Source of the DNA: Streptomyces cellostaticus
Lineage (GTDB): Bacteria; Actinomycetota; Actinomycetes; Streptomycetales; Streptomycetaceae
Length of the DNA: 64,000 bases
Direction of reading: 5' to 3'
Assembly: GCF_001513965.1 (NCBI RefSeq)
Contig: NZ_KQ948032.1
Coordinates: 62,001-126,000, forward strand
The stretch's first letter is position 1. Every line of letters begins with the position of its first letter. Shown here in pieces: positions 1-64,000 of this stretch. The notes below the pieces were generated by a model. That model had not been told where the DNA came from. It saw nothing but the letters and a program-made list of their open reading frames with translations, and did not search any database. A program made the translations under genes and the position numbers.

Positions 1-54
1 CTGGGCCTGCTGGAGCAACTGCTGCATGTTGGGCTGGCCACCACCGGGGATCAC
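1..54 (-). CDS. YbaB/EbfC nucleoid-associated protein, N-terminal fragment
   Basis: Only the first 18 codons lie in the window; the gene runs off the left edge. The start is GTG at 54, with an AGGAG ribosome site six bases before it. The visible residues read M-I-P-G-G-G-Q-P-N-M-Q-Q-L-L-Q-Q-A-Q, which matches the Gln-rich N-terminus of the YbaB/EbfC family. These are small dimeric DNA-binding proteins usually encoded between dnaX and recR. The family call rests on a short stretch, but the residue pattern is distinctive. Confidence 0.75.
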   Translation of the reverse strand, partial: MIPGGGQPNMQQLLQQAQ

Positions 55-359
55 GATCAGCTCCTGGTTCTTCGTCGTTCTGCGTCGTTCTTCGTCTGCT
101 CCGCTGTTCTCGTTGAGCACGAGCCTACGTGGTCTACGCGGCCATCGCTCCGCCACTCTTTCGAGTGAGAACGCGGCAGTCCTATACCTGATCAAGGCCC
201 TCTTCCGAGCGGAAAAGCAGGGAAAGCTACCTCTCAGCCACCCATTGGGCGGTAGGAAGGGTGCCGCGCGTCGGCGTGCAATGTCACGCAATGTGACCGG
301 CCGTGATCAGTGCCGTGTTCAGTGCCGTGTTCGGTGTCGTGTTCAGTAGGGAGTGCCGG
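55..359. other. Divergent intergenic region
   Basis: About 300 bases separate the YbaB/EbfC start from the SLATT-like gene. It holds an inverted repeat GTCAC-N5-GTGAC at 283-297 and a 12-base tandem repeat at 309-344. I see no convincing gene. The stretch is less GC-rich around 150-250, as expected for promoters. Confidence 0.5.
309..344 (+). repeat. Three 12-bp tandem repeats just before a gene start
   Basis: Three copies of the unit AGTGCCGTGTTC (third copy with two changes) stand head to tail and continue into a partial fourth. Each copy carries an in-frame GTG, so alternative starts at 303, 315, 327 and 339 would add copies of a four-residue Val-Phe-Ser-Ala-like repeat to the next protein. 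Confidence 0.8.
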
Positions 360-1109
360 GTGGGTCAGCCGGAGATGCAGCCCGAGGGGCCGCCTCAGGA
401 CGGGCGGGGCGAGGGTGCGGCCGGGCTGCGGCCGGGCGATCTGACCGGGCGGGCGTTTCCGCTCGGGGACTGGGCGGAGCCCGCCGAGCGGCTCGACGAG
501 CTGTACCGCTGGGTGGAGGAGGGGGCGCTGCAGACGGCGGCCTGGTATCTCGCGGACCGGGTGTGGAAGCGGCGAGGGGCACGGGTGCTGCGGACCGGGG
601 CGGCGGCGGGGGCGGTCTGCGGGGCCGCACTGCCGTTGCTGGACCTGACCGGGGTGGTCGGCGGGGTCGCGCCCTGGGGATACCTGGCGCTGATGCTCGC
701 GGTGGCGTGCGTCGGGGCCGACCGGTTCTTCGGCGTGACCTCCGGATGGATAAGGGACGTGGCCACCGCGCAGGCCGTGCAGCGGCGGTTGCAGGTGCTC
801 CAGTTCGACTGGGCCTCCGAGAGTGTGCGGGAAGTGCTGGGACCGGCGGAGGGGACGGCGAGCGAGGCCGCCGAGCGGTGCCTGGCCGTGCTGCGGCGCT
901 TCTCCGAGGACGTGCTGGAGCTGGTGCGCACGGAGACGACCGACTGGATGGTGGAGTTCCGGACCGGCTCGGCACCGCTCGGCATCCAGACGGCGGCGGC
1001 TTCAGGGGCACGATCGGAGTCGGCCGGGCCTGTAGGAAGGTTTCCGCTCCCCCCGGCGAACGGCACCCGCCCGAACATGCCCCGGCAACGCCCGCCGGAG
1101 CCTCGCTAG
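360..1109 (+). CDS. SLATT-like membrane protein
   Basis: A 249-residue protein. After a Pro/Gly-rich N-terminus it has a Trp-rich segment (YRWVEEGALQTAAWYLADR, about 50-68). A hydrophobic hairpin follows (about 80-120), then a helix with the RRLQVLQFDW pattern. This order fits the SLATT family, two-helix membrane proteins thought to form pores as conflict or defence effectors. The tail is Pro/Arg-rich and looks disordered. I chose GTG at 360 because AGGGA lies seven bases upstream; earlier GTGs fall in the tandem repeat and lack a ribosome site. It converges on the kinase gene with 30 bases between. Its role here is unknown. Confidence 0.65.
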   Translation: MGQPEMQPEGPPQDGRGEGAAGLRPGDLTGRAFPLGDWAEPAERLDELYRWVEEGALQTAAWYLADRVWKRRGARVLRTGAAAGAVCGAALPLLDLTGVVGGVAPWGYLALMLAVACVGADRFFGVTSGWIRDVATAQAVQRRLQVLQFDWASESVREVLGPAEGTASEAAERCLAVLRRFSEDVLELVRTETTDWMVEFRTGSAPLGIQTAAASGARSESAGPVGRFPLPPANGTRPNMPRQRPPEPR

Positions 1110-1139
1110 GGCCTGTCCGAGCCGCCTGCGGCGCCGCTC

Positions 1140-3221
1140 TCAGCGCTTGGTGTACGTCAGGCTCTCCCCGCCGCTCTTCTTCACCCGCTTCAGCGTGCCG
1201 TCCGACTGCAGCATCACCTCGGTGGCGTCGCCCGGAGAGCAGGACGAACGCGGTTCACCGGAGGACACCGTTGACGGCCCGATCTCCAACGGACCGCCGC
1301 CGCCCGGCTGTTCGGTCAGCTTTGCCTCGAAGACGCAGTGGTACGTGCCGCCGCCGTCGGTGGGTCCGTCCGCGACGAGCGTGAGGACCGTGTCACCGAC
1401 CTGGCCCTGCCCGATGGTCAGTTCGCGGGTGCTGGACCCGTTGGAGTTGTCGATCGTGGTCTCCCAGGTGCCGAGGTAGCCGTCCGGGATCACACCGTCC
1501 GAGGGCGCGGAGGAGGTCGCCGCCGAACCCGTGGGAGTGGGTGCCTGGGAGGTGCCGCCCGTCGCGGTCCCGGTGCCGGTCGGCGCGGGGCCGACCGTCC
1601 CGCCGGCCGTGTCGCCGCCGCCGCGCTTCATCAGCGCGTACACCGACCCGCCCGCGCCCAGCGCCACCACCAGCGCGATCACGACGAGCAGCGCGGTGGA
1701 CCGCCCGTTCCTGCGCTCGCGCTCCTGCGGAACGCCGGCCGGCGGCGGGCCGTAGGGCGGGGTGGAGCCGAGCCCGCTGCCTCCATAGGGGTGGTACGAC
1801 TGCTGCGGGTAACCGTAGGCGGCGGAGGGTGGCTGGGGATGCTGCTGGGGCTGCTGCGGATAGCCGTACGGACCGGGCGCCGCCCCGTACGCGCCGGGCG
1901 CACCGTAGCCGGGAGCGGCGGGCGGCGCGGCGGGCGGCGGAGTCTGCCCGGACACCATGGTCGGAAGACGGCTGACGGGTCCACCGCCCCCCTCAGCCGC
2001 AGGCGCGGACGGCGGCACGGCCCCCTCGTCAGCCACAGACGCATGCTCCGGAGAGCCCCCGGCCCCGCTCCCCTGCTGATGAACCCAGGCAGGCGTGGGC
2101 ACTCCCGGCCGATCACCACCTGAGCCGACATCCGCACCGGCACCGACACCGGCACCAGCACCCGAGGAAGCGCCCGCCGAGGCCGCACCCGCGGGGGACC
2201 CACTCGCGGGGGCCGCACCCGCCGGGGCCGCACCCGCACCCGCCGACGGCGCCTCCGCCCCACCGGGGCCACCCGCACCCGGCACGGAATCCGCACCCCC
2301 CTCCGGATCCTCGGCCTCCAGCAACTGCACCGCATGCCGCCCCAACTGCGCCACCAACGCCCCCGGCAGCCAAGGATCCCGGGACCGCCCCCCGGCCACC
2401 GTGTCCTCCGCCCCCGTCCGCTCCAGAATCCGGTCCAGCGAAGGCCGCGCAGCGGGATCCTTCTTCAGGCACTCCCGCACCAGATCCGCGACCCCCTCCG
2501 GGACCCCCTCCAGATCCGGCTCCTCCTGAGCGATCCGGAACATCAGGGCATGCACCCCGCTGTTCGCACCCCCGAAGGGCAGCACACCGGTCGAGGCATA
2601 GGCGAGCACGGACCCGAGGCAGAACACATCACACGCAGGCGTGATCCGGTCCCCCCGCACCTGCTCCGGTGCCATGAACCCGGGCGATCCCACCAGCGAC
2701 CCGGTACGGGTCAGCCCCTCCCCCGCCATCGTCTCCATCGCCCGCGCGATCCCGAAGTCGATCACCCGCGGCCCGTCGATGGTCACCAGCACATTCGACG
2801 GCTTCAGATCCCGGTGCACGATCCCGGCCGCATGGATGTCCTTCAGCGCATGCGCCAGCCCCGCCGCGAGGATCCGTACCGACCGCTCGGGAAGCGCCCC
2901 GTGATCGCGTCCGACGACCTGCTGGAGGCTCGGCCCGGCGACGTACCCGGTGGCCACCCAGGGCACCGCGGCCTCGGTGTCCGCGTCCAGCACGGGCGCG
3001 GTCCAGTGGCCGCCGACCCGCTGCGCGGCCTGCACCTCCTGCCGGAACCGCGCCCGGAACTCCTCCTGCTCGGCCAGCTCCTCGCGGACCAGCTTCACGG
3101 CGACGGTACGACCCCGGTCCGACCGGGCCAGATACACGTGCCCCATGCCGCCCGCGCCCAGCCGCGCCAGCAGCCGGTAGGCCCCGATGCGCTGCGGATC
3201 CCCCGGTCCCAGCTTCTCCAT
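1140..3221 (-). CDS. Membrane-anchored serine/threonine protein kinase
   Basis: A 693-residue PknB-type kinase. The catalytic domain (about 13-270) has the glycine loop LGAGGMGHVY, Lys43 in VAVKLV, HRDLKPSNVL with Asp138, DFGIA with Asp155, and an APE motif. A long Ala/Pro/Gly-rich linker and a Tyr-Gly-Pro-Gln stretch follow, then one membrane segment (STALLVVIALVVALGAGG). An outer domain of about 130 residues has paired Cys and an opening PDGYLGTWE that resembles small lipocalin-like domains. No PASTA repeats are present, so its ligand is unclear. I chose ATG at 3221 because the kinase fold begins directly after it; the frame is open further upstream without meaningful sequence. It stands alone, 80 bases beyond the MarR gene. 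Confidence 0.9.
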   Translation of the reverse strand: MEKLGPGDPQRIGAYRLLARLGAGGMGHVYLARSDRGRTVAVKLVREELAEQEEFRARFRQEVQAAQRVGGHWTAPVLDADTEAAVPWVATGYVAGPSLQQVVGRDHGALPERSVRILAAGLAHALKDIHAAGIVHRDLKPSNVLVTIDGPRVIDFGIARAMETMAGEGLTRTGSLVGSPGFMAPEQVRGDRITPACDVFCLGSVLAYASTGVLPFGGANSGVHALMFRIAQEEPDLEGVPEGVADLVRECLKKDPAARPSLDRILERTGAEDTVAGGRSRDPWLPGALVAQLGRHAVQLLEAEDPEGGADSVPGAGGPGGAEAPSAGAGAAPAGAAPASGSPAGAASAGASSGAGAGVGAGADVGSGGDRPGVPTPAWVHQQGSGAGGSPEHASVADEGAVPPSAPAAEGGGGPVSRLPTMVSGQTPPPAAPPAAPGYGAPGAYGAAPGPYGYPQQPQQHPQPPSAAYGYPQQSYHPYGGSGLGSTPPYGPPPAGVPQERERRNGRSTALLVVIALVVALGAGGSVYALMKRGGGDTAGGTVGPAPTGTGTATGGTSQAPTPTGSAATSSAPSDGVIPDGYLGTWETTIDNSNGSSTRELTIGQGQVGDTVLTLVADGPTDGGGTYHCVFEAKLTEQPGGGGPLEIGPSTVSSGEPRSSCSPGDATEVMLQSDGTLKRVKKSGGESLTYTKR
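2256..2283. repeat. 28-bp sequence shared with the glycosyltransferase gene
   Basis: An exact 28-base match to 7020-7047, inside a longer region of weaker identity. Here it is read on the minus strand as part of the kinase's Gly/Ala/Pro linker; at 7020 it is read on the plus strand as Ala-Pro-Pro-Gly-Pro-Pro. It lies in low-complexity coding DNA in both genes. Confidence 0.7.
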
Positions 3222-3301
3222 CCCCGCGCCGCCTTCCCCCCCATAGGTCTGCAACGGACCGAGGATAGTGCGGTCGCCCGGGGACTCGCGCGGACCGGGG
3301 T

Positions 3302-3793
3302 CTACGGTTCCGTAACAGCGGCGCCGGACGGTTCCGTGACAGCCCTGCCCGGCGGCCCCAGCTCGTCCAGGACCGCCGACAGCCGCTCCAGGAGCCGTAC
3401 GGCCTCGGCGAGTTCGGCCTCCCCCATCGCGGCCGCCAGCCGGTCGGCGAAGACCGCGTGCCCGGGGCCGATCCGCGCCACGGCCGCCCGCCCCTCCCCC
3501 GTCGGTGCGAGGAGCTTCGCCCGGCGGTGGGCCGGGTTGGGCCGGTACTCGGCAAGCCCCCGCTCCACCAGCAGGTCGGCGACGCGCTGCACGCTCTGCC
3601 GGGTGATGCCCATGGCCCGCGCGATGCCCGCCACCGGCAGCGGCTCGGGCAGCACCGCCCCGAGCACCTGCCACCAGGTCGCGGTGAGCCCGGCCGGCCG
3701 GGCCAGCTCCTCGGCGACGGCCAGGAACTGCCCGCCCAGCCGGAAGACCCCTAGCGCGCTGCGGCTGAGCAGGTCCTGGCGTTCCCGGCTCAC
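3302..3793 (-). CDS. MarR-family transcriptional regulator
   Basis: 163 residues with a MarR winged helix-turn-helix: the recognition helix lies in GITRQSVQRVADLLVERG (about 63-80), followed by a wing ending in RRAKLLAPTGEG. Helices at both ends would form the dimer interface. The start overlaps the stop of the DJ-1 gene by four bases (ATGA), so the two are translationally coupled. The C-terminus is a short in-frame duplication (AVTEP twice), a recent tandem repeat. The likely operators are the palindromes over the DJ-1 start. MarR proteins usually repress their own operon and release DNA on binding a phenolic or oxidised ligand; which one is not visible. Confidence 0.88.
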   Translation of the reverse strand: MSRERQDLLSRSALGVFRLGGQFLAVAEELARPAGLTATWWQVLGAVLPEPLPVAGIARAMGITRQSVQRVADLLVERGLAEYRPNPAHRRAKLLAPTGEGRAAVARIGPGHAVFADRLAAAMGEAELAEAVRLLERLSAVLDELGPPGRAVTEPSGAAVTEP

Positions 3794-4404
3794 CGGGCGG
3801 CCGCCTGCTGGAGGACGAAGTACGCCTCGACGTCGGAGTCGTGGTACAGCCGGTACCAGGCGTCCAGCACCTCGCCCTCGTACACCCCGAGGAGCCGGAA
3901 GATCTCCCGGGCGAAGGCGACGGGCTCGGTGGGCCCGGCGGTGATCAAGTGGCCGTCGGTGACCGCGTCGGCGTCGACGTAGCGGCCGATGCCGCCGTAG
4001 TCGGTGGCGGCCAGGTAGTAGGGGCTGGCGCTGGTGTGGGCGCGGTCGTCGAGCAGGCCCTCGCGGGCGAGGCCCGCGGTGGCGCCGCAGATCGCGGCGA
4101 CGGGCACACCGGCGTCGAGGAAGGCGCGGGCCGTGCGGGCGAAGGGGGCCAGTTCGTCGGTTGCGTCCCAGAGGGCGGCGCCCGGGAGGATCAGCAGGGA
4201 GCTGTCCTCGGGGCGCACCTCGGCCGGCGTCAGCTCGGGCTGGATCCGCAGCCCGCCGATGCTCATGACCGGCTCACGGCCGGCCCCCACCGTCAGGACC
4301 CGGTACCCGGCGCGGGCGAGATAGGCGGTCGCGTACCCCGTCTCCCAGTCGGCGAGGCTGTCGTAGACCGCCAGATGCACAGGCTTGCGCGTCACTTCAC
4401 TCAT
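3790..4404 (-). CDS. DJ-1/PfpI family protein
   Basis: 204 residues of the class I glutamine amidotransferase-like fold. The nucleophile elbow is AICGATAG with Cys at about 105, and a conserved early acidic region is present. The family includes chaperones, glyoxalases and regulators; this subgroup often travels with MarR or AraC regulators. It is the first gene of a two-gene operon with the MarR gene. The ATG at 4404 is the first base of a 16-base perfect palindrome, so the transcript is probably leaderless or nearly so, and repressor binding would sit at the start of the gene. Enzyme activity cannot be told from the sequence. Confidence 0.82.
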   Translation of the reverse strand: MSEVTRKPVHLAVYDSLADWETGYATAYLARAGYRVLTVGAGREPVMSIGGLRIQPELTPAEVRPEDSSLLILPGAALWDATDELAPFARTARAFLDAGVPVAAICGATAGLAREGLLDDRAHTSASPYYLAATDYGGIGRYVDADAVTDGHLITAGPTEPVAFAREIFRLLGVYEGEVLDAWYRLYHDSDVEAYFVLQQAAAR

Positions 4405-4461
4405 GACAGCATGCTGTCACTACGACAGAATACTGTCAATCACTGTCAATCTCTGTCCATC
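4404..4461. promoter_or_regulatory. Operator cluster of the MarR/DJ-1 operon
   Basis: A perfect 16-base palindrome TGACAGCATGCTGTCA (4404-4419) is followed by GACAG-AATA-CTGTC (4424-4437). Both share the form GACAG-N4-CTGTC, with centres 19 bases apart. The CTGTC half-site then recurs at 4443 and 4453, giving three 10-base repeats in a row (ACTGTCAATC twice, then TCTGTCCATC). Two full sites plus helically phased half-sites suggest cooperative repressor binding. The region also separates the operon from the divergent aminotransferase gene. Confidence 0.78.
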
Positions 4462-4561
4462 AGCTCTGCGCCCCCCTTCGACAACCTGTCGCGGAAACGC
4501 CCCGCCCAAGGAACAAGACGCCGATGTCGCGTCCGCATGCCGGACATTTACGCTCGCCCGC

Positions 4562-5917
4562 ATGACCCCTCAGCCCAACCCCGACGCCGGCGCCGCAGTG
4601 AAGGCCGCGGACCGTGCGCATGTCTTCCACTCCTGGTCCGCCCAGGACCTCATCGACCCGCTCGCCGTCGCCGGCGCCGAGGGGTCGTACTTCTGGGACT
4701 ACGACGGCAAGCGGTACCTGGACCTCACCAGCGGGCTCGTCTTCACCAACATCGGCTACCAGCACCCCACGGTCATCGCCGCGATCCAGGAACAGGCCGC
4801 GAAGATGACGACCTTCGCGCCCGCGTTCGCCGTCGAGGCGCGCTCGGAGGCGGCCCGGCTGATCGCCGAGCGGACCCCCGGCGACCTGGACAAGATCTTC
4901 TTCACCAACGGCGGCGCGGACGCCGTGGAGCACGCGGTGCGCATGGCCCGGCTGCACACGGGCCGCCCGAAGGTGCTCTCGGCGTACCGCTCGTACCACG
5001 GCGGCACCCAGCAGGCCGTGAACATCACCGGCGACCCCCGCCGCTGGGCCTCCGACAGCGCCGCCGCCGGTGTCGTCCACTTCTGGGCGCCCTTCCTCTA
5101 CCGCTCCCGCTTCTACGCCGAGACCGAGGAGCAGGAGACGGCGCGGGCCCTGGAGCACCTGGAGACGACGATCGCCTTCGAGGGGCCGGGCACGGTCGCG
5201 GCGATCATCCTGGAGACCATCCCCGGCACCGCCGGGATCATGGTCCCGCCGCCCGGCTATCTGGCCGGGGTCCGGGAGCTGTGCGACAAGTACGGGATCG
5301 TGTTCGTCCTGGACGAGGTCATGGCCGGGTTCGGGCGGACCGGTGAGTGGTTCGCGGCTGATCTGTTCGGTGTCGTCCCGGACCTGATGACCTTCGCCAA
5401 GGGTGTGAACTCGGGTTACGTGCCCCTCGGTGGTGTCGCCATCTCCCAGAAGATCGCGGAGACCTTCGGCAAACGGCCGTACCCGGGCGGGCTCACCTAC
5501 TCCGGGCACCCGCTGGCCTGCGCCGCCGCCGTCGCCACGATCAACGTGATGGCGGAGGAGGGCATCGTCGAGAACGCCAGGCACCTCGGCGAGACCGTCC
5601 TCGCCCCCGTCCTCGCCGAGCTGGCCGAGCGGCACCCGAGCGTCGGCGAGGTCCGCGGTGTCGGCATGTTCTGGGCGCTGGAACTGGTGAAGAACCGGGA
5701 GACCCGGGAGCCGCTGGTGCCCTACAACGCGGCCGGCGAGGCGAACGCCCCCATGGCCCGCTTCACGGCCGCCGCCAAGCAGCACGGCCTGTGGCCCTTC
5801 GTGAACATGAACCGGACCCACGTCGTCCCGCCGTGCAACGTCACGGAGGCCGAGCTGAAGGAGGGCCTCGCGGCTCTGGACGCGGCGCTGAGCGTCGCCG
5901 ACGAGTACACCGCGTAG
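4562..5917 (+). CDS. Class III pyridoxal-phosphate aminotransferase
   Basis: 451 residues. The family's landmarks are present: a substrate loop with NGGADAVEHAVRMAR, SYHGGT, the cofactor aspartate in VLDEVMAGFGRTG (about 254-266), and the Schiff-base lysine in TFAKGVNSGYVPLGG. The opening HVFHSWSAQ and the overall sequence are closest in my recollection to taurine-pyruvate and beta-alanine-pyruvate type enzymes. An amine donor with a terminal amino group and pyruvate as acceptor are therefore plausible but not proven. I chose ATG at 4562; no strong ribosome site is seen, and the frame is open further upstream. The GntR gene 111 bases downstream may regulate it. Confidence 0.85.
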   Translation: MTPQPNPDAGAAVKAADRAHVFHSWSAQDLIDPLAVAGAEGSYFWDYDGKRYLDLTSGLVFTNIGYQHPTVIAAIQEQAAKMTTFAPAFAVEARSEAARLIAERTPGDLDKIFFTNGGADAVEHAVRMARLHTGRPKVLSAYRSYHGGTQQAVNITGDPRRWASDSAAAGVVHFWAPFLYRSRFYAETEEQETARALEHLETTIAFEGPGTVAAIILETIPGTAGIMVPPPGYLAGVRELCDKYGIVFVLDEVMAGFGRTGEWFAADLFGVVPDLMTFAKGVNSGYVPLGGVAISQKIAETFGKRPYPGGLTYSGHPLACAAAVATINVMAEEGIVENARHLGETVLAPVLAELAERHPSVGEVRGVGMFWALELVKNRETREPLVPYNAAGEANAPMARFTAAAKQHGLWPFVNMNRTHVVPPCNVTEAELKEGLAALDAALSVADEYTA

Positions 5918-6028
5918 CCGAACCGCAGCTGCCGCCCCGGGAAGCCGAACGCGTAAGGTGGCGTGCTCGTAAGAGATGGCGAGTACGTGCGAGTACGTCA
6001 CCCATACGTGTGAGGAGAGGCCCGGACG

Positions 6029-6721
6029 ATGCCCGGCAACGGCGCCGTGACGCGCAGCACCCTTCGCCAGCAGATCGCGGATGCGCTGCGTGACGAGGTG
6101 CTGGCGGGGCGGTTGCAGCCGGGCCGGGCGTTCACCGTCAAGGAGATCGCCGACCAGTACGGCGTCTCGGCGACGCCGGTCCGCGAGGCGCTGGTCGACC
6201 TGTCCGCGCAGGGCATCCTGGAGGCCGACCAGCACCGCGGCTTCCGCGTCCCCGAGTACTCCCTCGCCGACTACCGGGACATGATCGAGGCCCGCAGCCT
6301 GGTCACCGACGGCATGTTCCAGGCCCTCGCCACCGGCCGTCCGGCCTTCATCGACACCGATGACCCCCGGACGGCGGCGGCCCTGACGGCCGTACGCAGG
6401 CGCGGCGAGGAGGTCCAGCGGGCCGCGGCGGCCGGCGACCTCACGGTGCTGATCGGCTACGACCTGCGCTTCTGGCGCGAACTGAGCGGCCTGTTCGGCA
6501 ACGCCTACCTGGCCGACTTCCTGCACCGCCTGCGCGTCCAGTCCTGGGTCTGCGCGGTCCAGCACCTGCGCCGCCTGCCCGACATCCGCGGCCACCTGTG
6601 GTCCGGCCACACCGACCTGGTCGACGCCCTCGCCCGCCGCGAGACGGAAGCGGCCCGCACCATCGTGGCCACCGCGAACGCCCACTCCCTGGCCCTGGTA
6701 GAACGTCTGGCCACCAAATGA
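6029..6721 (+). CDS. GntR/FadR-type transcriptional regulator
   Basis: 230 residues. An N-terminal GntR winged helix (about 8-75) has the motif FTVKEIADQYGVSATPVREAL. An all-helical FCD-like ligand domain follows, with Asp, Arg and His residues that could bind metal or an acid. A ribosome site GAGGAGAG precedes the ATG. The stop overlaps the next start by four bases (ATGA), so it is coupled to the glycosyltransferase gene. Regulators of this class usually answer to small carboxylic acids, which would suit the upstream aminotransferase. Confidence 0.88.
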   Translation: MPGNGAVTRSTLRQQIADALRDEVLAGRLQPGRAFTVKEIADQYGVSATPVREALVDLSAQGILEADQHRGFRVPEYSLADYRDMIEARSLVTDGMFQALATGRPAFIDTDDPRTAAALTAVRRRGEEVQRAAAAGDLTVLIGYDLRFWRELSGLFGNAYLADFLHRLRVQSWVCAVQHLRRLPDIRGHLWSGHTDLVDALARRETEAARTIVATANAHSLALVERLATK

Positions 6722-9522
6722 CCGGCCCCACCACCAACCCGAGCCACCCACCGGCGGACCGCACCACGAGCGCCTACCGCGCGGGCGACCACTCCACAGA
6801 GAACCGCACCACGGACGCCTACCCCACGGGCCACCACCCCGCAGAGGACCACCCCACGGGCCACCACCCCGCAGAACGCCACCCCGCAGGCAACAGCCCC
6901 GCAGAGGACCACCTCGCAAGCCACCATTCCGCAGAGGACCACCCCACGGGCCCCCTCCCCACCCCCGCCGACGCCCCTCCCACCCCCATCCCCCACCCGC
7001 GAGCCGCCGACGGTGCGGGCGCCCCACCGGGGCCACCCGCACCCGGCGACGAAAGCTGCACGGGTGGTGCGGGTGGGAACGAAAAGGGCGCCGAAGGCGA
7101 AGCCGAGGCAGGCGCCCCCGTCGACCTCTCCGTCGTCATCCCCGCTTACAACGAAGAACACCGGCTGGACCCCACCCTCAACGCCATCACCACCTACCTC
7201 ACCGAGAACGAGGGCCGCTGGGGCACCTGGGAGGTGATCGTCGCCGACGACGGTTCGACCGACGGCACCCGGAACGTCGGTGCCCTGGCCCACCCCCGGG
7301 TCCGGCTCCTCACCAGCCCCCGCAACCGAGGCAAGGGCCACGCCCTGCGCCTCGGCGTCGCCGCCTCCCGCGGCCACCGGGTCCTGACCACCGACGCCGA
7401 CCTGTCCGCCCCCATCGAGGAACTGGAGCGCCTCGACAAGGCCCTCAGCGAGGGCAACACGGCCGCCATCGGCTCCCGCTCGGTGCCCGGCGCGGACATA
7501 GCCCACCGCCAGCACCGCGCACGCGAACTGCTGGGCCGCGCCGGAAACCTCCTGATCCGCCGCACGGCCGTACCGGGGATCCGGGACACCCAGTGCGGCT
7601 TCAAGCTGTTCCAGGGCGACCGCGCCCGCGAAGCCTTCCGCGCCGCCCGCCTCGACGGCTGGGGCATCGACGTGGAGGTACTGCATCACTTCCACCGCGC
7701 CGGCTGGCCCCTCGCCGAGGTCCCGGTCCGCTGGAGCCACCGCCCCGGCTCCAAGGTCGGCGCCCTGGACTACCCCCGCGTCCTCACCGACCTCGCCCGC
7801 ATCAGGGCCCGCTCGCTGCGCCCCGCCGACCTGCTCGCCACCGCGCTCTTCCTGATCATGTCGGTGGCCCTGTACTCCGGCCGCTTCTTCGCCCCCTCCC
7901 ACCGCTATCTGACCGACTCCATGCAGGACCAGAACCAGTGGGAGTGGTTCTTCGCGGTCACCGCCGACAGCGTCGCCCATCTGCACAACCCGCTCTTCAC
8001 CGACCTCCAGGGCTTCCCCGACGGCGTCAACCTCATGGCCAACACGGTCATGCTGGGCCTGTCGGTGCCCTTCACCCCGGTCACCCTGCTGTTCGGCCCC
8101 GCCGTCGCCCTCAGCCTGTGCATGACGCTGGGCCTCGCCGCGACCGCGGCCGCCTGGTACCGGCTGATCGTGAAACGGGTCGTACGGCGCCGGGCGGCAG
8201 CCTTCGTCGGCGCATCCCTCGCGGCCTTCGCCCCGCCGATGGTCAGCCACGCCAACGCGCACCCCAACTTCGTCATCCTCTTCATGATCCCGCTGATCAT
8301 CGACCGCGCGCTGCGCCTCACCACGGGCGCCCGCGTGGTCCGGGACGGGATCGTGCTCGGCCTGATGGCGGCCTACCAGATCTTCCTCGGCGAGGAGCCG
8401 CTCCTGCTCGCGTCGATCGGGATGGTCCTGTTCGCGGCCGCCTACGGCGCCGTACGCCGGGACGTGGCGCGGGCGGCCTGGCGGCCCCTGCTGAAAGGCC
8501 TGCTGATCGGCGGAGCCGTCTGCCTGCCCCTGGTGGGATACGCGCTGTACTGGCAGTTCGCCGGCCCCCAGAGCTACCAGGGCATCGGGCACGGCGACAA
8601 CGCCGGCAACAGCCCCCTCTCCCTGCTCGCCTTCGCCGAGCGCTCCCTCGTCGCGGGCGACGCGCAGATCGCCGGCTCCCTCTCCCTGAACCCGACCGAG
8701 CAGAACGCCTTCTACGGCTGGCCGCTGGTCGCCGTCGCCTTCGCGATCGTCGTACGACTGTGGGAACACGCCCTGGTCAAGGCGCTGGCGTTCACCACGG
8801 TGGCCGCGGCGGTGCTCTCCCTCGGCCCGAAGATCCGCATCCCGCTCACGGACACGGTCTACCCGGGCCCGTGGGCCCTCCTCGCCGACAAACCCCTCTT
8901 CGACTCGGTGATCGAGGGCCGCTTGGCGATGATCTGCGCCCCGGCCCTCGGCATGCTCCTCGCGCTCGCCGTCGACCGCGCCGCCGCCTCCCGGAACCTG
9001 ACCAGCCAGTACCTCGGCCTGCTGGGCGTGACCCTCGCGCTGCTCCCGCTGATCCCGGCCCCGCTGAAGTCCACGGACCGGGTCGCGGTGCCGGCGTTCA
9101 TCACGGACGGGACCTGGAAGTCGTACGTCCACGAAGGCGAGACCCTGGTCCCGGTGCCGCTGCCCGACCCGGGCGCCGCCGAGGCCCTGCACTGGCAGAC
9201 GGCGGCCCACCTGGGCTTCAAGCTGCCGGGCGGCTACTTCAACGGCCCCTGGGGCGAGGATCACATCGGCATCTACGGCGCCTCCCCGCGCTACACCTCC
9301 AACCTGCTCCGGGACGTCCGCTACACGGGCGTGGCCCCGCCGATCGGCAAGGAGTGGCGGACGCAGGCCCGGCAGGACTTCGCCTACTGGAAGGCGGGCG
9401 CCCTGGTGCTGGCCCCACAGCCCAACGACGGCGTACTGCGGACCGTCCTGAAGCAGTTGACCGGGCAGGACGGGAAGTGGACCGGCGGCGTCTGGGTATG
9501 GGACCTGCACAGGGGGAGCTGA
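6718..9522 (+). CDS. Family 2 glycosyltransferase with multi-span membrane domain
   Basis: 934 residues in three parts. Residues 1-130 are low-complexity, rich in His, Pro, Thr and Ala, and contain four 10-residue repeats. Residues about 135-350 are a GT2 domain of the dolichyl-phosphate-glucose/mannose synthase type: SVVIPAYNEE, VADDGSTDGT and TTDADLSAP bind the nucleotide sugar and metal. From about 375 there are many hydrophobic segments forming a membrane domain. It probably transfers a sugar to a polyprenyl carrier and onward to an exported glycan or protein; the substrate is unknown. It is coupled to the GntR gene by an ATGA overlap. The repeats look recently acquired. Confidence 0.82.
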   Translation: MTGPTTNPSHPPADRTTSAYRAGDHSTENRTTDAYPTGHHPAEDHPTGHHPAERHPAGNSPAEDHLASHHSAEDHPTGPLPTPADAPPTPIPHPRAADGAGAPPGPPAPGDESCTGGAGGNEKGAEGEAEAGAPVDLSVVIPAYNEEHRLDPTLNAITTYLTENEGRWGTWEVIVADDGSTDGTRNVGALAHPRVRLLTSPRNRGKGHALRLGVAASRGHRVLTTDADLSAPIEELERLDKALSEGNTAAIGSRSVPGADIAHRQHRARELLGRAGNLLIRRTAVPGIRDTQCGFKLFQGDRAREAFRAARLDGWGIDVEVLHHFHRAGWPLAEVPVRWSHRPGSKVGALDYPRVLTDLARIRARSLRPADLLATALFLIMSVALYSGRFFAPSHRYLTDSMQDQNQWEWFFAVTADSVAHLHNPLFTDLQGFPDGVNLMANTVMLGLSVPFTPVTLLFGPAVALSLCMTLGLAATAAAWYRLIVKRVVRRRAAAFVGASLAAFAPPMVSHANAHPNFVILFMIPLIIDRALRLTTGARVVRDGIVLGLMAAYQIFLGEEPLLLASIGMVLFAAAYGAVRRDVARAAWRPLLKGLLIGGAVCLPLVGYALYWQFAGPQSYQGIGHGDNAGNSPLSLLAFAERSLVAGDAQIAGSLSLNPTEQNAFYGWPLVAVAFAIVVRLWEHALVKALAFTTVAAAVLSLGPKIRIPLTDTVYPGPWALLADKPLFDSVIEGRLAMICAPALGMLLALAVDRAAASRNLTSQYLGLLGVTLALLPLIPAPLKSTDRVAVPAFITDGTWKSYVHEGETLVPVPLPDPGAAEALHWQTAAHLGFKLPGGYFNGPWGEDHIGIYGASPRYTSNLLRDVRYTGVAPPIGKEWRTQARQDFAYWKAGALVLAPQPNDGVLRTVLKQLTGQDGKWTGGVWVWDLHRGS
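6826..6945 (+). repeat. Four 30-bp tandem repeats encoding a His/Pro-rich motif
   Basis: Four in-frame 30-base units encode TGHHPAEDHP, TGHHPAERHP, AGNSPAEDHL and ASHHSAEDHP, with weaker copies upstream. Because the unit is a multiple of three, copy-number change would not break the glycosyltransferase frame. The encoded His clusters could bind metal. Confidence 0.85.
7020..7047. repeat. 28-bp sequence shared with the kinase gene
   Basis: The second copy of the exact 28-base match described at 2256-2283. Here it encodes part of the Pro-rich linker just before the GT2 domain (APPGPPAPG). Confidence 0.7.
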
Positions 9523-9588
9523 GCCTGCGCCGTACCAATTACTCTGCTTACCCGTGCCATGAACACCACGCTGTGTGAGGAGCTTTCT

Positions 9589-10239
9589 TTGGCCTGTGAC
9601 CTGTGGCTGGTACCGCTCGTGGACGTGTTGTGCCACACCCCGGACAACCCCTTCGCCGAGGAACTCGCGCACTACAACAACGCGCTGGCCGCGGCCGGTC
9701 TCCCGCCGGTGCCGGTGTACCAGTACATGCCGGGCCTGTCCGGCGAGGTCGCCCCGGTGGCCGGTTTCGACTACGACGCGCTGCACTTCCTGCGCCGGGC
9801 CTACCTGCTCCAGGTGTGCGGGCTGCCGGTGACCCCGGTGGACGAACTCGGCGGCGACTACGAGCAGCTGCTGGAGATGTTCGAGTCGACGGCCCAGCAG
9901 TCCCACCTGGTCTGGCACTACGACCACGCGGGCGCGTACGTCCCGGTCGACTTCCCGCACCCGCTGTCGAGCGACGACCTCCTCGCGGGCGGCGGCCCCT
10001 TGGGCTCCTCCCAGACCCTCCTGCGCGAACTGGAGTACGTGGCCGGGTCGATCGGCATCGACCCGGCCAATCCCCCGGCCGCCCCCGAACCCCCCTCCGC
10101 CCCCACAGAGTTGGAGCAACCGGCCGCCCCGGCTCCGTACGACCCCAGCCCCTTCGCCCGCGAGCGCCACGTCTGGCTCGGCCTGCACGCGGCGGCGACG
10201 CGGTCCCTGGCGCAGGGGTCGATGATCGTGTTCAGCTGA
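9589..10239 (+). CDS. Conserved hypothetical protein
   Basis: 216 residues with no catalytic motif that I recognise. The N-terminus is hydrophobic (ACDLWLVPLVDVLC), the middle is acidic and Tyr-rich with Asp/Glu clusters, and a Pro-rich segment precedes a short basic tail. The best start is TTG at 9589, because GAGGAG lies six bases upstream. An in-frame ATG at 9559 would add ten residues but has no ribosome site. It follows the glycosyltransferase by 66 bases and converges on the small secreted protein gene with 11 bases between. I cannot assign a function. Confidence 0.7.
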   Translation: MACDLWLVPLVDVLCHTPDNPFAEELAHYNNALAAAGLPPVPVYQYMPGLSGEVAPVAGFDYDALHFLRRAYLLQVCGLPVTPVDELGGDYEQLLEMFESTAQQSHLVWHYDHAGAYVPVDFPHPLSSDDLLAGGGPLGSSQTLLRELEYVAGSIGIDPANPPAAPEPPSAPTELEQPAAPAPYDPSPFARERHVWLGLHAAATRSLAQGSMIVFS

Positions 10240-10250
10240 GGGTCAGGGGG

Positions 10251-10604
10251 TCACACCGGCAGCTGCGGACCCGGCTTCGGAATCCCAGGCGCCGGCGCCA
10301 CCGGACCCGGCTTCCCCTGAGGAACATGCGGCACATCCGGGATCTGGGGAACCGGTCCCGGCTTCGGCAGCCCAGGAATCTGCGGCACCGGAGCCGGAGC
10401 CGGCTTGCAGGGCTTACAGCTGTGACCCTTCTTCTTCCACTTCTGCCCCTGATCATCCTTGTAGCCCGGCTTCACGGAGACGGACGCGGTGTGCTGCTGC
10501 TGTTCGGCGGCAAATGCGCTGGCCGGTACCAGCGCACCGCCTGCCGCGATGACGGCCGAGACGCTGATGAGCAGGAACCGGTGTGAGCGAGCTACGCGCT
10601 GCAT
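10251..10604 (-). CDS. Small secreted proline-rich protein
   Basis: 117 residues. A basic start (MQRVARSHR), a hydrophobic core and an Ala-X-Ala site near residue 33 make a Sec signal peptide. The exported part begins with a Gln/Lys-rich stretch containing two Cys in CKPCKP and ends in repeats of Val-Pro-Gln-Ile-Pro and Pro-Gly-Pro. The tail resembles a wall-spanning or unstructured spacer. The start ATG has GAGGAA nine bases before it. The frame is open further upstream, but that DNA folds into the structured leader described separately. Function unknown. Confidence 0.72.
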   Translation of the reverse strand: MQRVARSHRFLLISVSAVIAAGGALVPASAFAAEQQQHTASVSVKPGYKDDQGQKWKKKGHSCKPCKPAPAPVPQIPGLPKPGPVPQIPDVPHVPQGKPGPVAPAPGIPKPGPQLPV

Positions 10605-10627
10605 AGAAATTCTTCCTCGCGGGTGTC

Positions 10628-10690
10628 GAGTCACGCCCAGGACTTCCCTGGGCGATGCCTGCGCCGCACTCTCGTGCAGCCATGACTCAA
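10628..10690 (-). ncRNA. Structured mRNA leader, three-helix junction
   Basis: On the minus strand, just before the secreted-protein gene, an outer stem (10683-10690 with 10626-10633, eight pairs with one G-U) encloses two hairpins. They are GCAC-GAGA-GTGC at 10666-10677 and an eight-pair stem with a five-base loop at 10634-10654. The outer helix closes about 20 bases before the start codon. The shape suggests a regulatory leader. I could not match it to a riboswitch consensus, including the c-di-AMP type that precedes secreted wall proteins in this genus. Confidence 0.5.
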
Positions 10691-10776
10691 GTACGCCCCA
10701 GCCACCGATTCCCGTCACGCCACCCCATCTCGTGGCTTGACACATCCACCCGGCCTGCGATAGTCGCCGCCGAAGC

Positions 10777-12594
10777 TCAGAACACCGGGGTCCCGTCCTG
10801 CGTCAGCTTCCAGTTGGTGACCGCGAAGTCCGCCGGGTCGAGGGTCTTCTTCGCCGTCACGTAGTCGATCATCAGCTGGCGGATCTCGTTGGTGGAGCTG
10901 TAGGCGGTCGGCGCCGTGGCGATGGCCGGGTACCCGGAGCCGCCGTTCGCGCGGTAGTTGTTGACCGCCACGACGAAGACCTGGTCGTCGGCGACCGGGG
11001 CGCCGTTGCAGGTGAGGTTCTTGATCCGGGAGCCTTCCGGCTGGGCGATGTCGATCTCGTAGTCGACACCCGCCGCCGTGTCGTACATGTAGTCCCAGAA
11101 CTTGTTGGCGTTGGTCAGCTTGGCGGTGTCGACCTTCGTGCCCGCCGGGACCTGGTAGTAGTACTTCGCCGCGTACTCCAGGTAGGCCTTGAGCTGCGCG
11201 CCCGTCAGCTTCTTGCCGTAGAGGGTGTTGTCGTAGATGTAGAGGCCGGCGATGTCCTTGATGGTGACGCTGCCCTTGGGGATGTCCGCCGTGCGGCTGA
11301 AGGGCGCGGCGACCGAGATGAGCGGGAGCGCCGCGTCCGCCGTGGACAGCCCCGCCTTCACCGAGTCCATCTGGACCTTGTGGATGAAGTCCATGATCGG
11401 CACGTCCTTCCAGCAGGACTCGGCCGCCGAGAGGTCCTCGGTGCAGGTGCCGACCGCCGTGTTGACGTACTTCACGACCAGCTCGTGGTCGGCCTCCAGG
11501 AGCTTCTTGATCTCCGGGTCCTCGTCCACCGTGTTGGGGTTGAGGGTCTGGGCCTTCTTGCTCGTGACCTTCCACTGGCCGTGGTGGAGTTCGAGCTCGA
11601 AGTCGAAGACGCTCAGGCGGTAGCCCCAGCAGTACGGCTCGGAGAGCAGCACCTCTTCGCCGGTCTCCGCGTTCTTCACCGTGTAGGACGGGACTTCCAC
11701 ATGGGTGTGGCCGACGAGGATCGCGTCGATGCCGGGCACCTGCTCGGCGACGAGGTTCGAGGCGTTCTCGACGTACGGGAGCGAGTCGCCGTAGGACGAG
11801 GAGCCGTCCATGCCCGAATGGTCGGTCAGGAAGACGACGTCACAGCCGAGGGCGCGCAGCCGCGGGACGTACTTCTTGGCCTGCTCGACCAGGCCCGGGA
11901 AGACCATCTTCCCGCTGACGTTGTCCTTGTCCCACAGGGCGATACCGGGGTTGGTGAGACCGAGGATGCCGACCTTGATGTCCGGCGCGCCCGGCACGCA
12001 GATCCGCTTCACGGTGTACGGATGGAAGGCGGGGCGCAGGGTCTTCGCGTCGAGGGCGTTCGCACCGAGCAGCGGGAAGTGACACTGGCTCTCGAACTTG
12101 CGCAGCGTGTCGATGCCGTAGTTGAACTCGTGGTTGCCGAGGGCCGCGGCGTCGTAGCGCATGTGGTTCATGGCGACGGCCATCGGGTGCCTGGGGCCGC
12201 GCTTGCCGTCGGTGCCGGTGATCGGGTCGACGCGGGCGAAGTAGTAGGCCAGGGAGGTGCCCTGGATGATGTCGCCGGCGTCCACGAGCAGCACCCGGTG
12301 CTCGCCCTTCGCCTCGCGCTGCTGCTTGATGAGGGTGGCCACCCGGGCCACGCCCACGGAGTTGCCCGCCTTGTCGGTGTAGGCGGCGTCCTTGTAGTAG
12401 TCCCAGTCGAAGACGTGGCTGTGCAGGTCGGTGGTGCCCAGGATGGAGAACGACCAGGTGCGGGGCGTCTTTTCGGGGCGCTGATCGGCCGCCTGGGCGG
12501 GGGCTGCCGCGACGGTCCCCGCGGCGGCGACGGCCGCCCCGGTGACGGCCGACTTCTTCACGAACTCCCGGCGGTTCATGGGACTGCGGGGCAT
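10777..12594 (-). CDS. Tat-exported 5'-nucleotidase/metallophosphatase
   Basis: 605 residues. The N-terminus has the twin-arginine pattern NRREFVKK, a hydrophobic stretch and AQA cleavage. The catalytic half has the calcineurin-type metal motifs TTDLHSH, VDAGDIIQG, LGNHEFNYG and GHTHVEV, which bind two metals. The C-terminal half is the 5'-nucleotidase specificity domain, with a late NNYRANGGSGYP loop that normally stacks the base. It probably hydrolyses extracellular nucleotides or cyclic nucleotides for phosphate and nucleoside recovery. The start is ATG 12594 with AGGAG upstream; a second Met six residues in is possible. It stands beside purA but in its own unit, separated by a terminator. 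Confidence 0.9.
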   Translation of the reverse strand: MPRSPMNRREFVKKSAVTGAAVAAAGTVAAAPAQAADQRPEKTPRTWSFSILGTTDLHSHVFDWDYYKDAAYTDKAGNSVGVARVATLIKQQREAKGEHRVLLVDAGDIIQGTSLAYYFARVDPITGTDGKRGPRHPMAVAMNHMRYDAAALGNHEFNYGIDTLRKFESQCHFPLLGANALDAKTLRPAFHPYTVKRICVPGAPDIKVGILGLTNPGIALWDKDNVSGKMVFPGLVEQAKKYVPRLRALGCDVVFLTDHSGMDGSSSYGDSLPYVENASNLVAEQVPGIDAILVGHTHVEVPSYTVKNAETGEEVLLSEPYCWGYRLSVFDFELELHHGQWKVTSKKAQTLNPNTVDEDPEIKKLLEADHELVVKYVNTAVGTCTEDLSAAESCWKDVPIMDFIHKVQMDSVKAGLSTADAALPLISVAAPFSRTADIPKGSVTIKDIAGLYIYDNTLYGKKLTGAQLKAYLEYAAKYYYQVPAGTKVDTAKLTNANKFWDYMYDTAAGVDYEIDIAQPEGSRIKNLTCNGAPVADDQVFVVAVNNYRANGGSGYPAIATAPTAYSSTNEIRQLMIDYVTAKKTLDPADFAVTNWKLTQDGTPVF

Positions 12595-12867
12595 TCAAGG
12601 CTCCTGGGGGGCTGGGGTGAGGAGATTTTCTGCGCGGGTGCCGTGTGGGGCTACCCGCGTAGATGCTTCTCAGGACCTATCGGACCCGGAACCAGGAACA
12701 GGTCATGCTCAAGTCAATTTCTGGAATGATCGCGAGCAGCGCGACGCCCCCGGCGGCCGGAGCCGACGGGGGCGTACGGGAGTGCGTCATCCAGGTTGAC
12801 GCAAGATCAACGCGGGGCGACGCCCGCGAAGTTCACGACTGCACCGCGCACAGGACGACGGAGCGGC
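12595..12867. other. Intergenic region between purA and the 5'-nucleotidase gene
   Basis: 273 bases on the 3' side of purA. They hold the purA terminator (12744-12775) and the promoter region of the nucleotidase gene. No gene is visible. Confidence 0.6.
12744..12775 (-). terminator. purA terminator hairpin
   Basis: ACGCCCCC pairs with GGGGGCGT around a 16-base loop that can itself fold. It lies about 90 bases past the purA stop and has no U tract, as is usual in Streptomyces. Confidence 0.6.
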
Positions 12868-14151
12868 CTACAGGAACGACTTGATCTCGATCGTCTCGTC
12901 CCGGCCCGGGCCCACGCCGATCGCGGAGATCGGGGCGCCGGACATCTCCTCCAGCGCCTTGACGTAGTTCTGGGCGTTCTTCGGCAGGTCGGAGAACGAC
13001 TTCGCCTTGGTGATGTCCTCGGACCAGCCCGGCAGGGTCTCGTAGACCGGCTTGGCGTGGTGGAAGTCCGACTGGGAGTACGGGAGCTCCTCGACTCGCC
13101 TGCCGTCGATCTCGTACGCCACGCAGACCGGGATCTGCTCCCAGCCGGTGAGGACGTCCAGCTTGGTGAGGAAGAAGTCGGTCAGGCCGTTCACGCGGGT
13201 CGCGTAGCGGGCGATGACCGCGTCGAACCAGCCGCAGCGGCGGTCACGGCCGGTCGTCACGCCCCGCTCGCCGCCGATGCGGCGCAGCGCCTCGCCGTCC
13301 TCGTCGAACAGCTCGGTGGGGAAGGGGCCGGCGCCGACGCGGGTCGTGTACGCCTTGAGGATGCCGATGACCCGGCTGATCTTCGTCGGGCCCACGCCGG
13401 CGCCGGTGCAGGCACCGCCCGCGGTCGGGTTCGAGGAGGTGACGAAGGGGTACGTGCCGTGGTCGATGTCCAGGAGCGTGCCCTGGCCGCCCTCGAACAG
13501 GACGACCTTGTCCTCCTCCAGCGCCTGGTTGATGACCAGCACGGTGTCGGCGACGAACGGCTTGATCTGCTCGGCGTAGCCCAGCAGCTCCTCGACCACC
13601 TGGTCCACGGCGATGGCACGCCGGTTGTAGAGCTTGGTCAGCAGCTGGTTCTTGACGTCGAGCGCCGCCTCGACCTTTTGCTGGAGGATCGACTCGTCGT
13701 ACAGGTCCTGGACGCGGATGCCGACGCGGTTGATCTTGTCGGCGTAGGTCGGGCCGATGCCGCGGCCGGTGGTGCCGATCTTGCGCTTGCCGAGGAAGCG
13801 TTCCGTCACCTTGTCGACGGTCACGTTGTACGGCGTGATGATGTGCGCGTTACCGCTGAGCAGGAGCTTGGACGTGTCGACGCCACGCTCGTTCAGACCG
13901 CTCAGCTCGGAGAGCAGGACCGACGGGTCGACGACGACACCGTTACCGATGACCGGCGTACAGCCGGGGGAGAGGATTCCGGAAGGGAGGAGGTGGAGTG
14001 CATACTTCTGGTCGCCGACGACGACCGTGTGGCCGGCGTTGTTGCCGCCCTGGTATCGCACTACATAGTCCACCGAGCCACCGAGCAGGTCGGTCGCCTT
14101 CCCCTTGCCTTCGTCACCCCACTGAGCACCGAGCAGCACAAGTGCGGGCAC
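12868..14151 (-). CDS. purA: Adenylosuccinate synthetase
   Basis: 427 residues, the usual length. It joins IMP and aspartate at the expense of GTP, the first committed step to AMP. The GTP loop and catalytic aspartate are in [11 protein letters not shown] (8-18) and the catalytic His in NNAGHTVV (about 41). Further family blocks are GIGPTYADK, the [12 protein letters not shown] loop and GWFDAV. The start is GTG 14151, with GGAAGGGG eight bases upstream. It is transcribed alone, as in other actinobacteria. Confidence 0.98.
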
Positions 14152-14278
14152 GCGCGTACACCCCTTCCGGGCGGGGCATGTCCAAGGTCAGGGGCGCGGG
14201 CGTAAGGTACACCGCCGCGTGCCACCGCGACCGTCGTTGGCCGCACAACCGTCGGACCGGATGCCCCGGAATAGACGA

Positions 14279-14306
14279 AGCCCCTGGCGCAATAGCGCAA
14301 GGGGCT
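14279..14306 (-). promoter_or_regulatory. purA: Strong hairpin upstream of purA
   Basis: AGCCCCT pairs with AGGGGCT, and after one mismatch GCGC pairs with GCGC around an AATA loop. It lies between the divergent purA and lipid-kinase-like genes, about 130 bases before the purA start. On the minus strand it is followed by TTCGTCT, so it could act as an attenuator in a purA leader, or as a terminator of transcription entering from the right. Confidence 0.5.
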
Positions 14307-14348
14307 CTTGCACAAAGATGCTACCCGAGGAAGCGAGGCAGGACCGAG

Positions 14349-15206
14349 GTGGCAACCTTCGCGACGTCCGATCAGCTGCTGGTGATCATCGATCCGGCGG
14401 CACGACAGACGGACGGGGAGTCCGTACGGATCGTAAAAGACGTGCTCAGCGCGGGTGCGGCCGCCAAGGTCTGTCTGCCGGAGGGGCCCGAGGAATTCGC
14501 CCGGGCGCTCGGCCGGCGGGGGTCCCGGCGCCCGGTCGTGGTCGGCGACGACCGGGCACTGGTCCGCGCGGTGACCCTGCTGCACCGGCACCGGGAGCTG
14601 GCCGGATGTGCGCTGTCGGTGGTGCCGGTGGGGAGCACGCTGGCCCTGGCTCAGTCCCTGGGGGTGCCGACGAGTGCGGTGGCGGCGGCACGGACGGTGC
14701 TGGACGGCGTCGAGCGCCGCCTGGACCTCCTCGTCGACGACAGCGACGGGGTGGTGCTGGGCGCGCTGGACATTCCGCCCGCGCCGGTGCGGGCGGCGGC
14801 TGTCGCCGAACCGGTGAGCGCCGCTTCCGGGCGGCCGTGGCTGCGCACGACGTACCGCTCCCTGGTCCGCACCCTGGCCCCCCGCCCGCCCCGCCTGGCC
14901 GCCGTACCGGCCCCCGGGCCCTGCCGGCTCCGGGTGGAGGTCGACGGGGCGACGGTGGTGGACCTGGACCAGCCGGTGGAGGCGGTGTCGGTGACGCCCG
15001 GTTCCTCCGGGGCCGCCGAGGTCGAGGTCCGGCCGCTGTCGGTGGGCGCGGAGGCGACCCCGCTGCGGGCCTCCGGGCGGACGGTGACGGTGGTCGGCGG
15101 GGACTTCCGGTACCGGGCGGACGCGCTGGTCTCGGGGCCCGTACGACGCCGGACGTGGACCGTGAGCGAGGCGGCCTGGGCGCTGACGCTGCCCGCCCAC
15201 CCCTGA
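14349..15206 (+). CDS. Diacylglycerol kinase-like protein, degenerate active site
   Basis: 285 residues with the outline of a diacylglycerol/sphingosine kinase. A nucleotide half has the pattern VVVGDDRALVRAVTLL and VVPVGSTLALAQSLGVP, and a beta-rich half ends in VVGGDFRYRADALVSGPVRRRTW. In active members the first motif reads GGDGT and the second P-x-GT-x-N-D. Here GGDGT has become VGDDRA and the Asn-Asp is lost, so ATP or lipid phosphorylation is doubtful. The start is GTG 14349. It is divergent from purA and stands alone. A non-catalytic lipid-binding role is a guess. Confidence 0.6.
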   Translation: MATFATSDQLLVIIDPAARQTDGESVRIVKDVLSAGAAAKVCLPEGPEEFARALGRRGSRRPVVVGDDRALVRAVTLLHRHRELAGCALSVVPVGSTLALAQSLGVPTSAVAAARTVLDGVERRLDLLVDDSDGVVLGALDIPPAPVRAAAVAEPVSAASGRPWLRTTYRSLVRTLAPRPPRLAAVPAPGPCRLRVEVDGATVVDLDQPVEAVSVTPGSSGAAEVEVRPLSVGAEATPLRASGRTVTVVGGDFRYRADALVSGPVRRRTWTVSEAAWALTLPAHP

Positions 15207-15341
15207 CCCATCCACCCCCCTAAAGGTCTGGTGACAAATATTTAACCCTGCCGACCCCTTGAGAGACCGGTTCTTCGTCCACCATCCTGCTCCATCAAGG
15301 CGCGGTGCGTCCGCGCGCGGCGGTCAGGAAGGGGCCACCCG

Positions 15342-16850
15342 ATGGCAGTGGACGAGGGCGTCGCCCCGGCGGCGAAGACGGATGACGACGGAACGGTCCA
15401 TCGGCTGAAACCCAATGCCGTCGGGCTGCTCGGCGTGGTGTTCATGGCCGTGGCCACGGCCGCCCCGATCACCGCCATGACCGGCAACGTGCCCTTCATG
15501 GTGTCCTCCGGGAACGGCATCGGGGCGCCCGCAAGCTATCTCGTCGCAATGGTCGTCCTGGCAATCTTTTCCGTGGGTTTCACGTCGATGGCGAAGCACA
15601 TCACGTCCACGGGGGCCTTCTACGGCTTCATCTCCTACGGCCTCGGCCGCACCGCGGGACTGGCCTCGGGGCTGCTGGCGACCTTCGCGTACGTCGTCTT
15701 CGAGCCCGCGCTGATCGGGATCTTCTCCACCTTCGCCACGAGCACCCTCAAGGACCAGACGGGGCTCCACGTCCCGTGGTGGGCCTTCGCGATCCTGATG
15801 CTGGCGATCAACGCCACCGGCACCTGGTTCGGGGTGAGCGTCGCCGAGAAACTGCTGGTGGTGCTGCTGGCGACGGAGGTGACGGTGCTGGCCGCGATGG
15901 CCGTCTCGGTCGCCTTCCACGGCGGCGGGCCGCACGGGTTCACCTTCGCGCCGGTCAACCCCGTCAACGCCTTCAAGGGCACGTCCGCCGGGCTCGGACT
16001 CTTCTTCGCCTTCTGGTCGTGGGTCGGCTTCGAGTCGACGGCGATGTACGGCGAGGAGTCGCGCGACCCGAAGAAGATCATCCCCAAGGCGACGATGATC
16101 AGCGTCCTGGGCGTCGGCGTCTTCTACGTCTTCGTCTCCTGGATGGCCATCTCGGGCACCGGCGCCGGGAGCGCCGTGGAGGTGGCGACCAAGGACCCGA
16201 TGGGCCTGTTCTTCAACCCCACCGAGCGCTACGTCGGCCACTGGGCGGTCGACGTCATGCAGTGGCTGATGATCACCGGCTCGCTGGCCTGTGGCATGGC
16301 CTTCCACAACTGCGCCGCCCGCTACATGTACGCACTGGGCCGCGAGGGCGTCCTGCCGTCCCTGAAGAACACCGTCGGCCGCACCCACGCCCGGCACGGC
16401 TCCCCGCACATCGCGGGCCTGGTGCAGACGGTGGTGAGCGGGCTGCTGGTGGGCGCGTTCTGGGCCGCGGGCAAGGACCCGTACAACGGCACGTACGTGC
16501 TGCTCGCCATCCTCGGCACCATGGCGATCCTCGTCGTCCAGGCCGTGTGCTCGTTCGCGGTGCTGGTCTACTTCCGCACGCACCACCCGGAGAGCCGGCA
16601 CTGGTTCAAGACCTCCGCCGCCCCTCTCATCGGCGGGATCGCGATGCTCGCGGTGGTCGTGCTGCTGGTGTCCAACATGAGCGCGGCGGCCGGCTCGGAG
16701 TCCGGCTCGCTGGTCCTGAAGGCGACGCCGTGGCTGGTCGCGCTGATCGCGGCCGGCGGCATCGGCTACGCGCAGTACCTCAAGCGGCGCTCGCCCGAGC
16801 GGTACGCGCTGCTGGGGCGGACGGTGCTGGAGGAGACGAAGGAGAGGTGA
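15342..16850 (+). CDS. APC-family amino acid permease
   Basis: 502 residues with about twelve hydrophobic spans. The N-terminal motif GVVFMAVATAAPITAMTGNVP and the FWSWVGFESTAMYGEESRDPKKIIPKA block (about 225-251) are typical of amino acid-polyamine-organocation carriers. It likely imports an amino acid or amine with protons; the substrate cannot be read. The start ATG follows GGAAGGGG. Its 135-base leader has TGACAAATATTTAACC, the most AT-rich part of the area and a likely promoter. It converges on the P450 gene with 41 bases between. Confidence 0.88.
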   Translation: MAVDEGVAPAAKTDDDGTVHRLKPNAVGLLGVVFMAVATAAPITAMTGNVPFMVSSGNGIGAPASYLVAMVVLAIFSVGFTSMAKHITSTGAFYGFISYGLGRTAGLASGLLATFAYVVFEPALIGIFSTFATSTLKDQTGLHVPWWAFAILMLAINATGTWFGVSVAEKLLVVLLATEVTVLAAMAVSVAFHGGGPHGFTFAPVNPVNAFKGTSAGLGLFFAFWSWVGFESTAMYGEESRDPKKIIPKATMISVLGVGVFYVFVSWMAISGTGAGSAVEVATKDPMGLFFNPTERYVGHWAVDVMQWLMITGSLACGMAFHNCAARYMYALGREGVLPSLKNTVGRTHARHGSPHIAGLVQTVVSGLLVGAFWAAGKDPYNGTYVLLAILGTMAILVVQAVCSFAVLVYFRTHHPESRHWFKTSAAPLIGGIAMLAVVVLLVSNMSAAAGSESGSLVLKATPWLVALIAAGGIGYAQYLKRRSPERYALLGRTVLEETKER

Positions 16851-16891
16851 CGCTCCGCCGGGGAGTGCCGCGATGCGCCGTCGTTCGCTGA

Positions 16892-18112
16892 TCAGCCCAC
16901 CGCCACCTCCAGCCCCTCCAACCCCCGGATCACGAAGTTCGGCTTCCGCGTCGGCTCCGCCGCCAGGGTCAGGGTCGGGGCCTTCTCCAGCAGTGCCGTC
17001 ATGGATGCCGCCAGCTCGATGCGGGCCAGCGGTGCGCCGATGCAGTAGTGGATGCCGGCGCTGAAGGAGATGTGCGGGTTGTCCTTGCGCGTGAGGTCCA
17101 GGTGACCGGGGTGTGCGAAGACCTCCGGGTCGTGGTTGGCGGAGCCGAAGAGCATGGCGATTTCCGCGCCCCGGGGGATCACCGTGCCGTCGATCTCGAT
17201 GTCGTCCAGGACCCAGCGCTCGAAGAGCTGGAGCGGGGTGTCGTAGCGCATCAGCTCCTCGACGGCGGTGGGGACGAGGGAGTGGTCGGCGCGCAGGGCG
17301 GCCAGCTGGTCCGGGTTGCGGAACAGGGCCCACCAGCCGTTCACCGTCGCGTTGACCGTGGCCTCGTGACCGGCGTTGAGCAGCAGCACCGCCGTGGAGA
17401 TCATCTCCTGTTCCGTCAGGCGGTCGCCCTCGTCGTGGGCCGCGATCAGGCCGGAGATCAGGTCCTCCCCGGGCTCCTTGCGGCGGGCCGCGATCAGCTC
17501 CCGCAGGTAGTCCGAGAACTCCACCGACGCCCGCACCGCCCGCGCCGCCGTCTCCTCGGACGGGTGCAGCTCGTACATCCCGCAGATGTCCGCCGACCAG
17601 GGCCGCAACTGCGCCCGGTCCGGCTCCGGGATGCCGAGCATCTCGGCGATCACCGCCACCGGCAGCGGTTCCGCCACGTCCGCGAGCAGATCGCCGCCGC
17701 CCGCCTCGACCAGCGCGGCCACCAGCTCGTCCGCCAGGCCGTGCACATACGGTTTCAGCCGCTCCACCGTGCGCGGGGTGAACGCCTTCGACACCAGGCG
17801 CCGGATCCGGGTGTGGTCCGGCGGCTCCAGATCGAGCATGCCGTGGTCGTTGAGGACGTGGAACGGCTCGTGCTCCGGCGGGGGCGCGGTCCGGCCGAAG
17901 TCGTCGTGCGTGAACCGGTGCTGATAGGTGCGGCCGAGGCGGCGGTCGCGCAGCAGCGCCGAGACGTCCGCGTGGTGCGGGACCAGCCACTGGTCGGTCG
18001 GCTCGTACCGGATCACCCGGCCGCGGGCGCGCAGCTCGGCGTAGGCCGGGTACGGGTCGGCGAGGAACGCGGCGTCCCAGGGGTCGAAAGCGAGATCCGA
18101 AGCAGCTGCCAT
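16892..18112 (-). CDS. Cytochrome P450, CYP107U-like
   Basis: 406 residues, a complete bacterial class I P450. The I-helix oxygen motif is AGHEAT, the ExxR pair is in EELMRY, and the heme loop FSAGIHYCIG carries the thiolate ligand Cys357. Length, sequence and position beside two NarL-type pairs match the CYP107U1 locus as I recall it from S. coelicolor, where that enzyme is linked to sporulation. It starts only 20 bases after the first response regulator gene, so it is probably cotranscribed with it. No ferredoxin or reductase gene is adjacent. The natural substrate is unknown. Confidence 0.9.
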   Translation of the reverse strand: MAAASDLAFDPWDAAFLADPYPAYAELRARGRVIRYEPTDQWLVPHHADVSALLRDRRLGRTYQHRFTHDDFGRTAPPPEHEPFHVLNDHGMLDLEPPDHTRIRRLVSKAFTPRTVERLKPYVHGLADELVAALVEAGGGDLLADVAEPLPVAVIAEMLGIPEPDRAQLRPWSADICGMYELHPSEETAARAVRASVEFSDYLRELIAARRKEPGEDLISGLIAAHDEGDRLTEQEMISTAVLLLNAGHEATVNATVNGWWALFRNPDQLAALRADHSLVPTAVEELMRYDTPLQLFERWVLDDIEIDGTVIPRGAEIAMLFGSANHDPEVFAHPGHLDLTRKDNPHISFSAGIHYCIGAPLARIELAASMTALLEKAPTLTLAAEPTRKPNFVIRGLEGLEVAVG

Positions 18113-18131
18113 GGACGGACGCTAGCCCGGC

Positions 18132-18797
18132 TCACCCCGGCGTGACCAGCCTCGCCTCGTACGCGAACACCGCCGCCTGGGTGCGGTCCCGAAGGCCCAG
18201 CTTCACCAGGATCCGGCTCACATGGGTCTTGATCGTCGACTCCGCCACCACCAGCCGCTCGGCGATCTCCGCGTTCGACAGGCCCTGCGCGATCAGGACC
18301 AGGACCTCCGTCTCCCGTTCCGTGAGCTCGCCGTAGGCCGCCTGGGCCGCCGGCATCAGGCGCGGGGACTCCGAGAGGCGCGAGAACTCCGTGATCAGCC
18401 GTTTGGTGACCGCGGGGGCGAGCAGTGCCTCGCCGGAGGCCACCACCCGCACGCCCTCCGCCAGCTGGCGGGCCGAGGCGTCCTTCAGGAGGAAGCCGGA
18501 GGCCCCCGCCCGCAGCGCCTGGTACACGTACTCGTCCAGGTCGAACGTGGTCAGTACCAGGACCTTTGCCGTGTCGTCCGCCGCGACGATCTCCCTCGTC
18601 GCCTCGATGCCGTTCAGCTCCGGCATACGGATGTCCATCAGGACGACGTCCGGGGCGAGTTCCCGCACCCGCTCGACCGCCTCCCGTCCGTTGACGGCCT
18701 CGCCGACGACCTCGATGTCCGGCATCGCGTTCAGCAGGACGGAGAAGCCCTCGCGCACCATCATCTGGTCGTCCGCGATCAGTACGCGGATCGTCAT
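18132..18797 (-). CDS. NarL-family response regulator 1
   Basis: 221 residues: a receiver domain with the phospho-acceptor Asp in DVVLMDIRMPELNG (about 54) and Lys in FLLKDAS, then a LuxR-type helix-turn-helix (LTERETEVLVLIAQGLSNAEIAERL). It overlaps the kinase gene by four bases (ATGA). The partner kinase is upstream and the P450 follows. It is close to response regulator 2, so the two pairs are tandem duplicates. Confidence 0.94.
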   Translation of the reverse strand: MTIRVLIADDQMMVREGFSVLLNAMPDIEVVGEAVNGREAVERVRELAPDVVLMDIRMPELNGIEATREIVAADDTAKVLVLTTFDLDEYVYQALRAGASGFLLKDASARQLAEGVRVVASGEALLAPAVTKRLITEFSRLSESPRLMPAAQAAYGELTERETEVLVLIAQGLSNAEIAERLVVAESTIKTHVSRILVKLGLRDRTQAAVFAYEARLVTPG

Positions 18798-20149
18798 GCC
18801 TCACCCTCGCGCGCGGTGTCGGCCGCCGGCACTGGCAGGAACACCGTCACCTCGTACCCTCCGTCGGCCGTCGGGCCCGCCGTCATCTCGCCGTTCAGCA
18901 TCGAGACGCGCTCGCGCATCCCGGTGATGCCGTGCCCGGCGCCCGGCGAGGGCTTCAGCAGGGCCGAGGCGGGCGGCGGGCCGTTGACTATGCGCAGGCC
19001 CAGGCCGCCGAGGACGTACCCGATCTCCACCCGCGCGCCCGCGCCCGGAGCGTGCCGCAGCGAGTTGCTCAGCGCCTCCTGCACGATCCGGTACGCCGAC
19101 AGCTCGACGCCCTGCGGCAGTTCGCGCACCGCGCCGGTCACCGCCTTCTCCACCTCCAGTCCGGCCTCCCGCACGTTGGCGAGCAGCCCGTCCAGGTCGG
19201 CGAGGGTGGGCTGCGGGGCGTCCGGGGCCTCGTAGTCCTCCGCGCGGACGACGCCCAGGACCCGGCGCAGCTCGGTCAGGGCTGCCACCGCGTTCTCCCG
19301 GATGGTGGCGAACGCCTTCTCCAGCTCGGGCGGCGGGTTCTCCACCCGGTAGGGCGCCGCCTCCGCCTGGATCGCGACCACCGACATGTGGTGGGCGACC
19401 ACGTCGTGCAGCTCCCGGGCGATGGTCGTGCGCTCCTCCAGCAGCGTGCGCCGCGAGCGCTCGTGCTCCGTCACCGTCTGCTGCGCGGTCACCTCCTGCC
19501 GGGCCTCGCGGCGGGTGTGCCGGACGGTGACCGCCAGTAGGATCAGCGCGGAGAGGATCAGCATCGGGGCCGTGTTGATGTCGTAGTGGTCCTCGCCGAA
19601 GACGGTCACGGACCAGAAGCCGTACAACGCGGTCAGCAGCCACATCCAGGCCGCGGTGCGCGGGCGGGTGCGGATCGCCACGACCGTGAGCACCACCAGG
19701 TGGGAGATGAAACTGCCCGGCAGCCACGGCCACATGTCCCAGCTTTCACCGACCAGCGAGGTGACCGCGGTCGCCGCGAGCGACAGCCAGAACGCGCCGA
19801 CCGGACGCGCGAGGGTCAGCAGCACCGGGACCAGGGCGAGAATCCCGCACACCAGCTGCGTCGCCCCGCCCTCGCTGAAGCTCGCCGCGTTGGCGAGCAT
19901 CGCCACCACGCCGGCGGCGGCCACCAGTACGTGCGGGGTCCAGGGTGCGTACTCCCTCACCCGGCCGGACAGGTGGCGGGTGAGCGGGCCGTCGACGCCC
20001 ATGCGGGGCAGCGGGCGGTAGGCGAAGGCCTCGTGCATCAGGTCCTGCCGCAGCCCCCGCAGGGCGTCGACGACCATCCGGAACTCCGGGCTGCGCGGCC
20101 TGCCGGCCGCCCCCGGCGGTGTCGTCTGCGTGTGCGTCGTCTCGGTCAC
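18794..20149 (-). CDS. Sensor histidine kinase 1, HisKA_3 type
   Basis: About 451 residues. Roughly five hydrophobic spans in the first 230 residues act as the sensor without an obvious outer domain. The phospho-acceptor His is in ARELHDVVAHHMSVV, followed by a HATPase domain with AYRIVQEALSNSLRHA and GAGHGITGMRERV. I chose GTG 20149: a TACCGT -10 element (20157-20162) ends seven bases before it, which points to a leaderless message. The frame could start at 20191. This is the first gene of the kinase-regulator-P450 unit. Confidence 0.9.
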   Translation of the reverse strand: MTETTHTQTTPPGAAGRPRSPEFRMVVDALRGLRQDLMHEAFAYRPLPRMGVDGPLTRHLSGRVREYAPWTPHVLVAAAGVVAMLANAASFSEGGATQLVCGILALVPVLLTLARPVGAFWLSLAATAVTSLVGESWDMWPWLPGSFISHLVVLTVVAIRTRPRTAAWMWLLTALYGFWSVTVFGEDHYDINTAPMLILSALILLAVTVRHTRREARQEVTAQQTVTEHERSRRTLLEERTTIARELHDVVAHHMSVVAIQAEAAPYRVENPPPELEKAFATIRENAVAALTELRRVLGVVRAEDYEAPDAPQPTLADLDGLLANVREAGLEVEKAVTGAVRELPQGVELSAYRIVQEALSNSLRHAPGAGARVEIGYVLGGLGLRIVNGPPPASALLKPSPGAGHGITGMRERVSMLNGEMTAGPTADGGYEVTVFLPVPAADTAREGEA

Positions 20150-20213
20150 GTGCAAAACGGTAGGCCCCGGCGGGGTCGCGGTCGTCCCCACACAGAAGGG
20201 TCCTTGGGGATCC

Positions 20214-20231
20214 CTCTCAGGTACTACGGGT
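20214..20231. promoter_or_regulatory. Shared 18-bp element, copy 1
   Basis: CTCTCAGGTACTACGGGT, upstream of histidine kinase 1 (51 bases before its proposed -10). An identical copy lies at 24712-24729. It is a candidate binding site for one or both NarL-type regulators. Confidence 0.65.
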
Positions 20232-20275
20232 TCTCGGTACGACGGGCAGGGGCACGAGCAGGGGGAGGGCCGGGG

Positions 20276-20950
20276 TCAGCGGCCACCGGGGCGGACCAGG
20301 CCGGACTCGTAGGCGAAGACCGCCGCCTGGGTGCGGTCCCGCAGGCCCAGCTTCACCAGGATCCGGCCCACGTGCGTCTTCACCGTCTGTTCGGCCACGA
20401 CCAGCCGCTCGGCGATCTCCGCGTTCGACAGGCCCTGCGCGATCAGCGCCAGCACCTCCGTCTCCCGCTCCGTCAGATCGCCCACCCGCTGCTTGAGCGG
20501 GACGCGGGGCGTGCCGTCCAGACGGGAGAACTCGGCGATCAGCCGGCGGGTGATGCCCGGGGCGAGCAGCGCGTCACCGGCCGCCACGATCCGGACCGCC
20601 TCGGCGAGCTGGTCCGCGGAGGCGTCCTTGAGCAGAAACCCGGAGGCCCCGGCGCGCAGCGCCTCGTACACGTACTCGTCCAGGTCGAAGGTGGTCAGCA
20701 CGAGGACCCTGATGCCCGGGTGGTCGGCGGTGATGCGGCCGGTCGCCTCGATGCCGCCGACATCGGGCATCCGGATGTCCATCAGGACCACGTCCGGGCT
20801 CAGTTCGGCGACCTTGGCGATCGCGTCCCGGCCGTCCACCGCCTGCCCGATGACCTCGATGTCGGGCTTGGTGTTGAGCAGCACGGTGAAGCCCTGCCGG
20901 ACCATCTCCTGGTCGTCGGCGATGAGTACGCGGATGGTGCCGCTCGTCAT
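20276..20950 (-). CDS. NarL-family response regulator 2
   Basis: 224 residues with the same layout as regulator 1: Asp in DVVLMDIRMPDVGG and a LuxR-type helix-turn-helix almost identical in its recognition helix (NAEIAERLVVAE, then VKTHV against IKTHV in the first). It overlaps kinase 2 by four bases. Near-identical DNA-binding helices mean both regulators could bind the same sites. Confidence 0.94.
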   Translation of the reverse strand: MTSGTIRVLIADDQEMVRQGFTVLLNTKPDIEVIGQAVDGRDAIAKVAELSPDVVLMDIRMPDVGGIEATGRITADHPGIRVLVLTTFDLDEYVYEALRAGASGFLLKDASADQLAEAVRIVAAGDALLAPGITRRLIAEFSRLDGTPRVPLKQRVGDLTERETEVLALIAQGLSNAEIAERLVVAEQTVKTHVGRILVKLGLRDRTQAAVFAYESGLVRPGGR

Positions 20951-22290
20951 GGGGTCACAACTCCTGTCGGGGACGGGTCGGGCGGTGAGGTGGGCGGGGT
21001 GCCGTCCCGGGGGAGGAAGGCCTCGACCGTGAAGCCGCCCTGCCGGGTCCTGTTCGCGGTGACGTTGCCGCCGAGCATCGTCGCGCGCTCACGCATGCCG
21101 AGCAGTCCGTGTCCGGCGCCCGGGGAGGGCGGGACGGGCTGCTGCGGGCGGGAGTTGGTCACCGCCAGGCGCAGACCGTCCGGGACGTGTGCGACCTCGA
21201 CGCGCACCCGGGACCCCGGCGCGTGCCGCAGCGCGTTGCTCAGCGCCTCCTGCACGATCCGGTACGCCGACAGCTCCACACCCGGAGCGTAGGGCCGCGC
21301 CCTGCCCTTGACCTCGGTGGCCACGTCCAGCCCGGCCGCGCGGGTGTTCTCGATCAGTGCGTCGAGCCGGTCGAGCGTGGGCTGGGGAGCGTCCGGGGCC
21401 GCTCCGGTGCCGGGGGCCCCGAGGCCGTAGGGGTCCTCGGGGTTCTCCGAACGCAGCACGCCGAGCACCCGGCGCAGCTCGGTGAGCGCCTCCAGCGCGT
21501 TCTGCCGGATGCTCGCGAGGTTCTCGACCAGCTCCTGCGACGGCTGCTCGACGAGGTGCGGGGCCACCTGCGCCTGGATGGAGATGACCGACATGTGGTG
21601 CGCGACCACGTCGTGCAGCTCCCGCGCGATACGGCTGCGCTCCTCCAGCAGGGTGCGGCGGGCCCGCTCCTCCGCGGTGAGGCTGGTCTGCTGGACGAGT
21701 TCGGCGCGCGCCTCCCGGCGGCCGCGCAGGGCGATGCCGAGCACCACGACGACCGCGGACAGCACCACCGCGATGATCCCGGTGGGCTGGTAGTGCGACC
21801 CGCCCCACACCCCCTCCAGGACGTAGGTGACCAGCGCGGTCAGGGCCAGTGCCTCGACCGACACCCGGGTGCGCACGCGCAGCGCGAGCAGCAGCATGAC
21901 GAACAGGTGCGCGATGATGCCGGCCACGGTCCAGGGCCAGGTGAACGTCACCTCGGCCACCATGGCCAGCTTTCCGTGGACCTCGACGGCTCCCACCACG
22001 GTCCCCGCCATGGACAGCCACCAGCCCGCGATGGGCCGCCACATCGCGAGGACGATCGCGCCGCCCGACGCGAGGGCGATCGCGAAGGCCGGTCCGAAGG
22101 CCAGATGTCCGTTGTCCCCGAGCTGCGCCACCCCGCCGAGCGTGACCCCGAACGCGGCCAGCCACAGCACGCCGTGCGGCAGCCAGCGCAGCCACAGCGA
22201 GGCGGGCAGCGGATCCGGTCTGACGGTCCACAGGTCGTCGTGCAGCACCCGCAGCCAGTACCTGGCCCGGGCCGCGGCCTTCACGAGCAC
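20947..22290 (-). CDS. Sensor histidine kinase 2, HisKA_3 type
   Basis: About 447 residues. Hydrophobic spans fill about 35-210, then ARELHDVVAHHMSVI carries the phospho-acceptor, followed by AYRIVQEALSNALRHAP and GAGHGLLGMRER. The best start is GTG 22290, with GGAGGGG seven bases upstream; GTG 22314 is an alternative. It follows the acyltransferase gene by about 34 bases. The hydrolase, acyltransferase, kinase 2 and regulator 2 therefore look like one operon. Confidence 0.9.
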   Translation of the reverse strand: MLVKAAARARYWLRVLHDDLWTVRPDPLPASLWLRWLPHGVLWLAAFGVTLGGVAQLGDNGHLAFGPAFAIALASGGAIVLAMWRPIAGWWLSMAGTVVGAVEVHGKLAMVAEVTFTWPWTVAGIIAHLFVMLLLALRVRTRVSVEALALTALVTYVLEGVWGGSHYQPTGIIAVVLSAVVVVLGIALRGRREARAELVQQTSLTAEERARRTLLEERSRIARELHDVVAHHMSVISIQAQVAPHLVEQPSQELVENLASIRQNALEALTELRRVLGVLRSENPEDPYGLGAPGTGAAPDAPQPTLDRLDALIENTRAAGLDVATEVKGRARPYAPGVELSAYRIVQEALSNALRHAPGSRVRVEVAHVPDGLRLAVTNSRPQQPVPPSPGAGHGLLGMRERATMLGGNVTANRTRQGGFTVEAFLPRDGTPPTSPPDPSPTGVVTP

Positions 22291-22324
22291 TCGGTTCCCC
22301 TCCGTTTCCGTCACGCGGCCCACC

Positions 22325-23596
22325 CTAGACACGGCGGATCGCCCGCGAGACACGGCGGACCGCCCGCGCAGTCTCCCCGTCCGCGGCCCGGTGCACCCGG
22401 ACCACCCGCGAGCGCCTCCGCGCGGCGGGCCCGCCGGTGCCCGGCAAACGGCGGCGCGTCCCCTGCTCGCACCAGCGGAACGCGGTCCAGCACAGGGCCA
22501 GGACCAGGGTGAACACCGGGAGCCAGAGGAGCCGGGCCGCCACCCAGCCCAGGCTGTCGGGGAGCGTGTGCAGGCCGGGGAGGCGGCCCGCCAGCAGGGC
22601 CGTTGCCGTCGTGGCCATCAGGGCCGTCTGGTGCCACAGGAAGATCGTCATCGCGGAGAGGTTGACCAGGGCCACGGCCGCCCAGACGAGCGGGCGGCGC
22701 ATCGCCCGCCGCAGCCGGTCGCGCAGGAGAAGGGCCAGACCGCACTGGGCCAGGCCGAAGGTGACGGCCGCCAGGGTCGGCGGGTTGAGGTTGGAGACCG
22801 GTGCGCCCGGGACGCCGACCATCGACGCGGGGTAGCCCGCCCCCGTCACGAGGGCGACGGTGGCCGTCGTACCGCCGAGGAGCAGGACCCAGGCCGCGCG
22901 GCGGGTCTCCAGCTCGCCGCGGGTCCAGGCGGCGCCCAGGGTGTACGGGACCAGCCAGCCCGCCGCCAGGTTCACCCAGCCCAGCCAGGAGGGGCCGAGG
23001 TGCAGGCCGAAGCGGAGGACGTCCACGTGCAGGACGACGGCCAGGGGCCAGAGCGGGCTGAGCCGGGCGACCAGCGGGGTGGCTGCCGTCAGCGCGGCGA
23101 AGACCAGGAGGAACCACAGGGGAGACAGGGCCAGTTTGACGAGCGTGTGGAGCGTCCCGAAGGGGGTGCCGGACAGCAGCAGGGCCGTCGCCGCCACCGT
23201 CCACAGGGTGAGGAGGGCGAGGACCGGCCCGAGGAGGCGGGCCAGACGGGTGCGCAGCCAGGCGCCGTACGGCACGCCCCGGGCCCGGGCGGCGGCGTGG
23301 CTGCGGGTCGCCACATGGCCGCCGACCAGGAAGAACACGGCGAGGGTCTGGAAGGCCCAGGAGACCGGGGCCAGCCAGGGCAGGTGCTGCAGCGGGCTCG
23401 CCGTGTGCAGCGTGCCGTCGTCCGCGACCAGGGCCGTGACCAGCCAGTGGCCGAGGACGACACCGAGGATCGCGAAGGCGCGCAGGGCGTCGACCGCGCG
23501 GTCCCGGGATGCGGGTGTGGCGGTGTCCACGCGGTGGGCACCCTGACGGATCGCGTGCAGCGCGCGGCGCGGGGCGCTCAGGGCCGGCTCAGACAC
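22325..23596 (-). CDS. Integral membrane acyltransferase (Acyltransferase_3 family)
   Basis: 423 residues with about ten hydrophobic spans. The start of the family is recognisable in RDRAVDALRAFAILGVVLGH, where the His is the usual catalytic residue, followed by FFLVGGHVA and, later, LWHQTALM. Such proteins acylate exported sugars or lipids. The C-terminus is Arg-rich and ends in a small tandem duplication of about 20 bases (IRRV and VRRV). The start overlaps the hydrolase stop by eight bases, so the two are coupled. The acceptor molecule is unknown. Confidence 0.85.
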   Translation of the reverse strand: MSEPALSAPRRALHAIRQGAHRVDTATPASRDRAVDALRAFAILGVVLGHWLVTALVADDGTLHTASPLQHLPWLAPVSWAFQTLAVFFLVGGHVATRSHAAARARGVPYGAWLRTRLARLLGPVLALLTLWTVAATALLLSGTPFGTLHTLVKLALSPLWFLLVFAALTAATPLVARLSPLWPLAVVLHVDVLRFGLHLGPSWLGWVNLAAGWLVPYTLGAAWTRGELETRRAAWVLLLGGTTATVALVTGAGYPASMVGVPGAPVSNLNPPTLAAVTFGLAQCGLALLLRDRLRRAMRRPLVWAAVALVNLSAMTIFLWHQTALMATTATALLAGRLPGLHTLPDSLGWVAARLLWLPVFTLVLALCWTAFRWCEQGTRRRLPGTGGPAARRRSRVVRVHRAADGETARAVRRVSRAIRRV

Positions 23597-24605
23597 GGGT
23601 CACCTCCGAGGTCTCGCCGAGGGTGATCCGGGCCAGGTTGGCGAGGGAGGCCGAGCCCGGGGTGAAGTAGCCGCTGTGGTCGGCGCCCGCGGCGTCGAAG
23701 ACCCGGGCGCCGAAGGCGCGGGAGACCGGGTCGGTGCCGAAGCCGACGGTGGTGAAGAGGAGGTCGGCGCGGACGTGCGGGACGTGGGCCACCCAGTCGT
23801 CGCTGCCGCGGGCCGCCCAGACGCGGGCGGGCGTGTGCAGGCCGGAGACGCTGTCGGCGCCCGTGCCGGGGCTGCCGACGAGGGCGATGTCGTCGGCGGG
23901 CAGGCCGTGGGCGGCCCGGCCGCAGACGACCGAGCCGTAGGAGTGGCAGAGCAGGGAGAGGTGGGCCCGGGCGGGGGCGAGGGTGCGCAGCTGCCGTACG
24001 AGGGCGCGGAGGCGGGGGGCCGCCTGGTCGGCTCGGGTCGCGGTGGTCACCGTGGTGCTGACCGTGCCCGGGGTCCGGTAGCCGAGCCAGGCGACCACGG
24101 CGACGTGCGTGCCGGTGGGGGCGCGGTGCGTGAGGTCGTCGTACAGGGCTGCCGCCGCCCGGTGGAAGCGGCCGTAGGTGTCCAGGGAGGTGTCGGAGCC
24201 GGGGACGAGGACCGCCACGTGGTCGGCGTGGGTCAGGTCGCCGAGGATCTCCGTGGCCAGTCCGGTGCCTCGGCCGTCGAAGGAGAGCAGGTGGCGGGAG
24301 GGGGCGGCCAGGGCGCGGTCCGCGGCGGCGCGGTGCTTGTCGCCGTGGGCGGCGGCCATGCGGGCCGCCTCGGTGGCGTTGGCCCGGTTCCCCTCGTACG
24401 CGGTGTGCAGGGTGGAGGGCGTGAGGGGGGCCAGGGTGGCGGGGGGCGGGGCAGGGATTTCGGGGCGGGCCGCGCCGGAGAGGGGGGCGACTATGGCGGC
24501 GGTGAGGAGAGTGGAGAGGAGGGCACGGCGCCAGGTGGGGCTTCGACGTGCGTTGCGGTGCGTCGGCGGCTGTGGGTCCGCCGTGTCCGGCCGTGCTTGC
24601 CCCAT
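23589..24605 (-). CDS. Exported alpha/beta hydrolase, DUF1023-like
   Basis: 338 residues. A basic leader and a hydrophobic stretch (RRALLSTLLTAAIVAPLSG, about 27-45) form a signal or anchor. The enzyme part has the nucleophile elbow CHSYGS and a late His in GADHSGYF. It is a serine esterase- or lipase-like fold with no obvious substrate. I chose ATG 24605, which has AAGGGA nine bases upstream. It heads the operon that includes the acyltransferase and the second two-component pair, so envelope lipid or ester turnover is a reasonable inference. Confidence 0.82.
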   Translation of the reverse strand: MGQARPDTADPQPPTHRNARRSPTWRRALLSTLLTAAIVAPLSGAARPEIPAPPPATLAPLTPSTLHTAYEGNRANATEAARMAAAHGDKHRAAADRALAAPSRHLLSFDGRGTGLATEILGDLTHADHVAVLVPGSDTSLDTYGRFHRAAAALYDDLTHRAPTGTHVAVVAWLGYRTPGTVSTTVTTATRADQAAPRLRALVRQLRTLAPARAHLSLLCHSYGSVVCGRAAHGLPADDIALVGSPGTGADSVSGLHTPARVWAARGSDDWVAHVPHVRADLLFTTVGFGTDPVSRAFGARVFDAAGADHSGYFTPGSASLANLARITLGETSEVTRV

Positions 24606-24711
24606 GGTCGGCTTCCCTTCAGATCGCCCGGCCATCGGGCTTGTCTGACAAGGAAGTTAGGAATCGGGGGCTGTCGACGGCATCCCGCCAGGGAGCTGTC
24701 CTGGGTTGTAG

Positions 24712-24729
24712 CTCTCAGGTACTACGGGT
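24712..24729. promoter_or_regulatory. Shared 18-bp element, copy 2
   Basis: Identical to 20214-20231. It precedes the hydrolase-acyltransferase-kinase 2 operon, 52 bases before a possible -10 (TAACTT on the minus strand, 24654-24659). That spacing nearly equals the one at the kinase 1 promoter. Confidence 0.65.
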
Positions 24730-24767
24730 ATGACCGGGGCCGGTCCCCTACGGGAGCACCGGGCGCT

Positions 24768-25655
24768 TCACCAGGCGAGCTGGGCGATCTCCTCCGCCAC
24801 CACCGCGCACGCGTCCGCCGCCGGGTCGATCAGCGGGAAGTGGCCCACGTCCTCCAGCAGCGTCAGGCCCACCACCTCGCCCGCCTTCGCCGCCGCGTCC
24901 GCGTACGACTCGGCCACCTGGTGCGGCACCACCAGGTCGGTACGGCCCTGGACCAGGGTGGTCGCGATGCCCGTCGGGAGGAGGAGCGCGGGGTCGGCGT
25001 AGGGCTGACGGTCGGCGAACTCACCCTCGCCGCCGAGGAGTTGCAGCGCCGCGTTGCCGCAGACGTCCAGTTTCTCCGCCACGGCGAAGTCCGCGATCGG
25101 GGCGAGTGCGACGACGCCGCGCAGCAGGGCCGGGCCGTCGGTGCGCCAGGGGGCGTCGGCGGGCAGGACGTGGCGGGCCGCGGCCCACAGGGCCAGGTGG
25201 CCGCCCGCCGAGTGGCCGGTGAGAACCGTGCGGCGGGCGTCGGCCTGCGGGAGCGCTTCGCGCACGAGGGCGGGGAGGGCGTCGAGGGCGGCGGCCACGT
25301 CGTCGAAGGTGTCGGGCCAGCGCCCGGCCGGAGGGGTCGAGGTCTCGGTGTGCTGTGCGGGGATCTTGGGGGCGCCGCCTCTGCGGTACTCGACGTTGGC
25401 CACGGCGAAGCCCCGGCGGGCCAGGTAGTCCGCGAAGGGGGTGATGTGGCGGCGGTCGTAGCGGGCGCGCCAGGCTCCGCCGTGCAGGACGACGACCAGC
25501 GGGGCGGAGGCGGTGTCGGTACGGGGAGCGTAGAAGTCGATCACCTGGTCGGCATGGTCGCCGTATGCGGCGGTGACGTCGGGGTCGACCGGGGAGTGCG
25601 AGAAGGCCGACTCCTCTTCGGCGGCGGCGCGGGCTGCTGCGGCGTCGTCCGGCAT
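24768..25655 (-). CDS. Kynurenine formamidase-like alpha/beta hydrolase
   Basis: 295 residues. HGGAW (58-62) is the oxyanion motif of the kynurenine formamidase group, GHSAG holds the nucleophile Ser149, and the Asp and His lie in GRTDLVVP and DVGHFP. It would hydrolyse N-formylkynurenine to kynurenine and formate. It lies downstream of the dioxygenase and kynureninase genes, on the same strand but after a 194-base gap with its own candidate operator. I recall this trio being shown to catabolise tryptophan in S. coelicolor. Confidence 0.86.
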   Translation of the reverse strand: MPDDAAAARAAAEEESAFSHSPVDPDVTAAYGDHADQVIDFYAPRTDTASAPLVVVLHGGAWRARYDRRHITPFADYLARRGFAVANVEYRRGGAPKIPAQHTETSTPPAGRWPDTFDDVAAALDALPALVREALPQADARRTVLTGHSAGGHLALWAAARHVLPADAPWRTDGPALLRGVVALAPIADFAVAEKLDVCGNAALQLLGGEGEFADRQPYADPALLLPTGIATTLVQGRTDLVVPHQVAESYADAAAKAGEVVGLTLLEDVGHFPLIDPAADACAVVAEEIAQLAW

Positions 25656-25739
25656 GCTCCAACCTCTCAGCGACGGAACGGTTTTGGCGGACCGGGCGGG
25701 AATTCTTCGTCGGCCGTTGGCGGGGACGGTATCAGGCCG

Positions 25740-25767
25740 GTGACATGCGGGGACATGCGGATGTCAC
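25740..25767. promoter_or_regulatory. Inverted repeat upstream of the formamidase gene
   Basis: GTGACAT and ATGTCAC form the arms, 14 bases apart, and the direct repeat GACATGCGG occurs twice in and between them. It lies 85 bases before the formamidase start and is a candidate operator. Confidence 0.45.
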
Positions 25768-25849
25768 GGAGGGTGAGGGTAAACGGTTCTGTGCGGGCGA
25801 GGGGCGGAGTGCGGCTGCACCCCGCCCCCTTGCCGTCCCGGCTCGGCTG

Positions 25850-27061
25850 CTACCCGAGCACCTCCCCCAGCACCCGGGCCGCTCGTTCCGCGTCGCCGAA
25901 GCCGACGTACAGCGGGGTGAAGCCGAAGCGGAGGATGTCGGGGTGGCGGAAGTCGCCCACGACTCCTCGGGCGATCAGGCGCTTCATCACCTCGCCCGCG
26001 TCCGGGCAGCGCAGGGCGACCTGGCTGCCCCGCTCGCCGTGCGGCTCCGGAGTGACCGAGACGACCCGGCCCGGCTCGGTGTACGCCGTGACGCACTCCA
26101 GGAAGAAGTCCGTCAGGGCCAGCGACTTGGCACGGACCGAGGAGACCAAGACGCCGTCCCAGACCTCCAGGGCCGCCTCCAGGGCCAGCATGGACAGGAT
26201 GTCCGGGGTGCCGACACGGCCGCGCAGGGCGCCCGGCGCCGGGGCGTACGACGGACTCATGCCGAAGGGGTCGGCGTGGGAGTTCCAGCCGGGCAGGGGC
26301 GAGTCGAAACGGTCCTGCAGATCACGGCGGACGTAGAGGTACGCGGGCGAACCAGGGCCGCCGTTCAGGTACTTGTACGTGCAGCCGACCGCCAGGTCGA
26401 CCCCGTGCTCGTCCAGGCCGACCGGCAGCGCGCCCGCGCTGTGGCACAGGTCCCAGACCGCGAGCGCGCCGGACGCGTGGATCGCGGCGGTGAGCGCGGG
26501 CAGGTCGTGCAGGCGGCCGCTGCGGTAGTCGACATGGTTCAGCAGGACCGCCGCCGTGCGCCCGCTCAGCGCCGAAGGCACCTGCGCCGGGGTGAGCGCC
26601 CGCAGCCTGCGGCCGGTCATCCGGGCCGCCGACTCGGCGATGTAGCCGTCCGTGGGGAACGTCGTCGCGTCGACCAGGATCTCGTCCCGGTCCTCGCCCG
26701 CCATCCGGATCGCCGCCACAAGTGCCTTGAAAACGTTGACACTTGTCGAGTCGCCCACGACGATCTGGCCCGGCGCCGCGCCCACCAGCGAGGCGATCCG
26801 GTCGCCGATCCGCTCGGGGGCCGTCCACCAGCCGCTCTCGTCCCAGGAGCGGATGCGCAGTTCGCCCCACTGCCGGCGGACGACGTCCTCGACCCGGCCG
26901 GGCACGTTCGCCGGCAGGGCTCCGAGTGAGTTCCCGTCCAGGTAGATCCCCGCGGCGTCAGCCGCATGATCGGATGCAGTATCCAGGACGAAGCGGGAGC
27001 GCAGCGGGGCCAGTTCGTCCGCCGCGTCCAGCTTCTGCGCGCGCAGCACCAGCTCAGACAT
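25850..27061 (-). CDS. kynU: Kynureninase
   Basis: 403 residues. A PLP enzyme that splits kynurenine into anthranilate and alanine. The cofactor Lys230 is in CTYKYLNGGPG, and other family blocks are LDGNSLGALP, DSTSVNVFKAL and WDLCHSAGALPV. The ATG at 27061 lies eight bases inside the end of the dioxygenase gene, so translation is coupled. The upstream frame stays open but is dioxygenase coding sequence. No anthranilate-degrading genes follow, so anthranilate is either exported, recycled, or used by another locus. Confidence 0.96.
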   Translation of the reverse strand: MSELVLRAQKLDAADELAPLRSRFVLDTASDHAADAAGIYLDGNSLGALPANVPGRVEDVVRRQWGELRIRSWDESGWWTAPERIGDRIASLVGAAPGQIVVGDSTSVNVFKALVAAIRMAGEDRDEILVDATTFPTDGYIAESAARMTGRRLRALTPAQVPSALSGRTAAVLLNHVDYRSGRLHDLPALTAAIHASGALAVWDLCHSAGALPVGLDEHGVDLAVGCTYKYLNGGPGSPAYLYVRRDLQDRFDSPLPGWNSHADPFGMSPSYAPAPGALRGRVGTPDILSMLALEAALEVWDGVLVSSVRAKSLALTDFFLECVTAYTEPGRVVSVTPEPHGERGSQVALRCPDAGEVMKRLIARGVVGDFRHPDILRFGFTPLYVGFGDAERAARVLGEVLG

Positions 27062-27902
27062 GAGACCTCGCCGTCCACAGCTCCGGGAACACGTTCTTGC
27101 GGGCGCGCTTCTCCAGCCAGGCCACGCCGGCCGAGCCGCCGGTGCCGGGCTTGGCGCCCATCGCACGCCGGGTGGCGACCAGGTGGTCGTTGCGCCATCG
27201 CCACACCAGCTCGGCGACGTCGGTCAACGCCTCGCCCAGGCGGGCCAGTTCGGCGTCCTCGTCACCGGAGTAGACCGCCGACCAGGCCGCCTCCACCGCG
27301 TCGGAGGACTCGTAGCGCTGGGCGACGTCCCGGTTCAGGACGGAGGCGGGGATCAGGTGGCCGCGGCGCGCGAGGAGCCGTACGACCTCGTCGTACAGGC
27401 TCGGCTCGTGCAGCGCCTTCTCCAGTTCCGCATGGACGCGCGGGGCGCCGCGGTGCGGGACGAGCATCGACGCGGACTTCTCGCCGAGCAGGAACTCCAT
27501 GCGGCGGTACATCGCGGACTGGAAGCCGGAGCCCTCGCCGAGGGCCGAGCGGTACGAGTTGAACTGCGCCGGGGTCAGCTGGCCGAGCGGCCTCCAGGAG
27601 GCGTTCAGGGCCTCCAGTTCCCGTACGGAACGCTTCAGCGCGGCGACCGCGGTCGGGACGTCATCGCCGCGCAGGGCCTTCGCGGCGGTCTCCCACTCGT
27701 GCACGATCACCGTGAACCACAGCTCCATGACCTGGGTCGTCACCAGGAAGACCATCTCTCCGGGGTCGTCGGAGAGGGTGTGCTGGAGGTGGGTGAGCAC
27801 GTCCGCCTTGACGTAGTCCTCGTACGGCGTCGTACCCGCGAAGTCGAGATGCGGGGTCTCGGGCTCAGCGGCCTCGAAAGGGGGGTGAGCCTTTTGGGAC
27901 AT
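27054..27902 (-). CDS. kynA: Tryptophan 2,3-dioxygenase
   Basis: 282 residues, all-helical and heme-dependent. It opens tryptophan to N-formylkynurenine. Family signatures include TPYEDYVKADVLTHLQ, EMVFLVTTQVMELWF, SGFQSAMYRRMEFLLG, and WRWRNDHLVATRRAMG. The ATG at 27902 has AGGAGA seven bases upstream. It is the first gene of the kynurenine unit, so its roughly 110-base leader, after the DUF3151 terminator, should carry the promoter. Confidence 0.97.
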   Translation of the reverse strand: MSQKAHPPFEAAEPETPHLDFAGTTPYEDYVKADVLTHLQHTLSDDPGEMVFLVTTQVMELWFTVIVHEWETAAKALRGDDVPTAVAALKRSVRELEALNASWRPLGQLTPAQFNSYRSALGEGSGFQSAMYRRMEFLLGEKSASMLVPHRGAPRVHAELEKALHEPSLYDEVVRLLARRGHLIPASVLNRDVAQRYESSDAVEAAWSAVYSGDEDAELARLGEALTDVAELVWRWRNDHLVATRRAMGAKPGTGGSAGVAWLEKRARKNVFPELWTARSHV

Positions 27903-28009
27903 CGCTGTCTCCTGTGTGTTACTCCGGGTAGCGGTCCGCCCCTGCCGATGCCGGCACGGGGGCCCCGGTCCCCAAGCGGAATCCTCCGCAATCCCCCCGG
28001 ATACGGCAA

Positions 28010-28033
28010 GGCCCGTCCGCTGCCAGACGGGCC
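28010..28033 (-). terminator. Terminator after the DUF3151 gene
   Basis: GGCCCGTC pairs with GACGGGCC around an eight-base loop, 20 bases past the DUF3151 stop. It separates that gene from the dioxygenase transcript. Confidence 0.7.
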
Positions 28034-28053
28034 ACACCGGTGTCCCCTACGGG

Positions 28054-28467
28054 TCAGCCCAGGGTCTGGGCCGCCGTCGGGGAGGAGTCCTTCAGGAACT
28101 GCGAGCAGCGCTCGTACTCCTCCTGCTCGCCGATCGACTGGGCGGCGCGGGCCAGGGCGTGCAGGGCACGCAGGAAGCCGCGGTTGGGCTCGTGCTCCCA
28201 GGGAACGGGGCCGTGGCCCTTCCATCCGCTGCGGCGCAGGGCGTCCAGGCCGCGGTGGTAGCCCGTACGGGCATAGGCGTACGACTCCACGACCGAGCCC
28301 CGCTCGAACGCCTCGTCGGCCAGCTGGGCCCAGGCGAGGGAGGAGGTGGGGTACTTGGCGGCGACGTCCGCGGGCGCGGTGCCCTGGGCGAGCAGCGTGC
28401 GGGGCTCCGGGTCGTCGGGGAGGTGGGTGGGGGGCGGGCCGCCGAGGAGGTTCTCGTGAATCGTCAT
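28054..28467 (-). CDS. DUF3151 family protein
   Basis: 137 residues, mainly helical, with the pattern SSLAWAQLADEAFERG and SYAYARTGYHRGLDALRRSGWKG that marks DUF3151. That part resembles a TPR-like helical hairpin. The family is conserved across actinobacteria near fba, as it is here, but its function is unknown. ATG 28467 is the natural N-terminus (MTIHENLLGG); GGAGG sits very close to it, only one base away, so initiation may be weak. Confidence 0.85.
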   Translation of the reverse strand: MTIHENLLGGPPPTHLPDDPEPRTLLAQGTAPADVAAKYPTSSLAWAQLADEAFERGSVVESYAYARTGYHRGLDALRRSGWKGHGPVPWEHEPNRGFLRALHALARAAQSIGEQEEYERCSQFLKDSSPTAAQTLG

Positions 28468-28756
28468 GCCTCCAGTTTCTCGCACCGGCGCGTAGGTGGC
28501 CGACGGCACTGCAACCCCCTGGGGCCTGTCCGGCGGATCAGGCCGGCTCCAGGCGGCGGCGCCTCATCAGCACAGGTGAGCGGGGTCATGGGGGTGCCCC
28601 CACGCCCTTGAGGCAGTGGGGGGGTGCGTGCCAGACCCCGCGATTCCGGCAGGATCCGCCGGACCGGCCCTAGGGGCGCGGGGCTGTGTCGATATGCGGC
28701 TCCGCCGCGTGGGCGCGACCAGCCCCCACGCACCCGCAGCCGGAGGACGGCCGCAG
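28468..28756. other. Intergenic region between DUF3151 and MFS genes
   Basis: 289 bases without a gene. They are filled by the MITE-like element (28516-28676) and, from about 28673 to 28756, by a G/C-rich stretch of the type widely repeated between Streptomyces genes, with the hairpin GCGGCTCCGCCGC. Confidence 0.6.
28516..28676. repeat. 161-bp element with 24-bp terminal inverted repeats (MITE-like)
   Basis: The left end (28516-28539) and the inverted right end (28653-28676) agree at 22 of 24 bases. Both contain GTCCGGCGGATC and begin CCCCT. No coding sequence lies between them. A related end (CTAGGGCCTGTCCG) is present at 1107-1120 without a partner. The structure fits a small non-autonomous mobile element or a dispersed intergenic repeat. 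Confidence 0.6.
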
Positions 28757-30214
28757 CTACGCGGATTCGTCGGCTTCCAGTGGCGGCGACGTGACACAGC
28801 CATGGGTCTTGCACTCCGGGTGGCGGCAGCCCGGGGCCGGCCGGCGGACCAGGCCGAAGGCCAGGACCGAGCCGACCACCAGCACCCCCGCACAGATCGG
28901 CATCGCCCGGTCGAACGCCGCATCGAAAGCGGACGCGGAAAGGTACGCCTCCGGGCCCATGCCCGCCAGCAGCGGAAGCGCGGCCACGGCCACCAGGCCC
29001 GCCGCCCGCGCCGCCGCGTTGTTGACGCCGCTGGCCAGACCCGCCCGGGCGGTGTCGACGGAGGCGAGGACCGTGGCGGTCAGCGGGGCGACCACGGTGA
29101 CCAGGCCGGCGCCCATCACCACCAGGGCGGGCAGGACGTCCGTCAGGTAGTTCGCGTCCGGTCCCACTCGCAGCATCAGCAGCATCGCCGCAGCGCAGAG
29201 CAGGGGGCCGACGGTCAGCGGCAGCCGGGGGCCCGTGCGGTCGGCCAGTGCGCCGGAGCGGGCCGAGAACAGCAGCATCAGGGCCGTCGTCGGCAGCAGC
29301 GCCGTACCGGCCTGCAGGGCCGAGTATCCGGCCACCACCTGGAGCTGGAGCGCGGTGAGGAAGAAGAAGCCGCCGAAGGCCGCGTACACGCACAGGGTGA
29401 CCAGGTTGACCGCCGTGAACTGGCGCGAGGCGAAGATGTCCGGCGGGAGCATCGGGTCCGGACGGTGCTTCTCGACGTAGACGAAGGCCACCGCGACGGC
29501 GAGACCCGCCACCGCGGTCACCGTCACGGCCGGGGAGAAGCCGTGGCCGGCCTCGATCAGGGCGTACGTCAGCAGGGCCAGCGCCAGGGCGCCCAGGGCC
29601 GCGCCGAGCACGTCGAAGCGACCGTGGGCGCGCTCGTCGGCGGACTCGGGCACGTGCCGGACCGCGACCGGGACGCACAGCAGGGCCAGCGGCACATTGA
29701 GCAGGAACACCCAGCGCCAGCCGGGGCCGTCCACCAGCCAGCCGCCCAGGAACGGGCCCACGGCCGCCCCGATCCCGCCGAAGCCGGACCAGAGGCCGAC
29801 CGCCCGGCTGCGGTCGTCCCGGTGGAAGGAGGCCTGGATGAGCGCGAGCGAGCCGGGGGTGAGGAGCGCCCCGCCGACGCCCTGGAGGGCGCGGGCGGCG
29901 ATGAGGACGCCGGCGTTCGGGGCCAGGCCGCACAGCAGGGACGCCGACGCGAACCAGACCACCCCGAGCACGAAGATCTTCCGGCGGCCGTAGCGGTCCC
30001 CGAGCGAGCCGCCCAGCAGGATCAGGCCGGCCAGCGTGACCATGTACGCGTTGACCGTCCACTGGAGGGCGGCGAGGTTCGCGTCGAGGTCGCGGCCGAT
30101 GCGCGGGAGCGCCACGTTGACGACGGTCGAGTCCAGCATGGCCATGCTGGAGCCGAGGACCGTGGTGAGCAGGATCCACTTGCCCTGGGGCGAGGCCAGC
30201 CGGACGTCGGGCAT
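28757..30214 (-). CDS. MFS multidrug efflux transporter, DHA2-like
   Basis: 485 residues with about 14 hydrophobic spans. Motif A-like GGSLGDRYGRRKIFVLG follows the second span, and the family motif VVNVALPRIGRDL lies after the first. It most likely exports drugs or metabolites with protons. The start ATG 30214 lies beside the fba terminator. The cytoplasmic tail is unusual: CRHPECKTHGC, a Cys/His cluster that could bind a metal. The gene stands alone, and no regulator is adjacent. Confidence 0.88.
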   Translation of the reverse strand: MPDVRLASPQGKWILLTTVLGSSMAMLDSTVVNVALPRIGRDLDANLAALQWTVNAYMVTLAGLILLGGSLGDRYGRRKIFVLGVVWFASASLLCGLAPNAGVLIAARALQGVGGALLTPGSLALIQASFHRDDRSRAVGLWSGFGGIGAAVGPFLGGWLVDGPGWRWVFLLNVPLALLCVPVAVRHVPESADERAHGRFDVLGAALGALALALLTYALIEAGHGFSPAVTVTAVAGLAVAVAFVYVEKHRPDPMLPPDIFASRQFTAVNLVTLCVYAAFGGFFFLTALQLQVVAGYSALQAGTALLPTTALMLLFSARSGALADRTGPRLPLTVGPLLCAAAMLLMLRVGPDANYLTDVLPALVVMGAGLVTVVAPLTATVLASVDTARAGLASGVNNAAARAAGLVAVAALPLLAGMGPEAYLSASAFDAAFDRAMPICAGVLVVGSVLAFGLVRRPAPGCRHPECKTHGCVTSPPLEADESA

Positions 30215-30229
30215 GGGTCCAGGTATACA

Positions 30230-30259
30230 GCGGACCCGGTGCCGTGGCACCGGGTCCGC
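30230..30259 (-). terminator. fba: fba terminator
   Basis: A perfect 14-pair stem (GCGGACCCGGTGCC and its complement) closed by GT. It begins 22 bases past the fba stop and ends 15 bases before the MFS start, so it insulates the two genes. Confidence 0.85.
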
Positions 30260-30281
30260 CGCAGACGTCGTCGGACGTCAC

Positions 30282-31304
30282 TTACTTGATCTTGTTGCCC
30301 GCCGAGCGCAGGTTCTGCGTGGCCTCGACGACACGGGCGGCCATGGACGCCTCGGCCAGCTTGCCCCAGGTGCGCGGGTCGTAGGTCTTCTTGTCGCCGA
30401 CCTCGCCGTCGACCTTCAGGACGCCGTCGTAGTTCCTGAACATGTGGTCGGCGACCGGACGGGTGAAGGCGTACTGGGTGTCCGTGTCCAGGTTCATCTT
30501 CACGACGCCGTTCTCCAGCGCGGTCAGGATCTCCTGCTCGGTGGAGCCGGAGCCGCCGTGGAAGACGAAGTCGAACGGTGACGGCTTGCCGTACTTGGCG
30601 GCGACGCCCTCGTTCAGCTCCTTGAGCAGCTCGGGGCGGAGCACGACGTTGCCCGGCTTGTACACGCCGTGCACGTTGCCGAAGGACGCGGCCAGCAGGT
30701 AGCGGCCCTTCTCGCCCAGGCCCAGGGCCTCGGCGGTGCGGATCGCGTCCTCGACCGTGGTGTACAGGGAGTCGTTGATCTCGTGGGAGACGCCGTCCTC
30801 CTCGCCGCCGGTCGGGGTGATCTCGACCTCGAGGATGATGTTGGCGCGGCGGGCCTGCTCCAGCAGCTCCTGCGCGATGGCCAGGTTGTCGGCCAGGGTC
30901 TCGGCGGAGCCGTCCCACATGTGGGACTGGAAGAGCGGGTTGCGGCCGGCCTTCACGCGCTCCTCGGAGATCGCGAGCAGCGGACGTACGTACCCGTCGA
31001 GCTTGTCCTTCGGGCAGTGGTCGGTGTGCAGCGCGATGTTGACCGGGTACTTCTCGGCGACGATGTGCGCGAACTCGGCGAGTGCGACCGCGCCGCTCAC
31101 CATGTCCTTGCTGTACTGGCCGCCCAGGAACTCGGCGCCACCCGTGGAGATCTGGACGATGCCGTCGCTCTCGGCCTCCGCGAAGCCGCGCAGGGCGGCA
31201 TGCAGGGTCTGTGTCGAGGTGACGTTGATGGCCGGGTAGGCGAACTTGCCTGCCTTCGCCCGGTCGAGCATCTCGTTGTAGACCTCGGGGGTTGCGATGG
31301 GCAT
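30282..31304 (-). CDS. fba: Fructose-bisphosphate aldolase, class II
   Basis: 340 residues, a zinc enzyme of glycolysis and gluconeogenesis. The metal His lies in LHTDHCPKD, further metal ligands in EVEITPTGGEEDG and FGNVHGVYKPG, and the phosphate loop in FVFHGGSGS. The ATG at 31304 has AAGGAG seven bases upstream. It is monocistronic, bounded by its own terminator. The 144-base leader carries repeated GACCT half-sites that may be a regulator target. Confidence 0.98.
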   Translation of the reverse strand: MPIATPEVYNEMLDRAKAGKFAYPAINVTSTQTLHAALRGFAEAESDGIVQISTGGAEFLGGQYSKDMVSGAVALAEFAHIVAEKYPVNIALHTDHCPKDKLDGYVRPLLAISEERVKAGRNPLFQSHMWDGSAETLADNLAIAQELLEQARRANIILEVEITPTGGEEDGVSHEINDSLYTTVEDAIRTAEALGLGEKGRYLLAASFGNVHGVYKPGNVVLRPELLKELNEGVAAKYGKPSPFDFVFHGGSGSTEQEILTALENGVVKMNLDTDTQYAFTRPVADHMFRNYDGVLKVDGEVGDKKTYDPRTWGKLAEASMAARVVEATQNLRSAGNKIK

Positions 31305-31352
31305 GGTCCGCTCCTTGAGTGTGCGGGTTGGCGTTCTGCGTACTACGGCCCT

Positions 31353-31437
31353 GACCTAGACCTGGGGTGTGACGTCATCGTCGGCCCCATCTTTCCAGAC
31401 CTGACCTGATGGTCGGTGTCCCGGTCAAGTCCAGGTC
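31353..31437. promoter_or_regulatory. Repeated GACCT half-sites upstream of fba
   Basis: GACCT occurs at 31353, 31359, 31398 and 31403, and the inverted form AGGTC at 31433. The pairs are spaced five or six bases apart. The cluster lies in the fba-pyrE intergenic region, about 50-135 bases before fba. Confidence 0.35.
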
Positions 31438-31448
31438 AAACCGGTGCG

Positions 31449-31997
31449 TCAGTCCAGACCCAGTTCATCCTTCGAGAAGGCGAACCGGTACGGAACGCCC
31501 GCGCCGGCCTCGATCTTCTCGGCGGCACCGGTCGCCCGGTCCACGATGGTGGCGACGGCGACGACCTCGGCACCGGCCTCACGCACGGCCTCCACGGCGG
31601 TGAGCGGGGAGCCGCCGGTGGTGGAGGTGTCCTCGACCACGAGCACCCGCCGGCCCGTGATGTCCGGTCCTTCCACCCGCCGCTGCAGCCCGTGCGCCTT
31701 CGCCGCCTTGCGCACGACGAAGGCGTCGAGCTTCCTGCCGCGCGCGGCGGCCGCGTGCAGCATGGCGGCGGCGACCGGGTCGGCGCCCATGGTCAGGCCG
31801 CCCACCGCGTCGAACTCGAGGTCGGCGGTCAGGTCCAGGAGTACCTGGCCGACCAGCGGGGCGGCCTCGCCGTCGAGGGTGATGCGGCGCAGGTCGACGT
31901 AGTAGTCGGCCTCCAGACCCGAGGAGAGGGTCACCTTGCCGTGCACCACGGCCTTGTCCTTGATCTGCTGCAGCAGCGCGCCACGTACGTCCGTCAT
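31449..31997 (-). CDS. pyrE: Orotate phosphoribosyltransferase
   Basis: 182 residues. It attaches the phosphoribosyl group to orotate in pyrimidine synthesis. The PRPP motif is VLVVEDTSTTGGSP (about 118-131); GGLTMGADPVA and the KAAKAHG loop are also typical. It starts ten bases after the epimerase gene and is likely cotranscribed with it. No terminator is obvious between it and the fba leader. Confidence 0.95.
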   Translation of the reverse strand: MTDVRGALLQQIKDKAVVHGKVTLSSGLEADYYVDLRRITLDGEAAPLVGQVLLDLTADLEFDAVGGLTMGADPVAAAMLHAAAARGRKLDAFVVRKAAKAHGLQRRVEGPDITGRRVLVVEDTSTTGGSPLTAVEAVREAGAEVVAVATIVDRATGAAEKIEAGAGVPYRFAFSKDELGLD

Positions 31998-32007
31998 GCC
32001 GACCAGC

Positions 32008-32796
32008 TTAGATGCGGCGCCAGCTCCAGATGGTCGTCGCCTCCAGCGGCTCCACCGGCGTGACCAGCCGCGGGAGGGTGTTCAGGCCGTTGGGCGGGCC
32101 GGTCTGCGGCTCCACGCAGACGGCCTCGGCCTGCTCGTCGTAGACGACCACCCACTCCTCGCGGCTGGCCACCGTCAGCTCCAGCTGTCCGGGCCAGGTG
32201 AGGGTGACGTCGACACCGCCGGGCATGCCGAAGCAGTCGTCCCAGGGGCCGGGCTTGGGGGCGATGCGGTTGCCGGTGGGCAGGTGGTCGGCGCCGCGCT
32301 CCTCCTGCCAGGCCGGTGCGAAGTCCAGCTGTACGTCCTCTCCCCCCAGGTTCCGGTTGAACCAGGGGTGCCAGCCGATCTGCGCCGGGAAGGAGTCGTC
32401 GTAGGTCTCCACGGACATCGCCAGCGTCAGGCTGTCCTCGGCCAGCGTGACGATCTGGGTGACCCGGCCGGGGTACGGCCAGGGGGCGGCCAGTTCGTGC
32501 GTGATGACCGCCTCGTTCGCCGAGGTGCGGGCGGTGCGCCAGGCGCCGTCGCGGGCGGTGCCGTGGATGGCGTGCGGCGGGGAGTTGAGGGGCATCTGGC
32601 GGACGGTGGCGCCGTCCAGGAAGCGGCCCTCCCGGATCCGGCCGCACCAGGGCACCATCGGGAAGCAGCCGTAGCGCTCGCCCTGCCGCAGCAGCTCCAC
32701 GCCGCCGATCCGGAGCCCGCCGATACGGCCGCCGTCACCGGGCCGCACGCTCACTTCCGCGTCACCCGCGGTCAGCGTGATGTCTTCGTTACTCAC
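32008..32796 (-). CDS. Aldose 1-epimerase-like protein
   Basis: 262 residues of the galactose mutarotase fold. Candidate catalytic residues are His in NSPPHAIHG (about 76-78) and GWHPWF, and Glu in VEPQTGPPNG. It would interconvert anomers of a hexose or sugar phosphate. GTG 32796 is the start. It is the first gene of a pair with pyrE, ten bases apart. Divergent from it is the YCII gene. Confidence 0.88.
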   Translation of the reverse strand: MSNEDITLTAGDAEVSVRPGDGGRIGGLRIGGVELLRQGERYGCFPMVPWCGRIREGRFLDGATVRQMPLNSPPHAIHGTARDGAWRTARTSANEAVITHELAAPWPYPGRVTQIVTLAEDSLTLAMSVETYDDSFPAQIGWHPWFNRNLGGEDVQLDFAPAWQEERGADHLPTGNRIAPKPGPWDDCFGMPGGVDVTLTWPGQLELTVASREEWVVVYDEQAEAVCVEPQTGPPNGLNTLPRLVTPVEPLEATTIWSWRRI

Positions 32797-32870
32797 GGGA
32801 CGACCCTACTGGGGCGATCAAGAGGGCGTTCGCCGGACGGGCCGTGCCGGGGTGCGGGCATGGTGGGGGC

Positions 32871-33245
32871 ATGAAGTACATGGTGCTGATGTACGCAGAC
32901 CCGGCGGCGACCGAGGCGATGTCCGCCGAAGACCGTGCGGAGGTGTTCCGCAGGCACGAAGCGCTGCACCGGGACCTGGCGGACACCGGCGAGATGCTGA
33001 CCGGCGCCGGATTGGCCTACCCGAGGGACACGACCACGCTCCGGTGGCGCGGGGACGGCGACGGGGCGGTGGACGGGCCACTGCCTGCCGCGGCCGAGCA
33101 GCTGACCGCCTACTACGTGATCGAGTGTGCGGGCCCGGAGCGGGCGCGGGAGATCGCCGAGCGGGTCCTGGACTTCCATGTCGTGGCGGTCGAGGTACGG
33201 CCGGTCCACGACTGGTTCGGCATGGGCGAGGCGCCCGCTCGGTAG
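32871..33245 (+). CDS. YCII/DGPF-domain protein
   Basis: 124 residues with the YCII ferredoxin-like fold: MKYMVLMYAD at the start and DGPLPAAAEQLTAYYVIE in the middle, the DGPF hallmark. Such proteins often accompany extracytoplasmic sigma factors, none of which is present here. Function unknown. ATG 32871 follows GGGGG. The stop lies in a short direct duplication shared with the end of the convergent gene. Confidence 0.85.
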   Translation: MKYMVLMYADPAATEAMSAEDRAEVFRRHEALHRDLADTGEMLTGAGLAYPRDTTTLRWRGDGDGAVDGPLPAAAEQLTAYYVIECAGPERAREIAERVLDFHVVAVEVRPVHDWFGMGEAPAR

Positions 33246-33280
33246 CGGCGTTTGCGCAGGCCTAGCGGCGTTTACGCAGG
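33243..33280. repeat. Short direct duplication at the ends of two convergent genes
   Basis: TAGCGGCGTTTGCGCAGG (33243-33260) recurs at 33263-33280 with one change. The first copy carries the YCII stop codon; the second carries the stop and last codons (Arg-Lys-Arg-Arg) of the SRPBCC gene on the other strand. Confidence 0.85.
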
Positions 33281-34014
33281 GCGCGGCCCACCACGATCGC
33301 CGAGGCCAGGACGAGGGCTGCCGCGGGGGCCGCCCAGCGCAGGGCCGGGTTGGCGGCGACGGTCTGGGGGGCCGGTACGGGGGCGTAGCGGCCGCGCGGC
33401 GGAGCGTGGTCGACCTCCTCCGCGCTGCGGCCGATCATCGTCCGGCGGGCGTGCGCGGCCTCGGCGGGCGGCTCGCCCGTGTCGGCGAAGTCGCCGGCGC
33501 GGCGGTCGTCGACGGCGGGGTCCAGGGACGGTGGGGGGACCTCGGTGTCGAAGAGGGAGGTGGGCTCGGGTTCCGGCTCGTCTTCCGGCTTCTCCGGGCT
33601 CTCCGCCAAGGCTTCCACAAAACGGTTCAGCAGCCGGGTCAGCGCCGAACTCACCGCGTCCTTCGGGAGTTCCGCGATGCGCCCGTCCGCGTCCGCTGTT
33701 CCCTCGACCGTGACGGTGGTGCCGTCCTCGGTGTCCGCGAGGCGCAGGGTGAGCGCGAGTGTGACGCTGCCGGTGCCGCGGGCCTCGGTGGCATCGCCCT
33801 CGACGGTGTACGTGCCGTCCTCGCGGGACGTGATCCGGAGGGCGCCGCGGTAGGTGACGGAGTGGCCGCCGACCCTCAGCTTCAGGCGTCCGGCGACGGG
33901 TTCGGCACCGGCGTCCTGCTGGAGGCCGGGAACCGCCCTTGCCACCCGGGCGGGGTCGGCGAGGGTCTCTCTCAGCCGGTCGGGCGTCACCGGAACAAAG
34001 ACCTGGTACTCCAT
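33262..34014 (-). CDS. Membrane-anchored SRPBCC/CoxG-like protein
   Basis: 250 residues. Residues 1-145 fit the CoxG branch of the START-like fold: VPVTPDRLRETLADPARVARAVPGL, then alternating strands, then a long helix LPKDAVSSALTRLLNRFVEALAE. An acidic Pro/Glu linker follows, and the protein ends in one membrane span and RALRKRR, giving an inner-face anchor. CoxG proteins serve CO dehydrogenase maturation; no such genes are here, so a general lipid- or ligand-binding role is likelier. It stands alone, with the 25-bp minisatellite upstream. Confidence 0.82.
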   Translation of the reverse strand: MEYQVFVPVTPDRLRETLADPARVARAVPGLQQDAGAEPVAGRLKLRVGGHSVTYRGALRITSREDGTYTVEGDATEARGTGSVTLALTLRLADTEDGTTVTVEGTADADGRIAELPKDAVSSALTRLLNRFVEALAESPEKPEDEPEPEPTSLFDTEVPPPSLDPAVDDRRAGDFADTGEPPAEAAHARRTMIGRSAEEVDHAPPRGRYAPVPAPQTVAANPALRWAAPAAALVLASAIVVGRALRKRR

Positions 34015-34059
34015 GTCGGTGGAGCCTACCCAGTCGTGGCCGGTACGTACCGTCCCCCG

Positions 34060-34078
34060 CTGGGGGCTCCGCCCCCAG
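34060..34078. repeat. Palindromic hairpin common between Streptomyces genes
   Basis: CTGGGGGC-TCC-GCCCCCAG, an eight-pair stem with a three-base loop. Sequences of this kind are frequent in Streptomyces intergenic DNA and may act as terminators. It lies 46 bases before the SRPBCC gene. Confidence 0.6.
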
Positions 34079-34137
34079 ACCCCCGTTGCCCACCCACCCG
34101 ACTCGGTCGGTCAAGAGGTGCAACAACCAGGTCGGCC

Positions 34138-34579
34138 GGAAACCGGGGCGACTCGACCGGGCGGAAGGTGGCCAACTCGACCAGGCGAAAAGTGGGACGA
34201 CTCGACCGGGCGGGAAGCAGGCCGGCTCGGCGGCTGGAAAGCACACCGACCCGACCGAGCACGGAGCAGGCGGATCCGACCGGACACGAAGCAGACGGCT
34301 CGGACAGGCACGAAGCAAGCGACCCGACCGGCCGCAAAGCAAGCCGACCCGACCGAGCACGGAACAGGCGGATCCGACCAGACACGCAGCAGACCAACTC
34401 GCGCGGACACAAAACAAGCCGACCCCACCAGACACGCAGCAGACCGACCCGCGCGGACACGAAGCAGACCGGCTCGGCCGGACGCGAAGCAAGCGGATCC
34501 CGTCGGACAGGTGGCAGACCGGCTCGGGCGGCTGAGAAGCGGCCGACCCCAGCGGCTGAGAAGTGGCCCGCTCGGCGGG
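34138..34579. repeat. Degenerate 25-bp minisatellite, about 18 units
   Basis: About 18 units of 22-26 bases, mostly 24-25, stand head to tail. The core reads roughly ACACGAAGCAGACCGACC followed by CGRCCGG. Six consecutive central units, from about 34382 to 34531, are exactly 25 bases. The period is not a multiple of three, so all frames remain open by chance and no selection for coding is evident. The array ends eight bases before the stop codon of the SpeE-like gene. Confidence 0.85.
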
Positions 34580-34586
34580 CGCCCCC

Positions 34587-36224
34587 TCAGTACCGCGGAT
34601 GCACCAGCGTCGACGCCGTCAGTCCCCCGATCCTCGTGCGGGCCGCTGCCCGTTCGTCGGCGGTCAGGGCGGGCTGGGTCAGGGTTCGTGGGTGGGGGTC
34701 GCTCGGGTTCAGGGTCAGGTGGGGAGCCGAGGGGGCCGGGGTCGCCAGGAGGAAGCCCCAGTCGTGTGGGGCCCGGGATGCGCCTGCCGAGCGGTCGGGG
34801 CCGGCCGGGAAGCCGGAGTCGTGGCCGAGGACCCGGTAGGGGGCCGTGGCGAAGCCGGCTGCGCGCAGGGTTGCGGCCACCGTCCAGAAGGCGCGGGGGC
34901 GAGTGGCGACGGGGCCGGCGTGCACCACCAGGCGGCCGCCGGGGGCGAGAACGCGGCGGGCCAGGCCGTAGAACTCCTGGGAGTACAGCTTGGTGCTGGC
35001 CGTGATGCCGGGGTCGGGCAGGTCCGCGATGACGACGTCGTACGCCGCCTCGGGCGCCCCGCGCAGCCAGGTGAGCGCGTCGGCGGTCGTGGGGTGGACG
35101 CGGGGGTCGTCGTAGGCGTGGCCGTTGAGGGCGGACAGGCCGGGGTCGCGGCGGGCCAGGGCGAGAAGGCCGCCGTCGAGTTCGACGACGTCGACGCCGC
35201 GCACGCCCCCGTACCGCAGGACCTCGCGGGCCGCCAGGCCGTCGCCGCCGCCGAGGATGAGCACGCGCGCGTGCGAGCCGGTCATCGCGGGGTGGACCAG
35301 GGCCTCGTGGTAGCGGCGTTCGTCGCGGCCGCCGACCCGCAGCCGGCCGTCCAGGAAGAGGTCGAGGGGGCGGCCGTGGGTGCCGCCGGCGAGGACGACC
35401 TCCTGGACGTCGGTCTGCAGCGCGACCCGGACGTCCCTGCCGTACACCGCGCGCCGGGCCGCCCGTTCGAAGTCGCCGGCGAGGGCGACCGCGGAGGCGA
35501 GGACGCCGAGGACGACGAGGCCGGCGACGAGCAGCGTCCAGCGGGCGCGGTGGGTCAGGTCGCGGCGGAACAGACCGAGGACCAGGGCGCCCCCGGCGAC
35601 GACGTTGACCGTGCCGGTGAGCAGGGCGCCGGTCAACTGGCCCAGGAACGGGAGGAGGAGGAAGGGGAAGGCCAGGCCGCCCACCAGCGCGCCCACGTAG
35701 TCCGCCGCGAACAGGTCGGCGACCGCGCCGCCCGCGTCCTGGCGGCGGATGCGCTGGATCAGCTCCATCAGCAAGGGGACTTCGGCGCCGATGAGCAGGC
35801 CGATGGCGAGGGAGAAGGCGACCAGCAGGCAGCGCGGTCCGAGCGCCCACACCCCGCCCCAGCCGCCGGTCCAGGCGAACACGGCGTACAACGCCATCGC
35901 GCTGCACCCGCCGACCAGCGCGAGGACGGTCTCGATCGCGCCGAAGCCGGCGGCCGCGTGCCAGCGCAGCCGCTTGGCGGCGAGGGAGCCGATGCCCATC
36001 GCGAAGACCATCACGGACAGCACGACGGAGGCCTGGGTGACCGAGTCACCTATCAAGTACGAGGCGAAGGCGACGAGTTCGAGTTCGTACACGAGTCCGC
36101 AGGCCGCGCAGACGAAGACGCACACGAGGACCAGGAACCGCCCGGTGCCGGGCCGGACGGGCAGCCGTGCGGGGCCGGTCCAGGGCGAGGCACCCGGGCG
36201 CGCGGGGGCGTGCGGTTCGATCAC
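34587..36224 (-). CDS. Membrane-bound polyamine aminopropyltransferase (SpeE-like)
   Basis: 545 residues. The first 230 hold about seven membrane spans (from [19 protein letters not shown]); the rest is a spermidine-synthase fold. The cofactor loop is [14 protein letters not shown], the following acidic residues are in VDVVELD, and the catalytic Asp block is VIADLPDPG. It would transfer an aminopropyl group from decarboxylated S-adenosylmethionine to a polyamine or another amine. The fused membrane domain suggests work at the membrane or on an unusual acceptor. GTG 36224 is the start. Upstream lies the DUF2617 gene. Confidence 0.88.
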
Positions 36225-36332
36225 GTTGCGACGTTACGTCACATGCTCGGTACGCTTCGTCACCCACACGTGTGGAACTGAGGGCACGAGACGTATCGGG
36301 GTTTATGCCGGCCGGGATGCATGCGGTGCGCT

Positions 36333-36857
36333 TCAGTCCGCCTGAGTCGCGGACGCCCGCTCCCCGACGCGGGTCCGGGTCGCCACCAACTGCCCGTCCT
36401 GCGGGTAGGCGTGCCAGGTGCGCCAGTGCACCTGGCCCTCGTGCCGCTGGGCCAGCATCGCGGTGAAAGCGTGCGGGCTGCCGGGGAAGACACCGGCGAG
36501 ACCGTGCGGGTGGTCGGAGACGAGCGCCAGCAACTCCTGGGCGCGGCCCGCGAACGAGCCCGGCGTCAGCACCTCGACGCGTGCCGCGAACTCGTACTCC
36601 CAGTCGCCGACCCGCTTGGCCACGCCCAGCGGAAGAGGGGTACTGGATCCGGGGATGCACGCGACCGTCTCCGAGCAACTGCCCCGCTCCTCCTCCAGCA
36701 GTACCTGGTGGGACGCGCCGAGCAGTCTCAACTGCAGCTTCGCCCCCGTCAGTTCCAGATCGAGGGTGGCCAGGGCGGGGAGCGGCTCGCGTCCGAGCGC
36801 CCAGGCGAGGTCGGCAGCGCGCGTATCGGTGTAGGAGGTGTTCAGGGTCGTGAGCAT
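36333..36857 (-). CDS. DUF2617 family protein
   Basis: 174 residues with the features of DUF2617: LDLELTGAKLQLRLLGASHQV, a Cys-X-Glu-Thr stretch, and FPGSPHAFTAM with VHWRTWHAYPQ near the end. The function is unknown; the family is usually next to the aminopropyltransferase gene, as here. The pair is separated by 108 bases and may share a transcript. ATG 36857 follows CGGAG. Confidence 0.82.
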   Translation of the reverse strand: MLTTLNTSYTDTRAADLAWALGREPLPALATLDLELTGAKLQLRLLGASHQVLLEEERGSCSETVACIPGSSTPLPLGVAKRVGDWEYEFAARVEVLTPGSFAGRAQELLALVSDHPHGLAGVFPGSPHAFTAMLAQRHEGQVHWRTWHAYPQDGQLVATRTRVGERASATQAD

Positions 36858-37179
36858 GGATCGGCTCCGCTAACACGCAAAGGAGGGGGGAGTTCGGCCA
36901 TGTCAGCCCGGTCAGCCCAGCCGGCCCGGCCTGGGAGAGGAGTCTGCGGGACGTCCGAAGGGCTGCGTAGGTGATTGAGAGGGAATCATGGACAGTGGCG
37001 CCGCCACAGCGTTTTTACCCAACTTCGTGGGGTTTCCATCCCTCAGAGGGCTACACAGCTCAACTGTTCAACTATGGCGTACGCCGGGCGCACGCCACGA
37101 GCGGGAAAACAACGGCCGGACGCCCGCCGGATGCCTTCCCCGGCGGGCGCCCGAGAGCGGGAAGCTCAGCTGCCCCGTG
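36858..37179. other. Intergenic region with a terminator
   Basis: 322 bases. They hold AT-richer promoter-like DNA around 36960-37070 and the terminator of the Gly/His/Cys protein gene at 37121-37149. A short open frame starting at 36988 lacks family-like sequence, and I do not call it. Confidence 0.5.
37121..37149 (-). terminator. Terminator after the Gly/His/Cys-rich protein gene
   Basis: CGCCCGCCGG pairs with CCGGCGGGCG around a nine-base loop, 31 bases past the gene's stop codon. Confidence 0.65.
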
Positions 37180-37536
37180 TCAGCTGCCTCCGCCGCATCC
37201 GCCCCCGCCTCCGCACGAGGAACCCCCGCCGCACGACGAGTGACCGCCGCACGACGAGTGACCGCCCCCGCAGGAGTGATGGCCACCGGAGTGGTGACCT
37301 CCGGAGTGGTGACCACCCGAGTGGTGGCCGCCGGACGACGATCCGCCGTCTCCCCCGCCGGCCCACCAGCTGCTGCTGCCCGCGCCGTACGACGCCGAGG
37401 ACGACGAGGACGACGAGGACCACGAGCCGGACCGCCGCGTGCGGCCCCCTTTGCCGCGTCCCGACTTGTTTGCCGCGGACGCGACGATCCCCAGGCAGAA
37501 GAGCGCGATCACCGCCACGACGAACACGGTGCCCAT
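37180..37536 (-). CDS. Small membrane protein with Gly/His/Cys-rich tail
   Basis: 118 residues. One span at the N-terminus (VFVVAVIALFCLGIVASAA), a basic turn GRGKGGRTRRSG, a Ser run, then GGHHSGGHHSGGHHS units and a tail with several Cys in SSCGG units. About eight His and five Cys make it a likely metal binder at the envelope or just inside it. Neither family nor function is known to me. The start ATG has AAGGTGA upstream. The repeated codons make the gene prone to length change. Confidence 0.72.
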   Translation of the reverse strand: MGTVFVVAVIALFCLGIVASAANKSGRGKGGRTRRSGSWSSSSSSSSASYGAGSSSWWAGGGDGGSSSGGHHSGGHHSGGHHSGGHHSCGGGHSSCGGHSSCGGGSSCGGGGGCGGGS

Positions 37537-37686
37537 GGCGTCACCTTCTTTCCGTTCCCCCGAAGCGGCCCCCCGTGGGCGCCTCGCCGGTCACCGCCAC
37601 TCGTGCGGTGAACGAGGGATTCCCGGCCGCCCCAGGGCTCAAAGCAGAGTTGAGGAAGTCCAGAGCTTGGGCGCAGGATGACCGGC

Positions 37687-38889
37687 ATGACCTCCAGCGC
37701 GCGCCCCCGCCTCAATCGCCGTCTCGCCGAGTTCGGGACGACGATCTTCGCCGAGATGTCCGCCCTCGCGGTGTCGACCGGGTCGATCAACCTGGGCCAG
37801 GGTTTCCCGGACACCGACGGCCCGGAGGAGGTCCGCGAGGCCGCCGTACGGGCGCTGCGCGACGGGCGGGGCAACCAGTACCCGCCGGGTCCGGGCATCC
37901 CCGAGCTGCGCACCGCGATCGCCGCGCACCAGCTGCGCCGCTACGGGCTGTCGTACGACCCCGACACCGAGGTGCTGGTGACCGCCGGCGCGACGGAGGC
38001 CATCGCAGCCTCCCTGCTGGCCCTCCTCGAACCCGGCGACGAGGTCGTGGCCCTGGAGCCGTACTACGACTCCTACGCGGCGAGCATCGCGATGGCGGGC
38101 GGCAGGCGGGTGCCGGTGACGCTCCGGCCGTACTCCGACAACGGAGCCGAAGGAACCGAAGGGGCCCGCTTCCGGCTGGACCTGGACGAGCTGCGCGCGG
38201 CGGTCACGGACCGCACCCGGCTGCTGCTGATCAACACCCCGCACAATCCGACGGGTACGGTCCTCACGCGCGCGGAGCTGGCCGCGATCGCCGAGCTGGC
38301 GGTGGAGCGTGACCTGCTGGTGGTGACGGACGAGGTCTACGAGCACCTGGTCTTCGACGACGCCGAGCACCTGCCGCTCGCCGCCTTCCCCGGGATGCGG
38401 GAGCGCACGGTCACGATCGGCTCGGCCGGCAAGACCTTCTCCTTCACCGGCTGGAAGGTCGGCTGGGTGACGGCCGCGCCGGAGCTGGTGAGCGCCGTGC
38501 GCGCGGTGAAGCAGTTCCTCACCTACGTCTCCTCGGGGCCCTTCCAGTACGCGGTGGCCGAGGCCCTCGCACTGCCCGAGTCCTACTTCGATGGCTTCCG
38601 CCGGGACATGCTCGCCCGCCGGGACATCCTCGCTCAGGGACTCACCGAGGCGGGCTTCACGGTCTTCCGGCCCGCGGGCACCTACTTCATCACGACCGAC
38701 ATCCGCCCCCTCGGCGAGAAGGACGGCTTCGCCTTCTGCCGCGCCCTGCCGGAGCGGGCGGGCGTGGTGGCCATCCCCAACGCGGTCTTCTACGACGACC
38801 GGGAGGCGGGAGCACCGTTCGTACGGTTCGCCTTCTGCAAGCGCGAGGAGGTCCTGCGGGAGGCGGCGGAGCGGTTGCGTCACCTCTGA
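37687..38889 (+). CDS. Class I/II aminotransferase (DapC/kynurenine aminotransferase-like)
   Basis: 400 residues. Substrate-side block INLGQGFPDTDGP, NTPHNPTGTV for the cofactor ring, VTDEVYEHLVFD for the pyridine nitrogen, and Lys in GSAGKTFSFTGWKVGW. The set of motifs is shared by N-succinyldiaminopimelate aminotransferases and kynurenine/methionine aminotransferases, so the substrate stays open. I chose ATG 37687, which has GCAGGA eight bases upstream; ATG 37678 is the alternative. It converges on a small gene with one base between. Confidence 0.9.
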   Translation: MTSSARPRLNRRLAEFGTTIFAEMSALAVSTGSINLGQGFPDTDGPEEVREAAVRALRDGRGNQYPPGPGIPELRTAIAAHQLRRYGLSYDPDTEVLVTAGATEAIAASLLALLEPGDEVVALEPYYDSYAASIAMAGGRRVPVTLRPYSDNGAEGTEGARFRLDLDELRAAVTDRTRLLLINTPHNPTGTVLTRAELAAIAELAVERDLLVVTDEVYEHLVFDDAEHLPLAAFPGMRERTVTIGSAGKTFSFTGWKVGWVTAAPELVSAVRAVKQFLTYVSSGPFQYAVAEALALPESYFDGFRRDMLARRDILAQGLTEAGFTVFRPAGTYFITTDIRPLGEKDGFAFCRALPERAGVVAIPNAVFYDDREAGAPFVRFAFCKREEVLREAAERLRHL

Positions 38890-38890
38890 G

Positions 38891-39202
38891 TTACGCCGCC
38901 TGGGCCTTCCTGACCAGCTCCACGGCCGTGACGAGGCTCAGGCCGGGCAGGGCGTCGCGCAGTGCCTTGACCGAGGCGACCTCCTGGGCCTTCGGGTCCA
39001 GCTTCGCCTCGGCGAGCGCCTGCTGGGCCCACCGCACCCGCGGATCCAGGCCGTCACCGATGCCGTCGACGATGTCCAGTGCCCGCCGGAGCCCTGCGGC
39101 CGTCTCCTCCCCCTCGGCTCCCCTGAGAGCCTCCTGAAGCGCGGCGCGCGCCTCGTCCAGATCGTTCAGTACGACGAGGTGCGCTTCCTTCTTGCTGAAC
39201 AC
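38891..39202 (-). CDS. Conserved small helical protein
   Basis: 103 residues, predicted all-helical, with LVVLNDLDEARAALQEAL, then a Glu/Ala region, then DPRVRWAQQALAEAKLDPKAQEVASVKALRDALPG. I recognise no domain. The start is GTG 39202 with AGGGG upstream, and its stop faces that of the aminotransferase gene one base away. The DNA upstream forms the border of the accessory patch. Confidence 0.7.
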   Translation of the reverse strand: MFSKKEAHLVVLNDLDEARAALQEALRGAEGEETAAGLRRALDIVDGIGDGLDPRVRWAQQALAEAKLDPKAQEVASVKALRDALPGLSLVTAVELVRKAQAA

Positions 39203-39526
39203 GGTTACCCCTGCTGGGTCGACTGCGGTGGCCGTAACCGATCTTCCCCTAACCCATCAACTGCGGGCAAAGCCTGATGAGTTGCTGCGGCAGCCGCTAC
39301 CGTTGAAGCGTCCACCGCCTGAATCACAGCTCCAGGCGCGGAAACAGGGGAACAGGACGCCGACCGGGGGCGGCGTCCGCGTCGTCCCCGGCCGATGGCT
39401 CACGTGGTCCGGCCGGGGACGGCGTTGCCCTCCACGAGCGGGACGAGTGCACCCCTGCGCTACGTCCCGGGCGGGTTCGCCCGTCATCAGTCCGCGTAAG
39501 AGCTGTGACCCAACCGGAGGTGGACG
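39203..39526. other. Intergenic region with strong hairpins
   Basis: 324 bases. They include an eight-pair hairpin at 39355-39378 (GGACGCCG and complement) and an 11-pair one at 39384-39420 (GTCCCCGGCCG and complement). Both lie upstream of the 38-residue gene and may terminate transcription from the left or attenuate that gene. No other gene is visible. Confidence 0.5.
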
Positions 39527-39643
39527 GTGTCCGAGAAGAAGAGGGAGTGGCGGAAGGAGTTGGCCGCTCGATTCGCCGTCGCGGCACTTGTCAAGGTGCT
39601 GTGGGGGCTGATCGTCGAGTTGGTGATCCGTCCTCACGACTGA
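39527..39643 (+). CDS. 38-residue single-span membrane peptide
   Basis: A tiny gene: GTG 39527 with GGAGG eight bases upstream, and a terminator 14 bases after the stop. The product has a charged start (MSEKKREWRKEL), one hydrophobic helix (FAVAALVKVLWGLIVEL) and a short end. The complete signals around it make a real gene likely. Function unknown. It is the leftmost gene of the accessory patch. Confidence 0.62.
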   Translation: MSEKKREWRKELAARFAVAALVKVLWGLIVELVIRPHD

Positions 39644-39656
39644 TCCGGCACCACAG

Positions 39657-39688
39657 GGCGCCTCAGCCGTCTTCGCGACTGAGGCGCC
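39657..39688 (+). terminator. Terminator after the 38-residue gene
   Basis: GGCGCCTCAG pairs with CTGAGGCGCC, ten pairs, around a 12-base loop. Confidence 0.8.
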
Positions 39689-39697
39689 ACTGGCCAC

Positions 39698-39749
39698 GTT
39701 TCCCACAGGCTGTGGACGGGCGCCGGTGCGCACGGCGAGAGCCCGGCCC
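39698..39749. repeat. Duplicated blocks R1 and R2, left copy
   Basis: R1 (39698-39718) contains TTTCCCACAGGCTGTGGACG, with the palindrome CCACAG-G-CTGTGG. R2 (39729-39749) contains CGCACGGCGAGAGCCCGGCC. Both recur exactly, 21 bases each, at 43017-43037 and 43259-43279. Here they are 10 bases apart, there 221 apart. Confidence 0.8.
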
Positions 39750-39791
39750 CTGCCGTACGTCGGATGGGGGCCAGCGGACAGTCGTGGGGCG

Positions 39792-39998
39792 CTAACGACC
39801 GCGCGGACCATGTCCAGTGCGGCAGCGGGTGCAGCGGCACGGGGGCCAGGCGAACGAGTCCGGGAGGCGTTCCGGGTCGGGGTGGGCCGTGATGGTGTGC
39901 CGTCTCGACTGTGCGACGTGCTTGCCGTCGGGGGTGAGCCGGTAGATGTGGATCGTCAGGCGGGATTCCCCCAGTCGGCGCGGGGCGCCGACGTTCAC
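39792..39998 (-). CDS. Small Cys-containing protein, XRE module
   Basis: 68 residues. It opens with basic residues, has LTIHIYRLTPDGKHVAQSRRHTI, and ends with WPPCRCTRCR, a CxCxxC cluster that may bind zinc. GTG 39998 overlaps the previous stop by four bases (GTGA), so translation is coupled. It is the last of three small genes divergent from the XRE regulator. I recall similar sets beside XRE genes in Streptomyces but know no function. Confidence 0.65.
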   Translation of the reverse strand: MNVGAPRRLGESRLTIHIYRLTPDGKHVAQSRRHTITAHPDPERLPDSFAWPPCRCTRCRTGHGPRGR

Positions 39999-40213
39999 CG
40001 CGCGCCTCCCGCAACCGGCGCGTGGCAGGCACAGGGACAGCAGCGCATCAGCAGCAAGCCGACGCCGCCGGGCAGCGGTACGTCCGCCGTCTGGCGGCAG
40101 GCGCCGTGCAGGTCCTCGTAGCCGGGCCGGCGGGCGAGCGCGCACTCGGCCGACAGCCAGGATGTGTCCGCGCCATTCCCCGTCCCCTGTGACCGCTTCA
40201 TGGTTGCGTCCAT
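39995..40213 (-). CDS. Small Cys-rich protein, XRE module
   Basis: 72 residues: TSWLSAECALARRPGYEDLHGACR, then LLLMRCCPCACHAP near the end. The CCPCACH cluster looks like a metal site. The ATG at 40213 shares one base with the previous stop (TGATG), and its own stop overlaps the next start, so the three genes are one coupled unit. Function unknown. Confidence 0.65.
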   Translation of the reverse strand: MDATMKRSQGTGNGADTSWLSAECALARRPGYEDLHGACRQTADVPLPGGVGLLLMRCCPCACHAPVAGGAR

Positions 40214-40515
40214 CACGCCACCGCCTCGGCGTCGGCCGCCAGGACCAGGGCCAGCCGCCGACTCTGTCGTGCCCGCTCGCGCTCGTTTTCGCGAAGGTAC
40301 GGGCGGACGATCGCGTTGGCGCTGCCGTCCAGCGGCGTGTCCAGTCCGTACGGGGAGCGGTGGTCCGGCAGCCATGGTGCGGCGGTACGGGACACTTCGG
40401 GCCTGCGCACGGGGTCCGGTCGGCCAGGCCGGGAACCTGCCGGGCGCCTGCCGGTACCGGGCGCAAAGGCGCCCAGCACCCACCGCAGGCATGCGTGGAT
40501 AATGCTCACTGTCAT
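40213..40515 (-). CDS. Small basic protein, XRE module
   Basis: 100 residues. A hydrophobic start (MTVSIIHACLRWVLGAF), a Pro/Arg-rich middle, then PWLPDHRSPYGLDTPLDGSANAIVRPYLRENERERARQSRRLALVLAADAE. The segment from SPYGLD to the end is a pattern I have seen in many Streptomyces small proteins next to XRE regulators. It is the first of three coupled genes, divergent from the regulator. No function is known to me. Confidence 0.68.
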   Translation of the reverse strand: MTVSIIHACLRWVLGAFAPGTGRRPAGSRPGRPDPVRRPEVSRTAAPWLPDHRSPYGLDTPLDGSANAIVRPYLRENERERARQSRRLALVLAADAEAVA

Positions 40516-40604
40516 CAGCTCCTCAGTAGCTGGTGGCCACGCCCCCGGACGTTCGCCGCGTCGCGGGGGTCTGAACGTTTCAACCATCCACCGCAACAAG
40601 GCCG

Positions 40605-40644
40605 TTGACTTCCCCCTCGTGGGTATCCCCATCATGGGTACGCT
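40605..40644. promoter_or_regulatory. Candidate promoter/operator of the XRE module
   Basis: TTGACT at 40605 is a possible -35. The direct repeat TGGGTA at 40620-40625 and 40635-40640, 15 bases apart, lies in the divergent space between the regulator and the small genes and is a candidate operator. No good -10 is spaced correctly, so the promoter call is weak. Confidence 0.35.
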
Positions 40645-40696
40645 GGTCGTGACGCCGGTTCGGCACACTGTCACCAGCAGGCGCAGCAGGGATCTC

Positions 40697-42037
40697 ATGA
40701 CCAGTTACGAACCGCCGACCGCACTTCCTCGTGCACTCTTGGAGCGCGAGGACATGAAGGCCGCGATCGTGGCTCACGACTTCGGCACGGTGTTCGCGCT
40801 GGCTCGCCGTGATGCCGGGATCAGTTATTCGAAGATCGCGGCCGAATGCGCCATCAAGCCCGAACGTGTGGGGGCTCTGGCGCGTGGCCACGGCAGTGTG
40901 ACCACCTTCGAGAAGATCACGCGCATTGCCGACGCACTGCGCATCCCTGGGCGCATGTTGGGTCTCGCCCCGCGAGAATGGGAGACCACTTCCCCATTGC
41001 GCCGAGTGCTCCCCGCGCCTGCCCAAGCCACCGCCGCCAACGCAGACGGAGACAACGTGCAGCGCAGGGAGTTCTTCAAAGCAACGGCCCGAGCTGGGCT
41101 CGCCGTTGGCCTGCCCCAAGTCACTCGCCCGCTGACGGGCCGCCGGGTCGGAAGCGACTTCCCCCAGCGGCTACGGGAGCGTACAGCCCGCCTGCGTCGC
41201 CTGGACGACGTCCTGGGAGGCGGGGACACATATCGGGTCTATCTCGGGGAGTACCAGGCCACAAAGACTTTCTTTCGCGGAGCCGCCTACACCGAGGAGA
41301 CGGGCCGGGCTCTGCTCTCCGTACTCGCCGAGCAGGCACAGCAAGCCGGTTGGGCCGCGTTCGACGGCGGCATGCACGATGATGCGACCGGGTTGTACGA
41401 GGAGAGCCGCAAAGCGGCTGTGGACGCCGGAGACGCTGCGCTTGCAGGCAACGCGCTTGCCTTCCTCGCCTACCAGAAGATCAACGGCGACCGTCGGGCC
41501 GGGATACAGACCGCTGCTCAGGCCTGCCAGACCGCAGGACCTGACGCGCCCCCAGGCGTGCGCGCGCTGCTGCACGAGCGGTTGGCGTGGGCGTATGCCG
41601 TCGCCGGACTCGCCGACGAGACGGAACGGGCCCTGGACACCGCAGGCACCGCGCTCGCCGAAACGGGCGATGAGCCGCAACCCGACTGGGCCGCGTGGGT
41701 CGACGAGAACGAGCTGCGGATCATGACTGGTCGGTGTTGGACGGAGCTGCGGCGCCCACTGCGCGCAATCCCCGCCCTGGAGACAGCCCTGACCCAGTAC
41801 GACGACGCCCACGCGCGTGACAAGAGCCTCTACTTGTCATGGCTGGCCGAGTCGTACGTGACTGCGGGGGAGGTGGAGCAGGCAGCCGCCATCACCGGCC
41901 GCGCGCTGGAACTCTGCGCCGGGATCGCCTCCGTACGCCCAAGAGAGCGGCTTGCCCCGGTCCTGGAACGGCTCGGCGAGTACCGAAGCGTCCGGGCCGT
42001 TGCCGACGTCCTTGAGAAGGCCAGGTCCGGGGCCTGA
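40697..42037 (+). CDS. XRE-family regulator with TPR-like domain
   Basis: 446 residues. The N-terminal helix-turn-helix (about 25-90) has FALARRDAGISYSKIAAECAIKPERVGALARG. After an unusual hydrophobic stretch (REFFKATARAGLAVGLP) come helical repeats (about 180-440) of TPR character, such as ALAGNALAFLAYQKINGDRRAG and YLSWLAESYVTAGEVEQA. The family is large in Streptomyces and usually sits beside small proteins like the three here. ATG 40697 follows AGGGA. The TPR part may bind a peptide or a partner protein. It converges on cutA with 10 bases between. Confidence 0.82.
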   Translation: MTSYEPPTALPRALLEREDMKAAIVAHDFGTVFALARRDAGISYSKIAAECAIKPERVGALARGHGSVTTFEKITRIADALRIPGRMLGLAPREWETTSPLRRVLPAPAQATAANADGDNVQRREFFKATARAGLAVGLPQVTRPLTGRRVGSDFPQRLRERTARLRRLDDVLGGGDTYRVYLGEYQATKTFFRGAAYTEETGRALLSVLAEQAQQAGWAAFDGGMHDDATGLYEESRKAAVDAGDAALAGNALAFLAYQKINGDRRAGIQTAAQACQTAGPDAPPGVRALLHERLAWAYAVAGLADETERALDTAGTALAETGDEPQPDWAAWVDENELRIMTGRCWTELRRPLRAIPALETALTQYDDAHARDKSLYLSWLAESYVTAGEVEQAAAITGRALELCAGIASVRPRERLAPVLERLGEYRSVRAVADVLEKARSGA

Positions 42038-42047
42038 CCCTACGGGG

Positions 42048-42380
42048 CTACTCGGAGGCATGCGTCCCGACGACCGAGTCGACCCACCGCAGGCATGCAT
42101 CCGACCCGGCCACGATGGGCACTGCAACCAACTCCGGGTTCTTCCAAGGGTGATGTTCCAAGAGATGCCGCTCCAGTTCGGCATACCGGTCCATCCGGGT
42201 CTTCAGCAGGAGTCGCCACTCCTCACCGGTCCCGAACTCACCCTCGTGCCAGAAGGCCGAGACCACGGGACCGACGATCTGCGCTCCCGCAGCAAGCCGT
42301 CCGGACACCACCGACCGGGCCAGCTCTACGGCCTGCTCATGGGTCTCCGTCGCCGTCGACACCTGCACATAGTCAGCCAT
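42048..42380 (-). CDS. cutA: CutA divalent-cation tolerance protein
   Basis: 110 residues, the usual trimeric ferredoxin-like CutA1. Recognisable pieces are YVQVSTATETHEQAVELARSVV, GPVVSAFWHEGE, EEWRLLLKTRMDRYAELERHL and HHPWKNPELVAVPI. Its biochemical role is still unsettled in the family. It lies inside the accessory patch, ending ten bases from the XRE stop. Confidence 0.9.
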   Translation of the reverse strand: MADYVQVSTATETHEQAVELARSVVSGRLAAGAQIVGPVVSAFWHEGEFGTGEEWRLLLKTRMDRYAELERHLLEHHPWKNPELVAVPIVAGSDACLRWVDSVVGTHASE

Positions 42381-42581
42381 ACCGACGACCCTATCCCCCT
42401 TGTCCCTGGGTCTGTTGCTCTTGCCGAGCACCGGGGCCCTCCAGCGTGGGAGCCGCCTGCCTGCGAGGTGCCCCGCATCTCGGCTGTTCTCTGTTGCGAA
42501 ACTGCGAGCGGTGCCTGAAGCGGACCTCAAGGTCGAGGAGAAGGACATGAGGGCACGCCCGGAGCAACGGGGCCCATAACA

Positions 42582-42833
42582 ATGCCCGACCTGATGGGGA
42601 CGAACGCCGAGAAGGCCGAGGAACAGTTGGAGAAGCTCGGCGTGCCGGAGAGCCGGATCAAGCTGCGGTCGGATGACGGGCACCACGTGGTGGTGCTGGT
42701 GCCATCGAACTGGGACGTGCAAGCCGACGTGGCGCGAGCGTCACCACGGCCACCTGCTCTAGTCATGCCGTACGGCGGCTGCGGCGGATGCCAATGCTCC
42801 GGTACAGGGAGGTTCAAGCGATCACGACATTGA
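42582..42833 (+). pseudogene. PASTA-like fragment
   Basis: An 83-residue frame whose first 45 residues (PDLMGTNAEKAEEQLEKLGV onward, with VPSNWDV) look like one PASTA or PASTA-like unit. The rest is unrelated Cys/Arg-rich sequence. No signal peptide precedes it and the ribosome site is weak. I read it as the remnant of a longer protein; a small cytoplasmic protein cannot be ruled out. Confidence 0.4.
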
Positions 42834-42960
42834 AGGCTGGGAAGATCTTCGGCTGCACGTCGGCGATTCCGAGTTCTCGCAGGATCGAACCGATGATCTC
42901 GCCGAACTGGTTGAACGACTCCTCCGAGCCCCAGAGGTCCGCCACAAACCAACCGGTCGT
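42814..42960 (-). pseudogene. C-terminal fragment of a small monooxygenase-fold protein
   Basis: About 48 codons ending in a stop encode GWFVADLWGSEESFNQFGE and FPAFNVVIA, the C-terminal half of a roughly 95-residue family with the pattern V-A-D-x-W-x-S-x-E-x-F-x-x-F-G. The N-terminal half is missing; the frame runs upstream into unrelated sequence. It overlaps the end of the PASTA-like fragment on the other strand. Confidence 0.45.
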
Positions 42961-42995
42961 GGGGCGCAGCCGGGCTCGCGCACGCGGCCCGCAAG

Positions 42996-43370
42996 GTGTA
43001 CCGGCGTCGCGGCCGGGTTTCCCACAGGCTGTGGACGAACCTCGCCCCCGCACGCCTGGAGTGGACGGCGTACGTGCTGCGGATCAGCCGCCGGAAGGAT
43101 GACCTGCTGGGCGAGTACTTGGATGTGCAGCGGCTGTGGGGGGGGGCGGGCGGTTCGGCCTCGGGAACGGGTCGCCGCAGATCGCGCTCGGCAGCTCCGG
43201 CCTCTTCGAGTCCAAGCCCCGCTTCCCGCTGCTACTGCCGCCGGCCCGGGCCCTGGTCCGCACGGCGAGAGCCCGGCCCTGGCACGCGACCGCGATGGTC
43301 GCCGCCCTGGCCGAGCTCAGCTATGCCTACGACGCGTACCTGGTCGTGATCGCGCACGCGCCTCTGCAGA
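42996..43370 (+). pseudogene. Frameshifted gene remnant at a G tract
   Basis: One frame reads APARLEWTAYVLRISRRKDD and then LLGEYLDVQRLWG. After a run of nine G (43138-43146) another frame continues FGLGNGSPQIALGSSGLFE, then VRTARARPWHATAMVAALAE and LSYAYDAYLVVIAHAPL. Joining them needs a one-base change in the G run, so either the gene is broken or the run is misread. The product is not recognised. R1 and R2 lie inside it. Confidence 0.35.
43017..43279. repeat. Duplicated blocks R1 and R2, right copy
   Basis: R1 at 43017-43037 and R2 at 43259-43279 match the left copy exactly over 21 bases each. They flank the accessory patch and lie within the frameshifted remnant. Confidence 0.8.
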
Positions 43371-43381
43371 TCCTGCCGGGG

Positions 43382-43909
43382 CTACTCCTCGTCGTCGCCC
43401 GGCTCCGCCCCGTCGACCTCCTGCTCAAGGCCGAGCTGCTCCACCAGCCACCGGTCGAACTCGATCGCGGCCCGCACCCAGCTGACCGTGGAGGAGACGA
43501 AGTGGTTGATGTCGACACCGGTGCCGATCAGCATCTGGGCCTCGCCGATGAGGCGGACGGTGCCGTCGTCGTGGGTGTGGGTGTACACCTTGGGCCACAG
43601 GGTGCGGCGGTTCCAGTCGTCGATGGACTCCAGCAGCTGCGGCTTCTCGTCGATCTGGTGGGGGCGGTCGTAGAAGGTCCGCACCGAGAAGACCGTCTGA
43701 TCGGCCTCCCCGCGGAACATGAAGTACGTGCGGAACTGCTCCCACGGCGCCGCGAGGTCACCCTCCTCGTCGACGACGTACTTCAGCTCCATCTGGTCGA
43801 GGAGCTGCTTCACGAGGTCCTGATCCGGGACGACGGGGCCGGCCGGTCCCTGGTGCTCGGGCTCGGGCTGGCCCCCGAAGTTCGGAATCGAGGACGGGTC
43901 GATGCTCAC
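43382..43909 (-). CDS. YbjN-domain protein
   Basis: 175 residues. After a Pro/Gly-rich start comes a YbjN fold: LVKQLLDQMELKYVVDEEGDL, then FRTYFMFRGE, VFSVRTFYDRP, WNRRTLWPKVYTHTHDDG and VSSTVSWVRAAIEFDRWL. It resembles type III secretion chaperones in fold, but the role in actinobacteria is unknown. GTG 43909 has AAGGGA eight bases upstream. The acidic C-terminus ends at the edge of the accessory patch. Confidence 0.85.
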   Translation of the reverse strand: MSIDPSSIPNFGGQPEPEHQGPAGPVVPDQDLVKQLLDQMELKYVVDEEGDLAAPWEQFRTYFMFRGEADQTVFSVRTFYDRPHQIDEKPQLLESIDDWNRRTLWPKVYTHTHDDGTVRLIGEAQMLIGTGVDINHFVSSTVSWVRAAIEFDRWLVEQLGLEQEVDGAEPGDDEE

Positions 43910-44056
43910 CGTGATTTTCCCTTCGTACGGTTGCCGCCATCCTCCCCCATGCGGGGAGGGGGGTGGCAAGCCAGGCGGGCCTGTCGGGCGCGGGCTCGCA
44001 CGATCCGGTCACAGTGGCGTGACCGTGCCATGACCAGTGGACGGAATGATCGCGGC

Positions 44057-44197
44057 ATGAGCATGAGGAGAGAGGTGCGGTGGCTGTTGTGGGGGCTGTG
44101 GCTGGCGTGTCTGGTGTTCGCCGTGTGGTTCATCGTGGTGGCGGTCATGTTCGCCGTCCGGGACATGCCCTTCGACTGCTGGATGGAGAGCTGCTGA
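44057..44197 (+). CDS. 46-residue single-span membrane protein
   Basis: MSMRREVRW, a span from LLWGLWLACLVFAVWFIVVA to MFAV, and a short outer tail with two Cys (FDCWMESC). A terminator begins on its stop codon. No good ribosome site is visible, so it may be leaderless. It is convergent with clpB. Function unknown. Confidence 0.55.
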   Translation: MSMRREVRWLLWGLWLACLVFAVWFIVVAVMFAVRDMPFDCWMESC

Positions 44198-44231
44198 CCG
44201 CCCGCCGGCCGGTGACGTCCGGTGGGCGGTC
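44196..44231. terminator. Bidirectional terminator between the 46-residue gene and clpB
   Basis: GACCGCCCGCCGG pairs with CCGGTGGGCGGTC, 13 pairs with one G-U. It starts in the stop codon of the plus-strand gene and ends 12 bases from the clpB stop. Confidence 0.75.
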
Positions 44232-44242
44232 GGCCGTACCGC

Positions 44243-46840
44243 TTACAGCGTCTTCCCGGTCGCCGGTCCCACGATCAGGCCCTCGCCGAAGCGGTCCACG
44301 CGGACCGTGTCGCCGTCCTTGATCTCGCCGGAGAGGATCTCCTTGGCGAGGCGGTCGCCGATGGCGGTCTGCACGAGGCGGCGCAGCGGGCGAGCGCCGT
44401 ACGCCGGGTCCAGGCCCTCCTCGGCGAGCCAGGCCAGCGCCTCGGGCGTGATGTCCAGCGTGAGCCGGCGCTCGGCCAGCCGCCTGGCCAGGCGCTCGAG
44501 CTGGAGCTGTGCGATCCGCTCCAGCTCGGGCTTGGTCAGCGCCGAGAAGACCACCAGGTCGTCCAGCCGGTTGAGGAACTCGGGCTTGAAGGAGGCCCGG
44601 ACCACCTCCAGCACCTGCTCCTTCTTCTCCGCCTCGCTGGTGACCGGGTCGACCAGGAACTGGCTGCCCAGGTTGGAGGTGAGCACCAGGATGGCGTTGC
44701 GGAAGTCGACCGTGCGGCCCTGGCCGTCCGTCAGGCGGCCGTCGTCCAGCACCTGGAGGAGGATGTCGAAGACCTCGGGGTGGGCCTTCTCGACCTCGTC
44801 CAGGAGTACGACGCTGTAGGGCTTGCGGCGCACGGCCTCGGTCAGCTGGCCACCCTCCTCGTAGCCGACGTAGCCGGGAGGCGCGCCGACCAGCCGGGCC
44901 ACGCTGTGCTTCTCGCTGTACTCCGACATGTCGATGCGGACCATGGCCCGCTCGTCGTCGAAGAGGAAGTCGGCCAGCGCCTTGGCGAGTTCGGTCTTGC
45001 CGACACCGGTCGGGCCGAGGAAGAGGAAGGACCCGGTGGGCCGGTCGGGGTCGGCGATACCGGCGCGCGAGCGTCGTACGGCATCGCTCACCGCCCGTAC
45101 GGCCTCGCTCTGGCCGATGAGCCGCTTGCCCAGCTCGTCCTCCATGCGCAGCAGCTTCTGCGTCTCGCCCTCCATGAGGCGCCCGGCGGGGATGCCGGTC
45201 CAGGCGGCGACGACGTCGGCGATGTCGTCGGAGCCGACCTCGTCCTTGACCATGGTGTCCCTGGCGACCTCCTCCTCGGCCTCGGAGGCGGCCTCCAACT
45301 CCTTCTCCAGCTGCGGGATCTCGCCGTACAGCAGCTTGGCCGCGGTGTCGAAGTCGCCGTCGCGCTGGGCGCGTTCGGCCTGGCCGCGCAGCTCGTCCAG
45401 CTTCTCCTTCAGCTCGCCGACCCGGTTGAGGGACTGCTTCTCCTTCTCCCAGCGGGCGGTCAGGCCGCGCAGCTCCTCCTCCTTGTCGGCGAGGTCGCGG
45501 CGCAGCTTCTCCAGGCGTTCGAGGGAGGCCGGGTCGGTCTCCTTGGCGATCGCCAGCTCCTCCATCTTCAACCGGTCGACGGAGCGCTGGAGTTCGTCGA
45601 TCTCGACCGGGGACGAGTCGATCTCCATGCGCAGGCGGGACGCCGCCTCGTCGACCAGGTCGATGGCCTTGTCGGGCAGGAAGCGGGAGGTGATGTAGCG
45701 GTCGGAGAGGGTGGCGGCCGCGACCAGTGCGCTGTCGGCGATCTGGACCTTGTGGTGGGCCTCGTAACGGCCCTTGAGGCCGCGCAGGATGGCGATGGTG
45801 TCCTCGACCGTCGGCTCGGCGACCAGCACCTGCTGGAAGCGCCGCTCCAGGGCGGGGTCCTTCTCGATCCGCTCCCGGTACTCGTCCAGCGTGGTCGCGC
45901 CGACCATGCGCAGCTCGCCGCGGGCCAGCATCGGCTTGAGCATGTTGCCCGCGTCCATGGCGGAGTCCCCGCCCGCACCGGCGCCCACCACGGTGTGCAA
46001 CTCGTCGATGAACGTGATGATCTGCCCGTCGGAGCCCTTGATCTCGGCGAGCACGGCCTTCAGCCGCTCCTCGAACTCACCGCGGTACTTGGCCCCGGCC
46101 ACCATCGCGCCGAGGTCGAGGGAGACCAGCCGCTTGTCCTTCAGGGACTCCGGCACGTCCCCCTTCACGATCCGCTGGGCGAGCCCCTCGACCACGGCGG
46201 TCTTGCCGACGCCCGGCTCACCGATGAGGACCGGGTTGTTCTTCGTACGGCGGGACAACACCTGGACGACGCGCCGGATCTCCTGGTCCCGCCCGATGAC
46301 GGGGTCGAGCCGGCCCTCGCGGGCGGCGGCGGTGAAGTCGGTGCCGAACTTCTCCAGGGCCTTGTACTGGCCCTCGGGGTCGGCAGTGGTCACGCGGCGT
46401 CCTCCCCTGGCCTTCCGGAAGGCCTCCTCGAGCTTCTTCGCGTCGGCGCCCTGCTTCTGGAGCACCTCTGCGGCCGCGCCGCCCTTCGCGGCGATGCCGA
46501 TGAGCAGGTGCTCGGTGGACAGGTACTCGTCGCCGAGTGCCTTCGCCCGCTCGCCGGCGTCGGCGATGACGGCGAGCAGCTCGCGGCTCGGCTGCGGGGG
46601 CGCGACGGTGGAGCCGGTCACGCTGGGCAGCCCGGCCAGCACCCGCTCGGCGCCCGATCGTACGGCAGCCTGGTCGGCCTCGACGGCGGCGAGCAGGTCG
46701 GTGATGTTCTCGTTCTCCTGCCCGGCGAGCAGCGCGAGCAGCAGGTGAGCTGGCGTGAGGTCGGGGTGCCCCCCGGTCACGGCCCGGTTGCTGGCCGCGT
46801 TGATCGCGTCCCGGCTCCTGTTGGTCAGCTCGGCGTCCAC
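44243..46840 (-). CDS. clpB: ClpB disaggregase (Hsp100)
   Basis: 865 residues. Two N-terminal Clp repeats (about 1-145), the first AAA+ domain with Walker A GEPGVGKT, the long M-domain coiled coil (about 410-530), and the second AAA+ domain with GPTGVGKT and [20 protein letters not shown]. It unfolds aggregates together with DnaK-DnaJ-GrpE. The true start is GTG 46840 with GAGGAGGAGAA upstream; the open frame further up is promoter DNA. An HspR-type inverted repeat lies 100 bases upstream, so heat induction through HspR is expected. Confidence 0.97.
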
Positions 46841-46940
46841 GTGTCCGTTCTCCTCCTCGGCGTCGGCTCGTCGGCCGTGTCTCTCGCATGTCTCGCACTG
46901 CTGACTCGACACACTGCTGACTTGACCAACGTACACAAAG

Positions 46941-46960
46941 TTGAGTCTATTCCACTCAAG
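46941..46960. promoter_or_regulatory. HAIR element (HspR operator) at clpB
   Basis: On the plus strand TTGAGT-N7-ACTCAAG; on the minus strand CTTGAGT-GGAATAG-ACTCAA. This matches the HspR-associated inverted repeat CTTGAGT-N7-ACTCAAG. It lies between clpB (100 bases) and the divergent PPOX gene (37 bases), so HspR could control both. Confidence 0.9.
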
Positions 46961-46997
46961 GCTGGCCTCGCAGGATTCTGCGGCTAGGTTTCGACCC

Positions 46998-47420
46998 ATG
47001 ACTCCCATGACCGCGTACTCCGTGGACCCGGCCGCCCCGGACGAGCCCTACCTCGCCTTCTGGCGGGAGCGGCATCTGTGCACGCTGACGACCCTGCGCC
47101 CCGACGGCAGCCCGCATGTGGTGCCGGTCGGGGTGACCTACGACCCCGAGGCGGGGCTGGCGAGGGTGATCACCAACAGGACGAGCGCGAAGGTGTCCCA
47201 CGTCCTTGCGGCCGGGCCCGGGGGCGCTCGGGTCGCGGTGTGCCAGGTGGACGGCCGGCGCTGGGCCACGCTGGAGGGCCGGGCGCGGGTGCGCACCGAG
47301 CCGGAGCGGGTGGCGGAGGCGGAGCGGCGGTACGCCGAGCGGTACCACCGGGAACCCGCGGAGAACCCCTCGCGCGTGGTGATCGAGATCGCACTGGAGC
47401 GGGCGCTCGGAAAGGGCTGA
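46998..47420 (+). CDS. PPOX-family flavin/F420-dependent protein
   Basis: 140 residues of the split-barrel fold: [28 protein letters not shown] at the start, [14 protein letters not shown] in the middle and [10 protein letters not shown], all typical of small F420- or FMN-binding reductases. Substrate unknown. The ATG lies 37 bases past the HspR site, so heat-shock control is possible. Its terminator is shared with the Rieske-like gene. Confidence 0.82.
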
Positions 47421-47491
47421 AGCGGGGCGGTCAACCGGCTGGTTTCAGCCACGTGAGAGCGCTCCCATAACCCGAAATGTCGGCACAAACT

Positions 47492-47532
47492 GCAGCGGCG
47501 TCACCGTGTTCAGGTCACGGTGACGCCGCTGC
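47492..47532. terminator. Bidirectional terminator
   Basis: A perfect 17-pair stem (GCAGCGGCGTCACCGTG and complement) around a seven-base loop. It lies between the convergent PPOX and Rieske-like genes. A run of seven T follows at about 47553, with a weaker hairpin around it. Confidence 0.9.
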
Positions 47533-47576
47533 GGGGGGAAGCACCTGAGCGATTTTTTTACGACGGGGGAATCGCG

Positions 47577-47912
47577 TCAGGCACTGCGGGGGGTGGCCGA
47601 GATGGTCCTCACGTCCGGGATCTCCGGCTCCGCAAGCCGGTGGTCCCTTTGGTCCAGATTCACAAAGATCATGCCGTACCGGATGGCACACCGCACCGGC
47701 TGTGGCGCCCCGCGGGGCTTGCGCAGGCACCGGTACGCGCGCACGTCCTCGTCGTCGTCCCGGGTGACGACGACCGGCTCGCCGAACACGGTCACCATCA
47801 ACGAGTCACCGCTGTGGGGGATGGCGGTGACCAGGTCGATGAAGTGCCAGCCCGAGCGGTAGGCAGTGGCCATTTCGCGTCGGAAGGAGCGGTCGTCCGG
47901 AGGTGTCGTCAT
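47577..47912 (-). CDS. Rieske-like protein lacking cluster ligands
   Basis: 111 residues. GWHFIDLVTAIPHSGDSLMV, then VFGEPVVVTRDDDEDVRAYR and GMIFVNLD, are read as the scaffold of a Rieske domain from ring-hydroxylating oxygenases. The ligand motifs C-x-H and C-x2-H are gone: one Cys is followed by Leu-Arg (CLRKPRGA) and the second site is RCAIRYG. It cannot hold a normal 2Fe-2S cluster. It begins one base after the stop of the peptide gene, so the two are coupled. Its role may be binding rather than redox. Confidence 0.6.
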   Translation of the reverse strand: MTTPPDDRSFRREMATAYRSGWHFIDLVTAIPHSGDSLMVTVFGEPVVVTRDDDEDVRAYRCLRKPRGAPQPVRCAIRYGMIFVNLDQRDHRLAEPEIPDVRTISATPRSA

Positions 47913-47913
47913 G

Positions 47914-48105
47914 TCAGGACCAGACACTGTCGCCGGGGGTGGCCACGACGTCGTGGTCAGCAGGCGCGCCGGCCCTCACCACTGACCACGTGCTGTCCTG
48001 CGCCCGCGCGTCGTCCTTCGCAGTGGAGAGGCCATTCAGCGTGCCGAAGGCCACAACGGCTGAGAAGGCGGCGACAAGCACCGAGCGAAGCATTCTCTTA
48101 CACAT
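47914..48105 (-). CDS. Small exported peptide with DSTWS/DSVWS motifs
   Basis: 63 residues. KRMLRSVLVAAFSAVVAFGT is a short signal peptide. After a charged stretch (KDDARAQ) the product has DSTWS and, 20 residues later, ends with DSVWS. Two near-copies of Asp-Ser-x-Trp-Ser in so small a product suggest a processed peptide or a signal. I chose ATG 48105, preceded by GAGGA; ATG 48093 and GTG 48123 are alternatives. The gene is the first of a coupled pair with the Rieske-like gene and is divergent from the LuxR-type cluster. Confidence 0.62.
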   Translation of the reverse strand: MCKRMLRSVLVAAFSAVVAFGTLNGLSTAKDDARAQDSTWSVVRAGAPADHDVVATPGDSVWS

Positions 48106-48236
48106 AGTCGGCTTCGTCCTCACTTGAAGGTCCCCTCTTCCCCCGTCGAATAAGACGATGGCTCATTCAGGCACGTCATGACCACACAATCAGTGCATCA
48201 TGTTCCTGCATGTTCAGGACCCTGGGGGGTGGAGAT
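48106..48236. promoter_or_regulatory. Divergent promoter region, peptide gene and LuxR-type cluster
   Basis: 131 bases, more AT-rich than the surroundings. The sequence CATGTTC occurs twice 11 bases apart (48199 and 48210), a possible regulator site. No clear promoter hexamers are assigned. Confidence 0.4.
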
Positions 48237-49220
48237 TTGACAATAAATCCGACAGAAGCGACACATCCCCACGCCGTCACTGAACTGTGCGAGGAGGGAA
48301 GGCTTCTCTACGCCAACGCACTTCGCTCCGGGCGTGTCGCCCGCGCGGACGTGGAGGCCGCTCCCTGCCTGATGGAGTTCGCCCTCCTGCACCCCGATCC
48401 GGACGACGCGAACTGGCTCCGCCCCGTTCCCCCCTCGGTGGCCCTGGCCCAGCGGCTCAATCCGCTCGAACGCGAAATCTCCGAGCGCAGGCGCATCTCC
48501 CTGGAGATCGCCGACATCTTCGAACCCTTCCTGTCTCTTTCCCCGCAGGGCGCCGCCCCCACCCACGCGATCACCGTGCTGGAGGGCCTCGACCGGATCA
48601 ACGCGGCCCTGGACCTGGCCACGGACCAGTGCCGGAACGAGATGCTGACCGTCCAGCCCAGCGCCCGGCACCCCGAACGCAGGGTCATCGAAGGCCTGGA
48701 ACGCGACAAGACCCTGATCGAGCGTGGCGTCCGGATCCGGACCCTCTACCAGCACACCGCCCGGTACAGCCCCGAACGGCTCGCCTACGTGGATCAGTTC
48801 GCCAACGGCAAGGCGGAGTACCGCACCATCGACGAACTGGTCGAGCGTCTCATCATCTGCGACGAGACCGTCGCCTTCATCCCGATACGGGACGACCGGC
48901 AGGTCGCCCTGGAACTGCGTCACCCCGGGCTCGTCAGCTACCTGATCAAGGTCTTCGAGTTCATGTGGAGCCGCGCGGTCCCGCTGAGCGCCGGCAGCCC
49001 CTACGAGACCGCCCCCGACGGCATCACGGACATCCAGCACTCCATCGCCAAGCTCCTGGTGGAGGGCCACGTGGACGAGGCCATCGCCCGCCGTCTGGGC
49101 ATGAACGTCCGCACCTGCCGGGCCCACATCGCCAAGCTCGCCCAGGCTCTCGGCAGCGGCAGCCGGGCCCAGCTCGGATTTCTCATAGCCAAGTCCGGAA
49201 TCCTGAAGCAGGAGCCCTGA
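48237..49220 (+). CDS. LuxR-type regulator, paralog 1
   Basis: 327 residues. An N-terminal segment (ELCEEGRLLYANALRSGRV) is followed by a middle sensor domain with LDRINAALDLATDQCRNEMLTVQP and RGVRIRTLYQHTARYSPERL, similar in layout to TrmB/phospholipase D-like effector domains. A LuxR helix-turn-helix ends the protein (HSIAKLLVEGHVDEAIARRLGMNVRTCRAHIA). There is no receiver or ATPase domain. The likely start is TTG 48237, with GGGGGGTGG upstream; ATG 48210 lacks a ribosome site. It is the first of three tandem paralogs. Confidence 0.8.
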   Translation: MTINPTEATHPHAVTELCEEGRLLYANALRSGRVARADVEAAPCLMEFALLHPDPDDANWLRPVPPSVALAQRLNPLEREISERRRISLEIADIFEPFLSLSPQGAAPTHAITVLEGLDRINAALDLATDQCRNEMLTVQPSARHPERRVIEGLERDKTLIERGVRIRTLYQHTARYSPERLAYVDQFANGKAEYRTIDELVERLIICDETVAFIPIRDDRQVALELRHPGLVSYLIKVFEFMWSRAVPLSAGSPYETAPDGITDIQHSIAKLLVEGHVDEAIARRLGMNVRTCRAHIAKLAQALGSGSRAQLGFLIAKSGILKQEP

Positions 49221-49279
49221 ATCGCAGGGGGAGAGCCACCGTGACTGCACGAGCAGGCGGAGGAGGAGGTGGCGGCCAA

Positions 49280-50287
49280 GTGACGGCGGCGCCGCACCGG
49301 GACCACGGAGCCGAAGAGCTGTGCACCGCCGGAGTGCACTTGTACGCCCAGGCCCTGAGGGACGGTCACCTGCTCGCCGACGAGGCCGGCCAGGCCCCCT
49401 GCCTGACCGGCTTCGGCCTGCTGCACCCGGCCCCCGACGACCCCGCCCGCCTCGAACCCGTCGCCCCAGCCGCCGCCCTGAACCGGCTGCTGCGCGGCTC
49501 CCGGGCCCGGGTCGCGGACGAGTACCGGCGCGAGGAACAGCTGGTGGAGCAGCTCGAGCCGCTGCTGCGGACGGACTGGCCGCAGGCCACCGGCACCGGC
49601 GCCGGCACTCCGCTGCTGCGCCTGCACCGCGGCTCCCAGCGCATCAACCAGGCCCTCACCGAGGTGATGGAGGAGACGTACCAGGAGGTCCTGTGCGTCC
49701 AGCCGCACTTCCCCGGCCTCTCCGGTCCGCGCGGCGAAGCCGTCCGCGAGTTCGCCGCCCGTCGCGACCAGGCACTGCTCGACCGCGGCGGCCGTATCCG
49801 GACCCTCTACCAGCACACGGTGGTCCACCTGCCGGCCATCCACGCCTACAACGAACGGCTCGACGGTGACACCGAGGCCCGCTGCCTGGACGAGCTGACC
49901 GACCGGCTCATCGTCATGGACCGGCGGGTGGCGTTCATCCCGGCCGACGACGAGGGCACGCTCGCGCTGGAGGTACGCCATCCCGCGCTGGTCGGCTACT
50001 TCGCGACCACGTTCGACCGGCTGTGGCGGCTGGCCACCCCCACGTACCCGGAACCGGTCCGCCGCCCCACCCTGAACGGCGTCACCCCGCGCCAGCGCGC
50101 CATCGCCGCCCTCCTCGTGGAGGGCCACACCGACGCCGTCATCGCCGACCGCCTCGGCATGAACGTCCGCACCGCCCGCGACCACATCGCCCGGCTCGCG
50201 GCCACCCTGGGCAGTGAGAGCAGGGCCCAACTCGGTTACCTGATCGCGAGGTCCGGGTCGCTCGAAGCAGAGGAGGCGGGCGGGTGA
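49280..50287 (+). CDS. LuxR-type regulator, paralog 2
   Basis: 335 residues with the same three-part layout: ELCTAGVHLYAQALRDGHL, GSQRINQALTEVMEETYQEVLCVQP, LLDRGGRIRTLYQHTVVHLP, then the helix-turn-helix QRAIAALLVEGHTDAVIADRLGMNVRTARDHIA. I chose GTG 49280, which follows GGAGGAGGTGG; GTG 49241 with GGGAGAG is also possible and would add a Gly run. It overlaps paralog 3 by four bases (GTGA). Confidence 0.82.
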   Translation: MTAAPHRDHGAEELCTAGVHLYAQALRDGHLLADEAGQAPCLTGFGLLHPAPDDPARLEPVAPAAALNRLLRGSRARVADEYRREEQLVEQLEPLLRTDWPQATGTGAGTPLLRLHRGSQRINQALTEVMEETYQEVLCVQPHFPGLSGPRGEAVREFAARRDQALLDRGGRIRTLYQHTVVHLPAIHAYNERLDGDTEARCLDELTDRLIVMDRRVAFIPADDEGTLALEVRHPALVGYFATTFDRLWRLATPTYPEPVRRPTLNGVTPRQRAIAALLVEGHTDAVIADRLGMNVRTARDHIARLAATLGSESRAQLGYLIARSGSLEAEEAGG

Positions 50288-51264
50288 GCCACTGCGAGCA
50301 CGAGATCGAGGAGCTGTGCGAGGCGGGCGCCAAGCGGTACGAACAGGCCCTGCGGGACGGCTCCCTGCGGGCCGAGGACGCGGCGGACGCCCCCTGCCTG
50401 ACCGCCCTCGGGCTGCTGCACCCGGCCCTCGACGACCTCGAACGCCTCGAACCCGTCGCCCCCGCCGCCCTGTTGAACCACCTCCTGCGCGGCTCGCGCG
50501 CCCGCATCGCCGAGGAACGCCGCCGCGAGGACCGCCTGGTGGCGCTGTTCGAGCCCCTGCTGCAGGCCGCGACGGAGCCCGGCACCCACACCGACACCCC
50601 CACCCTGCGGATCCTCAGCGGCACCGAACGCATCAACAGCGCCATCGGCGACGCCATGGCCGAGGCGGACCAGGAAGTGCTCTGCGTCCAGCCCAGAATC
50701 CACTACAACGACGAGCGCGGCCGGGTCGCGCAGACGGTCGCCAGGGAGCGCGACCAGGCACTGCTCGACCGGGGCGGCCGTCTGCGCACCCTCTACCAGC
50801 ACACCCAGCGCCATGTGCCGCTCGTCCTCGCCCAGTACGACGAGCTGCGCGGGGACGCGGAGGCGCGCACCCTGGACGAGGTGCCGGACCGGCTCATCCT
50901 GGTCGACCGCACGGTGGCGTTCATCCCCGCCGGGGACGACGGCCGGCTCGCCCTGGAGGTGCGCCACCCGGCGCTGATCCGGTTCTTCGCGACGGCCTTC
51001 GACCGGCTGTGGCGCCTCGCCGTCCCCATGTACCCGCAGGCCGTCCGGCGCCCCACCCTGAACGGCATCACCCCCCGCGGGCGCGCCATCGCCGCCCTTC
51101 TCGTGGAGGGCCACACCGACGCCGTCATCGCCGACCGCCTGGGCATGAACATCCGCACCGCCCGCGTCCACATCGCCAAGCTCGCCGCCACCCTCGGCAG
51201 CGAGAGCCGCACCCAGCTCGGCTATCTCATCGCCCGGTCGGGGATTCTTGATCAGGAACCCTGA
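50284..51264 (+). CDS. LuxR-type regulator, paralog 3
   Basis: 326 residues, closest to paralog 2: EELCEAGAKRYEQALRDGSL, GTERINSAIGDAMAEADQEVLCVQP, LLDRGGRLRTLYQHTQRHVP, and the same helix-turn-helix with GMNIRTARVHIAKLAATLG. The GTG start overlaps the stop of paralog 2. Its 3' end overlaps the end of convergent paralog 4 by 38 bases, so each message is antisense to the other there. Confidence 0.84.
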   Translation: MSHCEHEIEELCEAGAKRYEQALRDGSLRAEDAADAPCLTALGLLHPALDDLERLEPVAPAALLNHLLRGSRARIAEERRREDRLVALFEPLLQAATEPGTHTDTPTLRILSGTERINSAIGDAMAEADQEVLCVQPRIHYNDERGRVAQTVARERDQALLDRGGRLRTLYQHTQRHVPLVLAQYDELRGDAEARTLDEVPDRLILVDRTVAFIPAGDDGRLALEVRHPALIRFFATAFDRLWRLAVPMYPQAVRRPTLNGITPRGRAIAALLVEGHTDAVIADRLGMNIRTARVHIAKLAATLGSESRTQLGYLIARSGILDQEP

Positions 51265-52279
51265 GCACGGCGGGCGCGGCCTGCGGGCCGGTGTGCGGGG
51301 GCTCGTCCAGGCCCACCTGGGCGATGCGCACGCCCAGTTGGGTACGGCTCGCCGCGCCGAGGGTGTCCGACAGACGGGCGATGTGGGCCCGGCAGGTACG
51401 GACGCTGATGCCGAGCCGCTCGGCGATCACCGCGTCCTGGTGGCCCTCCGCGAGCAGCGCGGCGATGGCCCGCTCGCGGTGCGAGATGCCCTCGATGCCG
51501 CTGTCGGGGAGGGAAGCGGTCAGCGGCAGCGCCAGGCGCCACAGCCGTTCGAAGACCGTGACCAGGTATGCGACCAGAGCCGGGTGGCGCAGCTCCAGGG
51601 CCATCGTGCGCTCGGTGTTGGCGGGGATGAAGGCGACCGTGCGGTCGAACAGGATCAGCCGGTCCGGCACCTCGTCCAGGGTGCGCGCCTCGACCGCGTC
51701 ACCCATCAGCTCCAGGTAGTTGAGCAGCCCCTGCCCGTGCCGGGCCACGTGCGTGTACAGGGCGCGCATGTGCACGCCCCGGCCGCGCAGGTCCAGCGCC
51801 CGGTGCAGTCCCTCGGTCAGCTCGTCCTCCCGCCGGATGCCGCCGGGCTGCACGATCAGCACCTCGGTGGTGCATGCCTCGGTCGCCTCGTCCATCGCGG
51901 CCTGGATGCGGGAGAGCCCGTCCAGCACCCGGATGGCCGTGCCCTCGCCCGGTGCCGACAGCGCCTGCAACCGGCTGCCGAGACCGGCGTACCAGTCGAA
52001 GGCGGCCACCGCCGAGCCCACCCGCCGCTGGCTCTCCTTGACCTCGTCGTAGACCCCGCGCAGCAGCCGGGTCATCACCTCCTGCGGGGAGGTGGGCACC
52101 AGCCAGTCCATGTCGTCGGGGTCGGGGTGCAGCAGGGCCAGGTCCAGCAGGCAGGGCACTGCCTCCGCGTCCGTGCGCGGCACCCGTCCCCGGCGTACGG
52201 CCCGGGAATACACGCGGTCCCCGGCCCCGCACAGCCGGTCGGCACCGTGTGGATGCTCCTCCGTTCCGTGCCCGGCCAT
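51227..52279 (-). CDS. LuxR-type regulator, paralog 4 (convergent)
   Basis: 350 residues. GADRLCGAGDRVYSRAVRRGRV, GLSRIQAAMDEATEACTTEVLIVQP, LRGRGVHMRALYTHVARHG, and the helix-turn-helix RERAIAALLAEGHQDAVIAERLGISVRTCRAHIA. It is more divergent from the other three than they are from one another. ATG 52279 is the best start; the frame is open a little further up. It is separately transcribed toward paralog 3. Confidence 0.82.
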   Translation of the reverse strand: MAGHGTEEHPHGADRLCGAGDRVYSRAVRRGRVPRTDAEAVPCLLDLALLHPDPDDMDWLVPTSPQEVMTRLLRGVYDEVKESQRRVGSAVAAFDWYAGLGSRLQALSAPGEGTAIRVLDGLSRIQAAMDEATEACTTEVLIVQPGGIRREDELTEGLHRALDLRGRGVHMRALYTHVARHGQGLLNYLELMGDAVEARTLDEVPDRLILFDRTVAFIPANTERTMALELRHPALVAYLVTVFERLWRLALPLTASLPDSGIEGISHRERAIAALLAEGHQDAVIAERLGISVRTCRAHIARLSDTLGAASRTQLGVRIAQVGLDEPPHTGPQAAPAVLRVPDQESPTGR

Positions 52280-52715
52280 CGCCCATTCCACCCCCGGCTT
52301 GCTGCCACTTCCGCAGCGCAACTATGCGCGGCCCGGACCGGGTCCGCAACACGGCTCGCTGGGCCGCGGGGGCCAAAAACCGGCGCTATGACCTGTTTTG
52401 GTACCGGCTCCGCCCGTCGCATTGCAACAAGATGATGGTGGTGGCGCGCACGTCACGGGGGCATCGTTGGTCCCGCTTCCCCCAGGTGCTCCAGCACCTG
52501 GAGCGGCCCTGGCCGGACACCCCCCGTTCGGCCGGGGCCGATGTATCGCGCCCACGGGGGTGGCGCGATGCGAGAGGGCCGCTCGGCACGTGACGCGGCG
52601 ACGGTCGAATACCCGCCGACGGTCGCCGCGTCTCGTGCCGACCTCGGGCACGCCTGTCCCGCACGCGCGGGTGACGTCCGCTCCCGCGCCGCGGTTGACC
52701 GGGCCGCGCCGCCCG
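52280..52715. other. Intergenic region with hairpins
   Basis: 436 bases between the start of paralog 4 and the end of the sugar-binding gene. They hold the near-perfect palindrome CCAGGTGCTCCAGCACCTGG (52482-52501) and a hairpin at 52545-52569 (ATCGCGCC and complement). Either could end the sugar-binding transcript. No gene is visible. Confidence 0.55.
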
Positions 52716-53834
52716 CTACCTCAGGCCGATCGCCGCGCAGGCCGCCTTGTACTTGGCGGTGCAGATCTCTCCGACGGTGTAGATCCCGTCCGAGATGACG
52801 GTGTCCTTGATCTTGCTCTTGGTCAGGGCGCTCACCTGGACCAGCTTGGACGGGATGTCCTTGTCGGTGGGGCTGTCCACCTTGTCCTGGGTGAGGGCGT
52901 CGAACTGGATGTCCTTGCCCTGCACCTTGGTGACGGCCATCTGGGCGGCGGCCTCGGCCTCGTCCGGGTAGGACTTGTAGACGCTCATGTACTGCTCACC
53001 GGCGACGACCCGCTGCACCGCGTCCAGTTCGGAGTCCTGACCGGTGATCGGGGGCAGCTTGGTGACACCGGCCGCCTCCAGGGCCTTGATGACGCCGCCG
53101 GCCATGCCGTCGTTGGCGGCGTAGACCGCGGCGATGTTGTTCTTGCCGATCTTGCTGATCGCCTCGGTCATCTCGGCCTGGGCGTTCTCCGGCTTCCAGT
53201 CCTTGGTGTCGAAGCTCGCCGCGATGTCCACCTTGCCGTTCAGCTCGGAGAGCGCGCCCTGCTTGAACTGCTTGGCGTTCGGGTCGGTGGGCGAGCCGTT
53301 CACCATGACGACCTTGTCGGAGGTGTCGACGTTCGACCCCAGCGCCTCCAGCACCGAACGGCCCTGCACCTCGCCGACCAGCTCGTTGTCGAAGGAGATG
53401 TAGGCGTCGATCGGACCCTCGGCCAGCCGGTCGTAGGCGATGACCGGAATGCCCGCGTCCTTGGCCTTCTTCACCTCGCCGGCGATGGCGTGCGAGTCGA
53501 CCGCGTCGAGCAGGATGATGTCGACCTTGTCGTCGATCATCTGCTGCAACTGGCCGGCCTGCCGGGCGGCGTCCGCGTTGGCGTTGGCGTACTCGACCTT
53601 GCCCCGCTTGTTGGTCAGGTCGGAGACCTTGCTCTTGATGATGGGGTAGTCGAACTTGTCGTAGCGGGTGTTCGCCTTCTCCGGCAGCAGCAGCCCGATG
53701 GTGACGTCGTCGCCCTTCGTCGGGCTCGCGCTCGCGCCGTCCCCCGTCGCGTTCAGCACGCCGCAGCCGGCGAGCGAGAGGGTCATCGTGGACGCGGCCA
53801 CGGATATGGCGATACGGCGCATTCGGGGGCTCAC
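52716..53834 (-). CDS. ABC sugar-binding lipoprotein
   Basis: 372 residues. The signal peptide ends in the lipobox LAGC, so the protein is membrane-tethered. The body has the two-lobe periplasmic-binding fold of the xylose/ribose type: LLLPEKANTRYDKFDYPIIK, DVIILLDAVDSHAIA-like central strands, AVYAANDGMAGGVIKALEAAG and PPITGQDSELDAVQRV. No permease or ATPase gene is beside it, so the transporter partners are elsewhere or lost. The start is GTG 53834 or ATG 53822. Confidence 0.9.
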   Translation of the reverse strand: MSPRMRRIAISVAASTMTLSLAGCGVLNATGDGASASPTKGDDVTIGLLLPEKANTRYDKFDYPIIKSKVSDLTNKRGKVEYANANADAARQAGQLQQMIDDKVDIILLDAVDSHAIAGEVKKAKDAGIPVIAYDRLAEGPIDAYISFDNELVGEVQGRSVLEALGSNVDTSDKVVMVNGSPTDPNAKQFKQGALSELNGKVDIAASFDTKDWKPENAQAEMTEAISKIGKNNIAAVYAANDGMAGGVIKALEAAGVTKLPPITGQDSELDAVQRVVAGEQYMSVYKSYPDEAEAAAQMAVTKVQGKDIQFDALTQDKVDSPTDKDIPSKLVQVSALTKSKIKDTVISDGIYTVGEICTAKYKAACAAIGLR

Positions 53835-54138
53835 TTCAGGTGCGTTCCGGACGTGGGTGCTGCTTTACGACCCAGGTGTCTGAAAAGACAACGCGGAGCC
53901 GCCACCCGGCGTCAAGGAGAACTACTTAACGAGTGCGCAACAGCACGCTCCGCTGCACCTGTGAAGAAAAATCGGAACCCCCTCCAAACACCCTTTACGG
54001 ACCCTCCATCCAAGAGAAGTTCAAGGAAGGGCAAAGATACGGCCGGGTCCTGCCACCGCGTCCGGACCCGGACGCGCCGCAGGGGCCCGGCGGTTCCCAT
54101 GAACCTCCGGGCCCCTGCGGGCTCTGCTCAGACGCTGT
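53835..54138. other. Intergenic region between hspR and the sugar-binding gene
   Basis: 304 bases. They contain the hspR terminator (54077-54120) and presumably the promoter of the sugar-binding gene. A stretch at 53960-54040 is comparatively AT-rich. No gene is visible. Confidence 0.5.
54077..54120 (-). terminator. Terminator of the dnaK operon
   Basis: CCGCAGGGGCCCGG pairs with CCGGGCCCCTGCGG, 14 pairs, around a 16-base loop. It starts 19 bases past the hspR stop. Confidence 0.85.
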
Positions 54139-54594
54139 TCAGTCCTGCTGCTGCCGCTTGGGCCGCCACACCACCAGCGCGCTGGTCTGCTGCACCTCCT
54201 GGTACGGAACCAGGTCGCGGCGGTAGGAGGCGTGGACGGCGGCCTCGCGCTGCTGCATCGCGGCCGCCGCGCCGTCCAGGGCCGCCCCCAGCTCCGCGAC
54301 GCGGGACTGGAGCGCGGCGACCTGGTTCTCCAGTTCGATGATGCGCTTGATTCCGGCCAGGTTGATGCCCTCGTCCTGCGACAGCGCCTGCACCTGGCGG
54401 AGCAGTTCGATGTCGCGGGCCGAGTAGCGACGGCCCCGCCCGGCGGTGCGGTCCGGGGAGACCAGACCGAGGCGGTCGTACTGGCGCAGCGTCTGCGGGT
54501 GGAGTCCGGAGAGCTGGGCCGCCACCGAGATGACGTAGACCGGGGTCTCCTCGGTCAGTTCATAGGGATTCCGTCGACGGCCTGAAGTGTCCAT
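54139..54594 (-). CDS. hspR: HspR heat-shock repressor (MerR family)
   Basis: 151 residues. A MerR helix-turn-helix (VYVISVAAQLSGLHPQTLRQYDRLGL, about 18-43) is followed by the wing and a coiled-coil region (IKRIIELENQVAALQSRVAELG). It binds HAIR repeats with DnaK as co-repressor and controls the dnaK operon and clpB. The ATG at 54594 lies nine bases past the dnaJ stop; an upstream in-frame TTG overlapping that stop is less likely. It is the last gene of the dnaK operon. Confidence 0.95.
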   Translation of the reverse strand: MDTSGRRRNPYELTEETPVYVISVAAQLSGLHPQTLRQYDRLGLVSPDRTAGRGRRYSARDIELLRQVQALSQDEGINLAGIKRIIELENQVAALQSRVAELGAALDGAAAAMQQREAAVHASYRRDLVPYQEVQQTSALVVWRPKRQQQD

Positions 54595-54602
54595 GGCAGC
54601 TC

Positions 54603-55772
54603 TCAATCTCCCTTCGCGGCCTCGAACAGCTCCGCCCGCGGGTCCTCGCCCGCGGTCGCCTCGCGATACGCCTCCAGTGCGTCACGAGCCTTCCCCGCCA
54701 CGTCCTTCGGGACACTCACCTCGACGGTGACCAGCAGATCGCCGCGGGTGCCGTCCTTGCGGACCGCGCCCTTGCCCCGGGCGCGCATGGTGCGGCCGTT
54801 GGGCGTGCCGGGCGGCAGCTTCAGGGTGACGGCCGGACCACCGAGGGTCGGGACCCGCACCTCGCCGCCGAGGGCCGCCTCCGCGAACGTCACCGGCACG
54901 GTGACGGTGAGGTTGTCGCCCTTGCGCCCGAACACCGGGTGCTCGCCGACGTGGACCATCACATACAGGTCGCCCGCCGGTCCGCCCCGCTCGCCGGGCG
55001 CGCCCTTGCCGCGCAGCCGGATCCGCTGCCCGTCGGTCACCCCGGCCGGGATACGGACCTGCATGGTGCGCGACGACTTGGCGCGGCCGCTGCCCTTGCA
55101 CTCCAGGCAGGGGTGCTCGGCGATCAGACCGCGGCCCTTGCAGTCGGGGCACGGGTCGGTGAGCGAGAACCCGCCGCCCGAGCCCCGCGCGACCTGCCCG
55201 GTGCCGACGCAGGTCGGGCACACCCGCGGTGTGCCGTTCTTGTCGCCGGTGCCCGAGCAGGCCTTGCAGGGCGCCTGGGAGGACATCCTGAGGGGCACCG
55301 TGGCGCCCTCGATGGCCTCCGTGAAGCTCAGCGTGACCTCGGACTCGATGTCCTGGCCGCGCCGGGGCTGGGTGCGGGTGCCCGTGCCGCCGCCGCGGTT
55401 GAACAGGCCCCCGAAGACGTCACCGAGTCCGCCGCCGAAGCCTCCGCTCTGGGCGGTGCCTCCTCCTCCGAAGAGGTCGCCCAGGTCGAAGTTGTAGGAG
55501 CCGCCGGCGCCCGGCCCGGGGCGGAAGCCGCCGTTGCCGAACAGGGCGCGTGCCTCGTCGTACTCCTTGCGCTTCTTCGGGTCGCCGAGGATGTCGTTCG
55601 CCTCGGAGATCTCCTTGAAGCGCTCCTCCGCCTTGGCGTTGCCCTTGTTGGCGTCCGGGTGGAACTCGCGGGCGAGCTTCCGGTACGCCTTCTTGATCTC
55701 GGCCTCGGTGGCGTCCTTGGGGACGCCGAGGACCTTGTAGAAGTCCTTCTCGATGAAGTCCTTGGTGCTCAT
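54603..55772 (-). CDS. dnaJ: DnaJ chaperone (Hsp40)
   Basis: 389 residues. J domain with HPD at 38-40, a Gly/Phe-rich linker (about 75-130), the zinc domain with four Cys-x-x-Cys motifs (CKACSGTG, CPTCVGTG, CPDCKGRG, CLECKGSG), then the two beta domains. It delivers clients to DnaK and stimulates its ATPase. It lies between grpE (36 bases) and hspR (nine bases). Confidence 0.98.
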   Translation of the reverse strand: MSTKDFIEKDFYKVLGVPKDATEAEIKKAYRKLAREFHPDANKGNAKAEERFKEISEANDILGDPKKRKEYDEARALFGNGGFRPGPGAGGSYNFDLGDLFGGGGTAQSGGFGGGLGDVFGGLFNRGGGTGTRTQPRRGQDIESEVTLSFTEAIEGATVPLRMSSQAPCKACSGTGDKNGTPRVCPTCVGTGQVARGSGGGFSLTDPCPDCKGRGLIAEHPCLECKGSGRAKSSRTMQVRIPAGVTDGQRIRLRGKGAPGERGGPAGDLYVMVHVGEHPVFGRKGDNLTVTVPVTFAEAALGGEVRVPTLGGPAVTLKLPPGTPNGRTMRARGKGAVRKDGTRGDLLVTVEVSVPKDVAGKARDALEAYREATAGEDPRAELFEAAKGD

Positions 55773-55808
55773 CCCCGACGTCCCTCCTCCCTGTCTTCAG
55801 TGATTACG

Positions 55809-58379
<2,571 letters not shown>

Positions 58380-58383
58380 CAGA

Positions 58384-58404
58384 CCTGAGTCAGCAGGACT
58401 CAAC
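58384..58404. promoter_or_regulatory. HAIR element 2 at dnaK
   Basis: CCTGAGT-CAGCAGG-ACTCAAC, two changes from the consensus, just upstream of the -35. A second site is consistent with the multiple repeats known at dnaK in Streptomyces. Confidence 0.75.
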
Positions 58405-58406
58405 TC

Positions 58407-59435
58407 TTATCCGTTCCTTACACGCAACTGCCCTCTGACCTGCGTGGATGTGTCCCTGCGACGCGGCTGAGGCAGTTGAACAGGCACCCGAAAGAGTACG
58501 AGCGCGGCGAAGAGCACCCCTCCGGCCACCCACAGCACGGCCCCCTCCCCCGTCCACCCGGTGTGCACGAGCACCCCCACGAGCACCGCGGAGAAGGAAG
58601 CGGCGCCCAGCAGCACGACGGCACCCTGGGGCGTGAGCCCGAGCCGCCGCAGCCGGTGTGCGAGGTGGTCCGGGCCGCGCCGGAGCAGCGGCCGGCGGGC
58701 CGTGCTGCGCGCGAGGAGCACGAGCAGGAAGTCGGCGGCGGCGACGGCGCCGAGACAGAACAGCACGCCTGTGGTGGGCCCCAGCGCGTACCCCGCGCGC
58801 GTGAAGACGGCGGCCGAGGAGAGCAGAAACCCCGTGAACAGCGACCCGGAGGCCCCGAGCCCCACCCGCGCGGGATGCCAGTTGTGCATCAGGAAGCCGG
58901 TGAGGGCGGCGGCGAACACGCTGAGCAGCACGGCGAGCCCGTCCATCACCTCGGCGGCGGCGACGGCCCCCGCCCCGAAGGCGGTGATCACCCCGACCGT
59001 TCCGGCCAGCCCGTCGGCATGGTCGAGCCCCTTGAAGGCGAGCGAGGCGAAGACGATCCAGCCGATGGCCAGGATCCCGCCCCAGAAGCCCGTCTCGTCG
59101 TACGGCACGACACAGGCCGCCGCCACGGCCGTACCGGCGACCAGGACCCGCGCCCGCAGCCGCCACACGTCGGCGACCAGCCCCAGCAGGGCGACGGCCG
59201 CGCCGGCCACGAGCAGCTCGCCGACCCCGTCGCCGAGCGGAGCGACCTTCGTCCACTCCCCCGCCCAGGCGACCAGACAGGTGACAGCCACGACGGCCAC
59301 CCCTCCGAGCACCGGCAGAGGCCGCTGCCGCCGCCGGTCGAGAATCCCCGCACGCAGAGCGGGCACCCGGAGCAGCGCCGCGAGCACGGCGGTGAGGAGA
59401 AGGGCGGCGGAGGCCGCGGCGATCCCGTATAGCAC
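58407..59435 (-). CDS. MraY/WecA-like membrane sugar-phosphate transferase, altered active site
   Basis: 342 residues with about ten membrane spans. The aspartate motif LDHADGLAG (usual form D-N-x-D-G-L) is kept in part. The G-D-x-G-S motif has become GASGS, which loses the usual catalytic Asp, and the His block is HLAHRL. It may transfer a sugar phosphate to a polyprenyl carrier, but catalysis is uncertain. GTG 59435 is the start. It ends close to the dnaK promoter and is not part of the dnaK operon. Confidence 0.7.
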   Translation of the reverse strand: MLYGIAAASAALLLTAVLAALLRVPALRAGILDRRRQRPLPVLGGVAVVAVTCLVAWAGEWTKVAPLGDGVGELLVAGAAVALLGLVADVWRLRARVLVAGTAVAAACVVPYDETGFWGGILAIGWIVFASLAFKGLDHADGLAGTVGVITAFGAGAVAAAEVMDGLAVLLSVFAAALTGFLMHNWHPARVGLGASGSLFTGFLLSSAAVFTRAGYALGPTTGVLFCLGAVAAADFLLVLLARSTARRPLLRRGPDHLAHRLRRLGLTPQGAVVLLGAASFSAVLVGVLVHTGWTGEGAVLWVAGGVLFAALVLFRVPVQLPQPRRRDTSTQVRGQLRVRNG

Positions 59436-59628
59436 GGCTCTAAGTTAGGCGCGAATGTAGCAATTCGGTACGAATAACACGATCAGATCGCCTGTCGGCT
59501 CAGGCTCCCCTCAGCGACCCAGATCACCTCGCTCCTGGCTACAGTGCGAGGAAGGATGCAGGTAGTCTCAGACGGACTGCATAAGTTACCGCTTAGTAAT
59601 CTCCCTCGCAGGCCCGAGGAGCCCCGAA

Positions 59629-61896
59629 ATGCAACTCGCCGCGATCATCGTGTCGCTGGTTCTGATCGTGGTCGGCGTGGCCCTGTTCGCCCGCGCCCTC
59701 CTCCAGATCTACACCTTCATGCGGCTCGGCCAGAACGTGCCCGCAGGCACCCGCACCGACGAGCCCGTACAGCGCACCGTCACCGTGGCCAAGGAGTTCC
59801 TCGGCCATACCCGGATGAACCGCTGGGGGATCGTCGGCGTCGCGCACTGGTTCGTGGCGGTCGGCTTCTTCTCGCTGCTGCTGACGATCGTCAACGCCAT
59901 CGGCCAGCTGTTCCAGGCCGACTGGATCCTGCCGGTCATCGGTGACTGGGCGCCGTACAACGTCTTCGTCGAGTTCCTCGGCACCATGACGGCGCTCGGC
60001 ATCCTGACCCTGATCGTGATCCGGCAGCTGAGCAAGCCGAACAAGCCGGGCCGCAAGTCCCGCTTCGCCGGCTCCAACTTCGGCCAGGCGTACTTCGTCG
60101 AGGCCGTCATCCTCATCGTCGGCGTCTGCATCTTCATGCTGCACGCGCTGGAGGGCGCCCAGCACCACGTGGACGGCTACGAGGCCTCGTTCTTCATCTC
60201 GTACCCGGTGGTGGCGTGGTTCAGGGGCATGGACGTCTCCACGCTCCAGAACCTCACGTACTTCTTCGCGGGCCTGAAGATCGCGACCTCCTTCATCTGG
60301 ATGATCACGGTCGCCCTGAAGACCGACATGGGCGTCGCCTGGCACCGCTTCCTCGCCTTCCCGAACATCTGGTTCAAGCGGAACGCGAACGGCGAGACCT
60401 CCCTGGGCGCCCTGCTCCCGATGACCTCCGGCGGCAAGCCGATCGACTTCACCGACCCCGGTGACGACGACGTCTTCGGCGTCTCCCAGGTGGAGCAGTT
60501 CTCCTGGAAGGGCCTGCTGGACTTCTCCACGTGCACCGAGTGCGGACGCTGCCAGTCGCAGTGCCCCGCCTGGAACACCGGCAAGCCGCTCTCCCCGAAG
60601 CTGCTGATCATGTCGCTGCGGGACAACGCGCACGCCAAGGCGCCGTACCTGCTGGCCGGCGGCGGCAAGACGGTGGAGGGCGAGGAGAAGGCGAGCGAGG
60701 AGCAGCTGGCGGGCGTCCCCGCCGCCGCCCTGGCCGAGGCCGAGCGGCCCCTCATCGGCACCGCCGAGGAGAACGGCGTCATCGACCCGGACGTCCTGTG
60801 GTCCTGCACCACCTGCGGCGCCTGTGTCGAGCAGTGCCCGGTGGACATCGAGCACGTCGACCACATCGTCGACATGCGCCGCTACCAGGTGATGATCGAG
60901 TCCGCGTTCCCGTCCGAGGCGGGCACGATGCTCAAGAACCTGGAGAAGAAGGGCAACCCCTGGGGCCTGGCCAAGAAGCAGCGCCTGGAGTGGACCAAGG
61001 AGGTCGACTTCGAGGTCCCGGTCGTCGGCAAGGACATCGAGGACCTCACCGAGGTCGAGTACCTCTACTGGGTCGGCTGCGCGGGTGCCCTGGAGGACCG
61101 CGCCAAGAAGACCACCAAGGCCTTCGCCGAGCTGCTGCACATCGCGGGCGTGAAGTTCGCGATCATGGGCGGCGACGAGAAGTGCACCGGTGACTCCGCC
61201 CGCCGCCTCGGCAACGAGCCCCTGTTCCAGGAGCTCGGCATGGAGAACGTGGCCGCGCTGAACATGGCCTTCGGCGAGGACGACGAGGACGAGTCGACCA
61301 AGAAGCCGAAGTCGGCCAAGAAGATCGTCGCCACCTGCCCGCACTGCCTCAACACGCTCGGCAACGAGTACCCGCAGCTCGGCGGCGACTACGAGGTCAT
61401 CCACCACACCCAGCTGCTCCAGCACCTGGTGGACGAGGGCAAGCTGATCCCGGTCACCCCGGTCGAGGGCATCATCACGTACCACGACCCGTGCTACCTG
61501 GGCCGCCACAACAAGATCTACACGCCCCCGCGCGAGATCATCGGCAAGGTCCCGGGCCTGCGCAACGAGGAGATGCACCGCCACAAGGAGCGCGGCTTCT
61601 GCTGCGGCGCCGGTGGCGCGCGGATGTGGATGGAGGAGCGGATCGGCAAGCGCATCAACAACGAGCGTGTCGATGAAGCCCTGTCGCTCAACCCCGACAT
61701 CGTCTCCACCGCCTGCCCGTTCTGCCTGGTCATGCTGACCGACTCGGTCAACGGCAAGAAGAACGAGGGCAAGGCCAAGGAGTCCGTCCAGGTCGTGGAC
61801 GTCGCCCAGCTGCTCCTGGACTCCGTCAGGACGCCGGTCGACCCGGCGGGCGAGACGGAGGCCGCGAGCGAGCCGGAGCCGGAGCCGGTGAAGTAA
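59629..61896 (+). CDS. Membrane Fe-S oxidoreductase (HdrD/CCG-type)
   Basis: 755 residues. Five or so membrane spans (1-260) resemble a heme-binding NarI-like unit, followed by two 4Fe-4S motifs: CTECGRCQSQCP from Cys302 and CTTCGACVEQCP from Cys393. Two CCG domains then end in HDPCYLGRHN, GFCCGAGG and CPFCLVM. It likely passes electrons between a quinone pool and an unknown partner. It is related to the large Fe-S reductase next to dnaK in Mycobacterium. The start ATG has GAGGAG upstream. Confidence 0.88.
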   Translation: MQLAAIIVSLVLIVVGVALFARALLQIYTFMRLGQNVPAGTRTDEPVQRTVTVAKEFLGHTRMNRWGIVGVAHWFVAVGFFSLLLTIVNAIGQLFQADWILPVIGDWAPYNVFVEFLGTMTALGILTLIVIRQLSKPNKPGRKSRFAGSNFGQAYFVEAVILIVGVCIFMLHALEGAQHHVDGYEASFFISYPVVAWFRGMDVSTLQNLTYFFAGLKIATSFIWMITVALKTDMGVAWHRFLAFPNIWFKRNANGETSLGALLPMTSGGKPIDFTDPGDDDVFGVSQVEQFSWKGLLDFSTCTECGRCQSQCPAWNTGKPLSPKLLIMSLRDNAHAKAPYLLAGGGKTVEGEEKASEEQLAGVPAAALAEAERPLIGTAEENGVIDPDVLWSCTTCGACVEQCPVDIEHVDHIVDMRRYQVMIESAFPSEAGTMLKNLEKKGNPWGLAKKQRLEWTKEVDFEVPVVGKDIEDLTEVEYLYWVGCAGALEDRAKKTTKAFAELLHIAGVKFAIMGGDEKCTGDSARRLGNEPLFQELGMENVAALNMAFGEDDEDESTKKPKSAKKIVATCPHCLNTLGNEYPQLGGDYEVIHHTQLLQHLVDEGKLIPVTPVEGIITYHDPCYLGRHNKIYTPPREIIGKVPGLRNEEMHRHKERGFCCGAGGARMWMEERIGKRINNERVDEALSLNPDIVSTACPFCLVMLTDSVNGKKNEGKAKESVQVVDVAQLLLDSVRTPVDPAGETEAASEPEPEPVK

Positions 61897-61914
61897 CCGG
61901 CCGCCGAAAAGCCC

Positions 61915-61955
61915 GACGGCGCCCCCCTGACCCGCACAGGCAGGGGGGCGCCGTC
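61915..61955. terminator. Bidirectional terminator
   Basis: A 15-pair perfect stem (GACGGCGCCCCCCTG and complement) around an 11-base loop, between the convergent Fe-S reductase and monooxygenase-fold genes. A direct repeat CAGACGCT lies beside it. Confidence 0.9.
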
Positions 61956-61978
61956 GTATCCGTCAGACGCTCAGACGC

Positions 61979-62305
61979 TCAGGCGCCCTTCGGTCCCGCC
62001 TGCTGCACCACCTCGAAGGACCACAGGGTGGAACCGCTGGCCGCGGGCTTCGGCCGCTCGCCGCCCTCGCCGGTGCCCTGGTGCGCGGACTTCATCGGCC
62101 CCTCCATCCACGCCTGGAACGACTCGTCGTCGCGCCAGCGCGTGTAGACGAGGTAGGTGTCGGTGCCCTCGACGGGGCGCAGCAGCTCGAACCACTCGAA
62201 CCCGTCGGAGTTCTCCACGGCGTGGGCCCGCGAGGCGAACCGCTTCTCCAGAACCTCCCGCTGCTCGGCGGGCACGGTCAGCACGTTGATCTTGACTACG
62301 CTCAT
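61979..62305 (-). CDS. Antibiotic-biosynthesis-monooxygenase-fold protein
   Basis: 108 residues: VVKINVLTVPAEQREVLEKRF, then FEWFELLRPVEGTDTYLVYTRWRDDESFQAWM. This is the ABM dimeric barrel, shared by IsdG-like heme-degrading enzymes and quinone-forming monooxygenases. His and Trp residues could fit heme, but the function is not settled. ATG 62305 follows GGATGG. It converges on the Fe-S reductase gene. Confidence 0.82.
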   Translation of the reverse strand: MSVVKINVLTVPAEQREVLEKRFASRAHAVENSDGFEWFELLRPVEGTDTYLVYTRWRDDESFQAWMEGPMKSAHQGTGEGGERPKPAASGSTLWSFEVVQQAGPKGA

Positions 62306-62453
62306 GGGTCCATCCTGCCCCGGCTCCCCCGCTCCGGCTCGGGCGGCACCCACACGTGACCCCGCGTGACCGATCCCGCAACCCCCTTACCGCACCACTC
62401 GAACACGTGCATCATTGCGAGGTTGTTGTGCGTCGGGGCGGACGGGGTGAACG

Positions 62454-63740
62454 GTGCGCGTGCGAAGAGGCGGGCTGTCCGCGGCGGTGCTGTGCGCCAC
62501 CCTTCTGCTCGCCGCCTGCGGCCCCGCCGGCCCGGACGCCCACGACGGCACCCCCACCCGGATAGCCGACGCCCCCGCCGAGCTCCCCGTCCCGCACGGC
62601 AGGGGCAGCAGGGTCCCGGACGACTTCAACGGCGACGGCCACCGCGACCTCGTCCTCAACGACCTGGTCAAGGAACGAAGCCACGCCGACGACGCCGGCA
62701 TCGGGATCGTCTACGGCGGCCTCCGCGGACTCACGCCCGGCGCCCGGCAGTTGCTCAGCCCGAGGAAGCAGGCCGCTCCCACCAAGGGGCGGCTCCCGGC
62801 CGTCTTCGACGCGGAGGAGAGCTGCGACCTGAACGGCGACGGCTTCACCGACCTGATCGTGTCGACCGACCCGCCGTACGACGGCCAGGGCCGCCCCCCG
62901 GTGCCGCTGCAGATCCTCTTCGGCTCCCCCGCCGGGCTGACCGGCCGGGCCGCCAAGCTCGCCGTACCGGCCCGGGCCCGCTTCGGCAACGACTGGCCGG
63001 ACCAGCCGGTGTGCGGCGACTTCGACGGGGACGGCAAGAAGGACCTGGTGCTGCACGCCTCCGGCGGCAAACTCTCCTACCTACGCGGCCCGTTCGGCCG
63101 CAACGGTGCCCCGCGCGCGGCCGCCGCGCCTCTCCCCTCCCCCGGTGAGGTGCCCGTCGGCCCCGCCGTCGACGTCGGCCACGACGGCTACGACGACCTC
63201 GTGGTCCGGGCGGCCGAGGGCACCGGCAGGGCGGCGGTGGTCCTCGGCGGCCCGGCCGGTCCGGCGCGCACCGGCACCCTCCTGCCCGCCGGCATCGACG
63301 TGGTCCTCGGCCGCTTCGGGCGCGGCAAGGCACTGGACGCGGCCGTCGGAGGCAGCGGGGAAACCTCTCTGCGCTACGACCTCCCGGCCCCGGCCGCCCC
63401 CGCCACCCTCGCCTCGCCCGGCTCGATGCTCGACGCCGCCGACTTCGACGGCGACGGCCGCGACGAACTCGTCTCCAGCGGCTCCCGGTTGCGCCTCTTC
63501 CACGCCGGCCCGGCCGGCCTGTCGGCGAAGGACGCGGTCACCCTCGTACCGCACGCGCCCGGCACGACCCGCGTCCTGGCGGCCGCCGACTTCGACGGGG
63601 ACGGCCGGGCGGACCTGGTCGTACGCACGTACAGGGGCGAGACGCAGGACTCCGTCGCCGTGTACCGCGGAACGGCGAAGGGGCTGCTGGAGGCCAGGCC
63701 GGCCCTCACCTTCTCCAGTTCGGAGTTCCTGGCACCGTAG
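62454..63740 (+). CDS. FG-GAP repeat lipoprotein
   Basis: 428 residues. The signal ends in LLAAC, a lipobox. The exported part has at least four repeats with Ca-binding loops: DFNGDGHRDL, DLNGDGFTDL, DFDGDGKKDL, and two DFDGDGR loops. This is the beta-propeller of integrin alpha and VCBS-like proteins. It should sit on the outer face of the membrane, perhaps as an adhesin or a scaffold. GTG 62454 has GGGGTGA upstream. Confidence 0.88.
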   Translation: MRVRRGGLSAAVLCATLLLAACGPAGPDAHDGTPTRIADAPAELPVPHGRGSRVPDDFNGDGHRDLVLNDLVKERSHADDAGIGIVYGGLRGLTPGARQLLSPRKQAAPTKGRLPAVFDAEESCDLNGDGFTDLIVSTDPPYDGQGRPPVPLQILFGSPAGLTGRAAKLAVPARARFGNDWPDQPVCGDFDGDGKKDLVLHASGGKLSYLRGPFGRNGAPRAAAAPLPSPGEVPVGPAVDVGHDGYDDLVVRAAEGTGRAAVVLGGPAGPARTGTLLPAGIDVVLGRFGRGKALDAAVGGSGETSLRYDLPAPAAPATLASPGSMLDAADFDGDGRDELVSSGSRLRLFHAGPAGLSAKDAVTLVPHAPGTTRVLAAADFDGDGRADLVVRTYRGETQDSVAVYRGTAKGLLEARPALTFSSSEFLAP

Positions 63741-63950
63741 GGTCGTCGGCTCCCGCTGCACCGTGGCCCGGCCCGCAACCGCACGGGCCCGGCTCCCCAC
63801 CTGGGCCGTCTCACCGGCCGGTGAAACCGGGGGATGTCCCGGACCGGTCCCCTGACGGCCCCTTAGGGGATGTCACAGGTCGGCCGCAAAGCCCGGCCCG
63901 GACGCCTGGGCCGGGCACGCCACTCTGCGGGACCGGGTACGTTCGTTGAC
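63741..63950. other. Intergenic region
   Basis: 210 bases with no gene. GC-rich inverted repeats are present around 63800-63830 (GGCCGTC and near matches); the right part holds the candidate -10 of the next gene. Confidence 0.45.
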
Positions 63951-64000
63951 GTGGCTGGATTCAGGATCGGACGTGGGGGCCGGGACAACCGCACCCCCCA
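63951..64000 (+). CDS. Start of a gene cut by the window edge
   Basis: GTG 63951 opens a frame coding MAGFRIGRGGRDNRTP. A -10 element TACGTT at 63938-63943 ends seven bases upstream, so the message could be leaderless. The product is not identifiable from 16 residues. Confidence 0.45.
   Translation, partial: MAGFRIGRGGRDNRTP

Follow-up and report, generated by a model that had tools for sequence, protein, structure and literature searches.

A short element conserved in the promoters of two paralogous two-component operons of Streptomyces: a candidate shared operator of local reach

A short site repeated ahead of two neighbouring two-component operons is kept at both in most of the relatives examined, including those missing one regulator or the other, and comparison of sequences reads it best as the common switch of twin regulators, not of a large gene set. 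It lies in a 64-kb window (the whole stretch of DNA analysed), where one operon encodes the histidine kinase HK1 and response regulator RR1, and the other a hydrolase, an acyltransferase and a second pair, HK2 and RR2 (Table 1). The original prediction had joined both pairs, the hydrolase, the acyltransferase and a cytochrome P450 into one regulon through this site. Conservation, promoter geometry and reciprocal gene losses give good support to a shared regulatory site that would tie together both two-component operons, hydrolase and acyltransferase included; the P450 proved only loosely tied to the unit.

Table 1. Features of the two operons and their promoters, in window coordinates
Feature	Position	Strand	Basis
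Element 1, ACCCGTAGTACCTGAGAG, distal part of proposed operon 1 operator	20214..20231	-	exact copy; 75/80 loci
Second conserved block, operon 1 promoter, to -35 position (GACG 20183-20186)	20180..20203	-	column conservation, 79 rows; GACG in 20 chosen sites
-10 hexamer TACCGT, operon 1	20157..20162	-	fixed distance to core in 79 rows
HK1, HisKA_3 histidine kinase, proposed leaderless GTG start 20149	18794..20149	-	Pfam; GTG placement
RR1, NarL-type response regulator (receiver + GerE)	18132..18797	-	Pfam
Cytochrome P450, 19 bp past RR1	16892..18112	-	Pfam
Element 2, second copy of the 18-mer, distal part of proposed operon 2 operator	24712..24729	-	exact copy; conserved in relatives
Second conserved block, operon 2 promoter	24678..24701	-	column conservation, 42 rows
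-10 hexamer TAACTT, operon 2	24654..24659	-	fixed distance to core
Alpha/beta hydrolase (Abhydrolase_8), first gene of operon 2, ATG start 24605	23589..24605	-	Pfam
Acyltransferase (Acyl_transf_3, membrane family)	22325..23596	-	Pfam
HK2, HisKA_3 histidine kinase (listed ORF)	20947..22353	-	Pfam
RR2, NarL-type response regulator (75% identity with RR1)	20276..20950	-	Pfam

Results

Both exact copies of the 18-mer (ACCCGTAGTACCTGAGAG in the coding-strand reading) were confirmed ahead of the two operons, with zero expected (mean 0.00 in 100 dinucleotide shuffles); nothing else in the 64-kb window comes within 3 mismatches. Exact identity over 18 bp between closely linked copies might suggest coincidence or a DNA segment recently duplicated in place, but no copy is expected by chance, and the element is conserved among Streptomyces and in a second genus while its surroundings have diverged; we give this explanation practically no credence. 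The exact 14-bp core, GTAGTACCTGAGAG, occurs at only two places in the 9.8-Mb genome, the two elements themselves. Allowing 2 mismatches adds 12 places, which look like background because the reversed-pattern control gave 20. A 45-bp bipartite pattern matched one element perfectly and the other with 1 mismatch, and hit two further places with 2 and 3 mismatches, against none in the control; these weaker matches (L200, L201) were examined as ORF lists only. The genome scan proposed with the prediction therefore recovered both known sites and, with either pattern, no convincing further one. Exact and few-mismatch scans did not reveal the sites ahead of other genes that would mark a wide regulon, and we rejected a broad regulon on the outcome of the 14-mer and bipartite scans.

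Conservation was scored in 80 Streptomyces loci with the core GTAGTACyTGAGA (13 positions, at most 2 mismatches); a neighbouring kynureninase gene (Pfam) marked position only, through a query translated out of frame (9 stops) that enters no count, and the other ten gene queries have no internal stop. The core lies ahead of HK1 in 75 of these loci, compared with a mean of 0.04 and a maximum of 3 for 200 shuffled cores. At the same threshold, element 1 is present in 18 of 22 loci that have no operon-2 gene, and element 2 in all 37 that retain at least half of the hydrolase, HK2 and RR2. Identity between the two copies, as in the window, is the upper tail of the distribution (3 of 42 genomes), and no covariation between copies within a genome was seen by eye. 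Outside the genus the strict bipartite pattern was found in one of 93 genomes, among which G282 was followed up; horizontal transfer into the single pattern-bearing genome may have occurred.

The promoters are built alike. The predicted distances from the 18-mer to the proposed -10 hexamers, 51 bp to TACCGT and 52 bp to TAACTT, were correct when recomputed, and the core stands 65-66 bp from the -10 in almost every row scored: for operon 1, 66 in 60 of 79 rows and 65 in the other 19; for operon 2, 66 in 37 of the 38 rows with a score (the other 4 of the 42 have none). Twenty additional selected sites, unlinked copies and a second genus among them, have a spacing of 64-66 bp with GACG upstream. 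The conserved block measures about 50 bp, includes the 18-mer and extends to the -35 position; its second part reads GATG in the window copy of operon 2 and GACG in most rows. Outside the element, the two promoters have a likeness of 0.396 at the same offset (maximum 0.346 at 70 shifts). Each operon thus carries an operator-like conserved block at a fixed place in its own promoter, as expected of autoregulated two-component operons. Structure in the downstream transcript is an unlikely cause of this conservation, judged from position, and a hairpin reading is disfavoured because the block lies upstream of the proposed transcription start.

Exact GTARTACYTGAGA sites number at most two in 198 of 199 Streptomyces genomes; the exception, G077, has three, the third (L213) with none of eleven tested window genes nearby. 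Since only this one genome exceeds two, the reach of the element is local, and it looks like a unit of two promoters. With kinases called at E <= 1e-105 (8 candidates scored per genome), 16 of 17 genomes without either kinase have no exact GTARTACYTGAGA site, the remaining one (G001) being 79% complete and holding the hydrolase with element 2; where one kinase or both are present, 94 of 182 genomes carry such a site, a comparison uncorrected for kinship among genomes. This distribution bears on two other explanations. The element could be read, and both operons controlled, by another regulator, unlinked to either pair, or by a special sigma factor: the conserved block spans much of the promoter, and RR1 and RR2 are themselves putative binders. 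The near-absence of sites from kinase-less genomes, with the lack of a convincing other site in the scans described, makes such a factor improbable. The element might instead be the 3' end of an upstream gene, a terminator or RNA tail, given that the copies lie 38 and 44 bp past the stop codons of an esterase and of RR2 in the window. That we judge next to impossible: 16 of the 17 kinase-less genomes have no exact site, its spacing to the -10 is fixed, no esterase lies near the element in four genomes (G087, G058, G056, G282), and where the esterase is inverted (L102, L117) the element stays with the downstream operon.

The genes themselves fit the NarL/FixJ type of two-component system with a HisKA_3 kinase, both pairs exceeding Pfam cut-offs for receiver and GerE (LuxR-type) domains in the regulator and HisKA_3 and HATPase domains in the kinase. 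For HK1 the likeliest start is the GTG at 20149 instead of 20191; in 76 of the 79 rows this GTG follows the -10 at 6-7 nt. For HK2, the GTG at 22314 appears the likelier start, giving the same MTET beginning as HK1. The hydrolase has a signal-like N-terminal segment in its sequence. In the window the P450 is probably transcribed by read-through from RR1; among 72 relatives' loci holding a P450, it lies within 60 bp of RR1 in 21 and more than 1 kb away in 14.

RR1 and RR2 are 75% identical across 220 aa and form one clade (99/98) apart from four paralogues, themselves long branches. They are best read as VraR-like regulators that arose from one old duplication. Their recognition helices had been described as nearly identical, and indeed differ at just three positions, but this says little for a shared site, since about equally similar helices occur in further NarL-type regulators that the genome encodes: paralogue L122 has TVKTHVGRIL, like RR2, and L134 has TVKTHVSRIL, near RR1. 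We therefore discarded helix identity as evidence. The S/Q and S/G differences are fixed (79 RR1 and 49 RR2 rows), and at the I/V position 76 of 79 RR1 rows carry I and all 49 RR2 rows V.

The operon-2 element outlasts loss of either kinase/regulator pair, survives their unlinking and is found in another genus. Element 2 is kept where HK2 is gone and RR2 wholly or largely so: in L040, L080 and L087 (1, 3 and 0 mismatches) and in G298, whose sole RR1/RR2-type regulator is an RR1 on another contig. Reciprocally, HK1 and RR1 are gone from the sister genomes G181 and G102, where element 2 is exact, and from G058, where it has 2 mismatches. G087, G056 and G282 carry both pairs at separate, unlinked places, and an element precedes each. 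These losses weigh on the possibility that each operon is privately autoregulated, RR1 reading element 1 only and RR2 element 2 only, with a likeness inherited from duplication and little cross-recognition. The flanks are consistently unlike (GGA after element 1, GCTAC after element 2), so that each regulator could prefer its own copy; the helix differences, two fixed and one nearly so, and the rarity of exactly identical copies point the same way. Persistence of element 2 at the hydrolase in the four cases without intact RR2, one of them unlinked from RR1, leaves private control unlikely.

Some loci count against a shared operator. HK2-RR2 is retained with element 2 unrecognisable in L114 and diverged (4 mismatches) in L090; L095 retains HK1-RR1 without element 1; and L057, L108, L113 and L115 show 3-4 mismatches. 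Elements also stand next to decayed operons (L188, L189, and L088, whose copy has a 2-bp deletion), so persistence can be mere recency. Apparent loss of element 1 at L185 and L186, where RR2 and HK1 lie close together, was rejected, as a diverged element and promoter remain in the sequence.

Discussion

We think it probable that the operator-promoter block of about 50 bp lets RR1 and RR2 each control their own operon and the other's. From the comparative data we infer that these regulators bind the block, each recognising both sites, and that binding activates. HK1 or HK2 would sense a signal, plausibly cell-envelope stress to judge from the bacitracin response of likely S. coelicolor orthologues. 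The phosphorylated regulator would bind the GTAGTACyTGAGA core, about 65-79 bp ahead of the transcription start, as well as the second block running to the -35 position, and would aid RNA polymerase at a weak -35/TANNNT promoter, so that expression of the HK1-RR1 and hydrolase-acyltransferase-HK2-RR2 operons rises together. More tentatively, and at rather less than even odds, the two pairs, apparently duplicated before Streptomyces parted from a sister genus, may have lacked insulation at the DNA level throughout: one bipartite operator at both operons would be read by either regulator, and perhaps by RR1-RR2 heterodimers as well, making a self-amplifying switch with two inputs that could lose either pair and still control the effector genes. 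The literature yielded no report of regulator binding to, or expression from, the candidate operator.

In S. coelicolor, SCO3638/3639 and SCO3640/3641 show the same RR-HK-RR-HK order with a P450 at SCO3636, and by gene order and gene kinds are likely orthologues of the systems described here. In the available portions of one report, SCO3638, SCO3640 and SCO3641, the likely counterparts of RR1, RR2 and HK2, are among 39 genes induced by bacitracin only, and induction of the likely orthologues is by bacitracin, not by moenomycin or vancomycin; against a simple parallel, SCO3639 is absent from the induced genes named there, and deletion of SCO3638-3641 left bacitracin resistance unchanged (PMC3123327). 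These genes had been chosen elsewhere as homologues of AbsA1/AbsA2 (about 30% kinase and 50% regulator identity); in the accessible text, AbsA2 negatively regulates antibiotic production, and null mutants of SCO3638/3639 and SCO3640/3641 had no antibiotic-production phenotype (PMC3098853). The published text found, seen in part, describes for SCO3638-3641 neither an antibiotic-repressing role like that of AbsA2 nor an operator, autoregulation or cross-regulation.

Among solved structures only, the closest homologues of RR1 are VraR entries (5hev, 7ve6, 4gvp; best E 2.8e-53); NCBIfam ranks NarL first for the regulator, below the NarL cut-off. VraSR responds to cell-wall antibiotics and is autoregulated. 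The systems here resemble VraSR/LiaSR in joining a HisKA_3 kinase to a NarL-type regulator. They differ in their duplicated architecture with its own operator and in lacking a LiaF/VraT-type third gene, the operon genes being P450, regulator, kinase, acyltransferase and hydrolase; the kinases score 36.7 and 41.1 bits on the NCBIfam LiaS model, far under its cut-off of 450. Joint action of two regulators has a Streptomyces precedent in BldM-WhiI, which act on promoters as heterodimers; as the available text presents them, these are orphan, atypical developmental regulators, whereas here there are two complete kinase-regulator pairs with apparent autoregulation (PMC4125116).

The data offer a defined candidate operator for two little-characterised, bacitracin-linked systems, and suggest that the hydrolase and acyltransferase likely serve the same response. 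The usual view of duplicated two-component systems is that they are pushed apart so as to avoid interference; our comparisons suggest the opposite at the DNA end here. Because natural single-loss genomes are known for both halves, cross-recognition is directly testable. If it holds, losing either pair would spare control of the effector genes.

A shared element ahead of two two-component operons

The 18-mer ACCCGTAGTACCTGAGAG, read on the coding strand (minus for all genes concerned), stands in two exact copies, one before each of two operons encoding a HisKA_3 histidine kinase (HK1, HK2) and a NarL-type response regulator (RR1, RR2); chance would be expected to place none in the window. Element 1 ends 51 bp upstream of the -10 hexamer TACCGT, and element 2 ends 52 bp upstream of TAACTT.

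Features of the two operons and their upstream neighbourhood
Feature	Position	Strand	Content
Element 1	20214-20231	minus	exact 18-mer copy
Element 2	24712-24729	minus	exact 18-mer copy
Operon 1		minus	HK1, RR1; then P450 after 19 bp
Operon 2		minus	Abhydrolase_8 protein, Acyl_transf_3 acyltransferase, HK2, RR2
Upstream genes	25850-27905		kynureninase, tryptophan 2,3-dioxygenase (Pfam); upstream of esterase

The exact 14-bp core of the element occurs at only two places in the whole 9.8-Mb genome, both inside the window; at 2 mismatches there are 12 additional places, against 20 for a reversed control. Among 199 Streptomyces genomes (individual genomes are given G-numbers), the exact 14-mer is present in 44 and GTARTACYTGAGA in 95, the latter at most twice per genome except for three copies in G077. 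Paired GTARTACYTGAGA sites on one contig usually point in the same direction with 4.4-5.4 kb between them (narrower in G172, 0.5 kb; G182, 0.9 kb; and G148, 2.5 kb). When 121 genomes drawn from the family were scanned with a strict 45-bp pattern, allowing 1 mismatch, it was found in 17 of 28 from this genus and in 1 of 93 from other genera.

Promoter anatomy

Promoters were stacked for operon 1 (79 full-length rows with the core at ≤3 mismatches, two of 81 having been dropped) and operon 2 (42 rows, ≤2 mismatches). In both stacks conservation extends beyond 18 bp, with a second block from +24 to +47 relative to the first base of the core and GACG at +41 to +44. The -10 box is offset from the core start by 66 in 60 of 79 operon-1 rows and by 65 in the other 19; for operon 2 the offset is 66 in 37 rows and 64 in one, with four unscored. 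Outside the element the two promoters agree in 0.396 of cells at the same offset, versus a maximum of 0.346 over 70 shifts. Within a genome the two 18-mer copies differ by 0-7 bases. Only 3 of 42 genomes have identical copies, which places the identity seen in the window at the top of a distribution; their flanks differ consistently (GGA for element 1, GCTAC for element 2).

The listed HK1 start (20191) falls upstream of the -10 box, and a conserved GTG at 20149 lies 7 nt past TACCGT. The distance from the -10 box to this GTG is 7 nt in 58 of the 79 rows and 6 nt in another 18, so the HK1 transcript is probably leaderless and begins at 20149. The listed HK2 start (22353) overlaps the acyltransferase gene; GTG 22314 (MTET...) matches the HK1 start and may be the actual one. 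The operon-2 leader contains, between the -10 box and ribosome-binding site, a stem-loop-like GCCCGATGG-CGGGC (24626-24640) conserved across the 42 rows, and the ATG at 24635 within it is probably not the start.

Conservation and reciprocal loss

Using HK1 we retrieved 80 named Streptomyces loci (L-numbers), close relatives representing the best 80 of 590, in which the core before HK1 showed 0, 1, 2, 3, 4 and 5 mismatches in 44, 21, 10, 3, 1 and 1 loci; shuffled cores reached ≤2 mismatches in a mean of 0.04 and a maximum of 3 loci out of 80. Grouping by operon 2 covered 66 loci, 14 without the esterase upstream in the available DNA being set aside. Operon-2 genes were absent from 22 of the 66, 18 of which carried element 1 at ≤2 mismatches, and half or more of the hydrolase, HK2 and RR2 was present in 37, all with both elements at ≤2 mismatches. 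Three loci retain the hydrolase but lack HK2 and have little or nothing left of RR2, their element 2 having 1 (L040), 3 (L080) and 0 (L087) mismatches; L056, L088, L090 and L114 fell outside these groups.

C-terminal remnants of RR2 persist in L188, L189, L040 and L088, where the rest of operon 2 is mostly gone, which suggests repeated deletions in this region. L056 has an apparently part-inverted hydrolase gene (~3390-3874) in an otherwise complete operon 2. Upstream of HK1 in L057 and L069 the element overlaps the apparent TAG stop codon of the esterase (CTGGTAGTAC), so that the predicted operator and the stop codon have bases in common. The tryptophan 2,3-dioxygenase gene is a common neighbour in relatives.

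HK1 and HK2 were searched in 199 genomes (8 best candidates scored in each) and the regulators in ten chosen genomes, all candidates being scored in nine and 150 of 164 in G298. G181 and G102, whose RR2 sequences group as sisters in the tree (100/97), are without HK1-RR1 and have the P450 directly behind RR2 and an exact element 2, the locus halves in G102 lying on two separate short contigs. The sole regulator of this pair is RR2-type in G058, which keeps element 2 at 2 mismatches, and in G192, where the contig is cut before the promoter. Conversely, among the candidates scored G298 has only RR1, and its hydrolase-acyltransferase operon, on another contig, keeps an element with 2 mismatches at the right spacing. 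G087, G056 and G282, the last from a genus other than Streptomyces, carry the two pairs on separate contigs, and each pair is preceded by an element of its own.

RR1 and RR2 share 75% identity (next paralogues in the genome, 61-62%), and HK1 and HK2 46% over 396 aa; the closest solved regulators are VraR. RR1 rows form a single clade (98/100), the G282 row basal in the drawn tree; RR1 and RR2 together are set apart (99/98) from four paralogues on long branches, and the RR2 side lacks clear branching. The duplication therefore appears to be old, and recent copying seems an unlikely source of the similarity between the sites; the G282 copy could have been gained by horizontal transfer.

Predicted regulation and extent of the regulon

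In 79 RR1 and 49 RR2 sequences (each ≥82% identity and about 180 aa), KTHV and the next R of the recognition helix are invariant, with S/Q and S/G differences fixed between the two and I/V nearly so. Such likeness alone is poor evidence, since other regulators in the genome carry similar helices. Conservation, promoter geometry and reciprocal losses support the original prediction of a site shared by both two-component operons. The P450 is tied to it by position only, the gap to RR1, 19 bp here, exceeding 200 bp in 30 of 72 relatives' loci (estimated from tblastn ends), and a wider regulon was not found.

By gene order and kinds, the two pairs are likely orthologues of S. coelicolor SCO3638-SCO3641. 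SCO3638, SCO3640 and SCO3641 belong to a set induced by bacitracin only, with bacitracin resistance unaltered after deletion of SCO3638-3641 (PMC3123327); null mutants of both pairs showed no antibiotic-production phenotype (PMC3098853); both pairs appear as NarL-type, without names (PMC9739842); and SCO3636 is a P450, CYP107P (PMC6838473). The literature searched, which largely excludes subscription papers, held no report of an operator for SCO3638-SCO3641.

The mechanism is most likely autoregulation with cross-recognition, RR1 and RR2 being the predicted binders: either regulator, once phosphorylated, would bind the core and second block and activate both promoters. Activation is favoured by the site's position, upstream of and up to -35, and by co-induction in S. 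coelicolor; the regulators could conceivably act instead as repressors at these promoters. With autoregulation as the preferred reading, the system is ordinary in kind, and its unusual part is that an old duplicate pair has apparently been retained on one common operator.
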